NCBI RefSeq assembly: GCF_021325795.1
Contig: NZ_JAHPZX010000002.1
Location: 1,054,001 to 1,118,000 of the forward strand
Source of the DNA: Bordetella sp. LUAb4
GTDB taxonomy: Bacteria > Pseudomonadota > Gammaproteobacteria > Burkholderiales > Burkholderiaceae_B
Direction of reading: 5' to 3'
DNA length: 64,000 nucleotides
Shown: one piece after another, positions 1 to 64,000 of the stretch
How positions within the stretch are numbered: position 1 is the stretch's first letter
Layout of the letters: each line of letters starts with the position of its first letter
Notes under the pieces: generated by a model
Databases searched by the model: none
What the model was told of the DNA's origin: nothing
What the model saw: only the letters and a program-made list of their open reading frames with translations
Made by a program: the position numbers and the translations under genes

Positions 1-482
1 TCAACAACGCCGGTATCTTCATCAGCAAGCCCTTCACCGACTACACCGTCGAGGACTACACGCGAGCCCTGCACGTGAACCTGGACGGCTTCTTCCACAT
101 CACGCAGGCCGTGCTGCCCCATATGCTGCGGCAGGAACATGGCCATATCGTGCAGATCACCACGACGCTGGTCAATCAGGCCATCGCCGGCGTGTCCGCG
201 GGACTGGCCTCGCTGACCAAGGGCGGACTGGACGCCGCCACCCGTGGCCTGGCCATCGAATACGCCAAGCAAGGCATACGCGTGAATGCCGTCGCGCCCG
301 GCATCATCAAGACGCCCATGCACGCGCCGGAAACGCATGACGCCCTCGCCCAGTTGCATCCCATGGGCCGTATGGGCGAGACCGAGGACATCGTCGAGGC
401 CGTGCTGTATCTTGAACGCGCCGGCTTCGTTACCGGCGAAACGTTGAATGTCGACGGCGGACAGCACGCCGGCCGCTGGTAA
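1..482 (+). CDS. SDR-family oxidoreductase, 5' truncated by the window edge
   Basis: This is the C-terminal part of a short-chain dehydrogenase/reductase. The reading frame is open from the first bases and starts inside the NNAG motif of the Rossmann fold. The SDR landmarks VNAVAPGIIKTPMH and the closing VTGETLNVDGGQ are present. The residue that should be the catalytic Tyr of YxxxK is Ala: the codons at 207-221 read A-S-L-T-K. The Lys is kept. Fold assignment is secure. The substrate is unknown, and activity by the normal SDR mechanism is doubtful. A tautomerase gene follows after 24 bp, probably in the same operon. Confidence 0.85.
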   Translation, partial: NNAGIFISKPFTDYTVEDYTRALHVNLDGFFHITQAVLPHMLRQEHGHIVQITTTLVNQAIAGVSAGLASLTKGGLDAATRGLAIEYAKQGIRVNAVAPGIIKTPMHAPETHDALAQLHPMGRMGETEDIVEAVLYLERAGFVTGETLNVDGGQHAGRW

Positions 483-506
483 TCGCCGACCACCCAGGAG
501 CCCACC

Positions 507-764
507 ATGCCCTATGTCAACATCAAAGTCACCCGCGAAGGCACCGCGCCCGGCGCCACCGCCACCACCGCGGAGCAGAAGAAAGCCCTCATCAAAGGCG
601 TCAGCGATTTGCTCTTCGAAGTCCTGGGCAAGCCGCAAGCCTCGACCTTCGTCGTCATCGATGAAGTGGAAATGGAAAACTGGGGCGTGGGCGGTGTCAC
701 CGTGCCGGAATACCGCGCCCAGCAGCGCGGTAGCGGGGCCACGCCCACGAAGGCGGATAGCTGA
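507..764 (+). CDS. 4-oxalocrotonate tautomerase family protein
   Basis: A small protein of 85 aa that begins Met-Pro-Tyr. After Met removal it exposes the N-terminal Pro that serves as catalytic base in the 4-OT/tautomerase superfamily. The family pattern of a short beta strand (PYVNIKVT), a helix (EQKKALIKGVSDLL) and a second strand (TFVVIDEVEMENWGVGG) is visible. It is longer than the usual 60-70 aa because of an Ala/Thr-rich loop after strand 1 and a short tail. AGGAG lies 9 bp before the ATG. It follows the SDR gene closely, which suggests an aromatic or keto-acid catabolic role. The exact substrate cannot be read from sequence. Confidence 0.8.
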   Translation: MPYVNIKVTREGTAPGATATTAEQKKALIKGVSDLLFEVLGKPQASTFVVIDEVEMENWGVGGVTVPEYRAQQRGSGATPTKADS

Positions 765-858
765 CACCTGCGGAGTCGACGGCGCGGCGTTGGCAAACGA
801 TGTCCGCCGGGGCACGGGCGACAAGTGTCGTTCGACGGGCAACGTCCGCCGAATAAGA

Positions 859-893
859 AAAATGCCTGTGCGATTCAATCGCACGGGCATTTT
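859..893. terminator. bidirectional intrinsic terminator
   Basis: A near-perfect 16-bp stem (one G-T wobble) with a 3-nt loop, ending in A-runs on the left and T-runs on the right. It works for both strands and lies between the convergent tautomerase and mmsA genes. Confidence 0.8.
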
Positions 894-971
894 CAAAGCC
901 GACCACGCAGCAGCTGACCTCGCCAGCCCGGCAGCCGTCCAGACGACCGTGGGGCTGACGCCGGACGGACA

Positions 972-2465
972 CTATTTCATCGAAATAGTCGAATTCACCG
1001 TGCGTCCATGTCCCGACCAACGCGCGGTAATGGTCTTGGTCTGCGTCCAGAACTGCACCGCCTGCTTGCCGTTCGGCCCCAGGTCGCCAAGCTTGGACCC
1101 ACGCGAACCGGTGAAGCTGAACCAGGCCACCGGCACCGGAATGGGAATGTTGATCCCGATCTGGCCGACGTCGATGCTGTTCTGGAAATAGCGCGCCGCG
1201 GCCCCATCCTGGGTGAACAACGCCACGCCGTTGCCATTGGGATTGCCATTGATGAAGGCCACCGCATCTTCCAGCGTCTCCACCTCGACCACACACAGCA
1301 CCGGCCCGAAGATCTCCTCGGTATAGATCTTCATCTCGCCCTTGACCCCTGAAAACACCGTGGGTCCGACGAAATTGCCCTTCTCGAAACCGCTGATCTT
1401 CACGTCGCGGCCATCGAGCAGCAGTTGCGCGCCCTCGTCCACCCCCTGCTGGATCAGGCTTTCCACCCGTTTGCGCGCCGCCGGCGACACCAGGGGGCCA
1501 AGGTCAGCCTGCCGATCCGTTCCACTATTGACCTTCAGCTTGCGTGCACGCTCGACAAATTCCGGCAGCCATTCGCGCGACTGGCCGACGAACACCGCGA
1601 CCGATGTCGCCATGCAGCGCTGGCCGGCCGCGCCGAAAGCAGCGCCCAGCAACTGATTCAGCACCACTTCGGGATCCGCATCGGGCAGCACCACGCAGTG
1701 ATTCTTCGCGCCCATCATCGCCTGGCAACGCTTGCCGGCCTCCGAGGCGCGGTGATAGATCTCCGTTCCCACTCGCGTGGAGCCGATGAAGGACACCGCC
1801 TTGATGTCCGGGTGATCGCATATGCCCATGGCGATATCCGGCCCGCCATGCACGACGTTCAACACGCCCGGTGGCAGGCCCGCTTCCAACGCCAGTTGCG
1901 CCAGGAACAGCGAAGCCGTCGGATCCTGCTCGGAGGGCTTGAGGATGAAAGTATTGCCGCAGGACACGGCAATGGGGAACATGAAGCAAGGCAGCATCAC
2001 GGGAAAGTTGAAGGCCGTGATACCGGCGCACACGCCCAAGGGCTGGATCAGCGTATAGACGTCGATGCCTGACGCGGCGTTTTCCGCGTATTCGCCCAAC
2101 TGCAGGCTGGCGATGGCGCAAGCGTGCTCGACCACTTCCAGGCCGCGGCCCACCTCGCCTTCAGCATCGGGCAACGTCTTGCCGTGTTCGCGCGTGATCA
2201 TCTCGGCCAGCTTGCCGATGTTGTCGCGCAGCAATTGCTGGAACTTCAGCATCACGCGCATGCGTGTGCCCTGGCCCGCATTGCGCCAGGTCTGGTAGGC
2301 CTCCTTGGCATTGGCGACGGCGCGGTTCAGTTCCTCGGGCGTGGCGAAAGGCACTTGCGCCACCACCTCCTGGGTCGCGGGATTGATGACGTCGCGCCAC
2401 TGCGTGGTCTGCGATTGCACCAGTTCGCCGCCGATCAACAGGGGCAGGCGGGGGATGTCGGTCAT
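972..2465 (-). CDS. mmsA: CoA-acylating methylmalonate-semialdehyde dehydrogenase
   Basis: An aldehyde dehydrogenase superfamily protein of 497 aa, the normal MmsA length. It oxidises (methyl)malonate semialdehyde to propionyl- or acetyl-CoA with NAD+ and CoA, in valine and related degradation. The catalytic Cys sits in GQRCMATS. The Rossmann region has FIGSTRVG, and the C-terminal block around [16 protein letters not shown] is typical of MmsA rather than generic ALDH. GAGGAGA precedes the ATG. It lies 22 bp downstream of the periplasmic binding protein gene and is probably co-transcribed with it, opposite a LysR regulator. This suggests a substrate-induced catabolic unit. Confidence 0.92.
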
Positions 2466-2487
2466 GATGGTCTCCTCGTAAACAGTG

Positions 2488-3822
2488 TTATTGGCGCGCG
2501 GTCTGCTGCACCAGCGGGCAAGTGGAATCGGTCAGAGGCTGGAAGGCATCGGCGGCGGGAATCACCGATACCAGGCGCGAATAGTCCCACTCGCCACGCG
2601 ATTCGGACGGCGTCTTCACCTGGTACAGATACATATCGTGGATCACACGGCCATCGGGACGGATGGAGGCATTACGCATGATGGGATCGTCGATGGGCAT
2701 GCGCCGCATCTGCGCCGCCACCTTGTCGGCGTCGGTCGTGCCGGTGGCCGCGACAGCGCGCAGGTAATGCAGCACGCTGGAATAGACGCCGGCCTGGGTC
2801 ATTGTCGGCTTCAGCCCGCGGAAGGCCTTCTCATAACGCGCCGACCACTGGCGGGAAGCGTCGTCATAGTCCCAATAGAAGCCATCCACATAGGAAAGCC
2901 CTTGCGCGTTCTGCAGGCCCAGCGCACGCAAATCGGACAGGAAAACCAGCAGCGACACCAAGCGCTGGCCGCCCGACACGATGCCGAACTCACGCGCCTG
3001 CTTGACGGCATTGACGGTGTCCTGGCCGCCGTTGGCCAAGGCCACCACCTGCGCCTTGGAAGACTGCGCCTGCAACAGATAGGACGCAAAATCCGGCGCA
3101 TTCAGGGGATGGCGCACGCTGCCCAGCGTGGTGCCGCCCAGCGCTTTGACGGCCTTGGCGGTGTCGGCCTCCAGCGCATGGCCGAAGGCGTAGTCGACGG
3201 TGATGAAATACCAGGACTTGCCGCCGTTCGCCACGGTCGCCTTGGCCGCCGCCACCGATTGCGAATAGGTGTCGAACATCCAGTGGAAACCGGTGGGCGA
3301 ACATTCCTTGTTGGTCAGCGCCGTGGTAGCCGGGCCCGAAAACAGCGCGATGCGGTGCTTGTCACGGGCGATGCCTTGCACGGCCAGCGCCACCGCGGAA
3401 TTGGTCAGGTCGGCGATGGCGTTCACATTGTCCTGGTCGAACCATTCACGCGCGCGCGCCGCACCGACGTCGGCCTTGTTCTGGTTGTCGGCCGATACCA
3501 GCGTGATCTTCATACCCTTGCATTGGGAGGCAAGGCAATCATCGATGGCCATCTGCGCCGCCGCCACCGACCCGGCGCCCCCCATGGCGGCATAGTTGCC
3601 GGACATATCTGTCAGCACCCCGATCTTCACGGCGGGCTGGGCCGCGTGCGCGGCTTGCGGCTGCGCCAGGGCGCCCAACACGCCCACTACGCCTGCCGCG
3701 CCCAAGGACAGTTTGGGCAGGATGCGGCGAAGGCGGCCGAGGGTGGATGAAGCAAAAGGAAGTTGCGCGCGAGCGCGCGTCACGGCGCCCAGCGATGCTG
3801 GCGCGGCATTGCGGATGGTCAT
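2488..3822 (-). CDS. ABC transporter periplasmic substrate-binding protein, LivK type
   Basis: A type I periplasmic binding protein (peripla_BP_6/LivK family) of 444 aa. An unusually long N-terminal extension leads into a Sec signal ending near AQPQAAHAA, followed by [14 protein letters not shown]. It is clearly paralogous to the LivK of the operon at 54.6-59.4 kb, sharing [16 protein letters not shown], [19 protein letters not shown] and [10 protein letters not shown]. No permease or ATPase lies beside it, so it must borrow another transporter or act as an orphan receptor. The start is supported by AGGAGAC just upstream. The ligand is unknown; the mmsA neighbour hints at a catabolic substrate. 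Confidence 0.88.
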
Positions 3823-3955
3823 GGACTGTCTCCTGGTTCTTCGCTGCCGGCCGTGGGCGGTCTGACGCCACCTGCGGCCCGGGCGGTCTCTAACGGACCG
3901 TGGCCCAGTGTAGATGTGTAAAAATTCCCCAGCAACGGCATAAAATGCACATCGT

Positions 3956-3973
3956 TTGTGCGAAATTGCACAA
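3956..3973. promoter_or_regulatory. candidate LysR-type operator
   Basis: An 18-bp perfect interrupted palindrome, TTGTGC-N6-GCACAA. It lies in the 278-bp gap between the divergent binding-protein gene and the LysR gene. A further GCAC half-site at 3947-3950 overlaps it. This layout of a palindrome plus an extra half-site fits LysR-type regulation of both genes, but binding is inferred. Confidence 0.5.
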
Positions 3974-3995
3974 TCCAGGGAGTGAGATGTTTTTT

Positions 3996-4064
3996 GATGG
4001 GGGAGCCCCCCATCGTGCCCCGTTGGAAGGTCTTGGCCTGAAGCAGGATGGGGTCTCCCCCATC
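3996..4064. repeat. pair of GATGGGG/CCCCATC hairpin repeats
   Basis: Two small inverted repeats, GATGGGGG-N3-CCCCCATC at 3996-4014 and GATGGGG-N4-CCCCATC at 4047-4064, lie just before the LysR start. The same hairpin core recurs at 37894-37912 and 38046-38064, so this looks like a dispersed small repeat family. Function unknown. Confidence 0.6.
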
Positions 4065-4100
4065 ATTGAAACGCTACGCCGCAAGAAAAACGGAGACTTG

Positions 4101-5021
4101 ATGCTGGATTGGGACAGCCTGCGCTATTTCCTGGCGGTGGCGCGCACACAGCGCGTCAGCGCCGCCGCCCGCCTGCTGGGTGTGGAGCACACCACCGTCG
4201 CGCGCCGCGTGCGCGCGTTGGAAGCCGAGATGGACATCCTGCTGTTCGAGAAGTCCCGCAGCGCGGGCTTCATGCTGACGGAGGACGGCCAGCGGCTGTT
4301 TGTCCACGCGGAGCAAATGGAAACCTGCGTGCACAATGCGCGCGAAAACCTGTCCGGGGTCGGCCAGGCGCTCTCCGGACACATGCGCATCGGCGCCACG
4401 GAAGGATTCGGCAGCTATGTGCTGACACCCCTGGCCGCCGACTTCCAGCGGCGCTATCCGCATATCACCCTGGACATCCTGCCTGTGCCGCGCTTCGTCA
4501 GCCTGTCCAAGCGCGAAGCCGACCTCGCCATCACCATCGAGCGCCCGCAGCGTGGCCCTTATGTGTGCAGCAAGCTGTGCGACTACGCCCTGAAGCTCTA
4601 CGGAACGCCGGAGTATCTGGCGCGCCATCCGCCCATCCGCCATCGCGACGACCTGGCCAATCACACCTTCATCGGCTATGTCGACGAGCTGCTGTTCAGC
4701 GAACGCCTGCGCTATCTGGAAGACCTGCTGCCCGCCAGCCGCGTCGTCCTGCGCAGCACCAGCGTGATCGCCCAGTACCATGCGGCGCTGCAAGGTCAGT
4801 CCCTGGCCATCCTGCCCTGCTTCATCGCGGCGCAGGATCCCCGGCTGGTTCCCATCCTGGAGCGTGAAATCTCCATCACCCGCAGCTTCTGGATGTATTG
4901 CCACGAGGATCTGCGCAAGCTCAAGCGCGTCACCCTGCTATGGGATTTCATGCGCAAGTCGGTGCTGCGCAATGCCCCGCTGTTGGCGGGCCGCGCCGGC
5001 GCGCTGCGCTATCTGGCGTGA
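4101..5021 (+). CDS. LysR-family transcriptional regulator
   Basis: A LysR-type regulator of 306 aa. The N-terminal winged helix-turn-helix is plain: W-D-S-L-R-Y-F-L-A-V at the start, then AAARLLGVEHTTVARRVRALE. A LysR substrate-binding domain of the usual length follows. I chose the ATG at 4101 because it begins at the family start and has GGAG 5 bp upstream. The open frame extends back to 3900 but without family similarity. It is divergent from the binding-protein/mmsA genes, so it probably controls them in response to their substrate. Confidence 0.9.
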   Translation: MLDWDSLRYFLAVARTQRVSAAARLLGVEHTTVARRVRALEAEMDILLFEKSRSAGFMLTEDGQRLFVHAEQMETCVHNARENLSGVGQALSGHMRIGATEGFGSYVLTPLAADFQRRYPHITLDILPVPRFVSLSKREADLAITIERPQRGPYVCSKLCDYALKLYGTPEYLARHPPIRHRDDLANHTFIGYVDELLFSERLRYLEDLLPASRVVLRSTSVIAQYHAALQGQSLAILPCFIAAQDPRLVPILEREISITRSFWMYCHEDLRKLKRVTLLWDFMRKSVLRNAPLLAGRAGALRYLA

Positions 5022-5118
5022 CGCCACGCCGGCCCCGCCAGGCCGCCCGCCGCCCGCCGCCCACCCCAGCCCCAGCCCCCAGCCTCCAGCCAGCAACATC
5101 CAGGCGTCAGGCAGACGT

Positions 5119-5145
5119 AAAAAAGGAGGCGCATTGAGCGCCTCC
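5119..5145 (-). terminator. intrinsic terminator after lptF
   Basis: An 8-bp stem (GGAGGCGC/GCGCCTCC) with a 5-nt loop. On the minus strand it is followed by six T. It lies 15 bp past the lptF stop, so lptF transcription ends here. Confidence 0.8.
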
Positions 5146-5159
5146 CTTCTAGCCTATCC

Positions 5160-6296
5160 TCAAGCAGCGGCCGGACTCGGCGGCTTGCCGTTGCCACCCT
5201 TGTCGCGTGGCGCTTTCACCCGCAATCGGCGATGGAACAGATACAGGCCGAAGACCAGCACCACCGCATGAATGGCCCAGGAGCCCACGCTGAAAGGAAT
5301 GCGGCCATCGCTGATCCAGGCGCGCACCAGGTTGATCAGGTTCATGTACAACAAGGCCACCAGCCCGGAGATCAGCAGATCGCCGGAGCGCCCCAGACGC
5401 GGATTGACCGCGCCCAGCGGAATCGCCAGCAACGCCAGGTTCAGCGCGGCCAAAGGTAGGGATACCCGCCACATGACCTGCGACCACGAGCTGGTCGTAT
5501 TGTCTTCGACCAGTTGCATCGTCGAACGGGCCTTGCTGGAACGCTCGGCGGCAGCGCGCGCCGCTTCCACCGGATCGGTGCCGGTCTTGCTTTCCAGACG
5601 CACACCATAATGATCGAAGGACACCATGCGGAACTCGGCCGACCCCGGCTTCAAGTCATAGCGATGGCCCGATCCCAGCACCAGAAAGCGGTCGCCATTT
5701 GGCTGGACTTCGGTATGAGCGCTATCCGCGGTCAGCACGCTGAGCCATTCCGGATCGATGGCGCGCACGAACACGTGGCCCAATTCGTCATTGGGATTGG
5801 TGGGGCTTTCCGCGAAGAACACGCGGTCGCCGCTACTGGACTCGCCGAACTGGCCGGCGGTTACCTTGGACAGATCCGAACGCTGTTCAAAGCGCTGGCG
5901 ATACTCGCCGATCTGCCGATAGGCCCAGGGCGACGCTTCCAGCGTCAACACCGCCACCATGAAAGCGACCGGGATCGCCACGCGCATGACGGGGCGCAGC
6001 CAATCGGCCAGCGACAGGCCGCTGGCGAACCACACGACCATTTCGGATTCGCGGTAATTGCGGGTGACGGTGGTCAGCACCGCGATGAACAGCGCCACCG
6101 TCATGATGGTCGGCAAGGCCGTGATCGTGGAGAACGTCGCCAGGCCCAGCACAACGTCGGCGCCAATGGTCCCGCCCGCGGCTTCGCCTAGCAGACGCAC
6201 CAACAGAACACTGAGCCAAACTACTACCAGCGTGGAAAACACAACGCCTGCGTGACTCGTGATCTCGCTGACGACAGACCGTTTGAATAGGGACAT
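5160..6296 (-). CDS. lptF: lipopolysaccharide export ABC permease LptF
   Basis: An inner-membrane permease of the LptF/LptG (YjgP/YjgQ) family, 378 aa from the ATG at 6296. It has hydrophobic segments near the N-terminus (about residues 15-120), a periplasmic beta-jellyroll middle, and three C-terminal membrane segments. In the LptB2FGC complex it extracts LPS from the inner membrane. It diverges from pepA with a 55-bp gap, the same arrangement as E. coli lptF/pepA. Unusually, no lptG follows: a terminator comes directly after the stop and the next gene is a convergent LysR. Confidence 0.9.
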   Translation of the reverse strand: MSLFKRSVVSEITSHAGVVFSTLVVVWLSVLLVRLLGEAAGGTIGADVVLGLATFSTITALPTIMTVALFIAVLTTVTRNYRESEMVVWFASGLSLADWLRPVMRVAIPVAFMVAVLTLEASPWAYRQIGEYRQRFEQRSDLSKVTAGQFGESSSGDRVFFAESPTNPNDELGHVFVRAIDPEWLSVLTADSAHTEVQPNGDRFLVLGSGHRYDLKPGSAEFRMVSFDHYGVRLESKTGTDPVEAARAAAERSSKARSTMQLVEDNTTSSWSQVMWRVSLPLAALNLALLAIPLGAVNPRLGRSGDLLISGLVALLYMNLINLVRAWISDGRIPFSVGSWAIHAVVLVFGLYLFHRRLRVKAPRDKGGNGKPPSPAAA

Positions 6297-6351
6297 GGGA
6301 AAATATGCGGGATAATCGTCCGCACTGAACGACACTCGGGAAAAAGCCCTC

Positions 6352-7872
6352 ATGGAATTTAGCACACACAGCACTGCCTCCTTGCATCAGATCAAGACCG
6401 CCGCGCTGGCGTTGGGCGTCTACGCCGACGGCATCCTGTCGCCCGCCGCCGAACTGATCGACCGCGCCGCCAACGGCGCCTTGCGTGAAGTGGTGAAAAG
6501 TGAATTTCGCGGGCGCACCGGCAGCACCCTCGTATTGCGCGCCCTGCCCGGCGTGACGGCCCAGCGCGTCGTGCTGGTCGGCCTGGGCAAGCAGGCCGAC
6601 TACGTGGCACGTGCCCACGCCTCCGCCGAACAGGGCTTTGCCGCCTACCTGGTGTCGGCCCAACTGGCTGAAGGCGTGTCCACGCTGACCGCCAACGTGT
6701 ATGCCGATTCGACCGTGCGCGCCCGCAGCCGCGCCGCGGCCATCGCCGCCGGCAGCGCCTCGTACCACTACGATGCCACCTTCGGCAAACCCGACCGCGA
6801 CGCCCGCCCCAAGCTGAAGAAGATCACCCACGTCGTCGAACGCAGCGACGCCAGCCAGGCCCAGGCCGGCTTGCGCGAAGGCGGCGCCATTGCCAACGGC
6901 ATGGAATTGGCGCGTACGCTGGGCAACCTGCCCGGCAATGTCTGCACGCCGACCTACCTGGGCGAAACGGCCAAGAAACTGGGCCGCGAATTCAAATCGC
7001 TGAAAGTCGAGGTACTGGAGCGCAAGCAGATCGAGGCCCTGGGCATGGGCTCCTTCCTGTCCGTGGCGCGCGGCTCCGACGAGCCGCCGCGCTTCATCGT
7101 GCTGCGCCATACACCGCCCAAACCCGCCGGCACGCGCAAACCCGCCGCCGGCAAGGAAGCCGCCGGTCCGGTGGTGCTGGTCGGCAAGGGCATCACCTTC
7201 GACTCGGGCGGCATCTCGATCAAGCCGGCCGCCACCATGGACGAGATGAAGTTCGACATGTGCGGCGCCGCCAGCGTGCTGGGCACCTTCCGCGCCCTGG
7301 CCGAACTGGAACTGCCCTTCGAGGTCGTCGGCCTGGTCGCCAGCTGCGAAAACATGCCCAGCGGCAAGGCCAACAAGCCGGGCGACGTGGTCACGACCAT
7401 GTCGGGCCAGACCGTTGAAATCCTCAATACGGACGCCGAAGGGCGCCTGGTCCTGTGCGACGCGTTGACCTACGCGGAACGCTTCAAGCCGTCCGCCGTG
7501 ATCGACATCGCCACGCTTACGGGCGCCTGCGTGGTGGCCTTGGGCGCCGTCAACAGCGGCCTGTTCTCCAAGAACGACACCCTGGCGGACGCGCTGCTGC
7601 AGGCTGGCCGCGAGTCGCTCGACACCGCCTGGCGCATGCCTCTGGACGACGCCTATCAGGACCAGTTGAAGTCGAACTTCGCCGACATCGCCAATATCGG
7701 CGGCCCACCGGCCGGCGCGGTGACGGCGGCCTGCTTCCTGTCGCGCTTCACCAAGGCCTACCCGTGGGCCCACCTGGACATCGCCGGCACCGCCTGGCGC
7801 GGTGGCAAGGACAAGGGCTCGACCGGCCGGCCGGTGCCCCTGCTCATGCAATACCTGTTGAACCAGGCCTGA
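6352..7872 (+). CDS. pepA: leucyl aminopeptidase (M17)
   Basis: A cytosolic M17 aminopeptidase of 506 aa, usual length. The family signature NTDAEGRLVL is present, with the metal-binding Lys/Asp in GKGITFDSGG and the region MDEMKFDMCGAASVLG. It releases N-terminal residues, preferably Leu, from peptides. In some bacteria PepA also binds DNA. It diverges from lptF and is followed 58 bp later by holC, the conserved pepA-holC arrangement. Confidence 0.96.
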   Translation: MEFSTHSTASLHQIKTAALALGVYADGILSPAAELIDRAANGALREVVKSEFRGRTGSTLVLRALPGVTAQRVVLVGLGKQADYVARAHASAEQGFAAYLVSAQLAEGVSTLTANVYADSTVRARSRAAAIAAGSASYHYDATFGKPDRDARPKLKKITHVVERSDASQAQAGLREGGAIANGMELARTLGNLPGNVCTPTYLGETAKKLGREFKSLKVEVLERKQIEALGMGSFLSVARGSDEPPRFIVLRHTPPKPAGTRKPAAGKEAAGPVVLVGKGITFDSGGISIKPAATMDEMKFDMCGAASVLGTFRALAELELPFEVVGLVASCENMPSGKANKPGDVVTTMSGQTVEILNTDAEGRLVLCDALTYAERFKPSAVIDIATLTGACVVALGAVNSGLFSKNDTLADALLQAGRESLDTAWRMPLDDAYQDQLKSNFADIANIGGPPAGAVTAACFLSRFTKAYPWAHLDIAGTAWRGGKDKGSTGRPVPLLMQYLLNQA

Positions 7873-7930
7873 GCGGCGTCGTTTGGACACACAGGAACTG
7901 GACAAGCAGGAACGGGACAAGCAGAACCCC

Positions 7931-8395
7931 ATGCCGCGCATAGACTTCGCCTTCGGCGCATCCGACCGTCTGCGCACGGCCTGCCAGGTGGCGCGCAAGC
8001 AATACCTGGCAGGCCAGCGGCTGGTGGTGTACTGCACCGACGCCAGCCGCCTGGCCGCTTTCGACCGCCTGCTATGGGCCTTGGACGATATCTCCTTCGT
8101 GCCGCACGTGCTCGCCACCGATGCACTGGCCAGCGTCACCCCGGTGCTGCTGACCGCGGCGGATCCGGCGCGCGCGGCCGCGGCCGCCGGCACGGAAGGC
8201 ACGCCGCCCTGGCTGCTCAATTTGGACGATGGCTGCCCGCCCGGCTACGATGGCTATGCGCGCGTCCTGGAGATCGTCTCCCAAGACGACGACGACCGTC
8301 AGGCCGCGCGCAACCGCTGGCGCGAATATGTAGCGGCCGGCCATGAACCGCAGAGCCATGCCATCGGCGGCGGGCAACGCAGCCAGGAAGGATAA
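7931..8395 (+). CDS. holC: DNA polymerase III chi subunit
   Basis: The chi subunit of the replicative polymerase clamp loader, 154 aa. It links the holoenzyme to single-strand binding protein. Family hallmarks are RIDFAFGASDR at the start, VYCTDASRLAAFDRLLWA and the C-terminal acidic segment LNLDDGCPPGYDGYARVLEIV. I chose the ATG at 7931, which matches the family start. The frame extends to 7883 through a repetitive Asp/Lys/Gln stretch built from degenerate GGACAAGCAGGAAC repeats, which is probably not translated. The valS gene that often follows holC is absent. Confidence 0.88.
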   Translation: MPRIDFAFGASDRLRTACQVARKQYLAGQRLVVYCTDASRLAAFDRLLWALDDISFVPHVLATDALASVTPVLLTAADPARAAAAAGTEGTPPWLLNLDDGCPPGYDGYARVLEIVSQDDDDRQAARNRWREYVAAGHEPQSHAIGGGQRSQEG

Positions 8396-8417
8396 GTTTT
8401 ACCCATGGGTTTTACGC

Positions 8418-8720
8418 ATGTCTGACGCCCGGGACCAGGATCCCGCCATTCCCACCCTGACGATTCAGGCTGATCCGGAAGCGCCGGCGGCCATGCACGC
8501 GCACACGGCGCAGGACCTGCCCCCCCTGCTCACCGACGTCGTGGCACGCGGCGCCACGCAGTTGCCGCCCGACCCGGTGCTGCGCGCCGCCCTGCAGGCT
8601 GAACTCGAACATATGCTGGCCCAGGCACTGGAGCGCGCCATGCTCCATGTGCGCGAAGAAATGGAAGCTGAACTACCGGCAGCGGTAACGCGGGTGCTAT
8701 CGCGCTTGCGACCCGGCTGA
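8418..8720 (+). CDS. small hypothetical protein after holC
   Basis: Not recognised. It is 100 aa from the ATG at 8418 (longer starts exist at 8343 and 8358). The first half is acidic and Pro/Ala-rich and probably disordered. The second half is a predicted amphipathic helix pair with many Ala/Leu/Glu (LRAALQAELEHMLAQALERA). The gene begins 22 bp after holC and keeps coding-like codon use, so it is probably a real gene in the pepA-holC operon. No signal peptide or membrane segment is visible. Confidence 0.6.
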   Translation: MSDARDQDPAIPTLTIQADPEAPAAMHAHTAQDLPPLLTDVVARGATQLPPDPVLRAALQAELEHMLAQALERAMLHVREEMEAELPAAVTRVLSRLRPG

Positions 8721-8792
8721 AATCATCCCTTGCGATGAGGGCATATGCCCTAATATCTGCTGTGGCCTCACTGATAAAATCTCGAACTTAAG

Positions 8793-8820
8793 GGAACTGT
8801 CAGGTATCCTTCGCGTCAAA
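8793..8820 (+). promoter_or_regulatory. possible extracytoplasmic sigma (sigma-E-like) promoter
   Basis: GGAACT at 8793-8798 and TCAAA at 8816-8820 are separated by 17 bp, 46 bp before the Bax-inhibitor-like gene. This resembles the GGAACTT/TCTAA-type sigma-E promoter, and rpoE itself lies in the window. The match is partial. A 14-bp palindrome AGGGCATATGCCCT at 8738-8751 lies just upstream. Confidence 0.3.
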
Positions 8821-8866
8821 GTACCGTGTGGCCATATCAATAAGGCCCTTACAGGAGTCAAAACTC

Positions 8867-9577
8867 ATGAACGATTATCGTCCGTCCCCATTTAACCGCG
8901 TGGGCACCGCCGGCGCACCGGGCGAAGTGGTCCGCAACCGCGTCCTGCGCAATACCTATTGGTTGCTGGCCGTGTCGCTCATCCCGACCGTGCTGGGTTC
9001 CGCCGTGGGCCTGTACACCGGCATCAACCGGGTCATGGCCACCAGCCCGGGCATGTCCGCCATTATTTTCCTGTTGGGTGCATTCGGCCTGATGTACGCC
9101 ATCGAGCGCAACAAGAACAACGGCATGGGCGTCGCCCTGCTGCTGGGCTTCACGTTCTTCATGGGCGTCATGCTGTCGCGCCTGCTTGGCTTCGTGCTGG
9201 GGATGCAGAACGGTTCGCAGTTGATCATGATGGCGTTCGGCGGCACGGCCGTGGTCTTCGGCGCCATGGCCACCCTGTCGACGACCATCAAGCGTGACCT
9301 GTCCGGCATGCAGAAATGGCTGTTCGCGGGCGCGATCGTCATTCTGGTGGCGGCGCTGGCCAACATCTTCCTGCAACTGCCTGCCATGATGCTGGCCATC
9401 TCGACGCTGGCCGTGGTGATCTTCTCGGCATTCATGCTGGTCGACCTGCAGCGTGTGGTCAACGGCGGTGAAACCAACTACGTCAGCGCCACCCTGGCCA
9501 TCTACCTGGACGTGTACAACGTCTTCAGCAACCTGCTGTTCCTCCTGAGCGCGTTCAGCGGCGGTAACCGCAACTGA
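8867..9577 (+). CDS. Bax inhibitor-1/YccA-family membrane protein
   Basis: A 236-aa integral membrane protein with seven hydrophobic segments after a short polar N-terminus. It ends with the family-typical DVYNVFSNLLFLLSAFSGG. BI-1 family proteins are membrane channels or regulators linked to calcium leak and to protein quality control through FtsH in bacteria (YccA). The start at 8867 is supported by AGGAG 8 bp upstream; the frame extends to 8828 without support. It is transcribed alone and ends in a strong terminator. Confidence 0.88.
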   Translation: MNDYRPSPFNRVGTAGAPGEVVRNRVLRNTYWLLAVSLIPTVLGSAVGLYTGINRVMATSPGMSAIIFLLGAFGLMYAIERNKNNGMGVALLLGFTFFMGVMLSRLLGFVLGMQNGSQLIMMAFGGTAVVFGAMATLSTTIKRDLSGMQKWLFAGAIVILVAALANIFLQLPAMMLAISTLAVVIFSAFMLVDLQRVVNGGETNYVSATLAIYLDVYNVFSNLLFLLSAFSGGNRN

Positions 9578-9590
9578 TCGTGCTTGATAC

Positions 9591-9622
9591 CGGCCGGCCG
9601 TGGCAACGCGGCCGGCCGTTTT
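9591..9622 (+). terminator. intrinsic terminator
   Basis: A perfect 10-bp stem made of two CGGCCGGCCG copies around an 8-nt loop, followed by TTTT. It ends transcription of the Bax-inhibitor-like gene. Confidence 0.85.
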
Positions 9623-9644
9623 GCGTTTGAGTGGGAGACACGCC

Positions 9645-10559
9645 ATGCCCAGTCGTCGCCGCATCCTTCAAGCCGCCTGCGCTGTCCTGCCTGCCGGCTT
9701 GCTCTCCGCCGCCGTCCGCGCCGCGGATAATCCCGTGAATCACCGTCCCATCCCATCCACTGGGGAAATGCTGCCCACCGTGGGCATGGGCACCGCTGAT
9801 ACCTTCGACGTAAATCCGCAAGGCGCGGAAATGGCCACGTTGGAAGACGTGCTCAAGCGCCTGATCGCCGGCGCCGGCAGGAACGCCGTCGTCGACACTG
9901 CTCCCAGCTATGGCCAGGCAGAGGCGGTCACTGGCGCACTGCTCGCACGGCTGGGGGCGCGCGACGGCATCTTCCTGGCAACCAAGATCAGCACCACGGG
10001 GCGCGAAGCCGCACTGCGCCAGGTGCACAACTCGCAGGCGATGCTGAAATCGCAACGGCTCGACCTGATCCAGGTACACAACCTGATCGACACGGTCAAT
10101 CAACTGGCCCTGCTGCGCGAGCTCAAGCAGCAGGGTGTGACTCGCTATGTCGGCATCACCCACTACACGGAATCGGCGCAGGACGAGTTGACGCGCCTGG
10201 TCGAGCGGGAAAAGCCCGACTTCGTGCAGATCAACCTGTCGGTCACCGACCGCGGCGCGGAACAACGCCTGTTGCCCGCCTGCCAGGCGCACGGCGTGGC
10301 GGTGTTGATCAACCGCCCTTTCCGCGATGGCGCGCTGTTTCGCCAGGTGCGCGACAAGACCTTGCCGGGCTGGGCGGCGGAGATCGACTGCACCAGTTGG
10401 GCGCAGTTGTTCCTGAAATTCATCGTCGGGCATCCGGCCGTGACCAGCGTCATTCCGGCCACATCCAAGCCGGCCAATATGGCGGACAATCTGTTGGCCG
10501 GTAGAGGCCGCTTGCCCGACGCGGCCATGCGCAAGCGGATCGCGGATCTCTTTACCTGA
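9645..10559 (+). CDS. exported aldo/keto reductase
   Basis: A 304-aa aldo/keto reductase-fold protein with an N-terminal export signal. The start MPSRRRILQAACAVLPAG has the consecutive arginines and hydrophobic stretch of a Tat-type signal, with cleavage probably after VRA-A. The AKR core shows the catalytic Asp/Tyr in VDTAPSYGQAE, the Lys in ATKISTTG and the His in QVHNLIDT, so a catalytic tetrad is present. The start at 9645 has GGGAGA 8 bp upstream. Such Tat-exported AKRs with bound NADP occur in proteobacteria, but the substrate is unknown. Its stop codon is the first unit of a degenerate repeat. Confidence 0.85.
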   Translation: MPSRRRILQAACAVLPAGLLSAAVRAADNPVNHRPIPSTGEMLPTVGMGTADTFDVNPQGAEMATLEDVLKRLIAGAGRNAVVDTAPSYGQAEAVTGALLARLGARDGIFLATKISTTGREAALRQVHNSQAMLKSQRLDLIQVHNLIDTVNQLALLRELKQQGVTRYVGITHYTESAQDELTRLVEREKPDFVQINLSVTDRGAEQRLLPACQAHGVAVLINRPFRDGALFRQVRDKTLPGWAAEIDCTSWAQLFLKFIVGHPAVTSVIPATSKPANMADNLLAGRGRLPDAAMRKRIADLFT

Positions 10560-10626
10560 TTCATGGCCTGATTCATCGTCTGATCCGTTCGTCTGATCCG
10601 TTCGTCTGATCAATCCATCTGATCAA
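10555..10626. repeat. degenerate CTGATC tandem repeat at the gene end
   Basis: Six imperfect 12-13 bp units, each containing CTGATT or CTGATC. They begin with the aldo/keto reductase stop codon and fill most of the gap to the next gene. TGA triplets fall at 10557, 10569, 10581, 10594, 10607 and 10620. The units at 10581 and 10594 are almost identical. Confidence 0.75.
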
Positions 10627-10653
10627 CCCTTTTGCCCTCCTCAAGGCCAGGCC

Positions 10654-12171
10654 ATGACCAGCCCGTCCCGTGCCCGAATCGCGATTGCCGGCCGTGCCAT
10701 CGGGGTGCTGCCCGGCGAGGGGCGTGCGGCGCTGTGCGGCTTCGGGTTCTTCTTCTGCCTGTTCACCGGCTATTTCATGCTGCGCCCCATCCGCGAGACC
10801 TTGGGCATCGCGGCCGGCGTCGACAAGCTGCAATGGCTGTTCACGGCCACCTTCGTGGTCATGCTGGCCGCCGTGCCCTGCTTCGGCTGGCTGGCCCGCC
10901 GCACGCCGCGCACGCGCTTCGTGAACTGGGCCTATGGCTTCTTCGCCCTTAGCCTGGTGGCTTTCGCCGCGGTGTTCCGGGCCGCGCCCGATAACCTCTG
11001 GGCGGCGCGTGCGTTCTACGTATGGATCTCCGTCTTCAATCTTTTCGTGGTGTCGGTCGCATGGAGCCTGATGGCCGACGTCTTCCGTACCAGCCAGGCC
11101 AAACGGCTGTTCGCGTTCATCTCGGCCGGGGCCAGCACCGGCGGCTTGCTGGGCCCCGTCCTGGGCGGCGTGCTGGCCGTCCCCTTGGGTCCCGCCGGAC
11201 TGGTGCTGCTGGCGGCGGCATTGCTGGCCGCCACGCTGCCGCTGAAGTCCTGGCTCATGGGCTGGCGCGCACGCGCCGGCGCGGGGCAGCGGGAGTCCGA
11301 CGCAACGCCTGCTCCGGGGCCTGACGTTCAAGGCGCGGCGTCGCCCCCAGAGCCAAACGCTCAGCCGGCAGCGTCAAGCTCGCCGAACCTGGCGCCGAAC
11401 GTTCAGCGCGCGGCATCGACCTCGCCAATCCTGGCACCGGACGCTCAGCGTGCGGCGTCAAGCTCGCCCGACCGGGCGGCACGTCGGGACGATGATCCGT
11501 CGCGGCCTATCGGTGGCAGCATCATTGCGGGCGCGACGCGCACATTCACGTCGCCGCTCCTGCTGGGAATTTCCGCCTTCGTCATCCTGCTGGCCACGGC
11601 CAGCACCTTTCTCTATATGGAGCAGGCGCGCCTGGTGGCGCATGCCTTCGCCACGCCCGCGCAACGCATCCAGGTTTTCAGCGCGCTGGACTTCACCGTG
11701 CAATTGCTGTCCCTGCTGGCCCAGCTCTTCCTCACGGGGCGGCTGGCGCGCAAATTGGGCGTCACGTTCCTGCTGACCATCGTGCCGCTGGCGATCTGCC
11801 TGGGCTTCGTCGCGCTGGCGATCTGGCCTGTCTTCGGCGTCCTGGCGGTGGTCATGGTGATGCGCCGCGTGGGCGAGTACGCACTGGTCAGGCCGGGGCG
11901 CGAAATGATCTTCACCACGGTGCCCGCCGAGGACAAGTACAAAGCCAAGAATTTCATCGACACCGTGGTCTATCGCGCCGGCGATGCCGCCAGCGCGTGG
12001 GTCAAGACGGCCGTCGATGCCTTGGGCCACGGCGTAGCGGTCGTGGCCCTGGTCGGCGCGGTGGGGGCGGCCTTGTGGGCGGTATGCGGTTATCTGCTGG
12101 GGCGTGCCACGGATGCACGGCAGAAGAGCGAACCGGAGGCCAGTCGGCCTGCGACCAGGCCTGCGTCTTAG
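10654..12171 (+). CDS. MFS / nucleotide-translocase-like membrane transporter
   Basis: A 505-aa polytopic membrane protein with about six hydrophobic segments on each side of a central hydrophilic loop. The start GYFMLRPIRETLG and the late motif RPGREMIFTTVP-EDKYKAKNFIDT are typical of MFS proteins related to the Tlc ADP/ATP translocase group. The substrate is unknown, and nucleotide exchange is only one possibility. The central cytoplasmic loop (about residues 215-290) carries four imperfect Ser/Ala/Pro-rich repeats. AAGG lies 8 bp before the ATG. Preceded by the CTGATC repeat. Confidence 0.75.
   Translation: MTSPSRARIAIAGRAIGVLPGEGRAALCGFGFFFCLFTGYFMLRPIRETLGIAAGVDKLQWLFTATFVVMLAAVPCFGWLARRTPRTRFVNWAYGFFALSLVAFAAVFRAAPDNLWAARAFYVWISVFNLFVVSVAWSLMADVFRTSQAKRLFAFISAGASTGGLLGPVLGGVLAVPLGPAGLVLLAAALLAATLPLKSWLMGWRARAGAGQRESDATPAPGPDVQGAASPPEPNAQPAASSSPNLAPNVQRAASTSPILAPDAQRAASSSPDRAARRDDDPSRPIGGSIIAGATRTFTSPLLLGISAFVILLATASTFLYMEQARLVAHAFATPAQRIQVFSALDFTVQLLSLLAQLFLTGRLARKLGVTFLLTIVPLAICLGFVALAIWPVFGVLAVVMVMRRVGEYALVRPGREMIFTTVPAEDKYKAKNFIDTVVYRAGDAASAWVKTAVDALGHGVAVVALVGAVGAALWAVCGYLLGRATDARQKSEPEASRPATRPAS
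11313..11475 (+). repeat. 42-bp imperfect tandem repeats inside the MFS gene
   Basis: In-frame repeat units of 14 aa (pattern LAP-N/D-x-QRAAS-x-SP), two full and about two partial, in the central loop of the transporter. Length is a multiple of three, so expansion or contraction would keep the frame. Confidence 0.7.
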
Positions 12172-12246
12172 CCCGGTGGACAACCGGGGGCTGAGCCTGA
12201 GCCTTGGCCTGAGCCCCCGTCTGAGCCTGGGTCCAAGGACCGCGCC

Positions 12247-12837
12247 TCAGCCCAGCCGCTGCAGATCCAGCAAGACCCGGCGCGTTGCCAGTTCACGGCC
12301 GGCCAGGTTTTGCGCCAGGCGTACGCGCAAGTCGCGCCGCAAGGCGGGCTCCACCGCGGGGTCTTCGAAGTCGGGCATCGCCGCGTCCACGCCGTAACCG
12401 GTTTCGGCCAGCAGCGTCCATTCAAATCGGCGCAAGGCAGCGGCGGCGCGGCTACCAGCCGCCAGTTGCGTCAGCGCGGTCTGATAGGCATCGAACAGGA
12501 CAGGATGGGCGTCCTCGCGCGGCATCAGGCGCAGCAGCAGTTCGTTCATGTACCAGGCCGACATCAATGCACTGCCGGCCAGCGGCAGCACGCCGGCGAT
12601 CTCCGCCCGCGTCAGCGTCTTGACTTCTCCCGCGCCGGTCCATGACAGGCTCAGGGGCTGGAACGCCGACAACACCGGCCGCAATACCGAATAAGGGCGC
12701 TTGGCCCCCTTGGCCACCATGGACACGCAGCCGAAATCGCGTGAAAAAGCCTGGATCACCAGGGATGTCTCACGCCAGGCGGTCGCGTGCAGCATATAGG
12801 CACGGCTGTCCTGCACCCGAGGTGAACGCCGGCTCAT
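12247..12837 (-). CDS. recO: DNA repair protein RecO, internally shortened
   Basis: RecO loads RecA onto SSB-coated DNA in the RecFOR pathway. The N-terminal OB-fold (SRAYMLHATAWRETSLVIQAFSRDFG) and the helical middle are normal. The protein is only 196 aa against about 240 in E. coli. Aligning by eye, GYGVD at residues 147-151 should be followed by about 50 residues before the DF-DP helix; here they are missing and the C-terminal helix (residues 156-194) follows at once. The frame is intact. It lies 7 bp after era, at the end of the lepA-lepB-rnc-era-recO operon. A short CTGAGCC-repeat gap separates it from the convergent transporter. Confidence 0.85.
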   Translation of the reverse strand: MSRRSPRVQDSRAYMLHATAWRETSLVIQAFSRDFGCVSMVAKGAKRPYSVLRPVLSAFQPLSLSWTGAGEVKTLTRAEIAGVLPLAGSALMSAWYMNELLLRLMPREDAHPVLFDAYQTALTQLAAGSRAAAALRRFEWTLLAETGYGVDAAMPDFEDPAVEPALRRDLRVRLAQNLAGRELATRRVLLDLQRLG

Positions 12838-12844
12838 GGAAGAC

Positions 12845-13735
12845 TTACTCGTAACCCAGATCGCGCAAAGCGCCTTCGCGGTCCGACCAGCCCTTGCGCA
12901 CCTTGATGTACACCTCCAGGTGCACCGGCTTGTCCAGCATCTTGGTGATGTCCTGACGCGCCTCGGACGCGATGCGCTTCATGTGCATGCCGCCGGTGCC
13001 CAGCAGAATCGGCTTGTAGCTGTCGCGCTCGACCAGGATGCACGCGGCCACGCGCGCGCCCTTCTCGTTTTCTTCCCATTGCTCGATGACGACCGTACAG
13101 CCATAAGGCAGTTCGTCGCCCACCAGGCGGAAAATCTTTTCGCGGATCAGCTCGGCGGCGATGAAGCGCATGGGGCGATCGGTCAGCGTATCGGCCTCGA
13201 ACATGGGTTCGTTTTCGGGCAGGCGCTTGGCGATCTCGTCCAGCAGCACGTCGAGCTGGCGATCCTTGGCGGCGCTGACGGGAATCACCGCGCCATAGTC
13301 GTGCAGCGCGCTCAGCTTGGCCACATAAGGGAACAGCTCATCGCGGCTCTTCAGGGCATCGATCTTGTTGACGGCCAGGATGCAGCGCTCGCCCTTGGGC
13401 AGCAGCGGCAACAGCTTGGCATCGCCTTCGGACCACTTGCCGGCCTCGACCACATGGATCACCACATCGACATCGTTCAAGGCCTGCGTGACCACGCGGT
13501 TCATCATGCGGTTCATGGTGCCGCCATGGCGGGTCTGGAAGCCCGGCGTGTCGACGAATACGAACTGCTCATGTTCGCGCGTCAACACCCCATGGATGCG
13601 ATGACGCGTCGTCTGCGCTTTGCGCGAGACGATGGAGATCTTGCTGCCGATGAGGGCATTGTTGAGTGTGGACTTGCCGACATTCGGCCGACCAACGATG
13701 GCGACGAAGCCGCAACGGAATAATTGTTCGCTCAT
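12845..13735 (-). CDS. era: GTPase Era
   Basis: An essential small GTPase for 30S ribosome maturation, 296 aa, normal length. The G1 motif [10 protein letters not shown]3 DTPG, G4 NKID and the C-terminal KH RNA-binding domain are all present. The KH region ends with [15 protein letters not shown]. Its ATG overlaps the rnc stop by 4 bp, so the two are translationally coupled, as in most proteobacteria. Confidence 0.97.
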
Positions 13736-14490
13736 TTCACTTCTTGGGCGACCGCCACGGGCAGGGATAGCTGGGCGGTCTTGCGCGCGCGAGGCGCACG
13801 CTTGGGGTTCTTGGCGGGACTGGCGGCCTGCGCCGCCTCCAACGCGGATTTGGCGGCGGCTTGCTCAGCCGCACGGCGGCTGGCGCCGGCGCCCACCACT
13901 TTGATTTCCCACGCGGGGATGGCGCATTCGACTTCAAATTGCTGGCTGTGCGCGGCGCCATGCGTGGCGATCACGGTATACACCGGCAGGGCCAGCTTGC
14001 GGCCCTGCAGGAACTCCTGCAGCAGCGTCTTGGCGTCCTTGCCCAAGGTCTTGGGATCGACAGTGACCAGGATAGGCTGGTACTGGCGGGCGATGACGCG
14101 GCGCGCCGCTTCGAAGCCGCCGTCCAGGAACACGGCCCCGAAGATGGCTTCCAGCGTATCGGCCAGGATGGAGGGGCGGCGGAAGCCACCGCTCTTGAGC
14201 TCGCCTTCGCCAAGACGCAGGTCATGGGACAGTTCCAGCTTCTGCGCGATGTCCGCCAGCGAAGCCTGCTTCACCAGATTGGCGCGCAGCCGTGACAAGT
14301 CGCCTTCGTCGATCTTGCTATAGCGATCGAACAGCATGGACGCGACGACGAAGTTCAGGACAGAGTCGCCCAGGAATTCGAGTCTCTCGTTGTGGCGCGC
14401 ACCATGGCTGCGATGAGTCAGCGCCTGCTCCAGCAGGGCCTCGTCACCGAAGCGGTGATCCAAACGGGATTGCAGCGCGGCTAGGGACAT
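13732..14490 (-). CDS. rnc: ribonuclease III
   Basis: A double-strand-specific endoribonuclease, 252 aa from the ATG at 14490. The signature [16 protein letters not shown] and the second acidic helix ([17 protein letters not shown]) give the catalytic site. A dsRNA-binding domain follows (about residues 155-225). An Ala/Lys/Pro-rich tail of about 25 aa is extra. It processes rRNA precursors and some mRNAs. It starts 2 bp after lepB and overlaps era. Confidence 0.96.
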
Positions 14491-14492
14491 TG

Positions 14493-15392
14493 TTAATTGA
14501 ATCGGCCGATCCGGCTGAGATCGGAAAAATTCATCCAAATGAAAAACGCCTTGCCCACGATATTACCGTCCGGAACGAATCCCCAGTAGCGGCTGTCCGC
14601 ACTATTGTCCCGGTTGTCTCCCATCGCGAAATATTGCCCTTCCGGCACTTTGCAGCGCACGCCGGCCCGGTTGTACTGGCAATTCTGCGAGTTGGGAAAC
14701 TGCCAAATGGGCTCATATTGCTGGTATTTACCCTCTTCCAGCAGGATATCGTGCTCAACGTCGCCCAATTTCTCTTTATATTTCGAGACATAGGCAACCC
14801 GGTCGGGCTCGAAGTAATTGCCATCGCGGGTGTGGGAGACTTCCTGGCCGTTTACATACAGTTTCTTGTCGAGGTAAGCGATTTCGTCGCCCGGCAGCCC
14901 CACCACGCGCTTGATGTAGTCCACGCTGGGATCCACCGGGTAGCGGAACACGATCACGTCGCCGCGCTCGAGCTTGCCGGTATTGATGATCTTGGTGTCC
15001 AGAATGGGCAGGCGAATACCGCGGCTGAATTTGTTCACCAGGATCAGATCGCCCGACTGCAAGGTAGGCAGCATCGATCCCGAAGGAATACGAAAGGGTT
15101 CGACGACGAAGGACCGCAACACGAAGACGAACAGGATCACCGGAAAAAAGCTGACGGCATATTCGACCCACCAGGGCGCGCGGGTGGCGCTTTCCACCGC
15201 CGCACGGCGCTGGCGTTCTGTTTCAGCGGGGTCGCCATGGCTGACGTCCCCTGACGCGGCCTGATTGAACTGCGCCAAGGCCGCTTCGCCTTTGCGCTTG
15301 CGCGTCTTGCGCAACACCGTGATATCCAGCAACCAGACGATGCCGGTAATCACCAGCAAGATGAACAAGATCAGCGCGAAATTCCAGCTCAT
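14493..15392 (-). CDS. lepB: signal peptidase I
   Basis: The inner-membrane leader peptidase that cleaves Sec and Tat signal peptides, 299 aa. Two N-terminal membrane segments (about residues 5-22 and 78-96) flank a cytoplasmic loop. The catalytic Ser lies in [11 protein letters not shown] and the catalytic Lys in [12 protein letters not shown]. Box E is [17 protein letters not shown]. It lies 22 bp after lepA in the classic lepA-lepB-rnc order. Confidence 0.96.
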
Positions 15393-15414
15393 TTGTGTAA
15401 TGCCTTATCTCAAC

Positions 15415-17208
15415 CTATTTGTCTTCCACTTGCAGAATGGCAAGGAAGGCCTCTTGCGGGATTTCCACGCTGCCCACCTGCTTCATCCGCTTCTTGCCTG
15501 CTTTCTGCTTTTCCAGCAGCTTCTTCTTGCGGCTGATGTCGCCGCCGTAACACTTCGCCAGCACGTTCTTGCGCAAGGCCTTGACGTTCTCGCGCGCGAT
15601 GACCTCGGCACCAATGGCCGCCTGGATGGCCACGTCGAACATCTGGCGCGGGATCAGTTCGCGCATCTTCGACACCACTTCGCGCGCGCGATAACGGGCG
15701 TTGCTGCGGTGAACGATCATGGACAAGGCGTCGACCTTGTCGCTGTTGATCAGAAGATCGACGCGCACCACGTCGGCCGCGCGATACTCCAGGAACTCAT
15801 AGTCCATCGACGCGTAGCCGCGCGACACCGACTTCAGCTTGTCGAAGAAGTCCAGCACGATTTCGCCCAGCGGGATCTCGTACGTCAGGTGCACCTGGCG
15901 GCCGTGATAGCTCATGTTGATCTGTGCACCGCGCTTGTTGTTGCACAGGGTCATGACCGGACCGACGTATTCCTGCGGCATGAACAGCGTCACTTTGACG
16001 ATGGGCTCGCGGATCTCGGCGATCTTGCCGATTTCAGGCAGGCGTGACGGGCTTTCGATGGAGATCACCGTGCCGTCGCGCTGTTCGACCTCATACACCA
16101 CCGACGGCGCGGTGGTGATGATGTCCATGTCGAATTCGCGTTCCAGGCGTTCCTGCACGATTTCCATGTGCAGCAGGCCCAGGAAGCCGCAGCGGAAACC
16201 GAAGCCCAGCGCCTGCGACACTTCCGGCTCGAACATCAGCGCGGCATCGTTGAGCTTGAGCTTTTCCAGCGAGTCGCGCAGTTGGTCGAATTCGCTGCTT
16301 TCCACCGGATAGAGGCCGGCGAACACCTGCGGCTGCACTTCCTTGAAACCGGGCAGCGCCTGGGGCGCGGCCTTGCCGGCGATGGTGATGGTATCGCCCA
16401 CCTTGGCATTGGCCAGTTCCTTGATGCCCGCGATGACGAAACCCACTTCGCCGGCCGACAGCAGCGTGCGCTGCACCGACTTCGGCGTGAACACGCCCAC
16501 CTGTTCGCACAGGTGCGTGGCACCCGAGGCCATCAGCAGGATCTTGTCCTTGGGCCGCAGCACGCCATTGACGATGCGCACCAGCATGACCACGCCAACG
16601 TAGTTGTCGAACCAGGAATCGATGATCAGGGCCTGCAGCGGCGCGTCGACTTCGCCCTTGGGCGCCGGCACGCGCGCGACCACCAATTCGAGAATCTCGT
16701 CGATGCCCATGCCGGTCTTGGCGCTGGCCAGCACGGCGTCCGACGCGTCGATACCGATCACGTCTTCCACTTCCTGGCGCGCGCCATCCGGATCGGCCTG
16801 CGGCAAATCCATTTTGTTGAGAACCGGCAGCACTTCCACACCCAGCTCGATGGCGGTGTAGCAGTTGGCCACGGTTTGCGCTTCCACGCCCTGCGAAGCG
16901 TCGACCACCAGCAGCGCGCCTTCGCAAGCGGACAGCGAGCGGCTGACTTCATAGGAGAAGTCGACGTGCCCCGGGGTGTCGATCAGGTTCAGGTTGTAGA
17001 CCTTGCCGTCCTGCGCCTTGTACGACAGGGCGGCCGTCTGGGCCTTGATGGTGATGCCCCGCTCACGCTCGATGTCCATGGAGTCGAGCACCTGGGCCGA
17101 CATCTCGCGATCCGCCAAGCCGCCGCAGCGCTGGATCAGACGGTCGGCCAGGGTCGACTTGCCGTGATCGATGTGGGCGATGATGGAAAAGTTGCGAATA
17201 TGCTGCAT
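15415..17208 (-). CDS. lepA: elongation factor 4 (LepA)
   Basis: A ribosome-associated translational GTPase of 597 aa, the normal length. P-loop region HIDHGKST, G2 RGITIK, DTPGH and NKMD are present, with the LepA-specific C-terminal domain. I chose the ATG at 17208 ([16 protein letters not shown]). The frame extends to 17277, but that stretch contains the terminator downstream of mucD and is not family-like. It begins the lepA-lepB-rnc-era-recO unit. Confidence 0.96.
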
Positions 17209-17241
17209 AGACAGAGTCAGTGGAAAAAAGGAACGACCAAA

Positions 17242-17270
17242 AACAAGGGGGCGCCTCGCGCCCCCTTGTT
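17242..17270 (-). terminator. intrinsic terminator between mucD and lepA
   Basis: A perfect 12-bp stem (AACAAGGGGGCG and its complement) with a 5-nt loop. On the minus strand it is followed by a T-rich tract. It separates the rpoE-mucD unit from lepA, which must then have its own promoter or receive read-through. Confidence 0.7.
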
Positions 17271-17301
17271 GCGGCAACCAGCGATTTTAGCCGGTTTGCC
17301 T

Positions 17302-18819
17302 TTATTTAGCCGGCTGGACCGCGACCCACTGGGTCTGGTCGCCCCGACGCACCAGCACGCCGATCGACTTGGTCTTGTCAACCTTGCCGGCGGCCTTGAC
17401 GAACTGGTCAGGCGCGGTGATATCAGTGTCGTTTATTGCCAACACAATATCACCTTCCATGATGCCCGCCCGAGCGGCGGCGCCTTCAGCCTGGCGCACC
17501 AGTACCCCGCCGGTGATCTTCATCTTGCGCTGCGTTTCGGCCGGCACGGGAACCACCGTCAAGCCCAGGGCGCTGGAGGATTCAGGCTCGGTCTTGGGGT
17601 TGGTCTTTTCCTTGGCGGCGCTCTTGGGCGGCTGGATTTCCGCGACCTTGACCGTCAACGTCTGCGACTTGCCCTTGCGCCAGACCTGCAGCGGCGCCAC
17701 GGTGCCGGGCTTGGTCTCGCCGACCATGCGGGGCAGATCGGACCACCGCGCGATGTTACGGTCGTTGAACTTGAGGATGACGTCGCCTGGCTGTACGCCG
17801 GCGGCTTCAGCGGGGCTGTCGCCTTCCACGCTGCTGACCAGGGCACCTTCAGCCTTGCTCAGGCCGATGGCGGTAGCGACCTCGTTGGTCACTTCACCAA
17901 TTTGCACGCCGATGCGGCCGCGCGTCACCTTGCCGTTCGAACGCAATTGATCGACCACGCGCATGACTTCGTCGATCGGGATGGCCAGGGAGATGCCCAT
18001 GAAGCCGCCGCTGCGTGAAATGATCTGCGAGTTGATGCCGACGACCTCACCCGCCAGGTTCAGCAGCGGGCCGCCCGAGTTGCCGGGGTTGACGGCCACA
18101 TCGGTCTGGATGAAAGGCAGATAGTCACCCGTATCGCGGTTGATGGCACTGATGATGCCGGCGGTGACGGTGGAATCCAGGCCGAAGGGCGAGCCGATGG
18201 CCAGCACCCACTGTCCCTTCTTCAGCTTGGAGTCGTCGCCGATCGGCAGCGGCGTCAGGCCCTTGGCGTCGATCTTGAGCAGGGCGACGTCGGTCCGGTC
18301 GTCGGTACCGATGACCTTGGCCTTGAACTCGCGGCCGTCGGTGGTGGTGACATAGATGTCGGTGGCGTCGGCAACCACGTGGTTATTGGTCAGCACATAA
18401 CCGTCGGCCGAAATGAAGAAGCCGGAACCCACGCCGCGCGGTACCGTGCGCTCTTCGGGATCCTTCTGCTCCTTGTTATTGTCCTTGGGCGCCTTCTCGC
18501 GCGGGGAGCGCTGGCCCGGCATGCCGGGCGGCTGGAAGTCGGGGCCGAAGAAGAAGCGGAACAGATCGTAGGGATCCTGGCCGTCCGAGCCGGGACGACG
18601 CACCGGGACAGTCGCCGTGGTGCGGATATTCACCACCGCCGGATCGGCTTTTTCCACGATGCCGCTGAAATCGGGCATCGTGACCGTGGGCATGGGGGTT
18701 TGGGCTTGAGTCTGGGCTTGCGCCGGCGTCAACGCCGCGCCCGCCAGCGCCGTCGCGGCGCCCACCATCATCAGAAAGCGCCGCAGGAACATTTGCGTCT
18801 TCTCATAGGAAAAGTTCAT
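17302..18819 (-). CDS. mucD: periplasmic serine protease of the DegP/MucD family
   Basis: An HtrA-type protease/chaperone of 505 aa. A signal peptide ends near ALTPAQAQ. The trypsin-like domain shows the triad His in LTNNHVV, Asp in DRTDVALLKI and Ser in GNSGGPLLN. Two PDZ domains follow (about residues 285-370 and 405-500). A second possible start lies at 18792. It degrades misfolded envelope proteins and restrains AlgU-type sigma activity. Its place behind rpoE-rseA-mucB fits that role. Between the first two glycines of the N-terminus and the protease there is a Gln/Thr-rich stretch made of short repeats. Confidence 0.93.
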   Translation of the reverse strand: MNFSYEKTQMFLRRFLMMVGAATALAGAALTPAQAQTQAQTPMPTVTMPDFSGIVEKADPAVVNIRTTATVPVRRPGSDGQDPYDLFRFFFGPDFQPPGMPGQRSPREKAPKDNNKEQKDPEERTVPRGVGSGFFISADGYVLTNNHVVADATDIYVTTTDGREFKAKVIGTDDRTDVALLKIDAKGLTPLPIGDDSKLKKGQWVLAIGSPFGLDSTVTAGIISAINRDTGDYLPFIQTDVAVNPGNSGGPLLNLAGEVVGINSQIISRSGGFMGISLAIPIDEVMRVVDQLRSNGKVTRGRIGVQIGEVTNEVATAIGLSKAEGALVSSVEGDSPAEAAGVQPGDVILKFNDRNIARWSDLPRMVGETKPGTVAPLQVWRKGKSQTLTVKVAEIQPPKSAAKEKTNPKTEPESSSALGLTVVPVPAETQRKMKITGGVLVRQAEGAAARAGIMEGDIVLAINDTDITAPDQFVKAAGKVDKTKSIGVLVRRGDQTQWVAVQPAK

Positions 18820-18927
18820 GTAAAACTCCGCATGGATATACGGGTCTTTCTACCATGGATTCAAGAAGAAAATCCGCGCCGGCCCGCCGTGATAGCGCGA
18901 GCAATGGGCGATTTCTTGAAAAATTGT

Positions 18928-19995
18928 TTATTTCGGCGCCAGGGCGGCCGGTGGTGCTGACGGCGGGACGTACTCCGTCGACTTCGCCAGATGCTCCAGC
19001 GTGGAGGACGGCACCTCGCCCAGCGCGGTCACCCAGAAATCGCCAATGCGCGTGCCATAGACGCTGACGGCGCCGCGCCGATACGCCCCGTGGGGCTGGC
19101 GGCTGTTGCGCTTCTTGTCGAACGGCTCGATGAATACGGAAATGGCGGCCAGGCCATCGGACAGAACCAATTGGCTGACCGAGTCGCTATGCCCCAGAAG
19201 ACGTCCCACTTGTGACACCTGCACGAAGCCAGGCGGCACGGGAATGCGCCAGCCCTGCGCGGCCAGGTCGATCGGCTGCAGCGTCGCCTGCTGCACCTTC
19301 CAATCCTTGTAGGGCCAGTGCGACTCCAGCATCTTGCCGTCGACATCCTTGCCCAGTCGCAGCGAGGTGAACGTAACCTGTTCGACCACGCTATTGGCGC
19401 CGGACAGCGTCTGCGCCTTCAGCAGCAGGTCATTCTGTTGGTCGGCGCACAAACGGTAACCATAACGCGCCTTGTCCAACGGCTCAATGGTGATCATGCG
19501 GCATTCGCGGCCGGCCACACGGCGCGGCGCGACCTCGCTATAGACCTGGTAGAAGCGCGTCACCGCGGCGGGCGAACCCAGCAGCAAACCCGGGAAGCGA
19601 TCGGCGCGGCGCTGTTGCACCAGCACGGTCTTACGCTCGGGCACCAGGCACTGCACGTCGTCGTTGTGGCGCAGATATTCGCGCGGCTGGCCGTCCAGCA
19701 CTTCGAGGCGTTCACGCTCGCCACTGCCGTCGACCATGTGTATCAGCCGCGAGGATTGAATCAACTCGCCTTGCTGATAGGTGAAGATGCCCGAATAGTC
19801 CAGCTTGCGGGCGGCTTCCTGGATGCGCGACAACAGCGCCTGCGCTTCCTCCGCCGCCAGCGGCATGCGTGCGGCCGCCGGGTTGACCTGCGCGTGCGCC
19901 AGGCTGCTACCGAGGCAGCCCAGCAGGGCCACGAACGACAGGCTCATCGCCCGGGAGATCCCGCGCAGACTAGGCATCCCCAACGTCGCGATCAT
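18928..19995 (-). CDS. mucB: sigma-E regulatory protein MucB/RseB
   Basis: A periplasmic anti-sigma modulator of 355 aa with an N-terminal signal peptide ending near SSLAHAQ. It binds RseA and senses envelope damage (LPS or lipoprotein mislocalisation in the E. coli homologue). The MucB/RseB N-terminal domain shows KLDYSGIFTYQQG and RLIHMVDGSGERERLE. The start is the ATG at 19995, whose A is shared with the rseA TGA. The longer open frame to 20184 overlaps rseA and is rejected. Confidence 0.93.
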   Translation of the reverse strand: MIATLGMPSLRGISRAMSLSFVALLGCLGSSLAHAQVNPAAARMPLAAEEAQALLSRIQEAARKLDYSGIFTYQQGELIQSSRLIHMVDGSGERERLEVLDGQPREYLRHNDDVQCLVPERKTVLVQQRRADRFPGLLLGSPAAVTRFYQVYSEVAPRRVAGRECRMITIEPLDKARYGYRLCADQQNDLLLKAQTLSGANSVVEQVTFTSLRLGKDVDGKMLESHWPYKDWKVQQATLQPIDLAAQGWRIPVPPGFVQVSQVGRLLGHSDSVSQLVLSDGLAAISVFIEPFDKKRNSRQPHGAYRRGAVSVYGTRIGDFWVTALGEVPSSTLEHLAKSTEYVPPSAPPAALAPK

Positions 19996-20522
19996 CAGCG
20001 CCCTGCCCCCAGATCGAAGGAAACCTGGCGGATGGCGCTGGGGCCGGCCATTTGCATGTGTGCTTCCAGATAATCGCTGAGCACGGGTTCCTCGGCGGAA
20101 GCGCCCACGGGGGTGGCATCGGCAATGACACGGGTTTCCTGCAGCGGGGCATTGCCGCCGAACAGCGAGGGCTGCGCCACCCAAACCACTGAAGCCACCG
20201 CGGCGGCCACGGCCGCGCTGGACAGGCCCAGCCGCCAGGCCGGGCGCGCGAAACGGCGTTTGCGCGGCGCCGCCACGATGGTCAGCTCGTTATCCAGCGC
20301 TGCCGCCAGGCGAGCGCGAAACGCGGGCGTGGGCGTAATCGACAGTTCGGGATTGCGCAGGACGTCGCCTATCAAATGGTAGGTGTCCCAGGTTTCACGG
20401 CCTTCGGCGACTTCCAGGCCGTCGAGCCATTCCTCGGAACCCTCGCCATCCATCCAGGCCGACACCGACGCTTCCCAGGACGCTTCTTCCTCGGACAGGG
20501 CGGACGGTTCTGTGTGTTGCAT
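19995..20522 (-). CDS. rseA: anti-sigma factor RseA/MucA
   Basis: A single-pass inner-membrane anti-sigma factor of 175 aa from the ATG at 20522. The N-terminal cytoplasmic domain has the RseA pattern (VSAWMDGE, then ETWDTYHLIGDVLR). A basic stretch precedes one hydrophobic segment at about residues 95-115. A periplasmic tail follows. It sequesters RpoE until regulated proteolysis. It starts 13 bp after rpoE and shares one base with mucB, so stoichiometry is probably translationally coupled. Confidence 0.93.
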   Translation of the reverse strand: MQHTEPSALSEEEASWEASVSAWMDGEGSEEWLDGLEVAEGRETWDTYHLIGDVLRNPELSITPTPAFRARLAAALDNELTIVAAPRKRRFARPAWRLGLSSAAVAAAVASVVWVAQPSLFGGNAPLQETRVIADATPVGASAEEPVLSDYLEAHMQMAGPSAIRQVSFDLGAGR

Positions 20523-20535
20523 GATGACTTGCTCC

Positions 20536-21135
20536 TTACCAGCGACGATCGGCATCGTTGCCGAGCATGGGCCGCAAACGGGCGGCGACGGCCTCGCGCG
20601 CACGAAAAATTCGTGAACGCACAGTGCCGATGGGACATCCCATGCTCTGGGCGATGTCTTCGTAACTCATTCCTTCAATTTCCCGCAGGATGATCGCCGT
20701 ACGCAACTCCTCCGGCAACGCCTCGATGGCGGCGTTGACCGTCTCGGCAATCTCGCGGCTGGCGACCATGGATTCCGGGGTGCTTATATCGCTTAGGTTG
20801 TCCGCTTCGTTAAAAGTTTCACCATCTTCGTTTTCCAGCGCGGTCGGCGCACTGGGACGGCGCCCGCTGGAAGCCAGCCAGTTACGCGCGGTGTTGATGG
20901 CGATGCGGTACAGCCAGGTATAAAAAGCACTTTCGCCGCGGAACTGCGGCAAGGCCCGATAGGCCTTGATGAAAGCTTCCTGGGCGACATCCTCGATTTC
21001 CGACGGGTCGCGGATCATGCGCGAGAGCAAGCGCATGATCTTGCGCTGATACTTCATGACCAGCAGATCGAAAGCTTTCTTGTCGCCCCGTTGGACTCGG
21101 GCGACCAGCTCGGCGTCGATTTCACGCTCGCTCAT
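20536..21135 (-). CDS. rpoE: RNA polymerase sigma-E factor (AlgU)
   Basis: An ECF sigma factor of 199 aa. Region 2 (DLLVMKYQRKIMRLLSRM, then FIKAYRALPQFRGES-FYTWLYRIA) and region 4 (LPEELRTAIILREIEG-SYEDIAQ-GCPIGTVRSR) are textbook. It directs envelope-stress genes, including probably its own operon. The true start is the ATG at 21135; the longer frame runs back through the upstream gene. Its ATG overlaps that gene's stop by 4 bp. Confidence 0.96.
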   Translation of the reverse strand: MSEREIDAELVARVQRGDKKAFDLLVMKYQRKIMRLLSRMIRDPSEIEDVAQEAFIKAYRALPQFRGESAFYTWLYRIAINTARNWLASSGRRPSAPTALENEDGETFNEADNLSDISTPESMVASREIAETVNAAIEALPEELRTAIILREIEGMSYEDIAQSMGCPIGTVRSRIFRAREAVAARLRPMLGNDADRRW

Positions 21136-21695
21136 ACGGCCCCCGTTTCCGCGGCTGCCGTTGCGGGTATCGCGGCCCGCCGGCCGCGCAGCGGCCCGGG
21201 CACGCGGCGCAGGCTTCGCTGGCACGACAGGTTCAGGCGGCGCCAGGCCGGCGCCGGCAGCGCATCCTGCCAGACAGTGAAAGAAACCCGGCGCGTCGAG
21301 AATGGCCCTGAATCGCATGCAGGGCGACTCAGCCCCACGGGTAAATCTCCCTGCAAGGCCAGGCAGCGCCAGCCGCGCGTCGCCGCGCGCAGGGACAGCG
21401 GACGCCAACCCTGGCGTGCGCGTATGTAAAGGGCGTGGTCCGCGGTGAACAACAAGGCACGCACGGCAGGCCCACGCCGCAAGGCGAACGCCTGCCGCAA
21501 CATGGCCGGCATGCCCAGCACGACAGCCGCCAGCACCAACGGCCAGGCCAGCCCCGCGGGCAGTCCCAGCCATGTCAGTGCGAAAGCGGCGGCCGCGCCA
21601 CCGAGCCAGCGCAGCGCCGGCTCGGCCAAAGTGACCCAGCGCGGCTGTACCACCGGCACGCGCAAGGTCCAGCCATAAAGCTGTCCGGGGCCCAA
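21132..21695 (-). CDS. YgfX/CptA-like membrane protein
   Basis: About 187 aa, lying between fabF and rpoE. It has two adjacent hydrophobic segments (LGGAAAAFALTWLGLP and LAWPLVLAAVVLG), then a soluble domain that ends RVSFTVWQDALPAPAWRRL. That ending is like the YgfX/CptA family, whose genes often sit near rpoE or sdhE. The assignment rests on topology and the C-terminal motif only. No ATG exists before the membrane segments; I chose the TTG at 21695, directly after the fabF stop with AAGG upstream. TTG/GTG codons near 21670 are alternatives. Ends with a 4-bp overlap into rpoE. Confidence 0.55.
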   Translation of the reverse strand: MGPGQLYGWTLRVPVVQPRWVTLAEPALRWLGGAAAAFALTWLGLPAGLAWPLVLAAVVLGMPAMLRQAFALRRGPAVRALLFTADHALYIRARQGWRPLSLRAATRGWRCLALQGDLPVGLSRPACDSGPFSTRRVSFTVWQDALPAPAWRRLNLSCQRSLRRVPGPLRGRRAAIPATAAAETGAV

Positions 21696-21696
21696 A

Positions 21697-22926
21697 TCAG
21701 ACCTTGCGAACAGCCATCGACCCGTTCGTTCCGCCAAACCCGAAGGAATTGGACAACGCAACGTTGATCTTCATCTGCCGCGCCTCGTTGGCGCAGTAGT
21801 CCAGGTCGCACTCGGGGTCCTGGTTGAAGATGTTGATCGTGGGCGGAGACACTTGGTTGTACACGGCCAAGGTCGTGAATACGGCCTCGATGCCACCGGC
21901 GGCACCCAGCAGGTGACCGGTCATCGACTTGGTCGAGTTCACCACCAGCTTGTGGGCGTGGTCGCCGAAAGCCAGCTTCAAGGCTTCGGTTTCATTCTTG
22001 TCACCCAGCGGCGTCGAAGTGCCGTGGGCGTTGACATAATCCACGTCCTGCGGATTCAGGCCGCCATCGCGCAAGGCGTTGACCACGCCGCGGCGCGGGC
22101 CGTCCTTGTCCGGTGCAGTGATGTGATAAGCGTCGGAACTCATGCCGTAGCCGACGAATTCGCCGTAGATGCGCGCGCCGCGCTTCTTGGCGTGTTCGTA
22201 TTCTTCCAGCACCACCACGCCGGCGCCCTCGCCCAGCACGAAGCCATCACGGTCGACATCCCAAGGACGCGACGCCGTGGCCGGATCATCGTTGCGGGTG
22301 GACAGCGCGCGCATGGCGGCAAAACCGCCGATACCCAGAGGCGAAACGGTGGACTCGGCACCGCCGGCGACCATCACGTCGGCATCGCCATAGGCGATCA
22401 GGCGAGCGGAATCACCGATGCTGTGCAGACCCGTCGTGCACGCGGAAACCACCGCGTAGCTGGGGCCTTTCATGCCGTACTTGATCGACAGTTGGCCGGA
22501 GATCAGGTTGATCAGCGACCCTGGAACGAAGAACGGCGAGATACGGCGCGGACCGCGCTCGAGATAATCGGTCTGGGTCTCTTCGATGCGGGGCAAGCCG
22601 CCGATCCCCGAGCCGATGATGACGCCGATACGTTCGGCATTTTCCTCGGTCACTTCCAGACCGCAGTCTTGCCAGGCTTGCACGCCAGCCGCCACGCCGT
22701 AATGGATGAAGGTATCCATCTGACGCGCTTCTTTCACAGGCATGATTTGCGTGATGTCGAAGTTCTTCACTTCGCCGGCAATATGCGTGGTCAAGGCGCT
22801 GGGGTCGAAACGGCTGATGCGGCTGATGCCAGAACGTCCGTTGACGATATTGTCCCAGGCGGTAGCAATGTCGTTCCCAACGGGGCAGACAATACCCAGT
22901 CCGGTGATGACGACGCGTCGTTTCAC
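21697..22926 (-). CDS. fabF: 3-oxoacyl-ACP synthase II
   Basis: The elongating condensing enzyme of fatty-acid synthesis, 409 aa. The catalytic Cys is in [11 protein letters not shown] and the two His residues are in [11 protein letters not shown] and [12 protein letters not shown] chose the GTG at 22926 (V-K-R-R-V-V-I-T-G), which matches the family start and has GAGGAG 9 bp upstream. The open frame runs on to 22995 without similarity. It follows acpP in the usual acpP-fabF order. Confidence 0.95.
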
Positions 22927-23091
22927 GGATGACTCCTCAAACAGACAAAACAAAGGCGGTTTGGAACATGCCGCCCGCGCGGCACGCGAAAACACGGGAT
23001 CCGCCGGAGAGACGAGCTACGAGAGCCGCGCTCAGGCATGGACTGAATAGCCCCAACCCCGCGCGATCGCGCGGTATGTTCGAAAACCGCC

Positions 23092-23115
23092 CTGGTTCCC
23101 GCCAGCGGGACCAGG
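23092..23115 (-). terminator. possible terminator or attenuator after acpP
   Basis: An inverted repeat CTGGT(T)CCCGC/GCGGGACCAG with one bulge, followed on the minus strand by GGGCGGTTTT. It lies 28 bp past the acpP stop and could set the high acpP to fabF ratio. A separate perfect palindrome CCGCGCGATCGCGCGG lies at 23059-23074. Confidence 0.4.
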
Positions 23116-23142
23116 TCCCACCGCGGGGAAGGAAAGGCCAGC

Positions 23143-23382
23143 TTACTGCTTACCGTGCGAATTGATGTAATCGATCGCTTGTTGCACGTTCGTGATCTTT
23201 TCGGCTTCTTCGTCGGGGATCTCGGTCTCGAATTCGTCTTCGAGGGCCATGACCAGCTCAACCATGTCGAGCGAATCGGCACCGAGGTCGTCAAGAAAGG
23301 AAGATTCGTTCTTGATCTCGGCTTCATTGACGCCAAGTTGTTCAGCGACGATCTTCTTGACGCGCTGTTCGATGCTTTCCAT
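23143..23382 (-). CDS. acpP: acyl carrier protein
   Basis: The small acidic carrier of fatty-acid synthesis, 79 aa from the ATG at 23382. The phosphopantetheine attachment Ser is in [12 protein letters not shown]. The start [12 protein letters not shown] is the family start; the frame extends to 23439 through non-coding sequence. A 211-bp gap separates it from fabG upstream, long enough for its own promoter, which fits the very high expression this protein needs. Confidence 0.97.
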
Positions 23383-23593
23383 GCAGATCTCCAATTGGGA
23401 AAAATCCCGCGAATTATAGCCAAGCGCAGAGGAATGCAAACGCCGGACCGTGAGAAAAAACTTATCCCTGATACGTATTGAACCGGGATACGCGAACGCC
23501 GGATTTGGCGTTCTTTGCGACGAACCTCGTGCATCGTCGGCTTACCCACTTCGATCTTTCGGGTGAACCGCAGTGAACGAGGCCCGCAGAAAA

Positions 23594-24337
23594 TTACATA
23601 TACATCCCGCCGTTCACGTGCAAAGTCGTGCCGGTAATGTAACCGGCATGCGAACTGGCCAAAAAAGCCACCGCATGCGCGATATCCGACGGCGAACCCA
23701 GACGGCCCAACGGAATCTGTTGCAGCAGCGCGGCGGTCTGGGCTTCGCCCAGGACGCGGGTCATGTCCGTATCGACAAAGCCCGGTGCCACGCAATTGAC
23801 GGTAATACCACGACTGCCCAACTCACGCGCCAGGGCGCGTGACATGCCGGCCACGCCCGCCTTGGCGGCAGCGTAGTTGGCTTGCCCGGCATTGCCCGAA
23901 GAACCCACCACCGACGTGACGTTGATGATACGGCCCCAACGCGCCTTCATCATCACACGCATGACGCCGCGCGACAGACGGAAGACAGCGGCCAGGTTGG
24001 TGTCGATCACCGCATCCCAGTCGTCGTCCTTCATGCGCATGGCCAGCGTATCGCGCGTGATCCCGGCATTATTGACCAGGATGTGCGGGCCGCCCTCTTT
24101 GGCCAGCGTCTCGAGCAGGCTGTCGCAAGCCTGGACATCGGTGACGTTCAGCACCACGCCACGGCCACCTTGCGGGGCCAGGGCTTCATTGATCGACTGC
24201 GCGCCGGCTTCGGACGTGGCCGTGCCGACCACGGTAGCGCCGCGCGCGGCCAGCTCTTGCGCGATCGCTTTGCCGATGCCACGGGTGGCGCCGGTCACCA
24301 GCGCCAGTTTGCCTTGCAGGTCCATTGCATTGTCCAT
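23594..24337 (-). CDS. fabG: 3-oxoacyl-ACP reductase
   Basis: An NADPH-dependent SDR of 247 aa that reduces the 3-oxoacyl-ACP intermediate. It has the TGATRGIG cofactor motif, NNAG and the Tyr/Lys pair in ANYAAAKAG, and it ends GTTLHVNGGMYM. I chose the ATG at 24337; a second ATG at 24325 is possible, and the upstream TTG at 24352 overlaps fabD. It starts 1 bp after the fabD stop. Confidence 0.95.
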   Translation of the reverse strand: MDNAMDLQGKLALVTGATRGIGKAIAQELAARGATVVGTATSEAGAQSINEALAPQGGRGVVLNVTDVQACDSLLETLAKEGGPHILVNNAGITRDTLAMRMKDDDWDAVIDTNLAAVFRLSRGVMRVMMKARWGRIINVTSVVGSSGNAGQANYAAAKAGVAGMSRALARELGSRGITVNCVAPGFVDTDMTRVLGEAQTAALLQQIPLGRLGSPSDIAHAVAFLASSHAGYITGTTLHVNGGMYM

Positions 24338-24338
24338 A

Positions 24339-25274
24339 TCAGTTGCCACCAAGCTGCGTCAGCGCGGCGTCCAGGGAGGCCGGGTCGGTAATGGCCAGAC
24401 CCGTGAGTTCGCCATCGATACGCTTGATCAGGCCCGCCAGCACTTTACCGGGACCGCATTCGACGACGTGGGTCACGCCCTGCTCTTTGATGGCGCGGAT
24501 GGTTTCCACCCAGCGCACGGGATGCCATGCCTGGCGCACCAGGGCATCGCGAATGGACGCGGCATCGCTAGGCGACAGCACGTCCACGTTGTTGATCACG
24601 GGAATCGCCGGCGCATTGACGACCACGTCGTTCAAGGCTTTGGAGAGCACCGCGGCGGCCGGCTGCAGCAGGCTGGAGTGGAACGGCGCCGACACCGGCA
24701 GTATGACGGCGCGCTTGGCGCCGGCCGCCTTGGCGGCCTCGCACGCGCGCTCGACCGCGGCCTTGTGGCCGGCGATCACGACTTGCGCGGGCGCATTGAA
24801 ATTGACGGCTTCGACGATCTCACCCTGCGCGCCTTGGACGCAAGCGGCGCGGACCGCGTCGTCGTCCAGGCCCAGAATGGCGGCCATGGCACCGGTGCCC
24901 ACGGGCACGGCGGCCTGCATCGCGTCGGCGCGGATGCGCACCAGGCACACGGCATCTTCCAATTGCAAGGCGCCAGCGGCGGTCAGCGCGGCATATTCAC
25001 CCAGGCTGTGCCCGGCCACCACTTCCGGCAGCGGACCACCCGCGGCACGCCAGGCGGCGAAGAACGCCACCCCGGCCGTCAGCATGGCGGGTTGGGTATT
25101 GGTGGTCAGATTGAGCTGCTCGGCGGGCCCCTGGCCGATCAGCGCGGCCAGGTCCTGGCCCAGCGCCGCGCTGGCGCGCGCCACCGTGTCGGCGACGGCC
25201 GCGTTACCAGCCCAGGCATCGAGCATGCCGACCGATTGAGAGCCCTGCCCAGGGAATACGAAAGCGATCTTCAT
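24339..25274 (-). CDS. fabD: malonyl-CoA:ACP acyltransferase
   Basis: It transfers malonyl from CoA to ACP to feed chain elongation; 311 aa. FVFPGQGSQSVGM at the N-terminus, the nucleophile Ser in GHSLGEYAAL and the His in PVSAPFHSSLL are all present. It lies 12 bp after fabH and abuts fabG. Confidence 0.96.
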   Translation of the reverse strand: MKIAFVFPGQGSQSVGMLDAWAGNAAVADTVARASAALGQDLAALIGQGPAEQLNLTTNTQPAMLTAGVAFFAAWRAAGGPLPEVVAGHSLGEYAALTAAGALQLEDAVCLVRIRADAMQAAVPVGTGAMAAILGLDDDAVRAACVQGAQGEIVEAVNFNAPAQVVIAGHKAAVERACEAAKAAGAKRAVILPVSAPFHSSLLQPAAAVLSKALNDVVVNAPAIPVINNVDVLSPSDAASIRDALVRQAWHPVRWVETIRAIKEQGVTHVVECGPGKVLAGLIKRIDGELTGLAITDPASLDAALTQLGGN

Positions 25275-25286
25275 TTTTTAGCGGAA

Positions 25287-26276
25287 TTACCGTTTTGTGG
25301 CTGTCATTCTGGCAAGGACCGAACCCCAGGTAAAGCCACCTCCCACGCCTTGCATGAGCACGGTGCAACCGGCGGGGACGCGGCCTTCACGGCGCGCGGC
25401 GTCCAAAGCCAGCGGCACGCTGGCGGCCGAGGTGTTCGCGTGGCGATCCACCGTGACGACCAGCTTTTCCGCGGGCAGGTTCAGCTTGCGAGCAAGGAAA
25501 TTCAGGATGCGCACATTGGCCTGGTGCGGGATCAGCAGATCGATGTCGTCCAGCGTCAAACCGGCTTCGTCGCAAACATCGCGCGCGGAGCGGTCGAGCA
25601 CGGTGACAGCCTGCTTGAACACAGCCTGGCCATCCATACGCAGGAAGGGGTCGCCCACCACTTCGCCATAGGCGACGTTGCCGGCGGCGCAAAGAATCTT
25701 GGTCTGGCTGCCGTCGGCGCGCAGTTGCGCGGCAAGAATGCCCGGCTCATCGGATGCGCTCAACACCACGGCGCCGGCGCCATCGCCGAACAGCACGCAA
25801 GTGGAACGGTCGTTCCAGTCGAGTATGCGGGAAAAGACTTCGGCACCGATGACCAGCGCGTGACGCGACCGGCCCGCCCGCACGAAGCTGTCGGCCGTGG
25901 TCAGGGCATACACGAAGCCGCTGCACACCGCCTGCACGTCGAAGGCGGCGCCACCCTTGATGCCCAATTTGTCCTGCACCAGGCAGGCCGTGCTGGGGAA
26001 AACGAAATCAGGGGTAGACGTGGCGACCACGATCAGGTCGATATCGCCGGGCTGCAGGCCGGCATCTTCGATGGCGCGACGCGCGGCCTCGGTAGCCAGC
26101 ATGCTGGTGGTGACACCGCGCTCGGCGATGTGACGCTGGCGGATGCCCGTGCGTTCGACGATCCACTCGTCCGACGTGACGATATCGCGTTGGGCCAGTT
26201 CAGCCGCCAACTCGTCATTGGACACGATGCGCGGGGGCAGGAAGCTGCCCGTGCCGACGATGGTCGAATACTGCAT
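25287..26276 (-). CDS. fabH: 3-oxoacyl-ACP synthase III
   Basis: The initiating condensing enzyme, 329 aa, joining acetyl-CoA with malonyl-ACP. The catalytic Cys is in [12 protein letters not shown] and the His in [10 protein letters not shown]. The start at 26276 ([15 protein letters not shown]) fits the family. The frame runs back to a TTG at 26291 that overlaps plsX. Third gene of the plsX-fabH-fabD-fabG run. Confidence 0.95.
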
Positions 26277-26287
26277 GGAATTCTGTT

Positions 26288-27352
26288 TCAAGCGGAGTCT
26301 CCCGCCGCGCGCGGCAATGCCGTCGCCACATTGTTGGTATGCACGCTCTGGTGTATCTGCGCCACGCTTTGCATGATGCGTTCCAACAGCCTGCTGGCCA
26401 CCGCCTCGCGGGCACGCTGCAAGGCGAAGCCGAAGGCATAGACGTCAGCCGAACCGTGGCTCTTGATGACTACCCCACGCAGCCCCAACAGGGCCGCGCC
26501 GTTGTAGCGCCGGTTATCGACCCGGCGCCGCAAGCGATTGAGGACGGGCGACGCAATCGCGCCCACCAACAGCGTGATCAGATTGCGCTTGAACTCTTCG
26601 CGGATGACGCTGCTCATCATCTTGGCCAGGCCTTCGACGGACTTCAGCACCACATTGCCGACGAAGCCGTCACAAACGACGACGTCCACCGTACCCTTGA
26701 AAATATCATTGCCTTCCACGTTGCCATGGAAATTCAAGGGACTGGCGCGCAGCAGCTCGGCGGCCTCTTTGACGACCTCGTTGCCCTTGATCACTTCCTC
26801 GCCGATATTCAGCAGGCCGACCTTGGGCCGTTCGCAATGATCGAGGGCCTGCGCAAGCGCGGTACCCATGATGGCGAACTGCAACAGATGCTCAGCACTG
26901 CAATCGACGTTCGCGCCCAGGTCGAGCACCGTGGTAGCTCGGCCTTCCTGGTTGGGAATGGACGTGGCAATGGCTGGCCGATCAATGCCATCCATGGTCT
27001 TGAGCACATAGCGCGAGATCGCCATCCATGCACCGGTATTACCGGCAGACACGCACGCGTCGGCCCGACCGTCCTTGACAGCCTGGGCAGCCAGGCGCAT
27101 GGACGAATCTTTTTTGCGGCGCAGCGCGACTTCCACCGGATCGTCCATCGCGACGACCTCGGAGGCCGGCACGATCTCGATCCGGTCACGCGGCACGTCC
27201 CGCGACGCAGCCAATGCCTTTTCGATGGCATCGGGCAAGCCGACCAGCAGCAGCTGGGTGTCGGGAAATTGCCGCGCGAACGCGATGGACGCGGGTATGG
27301 TCGTGGGCAGGCCTATATCGCCGCCCATGCAGTCAATGGCGATGCGTATCAC
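26288..27352 (-). CDS. plsX: phosphate acyltransferase PlsX
   Basis: It makes acyl-phosphate from acyl-ACP for phospholipid synthesis; about 354 aa. The N-terminal [12 protein letters not shown] and the motifs [11 protein letters not shown] and [13 protein letters not shown] are typical. Start codon uncertain: GTG at 27352 matches the family start (V-I-R-I-A-I-D), TTG at 27361 is the alternative. It lies behind rpmF, the conserved yceD-rpmF-plsX order. Confidence 0.94.
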
Positions 27353-27411
27353 GGGGGCCAAGTATCAGCGCCAGCCTAACGAAGGGATCCGGTCACGCGT
27401 TACGCGGTGAC

Positions 27412-27594
27412 TTATTCGTCGTTCTTGGTCTTGATGACCTTGCGGCCACGGTAAAAACCGTTCGGGCTGATGTGGTGACGCAGATGCGTTTCACCCGTGT
27501 TCGGCTCGATCGCGGTCGACGGACCGGTCAGGAAATCGTGCGAGCGGTGCATACCGCGCTTCGAGGGGGACTTCTTGTTTTGTTGAACAGCCAT
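27412..27594 (-). CDS. rpmF: 50S ribosomal protein L32
   Basis: A 60-aa large-subunit protein starting [20 protein letters not shown], with AGGAG 9 bp before the ATG at 27594. The four-Cys zinc ribbon found in some L32 proteins is absent (the cysteine-free form). The frame continues to 27651 without support. Confidence 0.96.
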
Positions 27595-27647
27595 GATGAC
27601 TCCTAGAATCGGGGCGCATTGTACGCGATGCAGCCCGAATGTTGATC

Positions 27648-28292
27648 TCAATCTTTGTGCTTCAGTTTTTCCAGCACCGCGAACGGTGATGGACGCTTGA
27701 CAGGTTCGGACGTTTCTTCGCCTGTCTTACCCTCCGTACCAGGACAAACTTCATGCCTGGGCACGTAGGGGATATTCAAAATCAGTTCATCTTCAACCTG
27801 GGACAGCACGTCGAAACGATGCGACCCCACTACTTTTTCCGGGGCCGCCGCGCCGGAACCCGGCTCGCCGTCCTCATCGATCCCCTCACCCTCTTCATCG
27901 TCGTCGTCCTGACCGCTGAAAACGCTGTCTTCGTCCAAGTCGGCTTCGCTGCGCACCAAATGCAGCGTCACCTCGGCATCGATGGGAAACGCAAAGGGTT
28001 CCAAGCAACGCTGGCAGATCAGCATCGGGCTGGCCTGCAAGCGCAGCTTCAGCAAATACTCTCCCGTGCTGCCCTGCGCCCCCTGCACCTGCCAACGCAA
28101 CTCACCACGTTCGCCTTCAAGCTGCTGGGGCAGGCCTTCAACGGCGCGCAACATCCGCGCCAGCGGCACACTCCCCTCGGCTTGCTTGCCCTGACGGACA
28201 AACGCAAACGCGTCGATAAAGAAACCAGTCGATTCTTTCGAAGCAACCGCGGTCGGCGCAGCGGAAGCAACGCCCTTGCCGGACTTGGCCAT
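27648..28292 (-). CDS. yceD: YceD/DUF177 family protein
   Basis: A 214-aa protein of the DUF177 family (YceD), which in several bacteria sits before rpmF and is linked to 23S rRNA accumulation. The Cys pair in [12 protein letters not shown] and the following beta segment are the family core. An acidic low-complexity loop ([16 protein letters not shown]) lies in the second half. It starts the leftward lipid-synthesis block; its stop lies 54 bp before the rpmF start. Confidence 0.85.
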
Positions 28293-28540
28293 GGCTTACC
28301 TCACTACACTAGCCGTCGTGAATCAAAGCAGAAACTGGATCAATACGGATCAACTTCGTCCAACCAGTTCCTCAGATCGAGAGATCCAGCCCAAGAGCGA
28401 TTCCCATACGCGGGAGTCGCGGCCTGGGGTAAGCACCTGGCAGCTTCACTAAGTCGCGCTTCGGCCACTTAGAAACTGCAAGGAAAATCCCGCGAAACGT
28501 TAGATAATACTGCGACTTACGCCATAACGTCAAACCAAGC

Positions 28541-29152
28541 ATGACTATTCCCCCACGCCGCCTGATTCTTGCCTCGACCTCAATATACCGTCGAGAACTG
28601 CTGTCGCGCCTGCGACTGCCCTTTGACGTGGCGCCGCCCATGGTCGATGAAACGCCGGAGCCTGGCGAAGGCCCGGCCAACCTGGCGGTACGCCTGGCAC
28701 TGGCCAAGGCCGAGGCCGTGGCGCGACAGCACCCGGGTGCGGTCGTGATCGGCTCGGACCAGGTGGCGACAGTCGATGGCACCCCCATCGGCAAGCCAGG
28801 TGATTTTGCCCGCGCCCAGCGTCAATTGCGCAGCCTGTCCGGACGCGAAGTCGAGTTCCATACCGCCCTGGCCGTCACCAATGGGCAGCGCGTCGCCCAC
28901 GCGGACATCATCACTCGCTGCCGTTTCCGTGAGCTTTCCGACGCCGCCATCGAAGCCTACCTGCTGGCGGAATCACCCTATGACACCGCCGGCAGCGCCA
29001 AGGCCGAAGGCCTGGGTATCGCACTGATGGAAAGCATCCAGAGCGATGACCCCACCGCCATCATCGGCTTGCCCCTGATTGCCCTGACCAGCATGCTGAC
29101 CCTGTTCGGCCTGGATCCGCTGATGGCTGGCAACGCCCGGGCGGCCGAATGA
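28541..29152 (+). CDS. Maf-like nucleotide pyrophosphatase (YceF type)
   Basis: A house-cleaning nucleoside triphosphate pyrophosphatase of the Maf family, 203 aa. The start LILASTSIYRRELLSRL, the catalytic region VIGSDQV and the late YDTAGSAKAEG match the YceF branch, which prefers 7-methyl-GTP. It is divergent from yceD across a 248-bp gap that shows no other gene. Its stop overlaps the next start by 4 bp. Confidence 0.88.
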   Translation: MTIPPRRLILASTSIYRRELLSRLRLPFDVAPPMVDETPEPGEGPANLAVRLALAKAEAVARQHPGAVVIGSDQVATVDGTPIGKPGDFARAQRQLRSLSGREVEFHTALAVTNGQRVAHADIITRCRFRELSDAAIEAYLLAESPYDTAGSAKAEGLGIALMESIQSDDPTAIIGLPLIALTSMLTLFGLDPLMAGNARAAE

Positions 29153-29949
29153 GCAGCACTGGACACGACAGCACTGGACACAGCGTCAGCGGACCCGCCG
29201 CGACGGCCGCGGCACCCGCCACGCCGGTGCGCGGCAAGGGCCCGGGCACCCTGCACTTGATTCCCGTAGGCCTGGGCGATGCGCCCGCCGAGCGCTGGCT
29301 GCCCGCCGAAGCGCGCAGCCTGGCGGCCGGCCTGGACTGCTATATCGCCGAGAACGCCAAGACGGCGCGCGCCTTTCTGAAGCAGATAGGCACGCTGCGC
29401 CCCTTGCAGGAAATCACCATCCACACGCTGGGCGAGAAGACCAAGGCCGACGAGATCGACGGCTGGCTGCGGCCCTTGCGCCAGGGCGGTGAAATCGGCC
29501 TGGTGTCCGAAGCGGGTTGCCCCGCCGTCGCCGATCCGGGCGCACGGGTGGCTGATGCCGCGCACCGCATGGGGCTGCACGTGCGCCCCTGGGTGGGGCC
29601 GTCTTCCATCCTGCTGGGCCTGATGGCCAGTGGACTGGATGGACAGCGCTTCGCCTTCCACGGTTATGCGCCGGTCGAGCCGGGAGAACGGGCGCGCCAG
29701 CTGCGCGCCTGGGAACAGTTGTCAGCGCGCAACAACCAGACGCAAATGCTGATCGAGACGCCCTACCGCAACGCCGCCATGTTCTCGACCTTGCTGGCCA
29801 GCCTGCGCGGCGACACCAAGCTGTGCGTGGCCAGATCGCTGACCACGGACGACGAATGGATCCGCACGGCGACGATCGCCGACTGGAAGTCCCGTCCGGC
29901 GCCGGACCTGGACAAGAAACCAACGCTATTTCTCTATCTCGCCCGCTGA
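29149..29949 (+). CDS. RsmI-like tetrapyrrole-methylase-fold SAM methyltransferase
   Basis: A 266-aa protein of the SAM-dependent methylase fold used by RsmI and the cobalamin enzymes. Landmarks are LHLIPVGLGD, the SAM loop LVSEAGCPAVADPG and VGPSSILLGLMASGL. The N-terminal loop is PVGLGD where RsmI has PIGNLGD, so it is a paralogue of RsmI rather than RsmI itself. The first 40 residues are low-complexity Ser/Thr/Ala, encoded by short AGCACTGGACAC repeats. It is coupled to maf by ATGA overlap. Target RNA unknown. Confidence 0.75.
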   Translation: MSSTGHDSTGHSVSGPAATAAAPATPVRGKGPGTLHLIPVGLGDAPAERWLPAEARSLAAGLDCYIAENAKTARAFLKQIGTLRPLQEITIHTLGEKTKADEIDGWLRPLRQGGEIGLVSEAGCPAVADPGARVADAAHRMGLHVRPWVGPSSILLGLMASGLDGQRFAFHGYAPVEPGERARQLRAWEQLSARNNQTQMLIETPYRNAAMFSTLLASLRGDTKLCVARSLTTDDEWIRTATIADWKSRPAPDLDKKPTLFLYLAR

Positions 29950-30036
29950 CACGAAGGAAGACGTTGGCAGTGGGCCACGCTGCCGCGGCTCGCTCCACGA
30001 TTCCTGACCGGAGAAATTGGAAGAGTTCTAGATATG

Positions 30037-30057
30037 AAAATCCCTCAAGGGATTTTT
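30037..30057. terminator. bidirectional intrinsic terminator
   Basis: AAAATCCCT and its complement form an 8-9 bp stem with a tiny loop, A-run on one side and T-run on the other. It lies between the convergent RsmI-like gene and msrQ. Confidence 0.75.
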
Positions 30058-30150
30058 CTATTAGTTCTTCCGATGCGTGGCTGCAAACCGGAAGCCATTC
30101 AAGGCTTCCCGCCCGGCGGCACCCAGCGCAGTGACCGCGGGCAGGCCGCG

Positions 30151-30804
30151 TCAAGCCGCTGACTGGGCGCGCCTGGCGCGCGCCCACAGCACGATGCGCC
30201 AGGCCAGCAATACCGCCAAGACGGTCCCGTACCACAACGGCTGGGTGAAATCGTGCTTGCCGGCCTTGTGCCACCACAAATGCAGCAAGGCCAGCAGGCC
30301 GATGACGTACACGGCCCGGTGCAGGCGTCCCCAATTGCGGCCCAGGCGCCGCATGGCCGCCTGAAAAGAGGTCAAGGCCAGGGCCAACAGCAGCACGAAG
30401 GCCAGGAAACCGACCAGGATGAAAGGCCGTTGCCCCACGTCCTCGACCATGGACGCCGGATCGAAACCGCGATCCCAACCCGCCCATGACAGGAAATGCA
30501 GCAGACCGTAGAAGAACGTGAACAGGCCGCACATCCGCCGCACCCGCAGCAATGCCGGCTGTTTGATCAAGCGCCGCAGGGGCGTGATGGACAGCGTCAC
30601 CAACAGGCAGACGAAAGTCCAGGTGCCGGCCGAACGCGTCAGAAATTCGACCGGATTGGCGGTCAGGCCGTCGTTCATGCCCAGCCAGACCCAGCGCAGC
30701 ACGGGCACCAGACCCAGGATAAAAAGCAGCGGCTTGAAGCGCCCCACCTGGCGCGCGGTCCACTGGCGCCGGGCGGCACCGGATGGAAGCGTAGAGGTAT
30801 TCAT
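30151..30804 (-). CDS. msrQ: heme-binding membrane subunit MsrQ
   Basis: The membrane partner that passes electrons from the quinone pool to MsrP, 217 aa from the ATG at 30804. Six hydrophobic segments, with conserved His in GLLHFLSW, LHRAVYVIG and LHLWWHK as heme ligands. The ferric-reductase-like domain ends in a basic tail. It lies 55 bp downstream of msrP. The system repairs oxidised methionine in periplasmic proteins. Confidence 0.92.
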   Translation of the reverse strand: MNTSTLPSGAARRQWTARQVGRFKPLLFILGLVPVLRWVWLGMNDGLTANPVEFLTRSAGTWTFVCLLVTLSITPLRRLIKQPALLRVRRMCGLFTFFYGLLHFLSWAGWDRGFDPASMVEDVGQRPFILVGFLAFVLLLALALTSFQAAMRRLGRNWGRLHRAVYVIGLLALLHLWWHKAGKHDFTQPLWYGTVLAVLLAWRIVLWARARRAQSAA

Positions 30805-30859
30805 GACGGCAGCACGATCAGGTGAGCATCGATTCCGTGAACATCGATTCTGTGCGGCA

Positions 30860-31819
30860 TCAATAATTAGCCCGCAGGTCCATGCCCTGATAGAGCGACG
30901 CCACCTGCTCATAACCATTGAACATCAAGGTCTTGCGCTTGGGACTGAACAAACCGTCGCCGATCCGGCGCTCGGTTGCCTGGCTCCAGCGCGGATGCGG
31001 CACGTCGGGATTGACGTTCGCGTAGAAACCATACTCATTGGACGCCGCATCCATCCAGGAGCTGACGGGCATCTTCTCGACCAGCCGGATCGCCACCAGC
31101 GACTTGGCCGACTTGAATCCGTATTTCCACGGCAGGATCACCCGCACCGGTGCGCCGTTCTGGTTCGGCAACACCTTGCCATAGAGGCCGAAGGTGAGCA
31201 GCGCCAAGGGGTGCATGGCCTCGTCCAGCCGCAGCCCTTCCGTGTAAGGCCAGTTCAGCACGCCGCTGCGCAGACCGGGCATGGTGTCGCGCTGCGCGGC
31301 CGTGACGAACTGCACGAACTTCGCATTGCCCGTGGGCTCGACCTGCTTCAATAGCGCGGACAGGGAATAACCGATCCAGGGGATCACCATGGACCAGCCC
31401 TCGACACAGCGCAGGCGGTAGACGCGCTCTTCCTGGGGCGCCAGCTTGAGGAGTTCGTCGATATCGAAGGTGCGCGGCTTGTTGACCTCGCCTTCGATGC
31501 TGATGGTCCAGGGGCGCACCTTCAGCGCTTTGGCGTATTTGGCCGGGTCGCCCTTGTTCAGGCCGAACTCGTAGTAGTTGTTGTAAGACGTGATGTCGTC
31601 ATAGGACGTCTGCTTGTCCATCACCGTGTACTGGCTGTTGGGTGCCGCTGGCAGCGCCGCCAGGCCGTCGGCCTGAGCCCGGGCGGGCAGGGCCAGACCC
31701 GCCGTGCCCAGCGCGGCCAGACCGGCGCCGGCTTTGCCCAGCCAGGCGCGCCGTTCGCGCCAGATGGGTTCCGGGGTGATTTCCGAGGGTAAAACGTCCG
31801 AAGGTTTGCGTATGAGCAT
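30860..31819 (-). CDS. msrP: periplasmic methionine sulfoxide reductase MsrP
   Basis: A molybdopterin-dependent reductase of 319 aa. The N-terminus has a Tat signal ([17 protein letters not shown]). The Mo-ligating Cys is in [15 protein letters not shown]. The oxidoreductase molybdopterin fold continues to the end. I chose the ATG at 31819, which gives a complete Tat signal; the frame extends to 31882. It acts with MsrQ, whose gene follows. Confidence 0.94.
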
Positions 31820-32008
31820 GTCTGCCGGCTCCAAAGTGGGCGCGTCATCGTGAGTCGCGCGTCGCACATCGACGCGGGGCAATGGAATATTCCATTCAGA
31901 CCGGGCACTCAGCGCGAATGTTCCCCGGCGCAGGCAGCGCCTGGGAATCAGTTGGAGCGATTATTTCACGCCCCGCCGGCCAGGAATCACCCGCCGTGGA
32001 TAGATGAC

Positions 32009-32032
32009 AAAAAAGCCGGGCAGCCTGCTGCC
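32009..32032 (-). terminator. probable terminator after the HAD phosphatase gene
   Basis: A 5-bp GGCAG/CTGCC stem with a 4-nt loop, then CCGGC and six T on the minus strand, immediately after the stop codon. Short stem but good T-run. Confidence 0.5.
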
Positions 32033-32033
32033 A

Positions 32034-32684
32034 TCAGCCCCGCGCCGCCAGCCAGGCGCTCAGTTCCGCCACCGTCTCGACGATGACCTGCGGCGCGCAG
32101 CCCTCCAGCTCCTTGCGAGTATGCGCGCCATAGGTGACACCCACGCTGTGCACCGAGGCATTGGCCGCCATATTCAGGTCGTGCGACGTGTCGCCGATCA
32201 TCACCACGTGCTCCGGCAACACGCTCAGCTCGTCCATGATTTCGTGGAGCATGGCGGGGTTCGGCTTGCTGAAAGTCTCGTCCGCCGTGCGCGTCGCCTG
32301 GAATACCTCGGTCAACCCGCTGGCCGCCAGCGCCCGATTCAATCCGACCCGGCTCTTGCCGGTGGCCACCGCCAGCTGGACATTGCGCCGCGCCAGATCG
32401 GCCAGCAGCTCACGTACCCCGTCGAACAGCTTCAATTCCGGATCGCGCAGCAGGTAGTTGACGCGATAACGTTCCAGGAAGCGCGGCGTCATCGCCTTCG
32501 TCAGTTCAGGCACGGCATGGCGCAGCGCGCTTTCCAGCGACAGCCCGATCACCCAGCTGGCCTGCGACGCCGACGGCACGGGCAGGTCCAGATCCCGGCA
32601 AGCGCCCTGAATGGCGGCCACGATACTGTGGGTGGAATCCATCAACGTGCCATCCCAGTCGAACACCACCAACGAATAAGACAT
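32034..32684 (-). CDS. HAD-superfamily phosphatase (Gph-like)
   Basis: A 216-aa HAD hydrolase. Motif I is FDWDGTLMDST, motif II VATGKSR, motif III/IV KPNPAMLHEIM followed by VMIGDTSHDL. The helical cap lies between residues 15 and 90. It resembles phosphoglycolate phosphatase-type enzymes encoded beside rluC in many betaproteobacteria. The substrate is not certain. It starts 2 bp after rluC, so the two are co-expressed. Confidence 0.85.
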   Translation of the reverse strand: MSYSLVVFDWDGTLMDSTHSIVAAIQGACRDLDLPVPSASQASWVIGLSLESALRHAVPELTKAMTPRFLERYRVNYLLRDPELKLFDGVRELLADLARRNVQLAVATGKSRVGLNRALAASGLTEVFQATRTADETFSKPNPAMLHEIMDELSVLPEHVVMIGDTSHDLNMAANASVHSVGVTYGAHTRKELEGCAPQVIVETVAELSAWLAARG

Positions 32685-32686
32685 GG

Positions 32687-33649
32687 TCAAACACTCTCCA
32701 GCGTATTTAATAGTTCCTCGCACGCGGGCGGCAGCGGCGCGCGCAGCTCCAGCGTTTCCCCAGTCAGCGGATGAGGGATGGTCAATTGGTGCGCATGCAG
32801 GAACATCCGGTTGAAGCCCTGCCGTGCGAAATGGGCCCGGACCTCATCGTCCCCATATTTATCGTCGCCGACAATCGGGAAACCACTGGACGCCAGATGC
32901 ACGCGGATCTGGTGGGTTCGCCCGGTACGCAATTCGGCTTCCACCAGGCTGTACGCGCCGCCGAAGCGTTTCTTCAGTGTGACGATGGTATGGGCCGTCT
33001 GCCCCTCGCGGTCGACCCGCACGCGCCGCTCGCCGGACGCCGTCGTCCACTTCAGCAGCGGCAGCTTGATGTGCTGGCGGTCGTTGACCCAGTCGCCCTG
33101 GACCAGCGCATAGTAACGCTTGCTGCCCAGCCCCTCGCGCAGCATGTGATGCAGGCCCAACAGGGCTTTGCGCTTCTTGGCGATCATCAGCAGGCCGGAG
33201 GTCTCCCGGTCCAGGCGATGCGCCAATTCCAGCATGGGCGCCTGGGGACGGGCGGCGCGCAGGCGTTCGATGACACCAAATGCCACCCCGCTGCCCCCGT
33301 GCACGGCGATACCCGCCGGCTTGTCCACCACCAGCATGCCCTCGTCTTCATAGACGACCGGAAACTCCGCCGGCGGCACCGCGCGGGGCGCGTCGGCGGC
33401 CGGCAGGCGGAAAGGCGGCACGCGGACGACGTCCCCAATTTCCAGGCGATGATCGGCTTGGATGCGTCCCTTGTTCACCCTGACGTTGCCGTCGCGGATG
33501 GCTTTATAAACGTGGCTTTTGGGGACGCCCTTGCAGATCCGAAACAGGAAATTGTCGACGCGCTGACCTTCGTGTTCGTCGGTAACTTCGACCAAACGAA
33601 CGGCAACGGGTGGGTTGGGGGAAGCACCAGGGGATGATTCTTTGCGCAT
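32687..33649 (-). CDS. rluC: 23S rRNA pseudouridine synthase RluC
   Basis: A pseudouridine synthase of 320 aa. The N-terminal S4 domain (RVDNFLFRICKGVPKSHVYKAIRDGNVRVN) is followed by the RluA-family catalytic domain with the Asp in HRLDRETSGLL. The arrangement beside a HAD phosphatase and opposite rne matches the RluC branch (23S positions 955/2504/2580 in E. coli). The start at 33649 lies within a few bases of the divergent rne -10 element. Confidence 0.9.
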   Translation of the reverse strand: MRKESSPGASPNPPVAVRLVEVTDEHEGQRVDNFLFRICKGVPKSHVYKAIRDGNVRVNKGRIQADHRLEIGDVVRVPPFRLPAADAPRAVPPAEFPVVYEDEGMLVVDKPAGIAVHGGSGVAFGVIERLRAARPQAPMLELAHRLDRETSGLLMIAKKRKALLGLHHMLREGLGSKRYYALVQGDWVNDRQHIKLPLLKWTTASGERRVRVDREGQTAHTIVTLKKRFGGAYSLVEAELRTGRTHQIRVHLASSGFPIVGDDKYGDDEVRAHFARQGFNRMFLHAHQLTIPHPLTGETLELRAPLPPACEELLNTLESV

Positions 33650-33669
33650 TGCGAAAAGCGGCATATAAT
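33641..33669 (+). promoter_or_regulatory. probable rne promoter
   Basis: A perfect -10 TATAAT at 33664-33669, with TTTGCG or TTGCGC 16-17 bp upstream as a weak -35. It overlaps the first codons of the divergent rluC. Transcription from here would give an rne leader of about 540 nt. Confidence 0.6.
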
Positions 33670-34218
33670 CGGGACAGCCTTAAGGGGCTGAAATGGGGGG
33701 CTTTGGCTGAATGGCCGCTTGGCGTAGAGATGCTGTTTGCAACTCCGTCGGGTACGCTTTTTTGGCAACGCCGTCCGGTGCGCAGGACGCTATTGTACCG
33801 CCTGCTCGATTTCAGCTCCGGGGTCATTCGGTCGCCGGCGCAACCGAGCCCAGCAGGAAGTGGTGTGGCACATTTTGCCCGCTTTCATGACAGGACCGTT
33901 GCAAGCCGCGCGCGGCTCTGAAGCATTCGCAAGCATCGTCGCATTTACAGCACCAGGCGCGCGCCATCTCTATTAATTAGTCGCCGCGTCTGAGTTCCCG
34001 CAGCAACTTTTATTCGTCAACCGCATCCGTGCTCCTGACTCTTCTGCTGACAGAACCCCGTGCCTATCGGCACGCAGTGCCCGCCTGACTGGCGCGGATA
34101 CGCCTGGGCGCTGCCCGGGTACGGTCCGCAAGCCGCTTGCCCTTGCCGCAGTCCGCAGACCGTGTGATCCGAGGTCACGCGCCGATATCGGCGTGTCATG
34201 ACTACGGAGAACCTTCTC
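33670..34218 (+). promoter_or_regulatory. long untranslated leader upstream of rne
   Basis: About 550 bp without a convincing gene. It is GC-rich with several potential stem-loops and a T-run near 33758. In E. coli the rne leader (361 nt) senses RNase E level and lets the enzyme degrade its own mRNA. A similar role here is inferred from position and length only. Short open frames in it lack family similarity and coding-like codon use. Confidence 0.5.
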
Positions 34219-37200
34219 ATGAAGCGAATGTTGTTCAACGCGACGCACCAGGAAGAACTGCGCGTCGCCATCGTCGATGGGCAAAAACTCATCGACTTGG
34301 ACATTGAGACTGCCGGCCGCGAACAGCGCAAAGGCAATATCTATAAGGGCATCATTACCCGCATCGAACCCGGCCTCGAAGCCTGCTTCGTCAATTACGG
34401 TGAAGACCGCCACGGTTTCCTGCCTTTCAAGGAAATCGCGCGCAGCTACTTCAAGGAAGGCGTCGATGTGCGTACCGCGCGCATCCAGGACGCCTTGCGG
34501 GAAGGCCAGGAGCTGATCGTCCAGGTCGAAAAAGAGGAGCGTGGCAATAAAGGCGCCGCGCTGACCACCTTTATTTCGCTGGCCGGCCGTTACCTGGTGC
34601 TGATGCCCAACAACCCGCGCGGCGGGGGTGTTTCGCGCCGCGTGGAGGGCGAAGATCGCCAGGAACTGCGCGACACGATGGACCAGTTGCAACTGCCTCA
34701 GGGCATGAGCATCATCGCCCGCACCGCCGGCATCGGCCGCAACGTCGAAGAGCTGCAATGGGACTTGTCCTATTTGATGCAGCTTTGGACCGCCATCGAC
34801 GGCGCCGCGCGCGACAATTCCGCGCCCATCCTCATCTACCTGGAATCGAGCCTGGTCATCCGGGCCATTCGCGACTATTTCTCGCCTGAAATCGGCGAGA
34901 TCCTGATCGATACCGACGAGATCGCCGATCAAGCCACCGCTTTCATGAGCGTGGTGATGCCGGACAATGTCCACCGCGTCAAGCGTTACCGCGACGACGT
35001 GCCGCTGTTCTCGCGCTTCCAGATCGAACACCAGATCGAAACGGCGTACTCGCGTACCGTCACCCTGCCCTCCGGCGGCTCGGTGGTGATCGACCACACC
35101 GAAGCGCTGGTGGCGGTGGACGTCAACTCCGCGCGCTCCACGCGTGGTGCCGACATCGAGGAAACCGCCCTGCGCACCAACCAGGAAGCGGCCGATGAAG
35201 TGGCCCGCCAACTGCGCCTGCGCGACTTGGGTGGCCTGATCGTCATCGACTTCATCGATATGGAGGACAGCAAGAACCAGCGCGCCGTCGAACAGCGCCT
35301 GCGTGATGCCCTGCATTTCGACCGTGCCCGCGTGCAAATGGGCAAGATCTCGCGCTTCGGCCTGATGGAACTGTCGCGCCAGCGCCTGCGTCCGGCCCTG
35401 AACGAGGGCTCGCACATCACCTGCCCGCGCTGCAACGGCACTGGCGTGATCCGCGATGCGGAATCGAGCGCCCTGCACGTGCTGCGTCTGCTGCAGGAAG
35501 AAGCCATGAAGGAAAACACCGCCGCCGTGCACGCGCAAGTGCCGGTGGACGTGGCGACCTTCCTGTTGAACGAAAAGCGCGCCGACATCGCCAAGATGGA
35601 AGCCCGTCTGAAGGTCAACCTGGTGCTGATCCCCAACAAGCACCTGGAAACCCCGCATCACCACATCGAACGCCTGCGCCACGACGATCCGCGCCTGGAA
35701 GAGACCCGCGTCAGCTTCGAGCTGGCCGAGGCTCCCGCCACGGACGTCGCCTTTGCGCCCAAGGAAACCGAAGTGAAGGCGCGCCCGGAAGCACTGGTCA
35801 AGGGCATCACGCCCTCGCAGCCTGCTCCCGTGGCACCGGCGCCGGCCCCGGTCGCGCCCGCCGCGCCGGCCACCGCCGGCCTGGGTGGCTTGTTCAAGCG
35901 CCTGGTCGGTTGGCTGTCCGGTGGCGAGAAGGCCGCGGCCCCCGCTGCCACGCCGGTCCAGTCCGAGGAGGCCAAGCGCGCCACCAACCGTCCCAAGTCC
36001 CGCACGCATGACGGCCAGGATCGCCGTGGCGAGCGCCATGGTTCCGACCGTGGCCGTGGAGGCCGTCGCGGCGAAGGCCGCGCTGCCGAGACCACGGAAG
36101 CCACGACCGACGCCAACAGCCGCCATCACGTGCGCGGCGGCCGTCGCGGCGATGGCGAAAGGCCTGCCCGTGGTGAGCGTGGCGATCGTGTGGAACGTGG
36201 TGATCGTGCCGAGCGTGGCGATCGTGCGGAGCGCGGTGAACGTGCCGAGCGCGGCGAGCGCGGACAGCGCGACGCCGCTCTGGCAGCCAACCAGGCATTG
36301 AGCCAGGCTGATCAGGCCGAACGCAATCTGCCGCAAGCGGATATCCTGGAGGACGGCACCCCCGCCCGCCAAGGACGTAACCGCCGTGGCCGTGGTGGCC
36401 GCAACCGCCGCGAGGAATCGGGTAGCGATGGCGTGATGAGCGAGCAGGAAAGCATGGTCGCGGCCCTGGCCGAGACCGTGGCTGCCGCGCTGCCGCCCGA
36501 TGGCACCGGCGAAACCGCGACGCGCGATGCCGCTGTGGCCGAAGGCGAGACCGACGAGTTCGGCAATCCGCTGGCCGCGGACGGTTCGGGTACGGATCCG
36601 GAACGCAAGCGTCGCCGTCGCCGTAGCCGCCGTGGCCGTCGCAGCCAGGAAGACGGGGTGAGTTCGGATGTGGACGGCCAGGACGATGGCTTGGACGCGT
36701 CGGAGCAATCCGAGGACGATCGTCTGGCCGCTGATGCGCAAGCCGCGCTGTCCGAAGTTGCCACGCCCGTGGAGCCCCGCAAGCCGGTAGCTTCAGTTGC
36801 CGACACGCATGTGGCGGCGCCGTTCGCCGAGGTCTCGGAATCGACGCCTGCTCCGGCTGCTGCCGAACCGGTTACCACGGCGCCTGTCGCCGTGACCGCG
36901 CCGGTGCAAATTGCCACGCCGGCCGAGATCGTCGCTGAAACGCAGGCTGCGGGTGAATCGGCCGCTGCTGCGGCTCAGGGCGCTGCTTCGACCCCGGCTG
37001 TTGCTCCGGTTCAGGCCGCTGCTTCGGCTCCGGCTGCTGATCCGGTCCAGGCCGCTGCTTCGGCTCCGGCTGCTGCTCCGGTTCAAGCTGCTGCTTCGGC
37101 TCCGGCTGTTGCTCCGGTTCAAGCCGCTGCTTCGGCTCCGGCTGCTGCTCCGGTTCAGGCCGCTGCTCCGGTTCAGGCCGCTGCTCCGGTTCAAGCTGCT

Positions 37201-37629
37201 GCTTCGGCTCCGGCTGTTGCTCCGGTTCAAGCCGCTGCTTCGGCTCCGGCTGCTGCTCCGGTTCAGGCCGCTGCTCCGGTTCAAGCTGCTGTTTCGGCTC
37301 CGGCTGCTGCGCCGGTTCAAGCCGCTGCATCGGCTCCGGCTGCTGCTCCGGCTCATTCCGCCGCTTCGGCTGCTGCTCCCATCCAAACCGCGGCACCGGT
37401 TCAGGCCGCTGCTTCGGCGACGGGTACCAGCGCTGCGCCGAGCAAGCAATCGCTGCACAACGTGGTCAATGCTGCCGGCCTGAGCTGGGTCGAGACCGAC
37501 CCTGAGCGTTTCGCTCAGACGCAGCAACGCATTGCGGCCAGCCAAGTGCCGCTGCGCCTGGGTCGCGAGCGCAAGCCCGTGACGCAGGTTTCCAGCGAAC
37601 CGCTGCAGCAGGTCGAGACTCGCCACTGA
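34219..37629 (+). CDS. rne: ribonuclease E
   Basis: The main endoribonuclease of mRNA decay and rRNA/tRNA processing, 1136 aa. The start [17 protein letters not shown] has GGAG upstream. An S1 domain lies at about residues 35-120. The DNase I-like catalytic part carries Asp residues in [10 protein letters not shown] and IVIDFIDM. The Zn-link is CPRCNGTG. The C-terminal half (from about residue 520) is disordered. It has an Arg/Gly/Glu-rich tract with [10 protein letters not shown] repeats (36169-36270), which probably binds RNA. A long [11 protein letters not shown] repeat follows (36976-37431). A conserved tail closes the protein. It is transcribed alone and ends in a terminator. Confidence 0.96.
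36976..37431 (+). repeat. VNTR-like [11 protein letters not shown] repeats in the rne C-terminal tail
   Basis: About 14 copies of APVQAA-type units of 15 or 30 bp in frame. The DNA uses GCT and CCG/CCT-type codons heavily, unlike the GCC/GCG-rich remainder of the gene. Some units are identical over 30 bp or more. Confidence 0.85.
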
Positions 37630-37658
37630 TCGCCTAGATCAGGCTAGTCGCCCCTGAA

Positions 37659-37698
37659 AACCCGAGACCCGGACCAACCGTCCGGCCTCGGGTTTTTT
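37659..37698 (+). terminator. intrinsic terminator of rne
   Basis: AACCCGAG/CTCGGGTT outer stem with an inner CGGAC/GTCCG stem, followed by TTTTTT. It lies 30 bp past the rne stop. Confidence 0.9.
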
Positions 37699-37830
37699 CA
37701 TATCCGCGCTGGCAACCCCGGCTGCGTTAACGCCACCGCCCAAAAAAAATTATTAAAGAAGGGGGATGGATATCCCCCTTCCCGCCCCCTACCACCGCGT
37801 CCGAATCCCGAGCCATCACGAAAGACCGGC

Positions 37831-37982
37831 AATTCCGCCACCGCCCTAGCCATCACTACCCTAGCCACGGGGGCGATAGCCCAAGAAAGGGGCGATGGGG
37901 GCATCCCCCATCATCTAAGAATTTCTTCGCTAGAAATCGAGTGCCGGCGTAGCACGCCCGTCCGCCATTGAAAAACCATGGC
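37831..37982. repeat. tandem 152-bp repeat, copy A
   Basis: First copy of an imperfect direct repeat. It carries GCCACGGGGGCGATAGCCC, the hairpin GATGGGGG-CAT-CCCCCATC at 37894-37912, an A/T-rich stretch and ends AAAAACCATGGC. Copy B follows with no gap. Confidence 0.8.
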
Positions 37983-38133
37983 AATTCCACCATCGCCCTA
38001 GCCGCCACTACCCTGGCCACGGGGGCGATAGCCCAAGAAAGGGGCGATGGGGCACTCCCCCATCACCTAAAAACTTTCTTCGTTGTAAATCGAGCATCGG
38101 CATGCTCCACGCCCGCTAATAAAAAACCCTGGC
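37983..38133. repeat. tandem 152-bp repeat, copy B
   Basis: Second copy, roughly 80% identical to copy A by eye, with an identical 29-bp-plus core around the GGGGGCGATAGCCC segment. Its hairpin is at 38046-38064. Its right end (AAAAAACCCTGGC) forms the left arm of the pagL terminator. Confidence 0.8.
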
Positions 38134-38148
38134 ACAAGGCCAGGGTTT
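38121..38148 (-). terminator. intrinsic terminator of pagL
   Basis: A perfect 10-bp stem (AAACCCTGGC/GCCAGGGTTT), 5-nt loop, then a T-run on the minus strand. It lies 24 bp past the pagL stop. Confidence 0.9.
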
Positions 38149-38172
38149 CATATCCACCGCCGGTAGCGGCGA

Positions 38173-38712
38173 TCAGAACAAATACGTGTACGTCAGGTTC
38201 GTCACATCCAGCCCCGGGTTCGGGCGCTTGATGCTGGCATTCGAGAAGTGCGAATAACGCAGGCTGATCCGGCTGTGCTGGTCGATCTGGAATCCCAAGC
38301 CGATATGATCACCGAACTGGAAGGCCGTGCTGATGTTCTCGCCAGCGAACTTGGTGCTCGTGAACACCGTCGGGCCGACACCGCCTTCAAAGAAGAAACG
38401 GTCGCTGACCCACCAACGGAACATCGGAATGGCATTGAATTGCCAAACAGACGAGGGATGCCCGCCACCGCTATGCGCCCACCAGTACGCAGCACCGAGT
38501 TCACCGGTCAGATCCAACCGGCCAAGGCTACCGCTGGTCTGCCACACGGGCGCCGTTTCGTAATTGATCGCGCCGCGGTTGTACTTGTCACCGAAACCGC
38601 CCTGCACACTGATACCGCCCTTGTCCTGGGCTTGGGCAGCCGGGACGGCACATGCCATCGCCAAGGCCGCCAACGCGCCTGCTACGAGGCTCTTTTTATA
38701 ACCACTCTGCAT
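38173..38712 (-). CDS. pagL: lipid A 3-O-deacylase PagL
   Basis: An outer-membrane beta-barrel enzyme of 179 aa that removes the 3-O acyl chain from lipid A. A signal peptide ends near PAAQAQ. The C-terminal motif RYSHFSNASIKRPNPG holds the catalytic His155 and Ser157 (precursor numbering). The acidic residue of the triad would be Asp169, where the Pseudomonas enzyme has Glu. It ends in an aromatic residue (TYTYLF) as outer-membrane barrels do. It stands alone between rne and accD, next to a tandem intergenic repeat. Confidence 0.92.
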   Translation of the reverse strand: MQSGYKKSLVAGALAALAMACAVPAAQAQDKGGISVQGGFGDKYNRGAINYETAPVWQTSGSLGRLDLTGELGAAYWWAHSGGGHPSSVWQFNAIPMFRWWVSDRFFFEGGVGPTVFTSTKFAGENISTAFQFGDHIGLGFQIDQHSRISLRYSHFSNASIKRPNPGLDVTNLTYTYLF

Positions 38713-38918
38713 GGGGAAAACTCCAAGCTACATTTTCGAGGTAAAGACGCGCTGTAAATTATCAGAAAAACCCGACAGCGGCCATGAGACCAAAGGAAGC
38801 CTTGACGTATAAGGGCAAGAAAGCCACGAAACACTGTTTTCGAAAATCAGCACCAATCGAACCGCGCAGCCTTCGACTTCCTCGCGCCGCGCGCCTATAG
38901 CACGCGGCGTGCCTGAAA

Positions 38919-39794
38919 TCAGACGCTCAAGACTTCAGCAGGCTGTCGCGTCAGCAGCGCCAGCAAACGGGCGATTTCCTCTCGCAGCTGGCGACGGTCC
39001 ACCACCATGTCGATGGCGCCCTTGTGCAACAAGAATTCGGCACGCTGAAAGCCTTCCGGCAGTTTCTCACGCACGGTCTGCTCGATCACGCGCGGGCCGG
39101 CAAAGCCGATCAGGGCCTTGGGTTCCGCGATCACCACATCGCCCATGAAGGCAAAGCTGGCCGACACACCACCCATGGTCGGATCGGTCAGCACGCTGAT
39201 GAACGGCAGTTGTTCCTTGGCCAGGCGTGTCAGCATGGCATTGGTCTTGGCCATCTGCATCAGCGACAGCAGGCTTTCCTGCATGCGCGCGCCGCCCGAT
39301 GCGGCAACGCAGATGAACGGCGTCTTCTGGTCCAGGGCAGCCTGGGCGCCGCGCGCGAAGCGCTCGCCGACCACCGAGCCCATGGAGCCGCCCATGAATT
39401 CGAATTCGAAGCAGGCCAATACCGCGGGCACACCCTTGATCGAACCGCTGACGACCACCATGGCGTCGGTTTCACCGGTCTGCTTGACGGCTTCCGCCAG
39501 ACGCTCCGGATACTTGCGCGAATCCTTGAACTTCAGCGTGTCGACCGAGCGGATCGACTGGCCCAGCTCGACGCGCCCTTCCAGATCCAACAGCGAGTCG
39601 ACGCGCGCGCGCGAGCCGATGCGCATATGGTGATCGCACTTCGGGCAGACGTGCAGATTGGCGGCGAGGTCCTCGTTATAGAGCACCGATTCGCAGGATG
39701 GGCATTTGACCCAGAGACCTTCCGGCACGCGCCGCGCCGTGGGCTCGGACGTCTTGTTGATGCGCGGCGGCAGAAGTTTTTCGATCCAGCTCAT
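38919..39794 (-). CDS. accD: acetyl-CoA carboxylase carboxyltransferase beta subunit
   Basis: The beta subunit of the carboxyltransferase that makes malonyl-CoA, 291 aa. The N-terminal zinc finger is visible as [22 protein letters not shown]. The crotonase-like core has the GGARMQES loop. It lies 34 bp after trpA; the trpA-accD pair is conserved in betaproteobacteria. The folC gene that often follows accD is not here. Confidence 0.96.
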
Positions 39795-39828
39795 TGTGAG
39801 TTCTATCCTGGTGGGGAACGGCGGCCGC

Positions 39829-40686
39829 TCAGGCCGCCGCGGGGTCCCGTTTTACGTTGTCCAGCGCTTGGCGGATGGTGCTCAGCCAGTTGCCGGCGGC
39901 GGTCGCCGCGGCGTCGGTCTGACCGGCCGCGGGCACGCCTTCAATGGCTTTTTCCATGGTCTCGATCAGCTTGCTGCCGATCACCACGGCGTCGGCCACG
40001 CGCGCCACGCGCTGGGCGCTGTCGGCGTCGCGGATGCCAAAGCCCACGCCCACCGGAATGTGGACATGGCGGCGGATGGCGGCCAGCTTGGTCGCGACGT
40101 CGTCGGTATCGATGTGGCCGGCCCCCGTCACGCCCTTGAGCGAGACGTAGTAGGCATAGCCCCGCGCCACCTTGCCGACCGCCTCGATGCGCGCTTCGGT
40201 GCTGGTGGGCGCCAGCAGGAAGATGGGCGCCATGCCCTTGGCCCCCAGCAGGTCGGCGAACTCGCGCACTTCCTCGGGCGGGTAATCGACCACCAACACG
40301 CCATCGACGCCCGCGGCCGCGGCCTGGTCGACGAAAGCGGCCTGGCCCATGGCTTCAACGGGATTGGCATAACCCATCAGCACCACGGGCGTGTCGGCGT
40401 CCTGGCGGCGGAAGTCCGCCACCGCATCCAGCACCTTGCGCAGGCTCATGCCCTGCGCAATGGCGCGTTCGGTGGCGCGCTGGATGACGGGGCCGTCGGC
40501 CATCGGGTCGGAAAACGGCACCCCCAGCTCGATGACATCGGCACCGGCGCGTACCAGCGCATGCATCAACGGCACGCAGGACGCGGGCGACGGATCGCCG
40601 GCGGCGATATAGGGAATCAGGGCGGCGCGGCCGGCCGCCTGGGTGCGGGCAAAGGCAGCGCCGATGCGGTCTTTTTGTACGGTCAT
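39829..40686 (-). CDS. trpA: tryptophan synthase alpha chain
   Basis: It cleaves indole-3-glycerol phosphate to indole; 285 aa. The catalytic Glu is in [16 protein letters not shown] and the Asp in [13 protein letters not shown]. It is the middle gene of the leftward trpB-trpA-accD unit, 21 bp after trpB. An Ala/Gly-rich bump ([16 protein letters not shown]) is near the C-terminus. Confidence 0.96.
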
Positions 40687-40707
40687 GCTATTCAGGTCAC
40701 CGGTGGA

Positions 40708-41907
40708 TTACAGCTGCAGGCCGGCGCGCTCGGCGACGGTGTGCATGTCCTTGTCGCCGCGGCCCGACAGGTTGACCAGGATGATCTTGTCCTTGGGCAG
40801 GGTCGGCGCCAGGCGCGTCGCGTAGGCGATGGCATGCGACGACTCCAGCGCCGGCATGATGCCTTCGATACGGCAGCAATCATGGAAGGCGCGCAAGGCT
40901 TCTTCATCCGTCACGCCCACGTAGCTGGCGCGGCCGCTGTCCTTGAGCCAGGCGTGTTCGGGGCCGACGCCCGGATAGTCCAGGCCTGCCGAGACGGAAT
41001 GCGTTTCCTGCACCTGGCCGTTCTCGTCCTGCATCACATAGGTGCGGTTGCCATGCAGCACGCCCACCTGGCCGGCGGCGATGGACGCCGCGTGACGGCC
41101 GCTGTCCATGCCTTCGCCGGCGGCTTCGACGCCGATCAACTGGACATTTTCATGCGGGATGTAGGGATGGAAAATGCCCATGGCATTGGACCCGCCGCCC
41201 ACGGCCGCGATGACGTAGTCCGGCTGCTGGCCGGTCTCTTGCGGCATCTGCGCCAGGCACTCATTGCCGATCACGGTCTGGAAATCACGCACCATGCGCG
41301 GATAGGGATCGGGCCCCGCCACCGTGCCGATGATGTAGAAAGTGTTGGCGACATTGGTGACCCAGTCGCGCATGGCTTCATTCAACGCATCCTTGAGCGT
41401 GCGCGAACCCGACTCCACCGGCACCACCGTGGCACCCAGCAGCTTCATGCGGTAGACGTTCGACGCCTGGCGGCGCACGTCTTCGCTGCCCATGTAGACC
41501 ACGCACTCCATGCCGTAGCGCGCCGCCACGGTGGCGGTGGCCACGCCATGCTGGCCGGCGCCGGTTTCAGCGATGACGCGCGGCTTACCCATGCGGCGGG
41601 CCAACAAGGCCTGGCCGATGCAGTTGTTGACCTTGTGCGCGCCGGTATGGTTCAGGTCCTCGCGCTTGAACCAGATCTGTGCGCCGCCCAGCTCCTGCGA
41701 CCAGCGCCGCGCGTGGTACACGGGCGTGGGGCGACCCACATAGTGCTTGAGTTCGTAGGCGAACTCTTCCTGAAAGAGCGGATCGGCGCGGAAATGGTCA
41801 TAAGCCGCGCGCAATTCATCCAGGGCGTGCATCAGCGTTTCCGCCACGAACACGCCACCGTAGGGTCCGAAATGCCCTTGGGCATCGGGAAGATCGTAAG
41901 GTTTCAC
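40708..41907 (-). CDS. trpB: tryptophan synthase beta chain
   Basis: The PLP enzyme that joins indole and serine; 399 aa, normal length. The PLP Lys is in HTGAHKVNN. The Gly-rich phosphate loop is [10 protein letters not shown] chose the GTG at 41907 (V-K-P-Y-D-L-P-D), with GGGAGAA 6 bp upstream. ATGs at 41937 and 41946 would add residues outside the family. trpF, the common upstream partner, is missing; argE lies there instead. Confidence 0.95.
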
Positions 41908-42047
41908 CAGGCTTCTCCCGCCACGATGCGACGCCATCGGCCGCATCGCCAGCTTGGCGGCCCACCCTGGATCGGACAGTGCCACCGACTTAGCAACCGG
42001 GTATTTTACCCGAGTGGGGCCGGACGGCCCACTCAGTCCCGCATTGC

Positions 42048-43235
42048 CTACAAGGACCGCCCGAGCCGCCGCAGGAAGGCGACGCAATCCGCCAGCTGAT
42101 CCACCGCCACGTATTCGTCAGGCTTATGGGCCTGCACGATATGGCCCGGGCCGCAGACCACCGTGGGTATGCCTATCCCCTGGAATAAGCCGGCCTCGGT
42201 GGCATAGGCCACTTTGCGCGTAGCGGTGTCCCGGGTCAGCGCGCGCGCCAGCTCGGTGATGGCGGCCTGCTCCGAAGCCTCCAGGCCGGGCGCTGCCGGG
42301 CCCTTTTCGATCTCCACCCGTGCGTCGGGGAATTCGGTGTGCATGCGCGGCAGCAGGGTTTCACTGACGTAGCGCTCGATATCCGCCTGGATATCTCCCG
42401 GTGACATGCCGGGCAGGTTGCGGAATTCGTAGGTGAATTCGCAGGCGTCGGGAATGGTGTTGACCGCGATGCCACCACGGATCTGATTGGTGGTCAGCGT
42501 GCTGAAGGGCACATCGTAGAAGTTGTCGTAAGGCCCTTTGGCGCGGTAGGCGTCGGCCAGGTCGCGGATATGGCAGATCAGGCGGGCCGCATGCTCGATG
42601 GCATTGCAACCTTGCGACGTCAGCGAAGAATGCGCGGCCTTGCCATGGACCCGGCAGTGGAAGACATTGATGCCTTTGTGCGCCACCACCACTTGCATGC
42701 CGGTGGGTTCGCCCACCACGCAGCCTTCCGGCCGGATGCCGCGCTCGCGCAGGTCGGCCAGCAAGTACGGCGCGCCGGCGCAGCCCACTTCCTCGTCGTA
42801 GGAAAAGGCCAGATGCAGCGGCTTCTTGCGCGGCATGGCGAGGAATTCGGGCACCAGCGCCAGGGACGCGGCGATGTAGCCTTTCATGTCGCACGAGCCA
42901 CGGCCGTAGAGCCGCCCATCCCTTTCTTGCAGGGTGAAGGGATCGGAAGACCAGTCCTGCCCATCCACCGGCACCACATCGGTATGGCCCGACAAGACGA
43001 TGCCGCCCTGCGTACCGCCGTCCTGGGCGGGCAGCGTGGCGAACAAATTGGCTTTGTTGCGTTCGGCGTTATGCACCAGCACGGCGTCGACGCCCTGCCC
43101 CTTGAGCGCATCGCGCACGGTTTCGATGAGGGCCAGGTTCGAATTGCGGCTGGTGGTGTCGAAGGCGACCAGTTTTTCCAGCCAGGCGCGGGTCGCGGTA
43201 TTGGCGTCCTGTGCGGTTTGCGTGGGGGTATCCAT
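42048..43235 (-). CDS. argE: acetylornithine deacetylase
   Basis: An M20-family zinc hydrolase of 395 aa that frees ornithine from N-acetylornithine in arginine synthesis. Metal-binding landmarks: [23 protein letters not shown] and the Glu pair in [10 protein letters not shown]. The dimerisation domain lies in the middle. The start at 43235 is the first ATG with family similarity. It is leftward, 73 bp after relA, with a 140-bp gap before trpB. Confidence 0.92.
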
Positions 43236-43308
43236 GATGGCGGCGGCCCTGCGTGAAGGAAACAGGCAGTTTAGGGCGGCCGGGGTGCGGCCGTCCATGT
43301 GCCGCGTG

Positions 43309-45753
43309 CTATTTCCGCGCGGCCCCCGTCACGCCGGCGACTTCGGTCAGCGCCACCAAGGCCCGGTTCAGGGCCTCGCCGTCCGGCACTTCCACGGTGA
43401 ATACCATATGCGCCAGCGAGCTGCGGCTTTGCGTGTTGACGCCAATGACGTTGAGCCGCAGCTTGGCGAACACTTCGGACAGATCGCGCAGCAGGCCCGA
43501 GCGGTCGTGCGCACGGATGCTGACATCGACCGGATAGAGCGTGCCGCCGGTCTTGCCCCAGGTGACCTCGATGCTGCGTTCCGGTTCGCGGCTGGCCAGC
43601 GCGGCGTAGCTGTGGCAATCCTTGCGGTGAATGGACACGCCGCGGCCACGCGTGACGAAGCCGACGATCTCGTCGGGCGGCGCCGGACGGCAGCAGCGCG
43701 CCAGTTGCGTCATCAAGGAGCCCACGCCGACCACCAGCACACCGCTCTTGCCGCTTTTCTCCGTGCTTTCCGCGCGGCTGGCATGGGTGACGACCTGCGG
43801 GGCGGCCGACTCGGCGGACGCGGGCTGCTGGAAGGCGCTGTCGATCTGGCGCAGGCTGAACTCGTCCTTGGCGGCCGCGACGTAGAGGTCGTCCGCGCGG
43901 GCGAAACCCAGCTGTTGCGCCAATTGCTCCAGGTTGACCGCCGTCTTGCCCAGGCGTTGCAGCTCTTTTTCAACCAGGGCCTGGCCCTGGGTGATGCGCT
44001 GTTGCAACTCGATGGCGTTGAACCAGGCCCGCACCTTGGAGCGCGCCCGCGGACTGGCCAGGAAACCCAGTTGGGGGTTGAGCCAATCGCGCGACGGGCC
44101 GCCGGATTTGGCGGATACGATCTCCACGGTCTGGCCGGTAGCGAGACGCGTCTGCAAGGGCACCAGTTGACCGTCCACGCGCGCGCCACGGCAGCGATGG
44201 CCCAGGTCGGTGTGCAGGTGGTAGGCGAAATCCACCGGCGTCGAACCGGCCGGCAGCTCGATCACGCGGGCTTGCGGCGTCAGGACGTAGATGTGCTGAC
44301 CGATATCGGCGCCCGCCATCGCGCCACCTTTGCGGGCGCTGCGGGAAGATCCCGCTTGCGCGGCGGGCCGGGACGCGTTGGTGGGCGGCGCCAAGGTGGC
44401 GCCTATTTCGGTGCGTACTGCCGTATCGACCGCCGCCTCGGCACCCGCGGCCGCGGAATCCGCGGCGATGGCGGCCGCCGCGGTAGACGTGTCAGTGCCG
44501 GTGCCGGTGCCGGTGCCGGCGTCCGGCGCAGCCTCCACGTCCGCGCTCCACGCCAGCAGTTGGCGCATCCAGGATAACTGGCGGTCGTAATCGCTGGACG
44601 CCGCCACCTGGCCGCCACGGGGACCCGCTTCCTTGTAGCGCCAGTGGGCCGCCATGCCGTATTCGGCGAACTGGTGCATCTCGCGCGTGCGTATCTGCAC
44701 CTCGAACGGCCTGCCATCGCCGTCCGCCACCACGGTGTGCAGCGAACGGTAGCCGTTGGGCTTGGGCCGCGAAATGTAGTCGTCGAACTCCTGTCCCACC
44801 GGCGTCCACATGGCATGCACCAGGGCCAGCGCGGCATAGCAATCGCGCACGTCGCCGACGATGACGCGCAGCGCGCGCAGGTCGTAAAGATGCGTGAAGT
44901 CCAGTTTCTTGGCCCGCATCTTGTTCCAGATGCTGTAGATATGCTTGGGCCGGCCGCTGACTTCGGCGGCGATACCGGCCTTGGCCAGGGCATCCTGCAT
45001 ACGCGCCACGGTGTCGCGGATGAAGGCTTCACGCTCGACGCGTTTTTCTTCCAGCAGCTTGGCGATCTGCTTGTAGCGGTCGGGATCGGTGAAGCGGAAG
45101 GCCAGGTCTTCCATCTCCCACTTGATCTGCCAGATGCCCAGCCGATTGGCCAGGGGCGCGTACAGGTCCAGCGTTTCACGCGCCAATTGCGGATCGCAGG
45201 GAACCTTGGTGGCGGCGTGCCAGCGCAGGCTTTGCAGCCGCGACGCCAGGCGCATCAGCACGATGCGCAGGTCGGCCGCCATCGCCAGCAGCATCTTGCG
45301 CTGCATTTCCTTCTGGGTGCCGCTGCCGGCGGCGCTGTCGCTGGCATGGCGCGCCATCACGCCCAGGCGCAGCAGCGCATGCGCACCCTGCACCAGGTGC
45401 GCCACGTCGTCGCCGAAATCCGCCGTCAAGGGATCGATGCGCAAGCTCTGGGGCGGCGCCTGCAGGTCGGTGGGCAGGGCCGCCAGCACCGCTGCGACAC
45501 GCGTGGCGGCATCGGTATGCAGGCTGGCCAGGATGCGCCCGACACCCGCGGCGTGGACGATCAGGGGTTCGCCGGTGATGGATTGCTGCCCGGCGAAGCG
45601 GTCCGCGACCGAGCTGGCGGCGCGCGCCAATTGCGCCCGGCCAGCCGGGTCCAATCCGGCGGCGGCGGCATCGAGCCACGCGGCATCGAGGCCAGCGCCG
45701 GAATCTGCGGCATCGGCAGGCTGCGGAGATTCGGGAGCGGAAGGCGGGGACAT
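43309..45753 (-). CDS. relA: (p)ppGpp synthetase RelA
   Basis: A RelA/SpoT homologue of 814 aa. The HD hydrolase domain is degenerate: the HD pair and its flanking His are lost in the N-terminal 150 residues. The synthetase domain is intact (GRPKHIYSIWNKM, and EFDDYISRPKPNGYRSLHT). The EFDD motif, instead of RFKD, marks synthetase-only RelA enzymes. TGS (VDFAYHLHTDLGHRCRGA), helical, Zn-finger (LARCCRPAPPDEIVG) and ACT domains follow. Between synthetase and TGS (about residues 405-480) is an extra Ala/Thr-rich insert starting with GTGTGTGT-type repeats. It responds to uncharged tRNA on ribosomes. Confidence 0.95.
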   Translation of the reverse strand: MSPPSAPESPQPADAADSGAGLDAAWLDAAAAGLDPAGRAQLARAASSVADRFAGQQSITGEPLIVHAAGVGRILASLHTDAATRVAAVLAALPTDLQAPPQSLRIDPLTADFGDDVAHLVQGAHALLRLGVMARHASDSAAGSGTQKEMQRKMLLAMAADLRIVLMRLASRLQSLRWHAATKVPCDPQLARETLDLYAPLANRLGIWQIKWEMEDLAFRFTDPDRYKQIAKLLEEKRVEREAFIRDTVARMQDALAKAGIAAEVSGRPKHIYSIWNKMRAKKLDFTHLYDLRALRVIVGDVRDCYAALALVHAMWTPVGQEFDDYISRPKPNGYRSLHTVVADGDGRPFEVQIRTREMHQFAEYGMAAHWRYKEAGPRGGQVAASSDYDRQLSWMRQLLAWSADVEAAPDAGTGTGTGTDTSTAAAAIAADSAAAGAEAAVDTAVRTEIGATLAPPTNASRPAAQAGSSRSARKGGAMAGADIGQHIYVLTPQARVIELPAGSTPVDFAYHLHTDLGHRCRGARVDGQLVPLQTRLATGQTVEIVSAKSGGPSRDWLNPQLGFLASPRARSKVRAWFNAIELQQRITQGQALVEKELQRLGKTAVNLEQLAQQLGFARADDLYVAAAKDEFSLRQIDSAFQQPASAESAAPQVVTHASRAESTEKSGKSGVLVVGVGSLMTQLARCCRPAPPDEIVGFVTRGRGVSIHRKDCHSYAALASREPERSIEVTWGKTGGTLYPVDVSIRAHDRSGLLRDLSEVFAKLRLNVIGVNTQSRSSLAHMVFTVEVPDGEALNRALVALTEVAGVTGAARK

Positions 45754-46028
45754 CGACGACGAAAACGACTGGAACCGGTTGAGAGATTGACACTCTACAC
45801 TAAGGCAGTGATGGCTTCGGCCCGCCGGACGTCAGGGTTTGCGTCAGGTCCGAGTACGGTCGTCGGACCAAGCGCGGAGGCGTCAAGACGCCCCGACGCC
45901 GGGGGCGGCGCGGGGGCCAGGCCGTTTCGGACGCCGGCGCGACGTGGGCCGACGTAGGCCGACGTCGGCTGTGCTCGACGCGGGTCTTCGCTTAAGACGA
46001 AAAAAGCATAAAACGGGATGGTCAACTT

Positions 46029-46901
46029 ATGTTTCGATGGCTCAAGGGGCGCGGGGCGCGCGATGCGCAGGTCGATGAAGTGCGCGCGCGCATTCCGATG
46101 GAATTGTGGGAACAGGTGCTGGATGCCTTCCCCTTCCTGTATCCCCTCACGCAGGAAGAGCAGGCGGCGCTGCTGGATCGCACGGCCTGGGTGCTGGCCA
46201 GCAAGACCATGAATGGCGCGGGCGGGCTGGCGCTGACCGACTTCATGCGCCTGTGCATCGCCGCCCAGGCCGCTCTGCCCATCCTGAACCTGGAGCCGGC
46301 GCTATATGAAGGCTGGGACGAAATCATTGTCTATCCCGGCGGTTTCGTCATTCCGCGCCAGCGCGAAGATGCGGACGGCGTGGTGCACGAGTACGAGGAA
46401 GATGCAGCCGGCGAGGCCTGGGATGGCGGCCCGGTGCTGATTTCCTGGGAGGACGCGCGGCTGGCGGCGGGCGGCTACAACGTCGTGATCCACGAGTTTG
46501 CCCACAAGCTGGACCTGTTGACGGGCGCCGCTGACGGCGTACCCAATCTGGCGGGCCGGCGCGATGTCGACGGCCGCGCCTGGCGCGGTGTGCTGGAACG
46601 CAGCCTGGACCAATTCAGCGCGGCACTCGAAGCGGTCGAAGCCGCCATCCCGCCGGATGTGGATCCGGAAGGACCGGATGCCGATCAATGGTATGGCCAG
46701 TTGCCATTGGATCCCTACGCGGCCACGGATGAAGCGGAGTTCTTCGCGGTCAGCTCGGAGAGCTTCTTCGCCGATCCGGGACCCTTGGCCGACGCGATGC
46801 CGGATTGGTACGCCCTGCTGCGCGCCTATTACCGCCAGGATCCGCTGGCGCGGCTGCAGCGCTACGAGGACCAGCAGTCCGAGGACCGGCAATCGCCATG
46901 A
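46029..46901 (+). CDS. mtfA: MtfA-like zinc metallopeptidase (M90)
   Basis: A cytosolic zinc peptidase of 290 aa. The HExxH motif is HEFAH, His155 to His159, followed by KLDLLTG. The family start F-R-W-L and the upstream LPILNLEPALYEGW are typical. In E. coli MtfA binds Mlc and so affects glucose uptake. In a bacterium without an obvious PTS glucose system its role may differ. The next gene overlaps by 4 bp (ATGA). Confidence 0.88.
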   Translation: MFRWLKGRGARDAQVDEVRARIPMELWEQVLDAFPFLYPLTQEEQAALLDRTAWVLASKTMNGAGGLALTDFMRLCIAAQAALPILNLEPALYEGWDEIIVYPGGFVIPRQREDADGVVHEYEEDAAGEAWDGGPVLISWEDARLAAGGYNVVIHEFAHKLDLLTGAADGVPNLAGRRDVDGRAWRGVLERSLDQFSAALEAVEAAIPPDVDPEGPDADQWYGQLPLDPYAATDEAEFFAVSSESFFADPGPLADAMPDWYALLRAYYRQDPLARLQRYEDQQSEDRQSP

Positions 46902-47491
46902 CCCACGCGCGCCCTCGCCTGCTTATCGTGTGGCACAGCCGTAGCGGCGCGGCCCAGGCCATGGCGCAGGCCGCCGCCGCGGGCGCCCGCGACGTGGCCG
47001 CGTGGGCGGCGGAGGGAGCGCACGGCGATGAGGTGCCGAACCCCGACGACACGGCAGGCGGCGCCAAGGCCACGCCGGCTTTGGACGTCACGGTGCTGCC
47101 TGCGGGCGAGGTCCAGGCCGAGGACCTGCTGCAAAGCGACGGCTATCTTTTTTGCGCGCCGGAGAATCTGGGTACGCTGAGCGGCGCCATGAAGGAATTC
47201 TTCGATCGTTGTTATTACGGCGTCCTCGATGCGGACGGCGTCAGCCCGATCAGCGGGCGGCCCTACGGACTGATGATCAGCGCCGGCACGGATGGCAGCG
47301 GCGCGGCCCGGCAGGCAGAGCGTATCTGCACGGGATGGCGGCTGCGCCTGGCAGCGGCGCCACTCATTGCGCGCAACGGCGCACAATCGCCAGCCCAGAT
47401 CCTGGCGCCCAAGACCGTGGCGCCCGATGTCTTGCATGACTGCAAGGAATTGGGAGGCTTGCTGGCGGGACTGCTGTTGATGGGCGGCTAG
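46898..47491 (+). CDS. flavodoxin-like NAD(P)H-dependent FMN reductase
   Basis: A flavodoxin-fold protein of 197 aa. The phosphate-binding loop is WHSRSGAAQAMA, the second flavin loop is FCAPENLGTLSGAMKEFFDRCYY, and SAGTDGSGAARQ is the third. The start at 46898 overlaps the mtfA stop, so the two are coupled. An Ala/Gly/Asp-rich loop lies at residues 30-50. Probably an NAD(P)H:quinone or FMN reductase; substrate unknown. Confidence 0.75.
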   Translation: MTHARPRLLIVWHSRSGAAQAMAQAAAAGARDVAAWAAEGAHGDEVPNPDDTAGGAKATPALDVTVLPAGEVQAEDLLQSDGYLFCAPENLGTLSGAMKEFFDRCYYGVLDADGVSPISGRPYGLMISAGTDGSGAARQAERICTGWRLRLAAAPLIARNGAQSPAQILAPKTVAPDVLHDCKELGGLLAGLLLMGG

Positions 47492-47507
47492 ACCCGCTGA
47501 AACGAAT

Positions 47508-47530
47508 CAGGCCGCTTTGCGAGCGGCCTG
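47508..47530 (+). terminator. hairpin after the flavodoxin-like gene
   Basis: A 9-bp perfect stem (CAGGCCGCT/AGCGGCCTG) with a 5-nt loop, 16 bp past the stop. There is no T-run, so termination may depend on Rho or on the neighbouring hairpin. Confidence 0.5.
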
Positions 47531-47543
47531 TGCACTGCCTCGA

Positions 47544-47567
47544 TAAAACCCGCGTGCCGGCACGCGG
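47544..47567 (-). terminator. intrinsic terminator of ridA
   Basis: A perfect 18-bp palindrome (CCGCGTGCC and complement), followed on the minus strand by GTTTTA. It lies 6 bp past the ridA stop. Confidence 0.65.
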
Positions 47568-47573
47568 TCCGGC

Positions 47574-47927
47574 TTAGCCCACCGCGGCGGTCACGACGAT
47601 CTCGACTTTGTAGTCGGGATTGGCAAGACGGGACTCGACGGTGGCACGGGGAGGCGCGTTGCCATCGGCAACCCAGGCGTCCCAGGCTTTGTTCATGCCG
47701 TCGAATTCTTTCATGTTGGTGATGAAGATCTGGGCCATCAGGATGCGCGACTTGTCGGTGCCGGCTTCGGCCAACAGCTTGTCTACCGTCGCCAGGACCT
47801 GAGCGGTCTGACCGGTGATGTCCAGCGTGGCGTCATCCGGCACCTGACCGGCCAGGTAGGCGACGCCGTTATAGACGGCCATATCCGAGAGACGCTTGGC
47901 GACATTGACGCGTTTGATGCTGCTCAT
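47574..47927 (-). CDS. ridA: RidA-family enamine/imine deaminase
   Basis: A 117-aa RidA (YjgF/YER057c) protein. The family residues are visible in YLAGQVPDD, the Arg in SRILMAQIFITNM and the closing PPRATVESRLANPDYKVEI. It hydrolyses reactive 2-aminoacrylate-type intermediates made by PLP enzymes. AGGAGGG lies 8 bp before the ATG. It has a 170-bp gap to pncB upstream. Confidence 0.88.
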   Translation of the reverse strand: MSSIKRVNVAKRLSDMAVYNGVAYLAGQVPDDATLDITGQTAQVLATVDKLLAEAGTDKSRILMAQIFITNMKEFDGMNKAWDAWVADGNAPPRATVESRLANPDYKVEIVVTAAVG

Positions 47928-48097
47928 GGGGTGATCCCTCCTGTTGGAAACCGTCGATTATCGCCGCCTTCCGTCCACGAGGGGAAGACCGTTTGAAACC
48001 GGGCCGCCTGGCCGGTTTACGCAGGACAGACAAGAAGAAGAGGCAAAACGGCGGTACAACGCGTCCTGCTTTGCCATGGCGCTCGGCAACCGCCGCG

Positions 48098-49285
48098 CTA
48101 TTTCCCGGCCGGCAGCGGCGGCAGTTCGAATACCTGGCGCAGATAGGCCAGATACGCCGGATCGTCGCACATGGTTTTTTCCGGCGCGTCGGACACCTTG
48201 GCCACGGGCTGGCCATTGCAGCGGACCATCTTCATGACGATCTGCAGGGGCTCATGCCCCAGGTCATTGGTCAGATTGGTGCCTATGCCGAAGGACACTC
48301 GGCAGCGGCCGGCAAAGCGGTGCGCCAGCTCCACCGCCCGAGGAAAGGTCAGGGAGTCGGAAAACACCAGCGTCTTGGTGCGCGGGTCGACCCGGTTGAC
48401 GCGATAGTGTTCGATCATGCGCTCGCCCCAGATGAAGGGATCGCCGGAATCATGGCGCGCGCCGTCGAACAGTTTGCAGAAATACATATCGAAATCGCGC
48501 AGGAAGGCATTGGTACCGTAGACATCGGATAGCGCGATGCCCAGATCGCCGCGATATTCCTTGGCCCAGACTTCCAGCGCGAAGACCTGGGAATCGCGCA
48601 GGCGCGGTCCCAAAGCCTGGCAGGCCTGCAAATATTCATGCCCCATGGTGCCCAAGGGCAGCACGCCATGCTCGCGCGCCAGGGCGACATTGCTGGTGCC
48701 GGCGAACATCTTGCCCATCGTGCCCTTCATGGTGGCCACCACTTCCTGGTGCCAGGCCTTGGAGAAACGCCGGCGCGTCCCATATTCGGCCACCCGGAAA
48801 TCGGCCAGCGATGGATCGTCCACCACCAGGCTCACCTTGGACTGCAGGCGCGCGCGGCCCTCGGCCAGGTCCGGATGCTGCTTCGTATTGCGGAAATAGA
48901 CCTCGTTGACGATGGCCAGCACAGGAATTTCGAACAGGATCGTATGCAGCCAGGGGCCCTGCACCGTGATCGAGATCTCGCCCTCTTCCTTGCCCTCGCT
49001 GACGTGGATGCAGCGCTCGGGCAAATGAAACAGTTCAAGAAAATCGATGAAGTCGCTCTTGATGAAGCGCAGGCTGCCAAGATATTCCAACTCGTCGGGC
49101 GTAAAGCGCAACTGGCACAAGCCGTGGATTTCCTTGCGGATCTCTTCGATATAAGGCCGCAGATTGACGCCGGGGTTGCGGCATTTGTACTGGTATTCGA
49201 CCTGGGCCGCGGGGAAATGGTGCAGCACTACCTGCATCATGCTGAACTTGTAGAGGTCGGTGTCGAGCAGCGAAGTAATGATCAT
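48098..49285 (-). CDS. pncB: nicotinate phosphoribosyltransferase
   Basis: It converts nicotinate and PRPP to nicotinate mononucleotide in NAD salvage; 395 aa, normal length. The start [24 protein letters not shown] is diagnostic; the catalytic His region is [13 protein letters not shown], and SGDPFIWG and [12 protein letters not shown] are further conserved blocks. It is divergent from fdxA across a 274-bp gap. Confidence 0.95.
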
Positions 49286-49559
49286 AGAGGCCCCCCGTAC
49301 CGCGCGGCGCGCGGCCCCCCAGGGGGCGACACTGGCGAACCGGGGGACCCGGCTCCGCGGTGTCCCCGAGCGGGCTCAGGTTCTTAAGCGTGATTGTCTC
49401 GGATTTGCGTGAACTTAACGATGGGGGCAACCTTAGCACAGTGCCCGGGCGCGCACGGGCGACGACTATGCCCCGGCCAGGGTTATCCCAGGAGGTTTTT
49501 GCAGTGTTTGGGTAAAATCCCTGTTTTCGCGGATAAATAAACCCCCGGAGTTCCACCGC

Positions 49560-49883
49560 ATGACCCACGTCGTTACCGAAAACTGTATCAAATGCAAGTA
49601 CACCGACTGCGTGGATGTGTGCCCCGTCGATTGTTTCCGCGCGGGCCCCAACTTCCTGGTAATCGATCCCGACGAATGCATAGACTGTGCGGTGTGCATC
49701 CCCGAGTGCCCGGCTAACGCCATTTACGCGGAAGAAGATGTGCCGCAGGACCAGCTGCAGTTCATCGCGCTGAACGCCGAACTGTCGCCTGAATTCCAGA
49801 GCATCAGCCGCGCCACCAAGCCGCTGCCCGATGCGGACGAATGGAACGGCAAGCCGGACAAACTGCAATACCTGGAAAAGTAA
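49560..49883 (+). CDS. fdxA: ferredoxin FdxA (3Fe-4S/4Fe-4S type)
   Basis: A 107-aa seven-iron-type ferredoxin. The N-terminal cluster site is C-I-K-C-K-Y-T-D-C with a later Cys in VCPVDC. The second site is [12 protein letters not shown]. The C-terminal extension after residue 60 is typical of FdxA. The gene has CCGGAG about 8 bp before the ATG. It lies 80 bp before fpr, its probable electron donor. Confidence 0.94.
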
Positions 49884-49963
49884 AAGGTCCACGCGCGTTC
49901 GAGTGCGCTCGGGTTGCGCTCGGGTTGCGGTCGGATTGCGCGCGAACCGCCTTCGAACTGCCA

Positions 49964-50965
49964 ATGACCGACGTATCCAAATACACGCGCCAAACCGTCA
50001 CTGAAGTCCGCAGCTGGGTCCCCGGCAAGCTGTTTTCGCTCCGGGTGACCCGTGACCCCGCCTTTGTGTTCAAGGCCGGGCAGTTCGCCCGCGTCGGCCT
50101 GCCTGTCACCGGCCTGCCGGACGCTGGAGCTGCCCCTGGTGCCCCTGGTGCCAACGCAGCCCACAGCGCCGGCGCCGCGGCGGATGCGGTGCCGACCTTG
50201 TGGCGAGCCTACTCCATGGTGTCCGGTCCGCTGGAAGATGCCCTGGAGTTCTTTTCCATCGTCGTACCCGAAGGCGAGTTCAGCCCGCGCCTGGCGCAAC
50301 TGCGCGAGGGCGACAGCCTCTACATCGAAAAGAATCCCTACGGTTTCCTGACCATAGACCGCTTCTTCCCGGCACAACCCGCGCAGGCCGAACAGAACCC
50401 GGATGCGGCGGACGCAGCGCCGGACGCAGCACTGGCTACGGCTGTGGCGAAACCCGCCGCCACGCCCGCGGCGGGCGCTACGCTGGCCGCGCCGGACCTG
50501 GCCCAGACACAGCCGGATTTGTGGCTGCTGGCCACCGGCACGGGACTGTCGGCGTATCTATCCATCCTGCGTGACCCGGCTACCTGGACTTCGTTTCGCC
50601 GGATCATCGTCGTGCATGGCGTGCGCCATGCCGCAGAGCTGGCCTACCGGGAAGAAATCGAGAGCTGGTCCAGCCTGCCCGAATTCGCCGCCATTCACCG
50701 GGCCGATCCGCGCAAATTGATCTATCTGGCCATCGCCACGCGCGAGGCCTTGCCCGGCATGCCCAGCGAGCGCCTGACCACGCTGATCGCCGACGGCCGC
50801 CTGGAACAGCTTGCGGGCGAGCGGCTCGACCCCAAGCTGGCCAGGGTGATGCTCTGCGGTAACCCCGAAATGCTGACGGCGGCACGCAAACTGCTTGGCG
50901 AAATGGGCTTCGCGCCGGGACGTCGCGGCATTCCCGGCAATTTGGCTGTCGAAAACTACTGGTAA
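49964..50965 (+). CDS. fpr: ferredoxin-NADP+ reductase with low-complexity inserts
   Basis: An FAD enzyme of 333 aa, against about 258 in the usual bacterial Fpr. The FAD motif RAYSMVSGP, the NADP motif ATGTGLSAYLS and the closing VENYW are intact. Two Ala/Pro-rich inserts, at about residues 50-76 and 136-183, account for the excess (75 residues). They sit in loops between core strands. The start at 49964 is the family start. The 80-bp gap after fdxA contains TCGGGTTGCG repeats. Confidence 0.92.
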   Translation: MTDVSKYTRQTVTEVRSWVPGKLFSLRVTRDPAFVFKAGQFARVGLPVTGLPDAGAAPGAPGANAAHSAGAAADAVPTLWRAYSMVSGPLEDALEFFSIVVPEGEFSPRLAQLREGDSLYIEKNPYGFLTIDRFFPAQPAQAEQNPDAADAAPDAALATAVAKPAATPAAGATLAAPDLAQTQPDLWLLATGTGLSAYLSILRDPATWTSFRRIIVVHGVRHAAELAYREEIESWSSLPEFAAIHRADPRKLIYLAIATREALPGMPSERLTTLIADGRLEQLAGERLDPKLARVMLCGNPEMLTAARKLLGEMGFAPGRRGIPGNLAVENYW

Positions 50966-50974
50966 GCAATAAAG

Positions 50975-51006
50975 CGTACGGATTTCGCAATAAATCGTGC
51001 GTTTTA
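50975..51006 (+). terminator. possible terminator of fdxA-fpr
   Basis: An imperfect inverted repeat around CGTACGGATTT/AAATCGTGCG ending in TTTT, 9 bp past the fpr stop. The stem has a bulge and a wobble. Confidence 0.45.
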
Positions 51007-51226
51007 AGGCGTGAAAAAGGAGTTCGAGTAGAAATTCCCGTTTTCACAACAAAAACGGCCGTCCTGCGGACTGCTGTTCTGTAGTTTTCGCTATAAACAC
51101 CTGCCGCAGCGCAATAATGCGGGCGTGTACATACGGTGCATCAGCGTCGATACAAACCTGGTGCCCCACCCTTCCAGGCGAACCGCCGCGACGGATACCT
51201 GGTCAGAACGTAAGGATTTTCATCTT

Positions 51227-52480
51227 ATGCTGTATGAATTGCATGAGTTGCAGCGCGCCTTTCTGACGCCCTTTGCCGCTTTTACCGAAGCGAGTTCGCA
51301 GCTATTTTCCAATCCCTATAGCCCCTGGGCCTATATGCCCGTTTCCCGCCAGATGGCGGCGGGCTATGAGCTGATGCACCGCATCGGCAAGGAATACGAG
51401 AAACCGGCGTGGGATCTGCCCACCACGGAAATCGATGGAGAGACGGTCAAGATCATCGAAAAAGTGGCGGTCGACAAACCCTTCTGCCGCTTGATCCATT
51501 TCCAGCGTGAAGGGCGCAGCCAAGGCCGGGGCCAAGCCGGGACCGCGGCCAAGCGCAAGGACCCCACCGTGCTGCTGGTGGCACCGATGTCCGGCCACCA
51601 TGCCACCTTGCTGCGCGACACGGTGCGTGCACTGCTGCCCAATCACGATGTGTATGTGACCGACTGGACCGACGCCCGCATGGTGCCGGTCTCCGAAGGT
51701 CCCTTCCATCTCGACGACTACGTCTACTACGTGCAGGACTTCCTGCACTTCCTGGGCGCTGACACGCATGTGATCTCGGTGTGCCAGCCGACCGTGCCCG
51801 TGCTGGCCGCCATCTCGCTGATGGCCAGCGCCAATGACCCCTGTCAGCCGCGCTCCATGACCATGATGGGCGGCCCCATCGATCCGCGCCAAAGTCCGAC
51901 CCAGGTCAATAACCTGGCGATGACCAAGCCGTACTCGTGGTTCGAAACCCAGTTGATCCATCGCGTGCCGCCGCGCTATCCGGGCGCTGGCCGCCTGGTT
52001 TATCCCGGCTTCCTGCAGCACGCCGGTTTCGTCGCCATGAATCCGGACCGCCATATGAAGTCGCACTATGACTTCTACCTGGATCTGTTGCGTGGAGACG
52101 ATGGCGACGCTGAAGCGCATCGCCGTTTCTATGACGAATACAACGCGGTATTGGACATGTCCGCCGAGTTTTACCTGGACACCATCCGTATCGTGTTCCA
52201 GGAATTCCAACTGCCGCGCGGGACGTGGAAGGTGGGCGGCAAGCTGGTGAAGCCGGCCGATATCAAGAAGACGGCGCTGCTGACCATCGAAGGCGAGCTG
52301 GACGATATCTCCGGGCAAGGGCAGACGCGCGCGGCGCAGGACTTGTGCAGCGGCATCTCGGCCGCCAACAAGGCGCACTACACCGCGGAACGCGCCGGTC
52401 ACTATGGCATTTTCTCCGGCCGCCGTTGGCGCCAGACGATCTGTCCTAAAATCGGCGAATTCATTCGGCAACACGCCTGA
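51227..52480 (+). CDS. phaZ: intracellular polyhydroxyalkanoate depolymerase
   Basis: An alpha/beta hydrolase of 417 aa that mobilises stored PHB. The nucleophile is Cys in SVCQPTVPVLAA, the form typical of intracellular PhaZ (instead of the Ser lipase box). The start LYELHELQRAFLTPFAA is the family start. The late SAEFYLDTIRIVFQEF and GELDDISGQGQT with HYGIFSG (catalytic Asp and His) are present. No signal peptide. The gene is alone, with a strong terminator, so the cell presumably stores PHB. Confidence 0.94.
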   Translation: MLYELHELQRAFLTPFAAFTEASSQLFSNPYSPWAYMPVSRQMAAGYELMHRIGKEYEKPAWDLPTTEIDGETVKIIEKVAVDKPFCRLIHFQREGRSQGRGQAGTAAKRKDPTVLLVAPMSGHHATLLRDTVRALLPNHDVYVTDWTDARMVPVSEGPFHLDDYVYYVQDFLHFLGADTHVISVCQPTVPVLAAISLMASANDPCQPRSMTMMGGPIDPRQSPTQVNNLAMTKPYSWFETQLIHRVPPRYPGAGRLVYPGFLQHAGFVAMNPDRHMKSHYDFYLDLLRGDDGDAEAHRRFYDEYNAVLDMSAEFYLDTIRIVFQEFQLPRGTWKVGGKLVKPADIKKTALLTIEGELDDISGQGQTRAAQDLCSGISAANKAHYTAERAGHYGIFSGRRWRQTICPKIGEFIRQHA

Positions 52481-52507
52481 GCCGGCGGCCCGAACAGGGT
52501 TGTGGGG

Positions 52508-52533
52508 AAAAAGGGGCCTGCGGCCCCTTTTTT
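52508..52533 (+). terminator. intrinsic terminator of phaZ
   Basis: A perfect 11-bp stem (AAAAAGGGGCC/GGCCCCTTTTT), 3-nt loop and a T-run, 28 bp past the stop. Confidence 0.93.
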
Positions 52534-52572
52534 AATTTCCCGCCGGAGCGGCAGGGCCAAGCCGCTACGTTG

Positions 52573-52625
52573 AAGCTTGGCTTGGCTTGGCTTGGCTTGC
52601 ATGTGCGTGTGCGTGTGCGTGGCGG
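52573..52625. repeat. GCTTG and GTGTGC simple-sequence repeats
   Basis: Four tandem GCTTG-type pentamers (52575-52600) followed by alternating GTGTGC/GCGTGT, in the gap before rnfB. They look like slippage-generated microsatellites. Confidence 0.6.
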
Positions 52626-52708
52626 CGGCACGGCAGGCGGGGACGCCCCTCCGCTGGGCTAGTGCATCCGGATCCCAGTTTCCCTCAAGAACACCTGCTT
52701 TTTTCTTT

Positions 52709-53572
52709 ATGTCCGATTTATCCTTGGTCGATCGCATCGACGCCCTGTTGCCGCAGACCCAATGCACCAAGTGCGGCTATGACGGCTGTCGGCCTTATGC
52801 CGCGGCGATCGCCGACGGGTCGGTGCCGATCAATCGATGTCCGCCGGGTGGCGATGAAGGCATCCAGGCTTTGGCCGGACTGCTGCATACGCCACCCCTG
52901 CCCCTGGATACCACACGCGGCCAACACGGTCCGCTGCTGCTGGCCGTGATCGACGAACAGCACTGCATCGGCTGTACGCTGTGCATCAGCGCCTGTCCGG
53001 TCGATGCCATCGTCGGCGCCAACAAGCGCATGCACACGGTGCTCGCTGACCTTTGCAGCGGTTGCGACCTATGCGTCGCGCCCTGTCCGGTCGATTGCAT
53101 AGACATGGTGCCGGCCGCGCGTGAATGGACGCCGGCCGACGCGGATGAGGCGCGCCAACGCCATGACCAACGCCTGGCACGCCTGGAGGCGCCGCCGCGG
53201 GATCAGGCGCGCGCCAATCCAGTGCGGGCGCGCGGCACCTTGGGCGCTCCGCCGGCGCCCGCGGGCAGCCATGACACGACATCCGACGAGCGTTTCGTGG
53301 CGACACGGGAACACGCCGCGCCGCATCGCGCAATTGCAAGCGGGGAAGGGATCGCGGCCCACGCCGCGGCTGGCGATGCCGGCGCGACCGGCGCGACCGG
53401 TGCAATCGGTACGACCGGTGCAATCGGTACGACCGGTACGACTCGGACGGCTGGTACGACGGACACGACGGGTGCGGCCGAAGGGACTGATGCGGATTCG
53501 CGCAAGCGCGACGCGATTGCGAGCGCGTTGGAGCGCGCCCGTGCCCGCCGTGCCGGCCGCGGCCCGGCATGA
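52709..53572 (+). CDS. rnfB: RnfB-type iron-sulfur protein with a collagen-like tail
   Basis: An electron-transfer protein of 287 aa, longer than the usual core. Residues 18-44 hold the Cys of the N-terminal 4Fe-4S motif (C19, C22, C27, C44). Residues 86-130 hold two ferredoxin clusters ([12 protein letters not shown] and [12 protein letters not shown]). The membrane anchor of true RnfB is missing at the N-terminus. From residue 150 the protein is disordered, with a GAT/GTT triplet tail (225-260). It lies beside nth with no other rnf gene, as often in betaproteobacteria. Partner unknown. Start chosen at 52709. Confidence 0.85.
53390..53490 (+). repeat. GACCGG-type repeats in rnfB
   Basis: In-frame repeats of GCGACCGGTGCAATCGGTAC-like units of about 9-18 bp, coding for G-x-T triplets. 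Confidence 0.75.
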
Positions 53573-53700
53573 CGGTCCAAGGCCGGCACGGCTATTCATA
53601 GCCCAAGCCGAAAACCCGACGTCATCAAACCCGACATCATCAAACAGTTTTCCCTGCCCTTTTTCCAACACACCCCACCCCCGCCCTCTTCCAACGTTCG

Positions 53701-54336
53701 ATGAACCCCGCCAAACGCCGCGAGATCTTCGCCCGCCTGCAAGCCGCCAATCCGACGCCTGAAACGGAGTTGGAATACACCACGCCATTCCAGTTGCTGA
53801 TCGCGGTGCTGCTGTCCGCGCAGGCGACGGATAAATCGGTGAACATCGCCACGCGCAAGTTCTTTCCTCACCATGGGACGCCGCAAGGCCTGGTGGACCT
53901 GGGCGAGGAAGGCGTGGCGCAATACATCAAGACCATCGGCCTTTATCGCAACAAGGCGAAGAACGCCGTCGCCACGGCGCGCATCATCCTGGAACAGCAC
54001 GCTGGCGTCGTCCCCGACACGCGCGAAGCGCTGGAAGCCCTGCCCGGCGTTGGCCGCAAGACCGCCAATGTGGTCTTGAACACGGCCTTCCGCCAGGTCG
54101 CGATGGCGGTCGACACGCACATCTTCCGCGTTGCCAATCGCACGAATCTGGCGCCGGGCAAAGATGTCCTGGCCGTCGAGCTGAAATTGATGAAGGTGGT
54201 GCCCGAGGAATATCTGCTCGATGCGCACCATTGGCTGATCCTGCACGGCCGCTATATCTGCGTCGCGCGCAAGCCCAAATGCCCGCAATGCGGTATCGCC
54301 GACTTGTGCGAGTTCAAGCAAAAGACACCGGCCTGA
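53701..54336 (+). CDS. nth: endonuclease III
   Basis: A DNA glycosylase/AP lyase of 211 aa that removes oxidised pyrimidines. The helix-hairpin-helix LPGVGRKTANVV holds the catalytic Lys, and VDTHIFRVANR holds the Asp. The 4Fe-4S motif is C-x6-C-x2-C-x5-C near the C-terminus (CVARKPKC-QC-IADLC). Normal length. It lies 128 bp after rnfB; nth and rnfB are often adjacent. Confidence 0.96.
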   Translation: MNPAKRREIFARLQAANPTPETELEYTTPFQLLIAVLLSAQATDKSVNIATRKFFPHHGTPQGLVDLGEEGVAQYIKTIGLYRNKAKNAVATARIILEQHAGVVPDTREALEALPGVGRKTANVVLNTAFRQVAMAVDTHIFRVANRTNLAPGKDVLAVELKLMKVVPEEYLLDAHHWLILHGRYICVARKPKCPQCGIADLCEFKQKTPA

Positions 54337-54377
54337 CAGACATGCGCACCGGCGGCGCGATAACGCTGCCACAAACA

Positions 54378-54415
54378 GGCAATCCTTTTGTCTTTATATC
54401 GATAAGTAGATTGCC
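54378..54415. repeat. interrupted palindrome between nth and livG
   Basis: GGCAATC at 54378-54384 and GATTGCC at 54409-54415, spaced by 24 A/T-rich bases. Possibly a regulatory site or weak hairpin. The rest of the gap (54337-54633) shows no gene. Confidence 0.35.
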
Positions 54416-54549
54416 CTGCTGGGTATTCGCATAAACACGCATGCCGATCCGCAGGCGCCTTGCGCCGCAACAGCATCCGCCCGTCATCGGCATGAACAGC
54501 CGCATTGCGCCGCGGCGCGCCGCACCATCACGGCGCCGTTTCCGCCGAC

Positions 54550-54577
54550 TTAAACCTATGTAAAACCCCCATAGAAT
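54550..54577 (+). promoter_or_regulatory. possible promoter of the liv operon
   Basis: A -10-like TAGAAT at 54572-54577 and a weak -35 TTAAAC at 54550-54555, with 16 bp between. It lies 57 bp before livG, in the only A/T-rich part of the gap. Confidence 0.4.
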
Positions 54578-54633
54578 TTTGTTTCGCCCGTCCGCATACT
54601 CGCCGGCAACAAATATAGATTTGGTGCTACTAC

Positions 54634-55403
<770 letters not shown>

Positions 55404-55407
<4 letters not shown>

Positions 55408-56117
55408 ACGCGCCGGCGTTGGAAATCACCGATCTGCACGCCTGGTACGGCGAGTCGCACATCCTCCATGGCGTGAACATGAACGTGCGCCAAGGCGAAG
55501 TGGTGACGCTGCTGGGCCGTAACGGCGCCGGGCGCACCACCACCTTGCGCGCGATTCTTGGCCTGACCGGCAGCCGCAAAGGCTCGGTGCGCATCAACGG
55601 CACCGAATCAGCCGGCATGCCCACCTTCCGCATCGCGCATCTGGGCGTCGGCTATTGCCCCGAGGAACGCGGCATCTTCGCCAGCCTCAGCTGCGAAGAG
55701 AACCTGCTGCTGCCGCCCTTCGTCGGCGGCGCGCTGGGCGGTGGCATGTCCCTGGCGGAAATCTACGAGATGTTCCCCAATCTGCAGGAACGCCGCCATT
55801 CGCCTGGCACGCGCCTGTCCGGCGGGGAGCAGCAGATGCTGGCCGTCGCGCGTATCCTGCGCACCGGCGCCAACCTGCTGTTGCTGGACGAGATTTCCGA
55901 AGGCCTGGCGCCCGTCATCGTGCAGGCGCTGGGGCGTATGATCACGGCGCTGAAGCAAAGGGGCTATACCATCGTCATGGTGGAGCAGAACTTCCGCTTC
56001 GCCGCGCCGCTGGCCGACCGCTTCTACGTCATGGAGCATGGCCAGATCATCGAACATTTCGATGCCGCGCAACTCAATGAAAAACAGGAAACACTCAACG
56101 AACTGTTGGGCGTATAA
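55404..56117 (+). CDS. livF: branched-chain amino-acid ABC transporter ATPase LivF
   Basis: The second ATPase of the transporter, 237 aa, normal length. The Walker A loop is GRNGAGRTTT: the ATP-binding Lys is replaced by Arg44 (CGC at 55533-55535). The signature LSGGEQQMLAVAR, Walker B LLLLDEISEGLAP and switch His region look normal, except that the switch residue is Gln in MVEQN, as is common in LivF. It starts inside the livG stop and is 69 bp before livK. Confidence 0.93.
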
Positions 56118-56186
56118 GGTCTCCGACCACCACCTGCCACCCGCCGGCACGACCGGCACCCCCTACAAGAGGGAGAGGAGTCAACC

Positions 56187-57401
56187 ATGAAGCTGCATAC
56201 CCTAACGGCTGCACTGGCCCTGGCCGGCATCGGCGCGATCAGTCTGCCCGCGCAGGCCGCCGGGATTTCCGATGACGTGATCCGCATCGGTTTCGTCAGC
56301 GATCTGTCCGGCGTTTACTCGGACATCGACGGCAAGGGCGGGATCGAAGCGATCCGCATGGCCATCGAGGATGCCGGCGGCAGTATCAACGGCAAGAAGA
56401 TCGAACTGGTCACGGCCGATCACCAGAACAAGGCGGACATCGCCTCGGCGCGCGCTCGCGAATGGTTCGACCAACAGAAGGTCGACGTCCTGATCGGCGG
56501 CACCAACTCCTCCACCAGCCTGGCCATGGCCCAGGTGGCGGCGGAAAAGAAGCGGCCTTTCCTGGCCATCGGCGCGGGCGCGTCCGACCTGACCAATGCC
56601 CAATGCTCGCCCTACACCGTCCATTACGCCTACGACACCGTGGCCCTGGCCCGTGGCACCGGTTCGGCGGTGGTGAAGGACGGCGGCAAGAGCTGGTTCT
56701 TCCTGACCGCCGATTACGCCTTCGGCCATGCCCTGGAACGCGACACCGCCAATGTGGTGAAGGCTTCCGGCGGCGAGGTCAAGGGCACGGTACGCGCGCC
56801 GCTGGGCGCGTCGGACTTCTCGTCCTTCCTGCTGCAGGCGCAGTCGTCCAAGGCACAGATCCTGGGCCTGGCCAACGCCGGCGGCGACACCATCAACTCG
56901 ATCAAGGCGGCCAATGAATTCGGCATCACCCAGACCATGAAAATGGCGGGCCTGCTGGTCTTCATCAACGACATCGACTCGCTTGGCCTGCAAGCCACGC
57001 AGAACATGTACCTGACCGACAGCTGGTACTGGGACCAGTCGGATGAGGCGCGCGCCTGGGCCAAGCGCTTCGAAGGCAAGATCAACCGCAAGCCCTCCAG
57101 CCTGCAAGCGGGTGACTACTCGGCGGTGTCGAACTATCTGAAGGCCGTCAAGGAAACCGGCACCGACGACGCCGACACCATCATGAAGTGGTTCAAGTCG
57201 AACAAGCTCAACGACATGTACGTGAAAAACGGCTACACCCGCGAGGACGGCCGCATGGTGCACGACATGTTCCTGATGCAGGTGAAGACGCCCAAGGAAT
57301 CGAAGGGTCGCTGGGACTACTACAAGGTGGTCGCGACGCTGCCCGGCGACGAGGTCTACACCAAGCTTTCCGAATCCACCTGCAAACTGGTCAAGAAGTA
57401 A
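56187..57401 (+). CDS. livK: branched-chain amino-acid type substrate-binding protein LivK
   Basis: A type I periplasmic binding protein of 404 aa with a clear signal peptide (ending SLPAQAA). It binds the ligand for LivHMGF. AGGAG lies 6 bp before the ATG. It is a close paralogue of the orphan binding protein at 2488-3822. Such duplication is common in Bordetella-like genomes, and ligand identity (amino acid or aromatic/organic acid) cannot be told. A strong stem-loop follows its stop. Confidence 0.92.
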   Translation: MKLHTLTAALALAGIGAISLPAQAAGISDDVIRIGFVSDLSGVYSDIDGKGGIEAIRMAIEDAGGSINGKKIELVTADHQNKADIASARAREWFDQQKVDVLIGGTNSSTSLAMAQVAAEKKRPFLAIGAGASDLTNAQCSPYTVHYAYDTVALARGTGSAVVKDGGKSWFFLTADYAFGHALERDTANVVKASGGEVKGTVRAPLGASDFSSFLLQAQSSKAQILGLANAGGDTINSIKAANEFGITQTMKMAGLLVFINDIDSLGLQATQNMYLTDSWYWDQSDEARAWAKRFEGKINRKPSSLQAGDYSAVSNYLKAVKETGTDDADTIMKWFKSNKLNDMYVKNGYTREDGRMVHDMFLMQVKTPKESKGRWDYYKVVATLPGDEVYTKLSESTCKLVKK

Positions 57402-57413
57402 TCCGCGCCACTG

Positions 57414-57446
57414 CGCGCCGCCGCGTCCATCGAACGCGGCGGCGCG
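57414..57446 (+). promoter_or_regulatory. intercistronic stem-loop between livK and livH
   Basis: A perfect 13-bp GC-rich stem (CGCGCCGCCGCGT and complement) with a 7-nt loop and no T-run. It probably protects the livK mRNA 3' end or reduces read-through, giving more binding protein than permease. Confidence 0.7.
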
Positions 57447-57500
57447 TCTACGCTTGTTCAACCGCCCGCCATCCACGCGGGCGCGCAGGAAACGCACACG

Positions 57501-58388
57501 ATGACGGAAATCTTCGGCATCCCCTTGCAGGCGCTGTTGGGCCAATTGCTACTGGGGTTGGTCAACGGCTCTTTCTACGCCATGCTATCGCTGGGCCTGG
57601 CGGTCATTTTCGGCTTGCTGAATGTGATCAACTTCGCCCATGGCGCGCTCTACATGATGGGCGCCTTCGCCGCGTGGGCGGGCATGAATTATCTGGGCCT
57701 GAGCTATTGGGTCATGCTCATTCTGGGCCCGATCGTGGTGGGCATCTTTGGCATCATCATCGAGCGGCTGCTGCTGCGGCACCTCTATCGCCTCGACCAC
57801 CTGTATGGGCTGCTGCTGACCTTCGGCCTGACCCTGCTGATCGAGGGCCTGTTCCGCAGCGTCTACGGTGTGTCCGGCCAGCCTTATCCCCCGCCTGACG
57901 CCCTGCGCGGCGCCACCAACCTGGGCTTCATGATCCTGCCCAACTACCGTGCCTGGGTGGTGGTGGCTTCGCTGGTGGTCTGCCTGGGCACCTGGTTCGT
58001 CATCGAACGTACCCGCCTTGGCGCGCTGCTGCGCGCCGGCACCGAGAACCCGCGCCTGGTCGAGGCCTTCGGCGTCAACGTACCGCGCATGATCATGCTG
58101 ACGTATGGCTTCGGCGTGGGCCTGGCCGGATTCGCCGGCGTGCTGGCCGCGCCGGTGCTGCAGATTTCCCCGCTGATGGGTTCGAACCTGATCATCGTGG
58201 TGTTCGCCGTGGTGGTGATCGGCGGCATGGGCTCCATTCTGGGATCCATCCTGACCGGTCTGGGGCTGGGCGTGGTCGAAGGGCTGACCAAGGTCTTCTG
58301 GCCTGAAGCCTCCAGCACCGTGGTGTTCATCATCATGGCCATCGTTCTGCTGCTGCGTCCCGCCGGCCTGTTCGGGAAAGAAAAATGA
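57501..58388 (+). CDS. livH: branched-chain amino-acid ABC permease LivH
   Basis: An inner-membrane permease of 295 aa with about eight hydrophobic segments. Family markers: GLVNGSFYAMLSLGLAVIFGL at the start, INFAHGALYM and the late GGMGSILGSILTGLGLGVVEG. It forms the channel with LivM. Its stop overlaps the livM start by 4 bp. Confidence 0.94.
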   Translation: MTEIFGIPLQALLGQLLLGLVNGSFYAMLSLGLAVIFGLLNVINFAHGALYMMGAFAAWAGMNYLGLSYWVMLILGPIVVGIFGIIIERLLLRHLYRLDHLYGLLLTFGLTLLIEGLFRSVYGVSGQPYPPPDALRGATNLGFMILPNYRAWVVVASLVVCLGTWFVIERTRLGALLRAGTENPRLVEAFGVNVPRMIMLTYGFGVGLAGFAGVLAAPVLQISPLMGSNLIIVVFAVVVIGGMGSILGSILTGLGLGVVEGLTKVFWPEASSTVVFIIMAIVLLLRPAGLFGKEK

Positions 58389-59380
58389 ATCGACAAATCG
58401 CTGCCTATGTCGTCCTGGCCGTCCTGCTGGCTTTGCTGCCTTTCATGGGGGTGTATCCCATCTTCGCCATGAAGGTGATGTGCTACGCCCTGTTCGCCTG
58501 CGCATTCAACCTGCTGCTGGGTTTCACCGGATTGCTGTCCTTCGGCCATGCGGCCTTCCTGGGTGCCGCCGCCTACGCCACGGGCCATGCGCTGAAGGTG
58601 TGGGGCCTGCCCACTGAAGCGGGGCTGCTGTTCGGCGTCGCGGTGGCCGCCCTGCTGGGCCTGGCGGTGGGCATTCTGGCCATCCGCCGCAGCGGCATCT
58701 ACTTCGCCATGATCACGCTGGCCATGTCGCAGATGGTGTTCTTCTTCTTTCTGCAGGCGCACTTCACCGGTGGCGAGGACGGCCTGCAGAACGTGCCGCG
58801 CGGCCACCTGTTCGGCTTCATCGACCTGCGCCAGGACATCAATCTGTACTACCTGGTATTCGGCCTGTTCGTGATTGGCTTTGCCATCATCTGGCGCGCC
58901 ATCAATTCGCCGTTCGGCCAGGTGCTCAAGGCCTTGCGGGAAAACGAGCCGCGCGCGATTTCGCTGGGCTATGACGTCGACCGCTTCAAGCTGCTGGCCT
59001 TCGTGCTGTCGGCCGCGCTGGCCGGCCTGGCTGGCTCGGCCAAGACCCTGGTGTTCGTGTCGGCGACCTTGTCCGATGCCACCTGGCAGATGTCGGGCCT
59101 GGTGATCCTGATGACGCTCATCGGCGGCATGGGGACGTTCCTGGGGCCGGTGATCGGCGCCTTCATCGTGGTACTGCTGGAAAACAAAGTGGGCGATTTC
59201 GGCCAGGCCATGGCGACCTGGACCGGCGTGGACTGGTTCCGCCAGTTGGGGGAATCGGTCACCATCGTGATCGGCCTGATCTTCGTGATCTGCGTGATGG
59301 CTTTCCGCCGCGGCATCGCCGGGGAACTGCAGGCGCTATTGCAGAAGCGCCGTGCCCCGCGCGGCACTACCGCGGCCTGA
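58385..59380 (+). CDS. livM: branched-chain amino-acid ABC permease LivM
   Basis: The second permease, 331 aa, with about nine hydrophobic segments. FNLLLGFTGLLSFGHAAFLG near the start and the late GLVILMTLIGGMGTFLGPVIGA are family signatures. The ATPase-coupling loop is around LRENEPRAISLGYDV. It ends the liv operon; the stop codon falls in a CTGATC-type repeat and a hairpin. Confidence 0.94.
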   Translation: MNRQIAAYVVLAVLLALLPFMGVYPIFAMKVMCYALFACAFNLLLGFTGLLSFGHAAFLGAAAYATGHALKVWGLPTEAGLLFGVAVAALLGLAVGILAIRRSGIYFAMITLAMSQMVFFFFLQAHFTGGEDGLQNVPRGHLFGFIDLRQDINLYYLVFGLFVIGFAIIWRAINSPFGQVLKALRENEPRAISLGYDVDRFKLLAFVLSAALAGLAGSAKTLVFVSATLSDATWQMSGLVILMTLIGGMGTFLGPVIGAFIVVLLENKVGDFGQAMATWTGVDWFRQLGESVTIVIGLIFVICVMAFRRGIAGELQALLQKRRAPRGTTAA

Positions 59381-59480
59381 TCAAGACAGCACGATCATGC
59401 GGCCATCGTGCCGCATGATCTGATGGCTTGATCTCCTCGCCTGATCCCCTCGCGTGATCCCCCTCGCCGATCATCGGCGA
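59377..59480. repeat. hairpin and degenerate CTGATC repeats after livM
   Basis: The livM stop starts a run of (C/T)TGATC-like hexamers (59377, near 59419, 59428, 59440, 59453). A perfect 11-bp inverted repeat GATCATGCGGC/GCCGCATGATC lies at 59393-59420. It may end or process the liv transcript. It resembles the repeat at 10555-10626. Confidence 0.6.
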
Positions 59481-59622
59481 AATCCCCAGGCGTAATCGCG
59501 CGCCCTTCCGGGGTTGCAGTCCGATACCTTTCATGTACACCTCCGCGTGGCGAGCGCAGCCTGCCACGTGCCTTTTGAGCGTTAGGATGGCGACGGCTAC
59601 CAGACCTGATGCCAGAGGACTC

Positions 59623-60681
59623 ATGTACAAGCGTATCGCCTCCCATTTGCCGGCCTTGACGTGTACCGTCTGGCTCGCCAGCGTGCCCGCCGCGGCCGCA
59701 CAGGCCACGGGCAAGGGCAACCTCGTCAGCGGCGCGCAACAGTCGCGCGACCAATGGGGTGCCCACATCGTGTCGTTGAGCCGCACGCTGTTCGACGGCA
59801 AGGTCGTGGCGAAAGCGAACTGCGCGAACGAGCCGTCATATACATGCACCGGCCTCATGCTGTCGGCCTTTGAAGCGCAAGATCTCGATTATTGGTTCTC
59901 GCCCAATCCGTACAACAACAAGCTGTCGATGAGCTATGTCATCAAGTCGACGGCCAAAGGCCCCAACAAGGTCATCTACGGCGGTTCCGGGTACATCATG
60001 TGGCCCAACGGCACGCTGGCGGTGGAATTGGCCCAGCGTGGACTCAACAACAATGCCTTTCCCGCCGTTTACCGTTGCGGCTTCGCCCAGGATGCCGCCA
60101 CCGACTTCAGGACGGATAATGGCTGCGGCGACTTCACGCCCGTGGTCCCCACGGACAGGGCGGGACCATGCCAGGCGCAAGGCATCACGACAGCGGCACA
60201 GTGGTTGGCTACCTATGGCAAAGGCGACCTGATCACGCAGCAATGCGGCTTCACGCTGCAAGTATCGCCGGCTGCCGACAAACAGGCCTTCGGCGTCGTG
60301 GAGCAAATCCAGAACACGCTGCTGGACACGAACAATACCAACTTGTTCGGCTCTTACAACGAAATCGTCATGCAAGCCTGGCCTGATCTCCAGCCGTCGC
60401 GCGTGCCCTTGTTCGCCTTCTTCTACGTCGAGCCAAACAGCAAGCCGAAGCTGGTCGCGCCGGTCCCGCGCGAGGGCAGGAAAGGCAGGCAGGTTCTTCT
60501 CAACCCGGCGGGCGACCTCGATCAGTCGCGGCAGGAACAACTCAATTACTACCGCAAGGCGAATATCTTCGCGCCCATTATCCGGCTGTCTGGAAACGCC
60601 TGGGAGCAACTGCGCATGTCCTACATCGACACGGACCAGTCGCCCGGAATTCCGTCGACCGTCACTGTTTTGCCGCAATAA
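59623..60681 (+). CDS. secreted six-cysteine protein, tandem paralogue 1
   Basis: A 352-aa protein with a Sec signal (MYKRIASHLPALTCTVWL, cleavage near AAAAQA). The mature part has six Cys in fixed places: NCANEPSYTC, YRCGF, NGCGDF, GPCQAQG and QQCGF. It is rich in aromatic residues and has W-F-S-P-N-P, GSGYIMWP and SYNEIVM blocks. No standard domain is certain. From memory the Cys/aromatic spacing recalls the halovibrin (HvnA-like) secreted enzymes, low confidence. It shares upstream and coding sequence with copy 3. Next copy 43 bp downstream. I chose the ATG that starts the signal peptide. Confidence 0.8.
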   Translation: MYKRIASHLPALTCTVWLASVPAAAAQATGKGNLVSGAQQSRDQWGAHIVSLSRTLFDGKVVAKANCANEPSYTCTGLMLSAFEAQDLDYWFSPNPYNNKLSMSYVIKSTAKGPNKVIYGGSGYIMWPNGTLAVELAQRGLNNNAFPAVYRCGFAQDAATDFRTDNGCGDFTPVVPTDRAGPCQAQGITTAAQWLATYGKGDLITQQCGFTLQVSPAADKQAFGVVEQIQNTLLDTNNTNLFGSYNEIVMQAWPDLQPSRVPLFAFFYVEPNSKPKLVAPVPREGRKGRQVLLNPAGDLDQSRQEQLNYYRKANIFAPIIRLSGNAWEQLRMSYIDTDQSPGIPSTVTVLPQ

Positions 60682-60724
60682 CGCGCGCTGGCGACGTCCT
60701 GCCAGACCCAACTCCGGAGAAGCC

Positions 60725-61789
60725 ATGTACAAGCGTATCGTTTTCCAATCGTTAGCCGTCGTTTGTGCCGTGGGGCTCGGCAGTGCCCCCGCCGCCGCGG
60801 CCGCAGGCACGACCCCCACCAAGGCCAACCTCGTCAGCGGTGCGCAACAATCGCGTGACCAATGGGGTGCCCACATCGTGTCGTTGAGCCGCACGCTGTT
60901 CGACGGCAAGGTGGTGTCGAAGGCGAACTGCGCGAACGAGCCGTCATACACCTGCACCGGTCTCATGCTGTCGGGCTTCGAAGCGCAAGGTCCCGACTAC
61001 TGGTTCTCGACCAATCCTGACAACAACAAGTTTTCGATGAGCTATGTCATCAAATCCACGGCCAGAGGAACCGGCCATGTCATCTACGGCGGGTCCGGGT
61101 ACATCATGTGGCCCAGCAGCACGCTGGCGGTGGAATTGGCCCAGCGGGGACTGAAGAACAATGCCTTCCCCGCGATCTACCGTTGCGCCTTCGTCCAGGA
61201 TGCCTTCACGACCACGCGAACGGACAGCGGCTGCGGCGACTTCCGCGACCCGAACCCGTCGGACAAGGCGGGACCTTGCCAGGCACAGGGGATCAAGACC
61301 GCGGCGCAGTGGCTGGAAACCTACGGCAAAGGCGACTTGGTCATACAACAATGCGGCTTCACCCTGCAGGTGTCACCCGCCGCGGACAAGCAGGCTTTCA
61401 ACGCCGCCGAGGAAGCCCAGAAAGCACTGCTGGACGCCAAGCACACTGGGCCCTTCGGCTCGTATAACGAAATCGTCATGGCACCCTGGCCGGAACTCCA
61501 GCCGGCACGGGTACCCTTGTTCGCGTTCTTTTACGTCGCGCCGGATACCAAAAAGGCGTTGATGACGCCGGACGCCGCCCAGCGCAAGAATCCCAGAAAG
61601 GTCCTCCTGACCCCTGAGGGCGATCTGGATCAAGTGAAGCGGCAACAGCTTAATTACTACAACAAAGCCAAGGTCTTCGCGCCCATCATCAGAATGTCCG
61701 GAAACTCGTGGGAAAAACTGGTCCTGTCCTATAAGAACACGGACCAGTCCCCAGGCATTCCGGCCACCGTCACCGTCCTGCCGCAATAG
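60725..61789 (+). CDS. secreted six-cysteine protein, tandem paralogue 2
   Basis: A 354-aa paralogue with a Sec signal (MYKRIVFQSLAVVCAV, cleavage near AAAA). The six mature Cys are at residues 69, 77, 154, 170, 185 and 210. Early part nearly identical to copy 1 (56 identical bases at 60857-60912 and 59749-59804). The last third diverges from copies 1 and 3 (VAPDTKKALMTPDAAQ). It ends NTDQSPGIPATVTVLPQ, like the others. GGAGAAGCC lies before the ATG. The most diverged copy; function unknown, possibly a specialised variant. Confidence 0.8.
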   Translation: MYKRIVFQSLAVVCAVGLGSAPAAAAAGTTPTKANLVSGAQQSRDQWGAHIVSLSRTLFDGKVVSKANCANEPSYTCTGLMLSGFEAQGPDYWFSTNPDNNKFSMSYVIKSTARGTGHVIYGGSGYIMWPSSTLAVELAQRGLKNNAFPAIYRCAFVQDAFTTTRTDSGCGDFRDPNPSDKAGPCQAQGIKTAAQWLETYGKGDLVIQQCGFTLQVSPAADKQAFNAAEEAQKALLDAKHTGPFGSYNEIVMAPWPELQPARVPLFAFFYVAPDTKKALMTPDAAQRKNPRKVLLTPEGDLDQVKRQQLNYYNKAKVFAPIIRMSGNSWEKLVLSYKNTDQSPGIPATVTVLPQ

Positions 61790-61878
61790 TCGAGCGGAAG
61801 GAAATGGGCACCTGTGTCCCCCGGACGGCTTTGCGCGCCAGGATGACAACGACTACCAGGCCTGACGCCGGAGAACTC

Positions 61879-62943
61879 ATGTACAAGCGTATCGTTTCCC
61901 AATTGCTGGCCTTGACGTGTACCGTCTGGCTCGGTAGCGCGCCCGCCGTCGCGGAAAACACGGCCAACACCAAGGCCAACCTCGTCAGCGGTGCGCAGCA
62001 ATCGCGCGACCAATGGGGTGCCCACATCGTGGGACTGAGCCGGACACTGTTCGACGGCAAGGTGGTGTCGAAAGCGAACTGCGCGAACGAGCCCGCTTAC
62101 ACCTGCACTGGCCTCATGCTGTCGGCCTTTGAACCGCAAGATACCGATTACTGGTTCTCGCCCAATCCGTCCGGCGGCAAACTGTCGATGAGCTATGTGA
62201 TCAAAGCCACGTCCAGAGGATCCAACGCGGCCATGTTCGCCGGCTCCGGCTATATCTTGTGGCCCAGCAGCACGCTGGCGACAGAGTTGGCTCAACGTGG
62301 ACTGAAAAACAATGCCTTCCCGACCATCTACCGTTGCGGCTTCGCCCAGGATGCCTATACCGACAACAGAACGGATAAAGGCTGCGGCACGTACACAGTG
62401 AATGGCTCCGCGCTCAAAAACACAGGTCCCTGCCAGGCGCAAGGCATCACGACGGCGGCACAGTGGTTGGCTGCCTACGGCAACGGCGATCTGATGACGC
62501 AGCAATGCGGCTTCATCCTGCAAATATCGCCGGCCGCCGACAAGCAGGCCTTTGGCGTCGTAGAGCAAATCCAGAACACGCTGCTGGACAGGAACACGAC
62601 CAGCTCCGTCGGCTCCTACAACGAGATCGTCCTGCAAGCCTGGCCTGAACTCGAGCCGTCACGGGTGCCCTTGCTCGCCTTCTTCTATGTCGAGCCAAAT
62701 AGCGCGCGGAAACTGATCGCACCGGTCTCCCGCGAGGGCAAGAAAGGCAGGCAGGTTCTTCTCAACCCAGCGGGCAGCCTCTATATATCGCAGGTGGAAC
62801 AGCTCAATTACTACAAAAAAGCGAAGGTCTTCGCGCCCATTATTCGCCTGTCCGGTAATTCCTGGGACCAATTGCGCATGTCCTACATCGACACGGACCA
62901 GTCGCCCGGGATTCCGTCGACCGTCACTGTCTTGCCGCAATAG
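61879..62943 (+). CDS. secreted six-cysteine protein, tandem paralogue 3
   Basis: A 354-aa paralogue with a Sec signal (MYKRIVSQLLALTCTVWL, cleavage near APAVAE). All six Cys are conserved. Its C-terminal third is close to copy 1 (VEPNSARKLIAPVSREGKKGR), and the upstream 45 bp also match copy 1, so copies 1 and 3 share a duplication unit including the leader. The middle has its own insertion (TYTVNGSALKNT). GGAGAACTC precedes the ATG. It lies 89 bp after copy 2, probably in one operon. Confidence 0.8.
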   Translation: MYKRIVSQLLALTCTVWLGSAPAVAENTANTKANLVSGAQQSRDQWGAHIVGLSRTLFDGKVVSKANCANEPAYTCTGLMLSAFEPQDTDYWFSPNPSGGKLSMSYVIKATSRGSNAAMFAGSGYILWPSSTLATELAQRGLKNNAFPTIYRCGFAQDAYTDNRTDKGCGTYTVNGSALKNTGPCQAQGITTAAQWLAAYGNGDLMTQQCGFILQISPAADKQAFGVVEQIQNTLLDRNTTSSVGSYNEIVLQAWPELEPSRVPLLAFFYVEPNSARKLIAPVSREGKKGRQVLLNPAGSLYISQVEQLNYYKKAKVFAPIIRLSGNSWDQLRMSYIDTDQSPGIPSTVTVLPQ

Positions 62944-62954
62944 CGGACGATGAA

Positions 62955-62978
62955 AAAATGGCCTCCCCCAGGGGAGGC
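62955..62978 (-). terminator. left-facing terminator-like hairpin
   Basis: GCCTCCCC-CA-GGGGAGGC, followed on the minus strand by CCATTTTTT. On the plus strand there is no T-run. It lies 17 bp after the last paralogue's stop. It would stop leftward transcription entering the paralogue genes from acnA's side, or act as a stem-loop on the plus transcript. Confidence 0.55.
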
Positions 62979-63179
62979 AGTCATCCAGCACTGCCCAGGC
63001 GACGCGTGTCATGAACTCCGGCTAAGATCGGCAGGCGCATACAGTCCCCGCGAAAACTACCCAGGCAAGGCACTTGCAGGCGCCGCGACGATGGCGCGTC
63101 CCGCCCGGCAAAAACCAGGCGCGGCTCGCCACCCAACTCGCGTGTTTGCAAAAATAGGCGCAGAATAGGGTCTCGACCA

Positions 63180-63202
63180 GTCTTATATAAGACATAAGAC
63201 CA
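63180..63202. promoter_or_regulatory. palindromic operator candidate before acnA
   Basis: A perfect 14-bp palindrome GTCTTATATAAGAC at 63180-63193 followed by ATAAGACC, giving three related TCTTAT/ATAAGA half-sites. It is the most A/T-rich patch of the gap and lies about 200 bp before acnA. A regulator of the GntR type would fit such a site, but that is an inference. Confidence 0.5.
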
Positions 63203-63387
63203 GGATTGATCACTGGGCTTGGCCCTTGTTGATCTACCGGGCTATCCCCCCGGGAAAATCCCGGTTGGTCCAAGGGTTGATCCCCTGAACTACGCGCCGC
63301 CAGCGGGCCGTTGTCCCATCCGGATGACAAGCCCGCCGAAACGCCTGAAAATGGCAGCTTTTGCGGACAACAACCACGGAGTCCATC

Positions 63388-64000
63388 ATGCCGCACAACA
63401 CGTTCGACACCCTCAAGACATTCAAAATCGGTGGCAAGTCCTGTCAGTACTATTCCCTTCCGGCTCTGGGCAAGGCCCTGGGCGTGGACGTCCAGCGACT
63501 GCCCGTCTCGATGCGCGTGGTGCTGGAATCCGTGCTGCGCAACTGCGACGGCCAGAAAGTGACCGAGGAACATGTCAAGCAGTTGGCGAACTGGCAGCCG
63601 ACCGCCAAGCGCGAAGAAGAAATTCCCTTCGTCGTCGCGCGCGTGGTGCTGCAGGATTTCACCGGTGTACCGCTGCTGGCCGACATCGCCGCCATGCGTT
63701 CCGTGGCGGCCTCCATGGGCAAGGATCCCAAGGCCATCGAGCCTCTGGTGCCGGTGGACCTGGTGGTCGATCACTCCGTGATGATCGATTACTTCGGCAC
63801 CCAGAAAGCGCTGGACCTGAACATGAAACTGGAATTCCAGCGCAACCAGGAACGCTACCAGTTCATGAAGTGGGGCATGCAAGCCTTCGACACCTTCGGT
63901 GTGGTGCCCCCGGGCTTCGGCATCGTCCACCAGGTCAACCTCGAATACCTGGCGCGCGGCGTACATAAGGCCAATAACGTCTATTACCCCGATTCGCTGG
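63388..64000 (+). CDS. acnA: aconitate hydratase, 3' truncated by the window edge
   Basis: The first 204 residues of an AcnA-type aconitase, which interconverts citrate and isocitrate in the TCA cycle. The start [23 protein letters not shown] and the blocks [36 protein letters not shown] and [15 protein letters not shown] are typical. The cluster-binding cysteines lie beyond the window. GGAG lies 6 bp before the ATG at 63388. The upstream gap carries a palindromic operator candidate. Confidence 0.95.

What the first reader, a model, noticed from the sequence alone, without database searches (positions are those of the whole stretch)
59623..62943. Three tandem secreted six-cysteine paralogues of unknown function
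Seen: three adjacent genes, each with a Sec signal and about 325 mature residues, six fixed Cys, and shared blocks (NLVSGAQQSRDQWGAH, GSGYIMWP, KAGPCQAQG, SYNEIVM, QSPGIP-TVTVLPQ). The spacing of 43 and 89 bp suggests one operon. Tandem triplication of a disulfide-rich exoprotein suggests dosage or diversification, as for a toxin, effector or surface-binding factor. No immunity gene, secretion gene or regulator lies beside them. This is the best candidate here for an undescribed system.
Basis: partly seen in the sequence, partly recalled or inferred. Interest (0 to 1): 0.75.

Follow-up and report, generated by a model that had tools for sequence, protein, structure and literature searches.

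The report
Tandem secreted halovibrin-like protein genes
Three neighbouring genes make exported, cysteine-rich relatives of halovibrins (secreted enzymes that break down NAD), but all three have changed the residues that normally grip NAD, so they look like a tandem-copied branch that has kept the fold and probably changed the chemistry.

Summary

Unusual: (1) The trio carries Ser, Ile and Ser/Ala where 66 of 66 other domains carry Arg, Arg and Asp; the first fits, by order and strand, the NAD-diphosphate Arg of CteC. Six Cys and the presumed catalytic Glu are kept; dN/dS is 0.27-0.37. Ordinary NADase activity is doubtful, though the proteins are preserved. (2) The trio fills a livM-acnA gap of about 4.0 kb that is about 0.4-0.5 kb in three sister species. 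(3) Tandem copies recur: 9 of 14 positive genomes in the family of Luteibacter anthropi, itself with 17 matches.

Verdict: a divergent branch of a known family.

The parts
59623..60681 (+). Gene A, halovibrin-family protein with export signal, 352 aa
   Evidence: profile of 9 relatives 139.7 bits against a best shuffle of 6.5 bits
60725..61789 (+). Gene B, halovibrin-family protein with export signal, 354 aa (its mature part was modelled)
61879..62943 (+). Gene C, halovibrin-family protein with export signal, 354 aa; closest to A, the duplication includes 49 bp upstream
   Evidence: 146.5 bits; DNA match A/C
60725..60802 (+). Sec-type signal peptide of B (residues 1-26; A and C alike), judged by eye
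   Evidence: no lipobox seen by eye, unlike the fourth copy in the same genome
60971..60973 (+). Codon 83 of B (Ser), at the position that is Arg in 66 of 66 non-window domains; on strand 54-58 of the mature model
   Evidence: model
61049..61057 (+). Codons 109-111 of B (Ile-Lys-Ser), where relatives have Arg-x-Asp
61469..61471 (+). Codon 249 of B (Glu), the presumed catalytic Glu, kept in all three
   Evidence: E in 65 of 66 non-window domains and in all three
59381..63389 (.). livM-acnA interval that holds the trio; about 0.4-0.5 kb in three sister species. Similarity to the sister interval of G005 stops near 59364 and resumes near 62953
58385..59380 (+). Upstream neighbour: branched-chain amino-acid ABC transporter permease (LivM-like; name recalled), not part of the finding
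63390..64000 (+). Downstream neighbour: start of an aconitase-like gene (name recalled), runs off the window
62961..62978 (.). GC-rich hairpin 17 bp after gene C; the T-run lies on the - strand side

Best explanation
The trio is a lineage-specific tandem array of exported halovibrin-family proteins with a CteC-like mono-ADP-ribosyltransferase fold, probably held by three disulfides. Likely path: Sec export, disulfide folding in the periplasm, release to the outside (possibly by a type II secretion system, whose secretin is in the genome), then action on something extracellular. The founding family members are reported to hydrolyse NAD+ outside the cell. These three have kept the fold, the cysteines and the presumed catalytic Glu, but have lost the Arg that should hold the NAD diphosphate and a second Arg-x-Asp pair. 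The mechanism I commit to: they no longer act as ordinary NAD glycohydrolases and work either by binding a ligand or protein through the old active-site groove, or by a changed transferase specificity. Shown here: homology, fold match of the models, residue changes, purifying selection, tandem duplication, presence at this place in one lineage only among six species. Inferred: export route, disulfide pairing, loss of NAD chemistry, the target.
Confidence: 0.65

Rival explanations
1. The three are ordinary active halovibrins: secreted NAD glycohydrolases in which other residues took over NAD-diphosphate binding; the array gives dosage.
For: Presumed catalytic Glu, Gln308 and all six Cys kept; dN/dS 0.27-0.37; other genomes keep tandem copies with the canonical residues.
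Against: All three lack Arg, Arg and Asp found in 66 of 66 other domains, and in 81 of 81, 81 of 82 and 82 of 82 of a wider set that have a letter there. In CteC the mutant of the Arg that corresponds by strand order is inactive (PMC10810742 passages).
Confidence: 0.2
2. Secreted toxins or effectors that ADP-ribosylate a host or competitor protein, with changed specificity, as CteC does to ubiquitin.
For: CteC is the best structural match; the proteins carry export signals and the family expands in tandem.
Against: CteC has the R-S-E triad with Arg and a ubiquitin-recruiting insertion (PMC10810742 passages; type III export recalled); the trio has Sec-type signals and a changed first Arg. P. 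[quoted passage not shown]
Confidence: 0.12
3. Decaying remnants: an acquired gene that lost its active site and triplicated by chance, no longer doing anything.
For: The only other relative found in the genus, in G003 (34% identity), has an in-frame stop; no sister species has the genes at this place.
Against: All three frames are open; dN/dS is below 0.4 in all three pairs and below 0.53 in all 18 sixty-codon blocks; all six Cys are kept in each copy.
Confidence: 0.05

Closest known systems
Halovibrins HvnA/HvnB of Vibrio fischeri and HvnA (PA1914) of Pseudomonas aeruginosa
   Same: Homologous domain (through the Serratia and Tistrella relatives), N-terminal export signal, six conserved Cys, conserved Glu (literature via PMC3510237 passages)
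   Different: The trio lacks three charged residues kept by 66 of 66 other domains in the main set, has an insertion between the FFY strand and the last helix and a longer C-terminus, and no DUF2599 domain. V. fischeri and P. aeruginosa sequences themselves were not compared here.
CteC of Chromobacterium violaceum (threonine-ubiquitin mono-ADP-ribosyltransferase)
   Same: Best fold match for both models; Glu on a strand in comparable order
   Different: 8-11% identity in the VIA alignments, no sequence match in the PDB profile search; CteC has Arg in R-S-E, the trio has Ser there and Sec-type signals
Halovibrin-domain arrays of Luteibacter anthropi and an IMG/VR contig, and the multiple copies of Erwinia typographi
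   Same: Several copies of the same domain, in L. anthropi and the IMG/VR contig in tandem and some fused two to a protein
   Different: Their full-length domains in the 85-domain set keep Arg, Arg, Asp wherever they have a letter there; several Luteibacter copies look like lipoproteins by eye

Membership tests
Halovibrin domain family (by descent) | Sequence homology over the whole domain | tested here: met
   140-147 bits against a window-free profile, best of 1000 shuffles 6.5; 138-143 bits with a 66-domain profile
Halovibrin domain family (by descent) | Six conserved cysteines | tested here: met
   Six of six in A, B and C; each Cys in 66 of 66 other domains
Halovibrin NAD glycohydrolase (by function) | Charged residues conserved in all other members of the main set (Arg, Arg, Asp) | tested here: not met
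   Ser, Ile and Ser/Ala in all three; R, R, D in 66 of 66 others. So they are filed as a divergent branch by descent, not as halovibrin NADases
Halovibrin NAD glycohydrolase (by function) | Conserved presumed catalytic Glu | tested here: met
   Glu249 of B and equivalents; E in 65 of 66 others
Halovibrin NAD glycohydrolase (by function) | NAD+ hydrolysis outside the cell | not testable with these tools
   No assay; founding papers not held
Halovibrin NAD glycohydrolase (by function) | Secretion | tested here: inconclusive
   Sec-type N-termini by eye; a type II secretin (TIGR02517, over cut-off) is in the genome; no export test
ADP-ribosyltransferase fold, R-S-E class | mART fold | tested here: met
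ADP-ribosyltransferase fold, R-S-E class | Arg of R-S-E on the first strand | tested here: not met
   Ser83 in B by alignment; the canonical relative has Arg there, on strand 35-40 of its model
CteC ubiquitin ADP-ribosyltransferases | Four-helix ubiquitin-recruiting insertion between strands 4 and 5 | not tested
   Described in PMC10810742 (passages); no superposition available
Halovibrin + DUF2599 architecture | C-terminal DUF2599 | tested here: not met
   No Pfam hit in A, B, C; PF10783 hits the Tistrella protein at 76.7 bits. The search of the window's genome found none, but no control genome rang either

The most novel reading that the evidence does not exclude
A secreted pseudo-ADP-ribosyltransferase array: halovibrin-fold proteins that have given up NAD chemistry under selection and been triplicated as extracellular binding proteins (for NAD or ADP-ribose, for a host or competitor surface, or as partners or decoys for active halovibrins), with tandem amplification being a general habit of a poorly annotated halovibrin/CteC-like superfamily.
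Probability: 0.35. Interest if true: 0.65.

Novelty: new variant of a known kind. Interest (0 to 1): 0.45.

Why it matters
Halovibrins are cited as secreted NAD-consuming enzymes, yet neither Pfam nor NCBIfam recognised these relatives, and the passages seen in five of the seven held papers that name them do not describe the fold. Placing the family in the CteC-like ADP-ribosyltransferase fold, showing multi-copy tandem arrays in scattered lineages, and finding a branch that keeps the fold but drops the presumed NAD-gripping residues gives a testable case of a secreted enzyme family turning into something else. A profile of the family would also let many 'hypothetical' secreted proteins be named.

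Tried and rejected
Pfam, NCBIfam, PADLOC: no family at E 1 or better for A, B, C; PHROGs only a chance match to C (E 0.41). PDB by sequence: nothing convincing with one protein (best E 1.1) or a 14-row profile (one match, E 5.1). Phage collection: no match for the Serratia halovibrin. Viral contigs: none with A3, one locus with A4. Toxin-immunity operon: not favoured, no partner gene between or directly beside the three, and none needed for a protein that folds outside the cytoplasm (inference). Diversifying selection: not seen. Phage cargo: no evident phage gene directly beside the trio, though L019 shows an array next to terminase and portal genes. Foldseek against viral models: one significant but unnamed match (G8DH01, E 3e-6), not followed. 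The DUF2599 search rang in 0 of 14 control genomes, so it says little. The genome-contig scan found 4 loci with two narrow peptide patterns; it is no census. Genome counts are lower bounds: a loose first look came first and at most 5, 6, 11, 11 and 5 candidates per genome were scored. Rows dropped: the 69-domain set kept only fetched loci with at least 230 profile positions (selected, whose script then failed; finished); the 85-domain set dropped 23 shorter pieces. L010 is not in either set because its frame is interrupted; it lacks the first Arg. In the 85-domain set one other row (L119) lacks the second Arg. Insert ends were not searched for direct repeats.

Full report
What is there. Three open genes lie head to tail on the + strand, 43 and 89 bp apart. 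Each encodes 352-354 aa with a Sec-type N-terminus (by eye) and six cysteines in the mature part. A and C share 83% DNA identity over 1116 bp including 49 bp before the start codon; A/B share 78% and B/C 76%. A simple sigma-70 consensus scan of 59300-63400 finds one match, near the acnA start and none in front of the trio; such scans say little.

What family it is. Pfam and NCBIfam give nothing at E 1 or better. A translated search of plasmids with gene B found relatives in 6 records, one annotated as a DUF2599 protein. In a Serratia plasmid a second relative is annotated halovibrin HvnB, and the same protein, full length, in another Serratia plasmid halovibrin HvnA. BLASTP of the Serratia HvnA hits A, B and C; a window-free profile of nine relatives scores them at 140-147 bits, while the best of 1000 shuffled controls reached 6.5. 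From PMC3510237 (passages only): P. aeruginosa HvnA consists of a signal peptide, a halovibrin domain and DUF2599, shares 44% identity with HvnA and HvnB of V. fischeri, and the latter are cited as secreted NAD+ glycohydrolases (Stabb, Reich and Ruby 2001; that paper is not held). The Tistrella relative has a halovibrin domain followed by DUF2599. Seven papers in the held library contain 'halovibrin'; I looked at the passages of five of the seven, and none of these passages describes the fold or tandem arrays. Two papers hold two or more of halovibrin, CteC, DUF2599 and 'ADP-ribosyltransferase fold'; by their occurrence counts neither names both halovibrin and CteC.

The changed site. In 69 full-length domains (66 outside the window, from the loci I fetched), 17 columns are at least 95% conserved outside the window. 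The trio keeps 12 of them (six Cys, two Gly, two Pro, Glu249, Gln308) and changes five: Arg to Ser83, Trp to Phe94 (a Trp lies next to it, so this may be a shift), Arg to Ile109, Asp to Ser/Ala111 and Phe to Leu/Met334. The 14-row alignment has no gap between Cys77 and Ser83 or around residues 104-111 in most rows, and a profile without window rows aligns Ser83 the same way in all three. In a wider set of 85 domains the first Arg is kept in 81 of 81 non-window rows with a letter, the second in 81 of 82, the Asp in 82 of 82. CteC uses R65, S97 and E220; R65 holds the NAD diphosphate and R65A had no activity (PMC10810742, passages). By order and strand, Ser83 of B (strand 54-58 of the model), Ser104/Ser106 (strand 77-82) and Glu249 (strand 222-226) take the R, S and E places. 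So the trio has the S and E but not the R. The interrupted relative in sister genome G003 also lacks the first Arg but keeps the second Arg and the Asp, so the change seems stepwise within this branch.

Selection and origin. dN/dS is 0.27 (A/B), 0.365 (A/C) and 0.348 (B/C), and below 0.53 in all 18 block comparisons. The trio forms one clade (100/100) on a branch of 2.2 changes per column, whose deeper place is unsure. Close relatives are rare: 2 of 6 genus genomes and 2 of 268 family genomes, both counts including the window's own; with a profile 1 of 399 in the order sample and 1 of 369 in the class sample, the own genome only; 4 of 398 in the phylum sample, the own genome and three with matches of 26-41% identity. 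These searches have a loose first look and cap the candidates scored, so they are lower bounds. In three sister species (G001, G002, G005) the livM-acnA interval is about 0.4-0.5 kb instead of about 4.0 kb; in the other two it is about 1.7 kb. None of the five has the genes at this place: four have no match and that of G003 lies elsewhere. Similarity to the sister interval of G005 stops near 59364 and resumes near 62953, at the hairpin after gene C, then again from 63137. The trio is thus most simply an insertion in this lineage. The ends were not searched for direct repeats. G+C of the trio is 60.4% against 63.8% for the window.

Tandem arrays elsewhere. Luteibacter anthropi has 17 matches and Erwinia typographi 7, with two-domain proteins in the former. 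In the family of L. anthropi (Rhodanobacteraceae, name recalled) 14 of 197 genomes are positive, L. anthropi and L. jiangsuensis included, and 9 of these 14 have same-strand neighbours within 1 kb. In the family of E. typographi 9 of 198 are positive; reading the coordinates, 3 of the 9 (G1241, G1316, G1323) have such neighbours, not counting two genomes whose paired matches are pieces of one gene. An IMG/VR contig has three two-domain copies and a partial one beside terminase and portal genes. Amplification thus recurs in the family, while the changed first Arg was seen only in the window's branch.

How it most likely works. Sec export, disulfide folding in the periplasm, possible type II release (a GspD over cut-off is in the genome), and action outside the cell. 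With the presumed NAD-gripping Arg gone in all three copies, ordinary NADase activity is doubtful; binding through the old groove or a changed transferase activity is the better guess. Export route, disulfide pairs, chemistry and target are all inference.

Verdict. A divergent, tandem-triplicated branch of a known secreted family, moderately interesting for its changed active site.

Noticed in passing
L040 (Luteibacter anthropi, G1020 C20:222500-242400) and G1020 as a whole: 17 halovibrin-domain matches in one genome; four ORFs in an 8 kb array carry two domains each, and several copies start with lipoprotein-like signals by eye.
   Followed up: partly
L019 233-9629 (IMG/VR contig 2513237339_000005): Terminase large subunit and portal genes directly followed by three two-domain halovibrins and one partial copy.
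   Followed up: partly
L004 1408-2499 (window's own genome, C10): A fourth, distant halovibrin copy in the same genome, lipoprotein-like by eye, with the canonical Arg, Arg and Asp.
   Followed up: partly
L010 1483-2532 (sister genome G003): A single relative of the trio (34% identity) with one in-frame stop, at a different chromosomal place.
   Followed up: partly
L006 1922-4723 and L051 396-3199 (Serratia plasmids): Two halovibrin-family genes lie on either side of a gene annotated lasR, hinting at quorum control.
   Followed up: no
hits H11-H15, H24-H28: A relative sits on five Vibrio parahaemolyticus plasmid records, four from shrimp and one from sediment; listed only, not fetched.
   Followed up: no
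L045 1193-2824, L041 609-2036 and 2664-4244, L047 1401-2990: Halovibrin domain followed by about 160-220 further residues with no Pfam match at E 0.1: possible further C-terminal domains.
   Followed up: no
window 62961-62978: A GC-rich hairpin after gene C with the T-run on the - strand side, so a poor terminator for the trio; a 28-base stretch like it is in the sister interval of G005, so it probably predates the trio.
   Followed up: no
BFVD G8DH01: One unnamed viral protein model matches the fold of gene B (E 3e-6).
   Followed up: no
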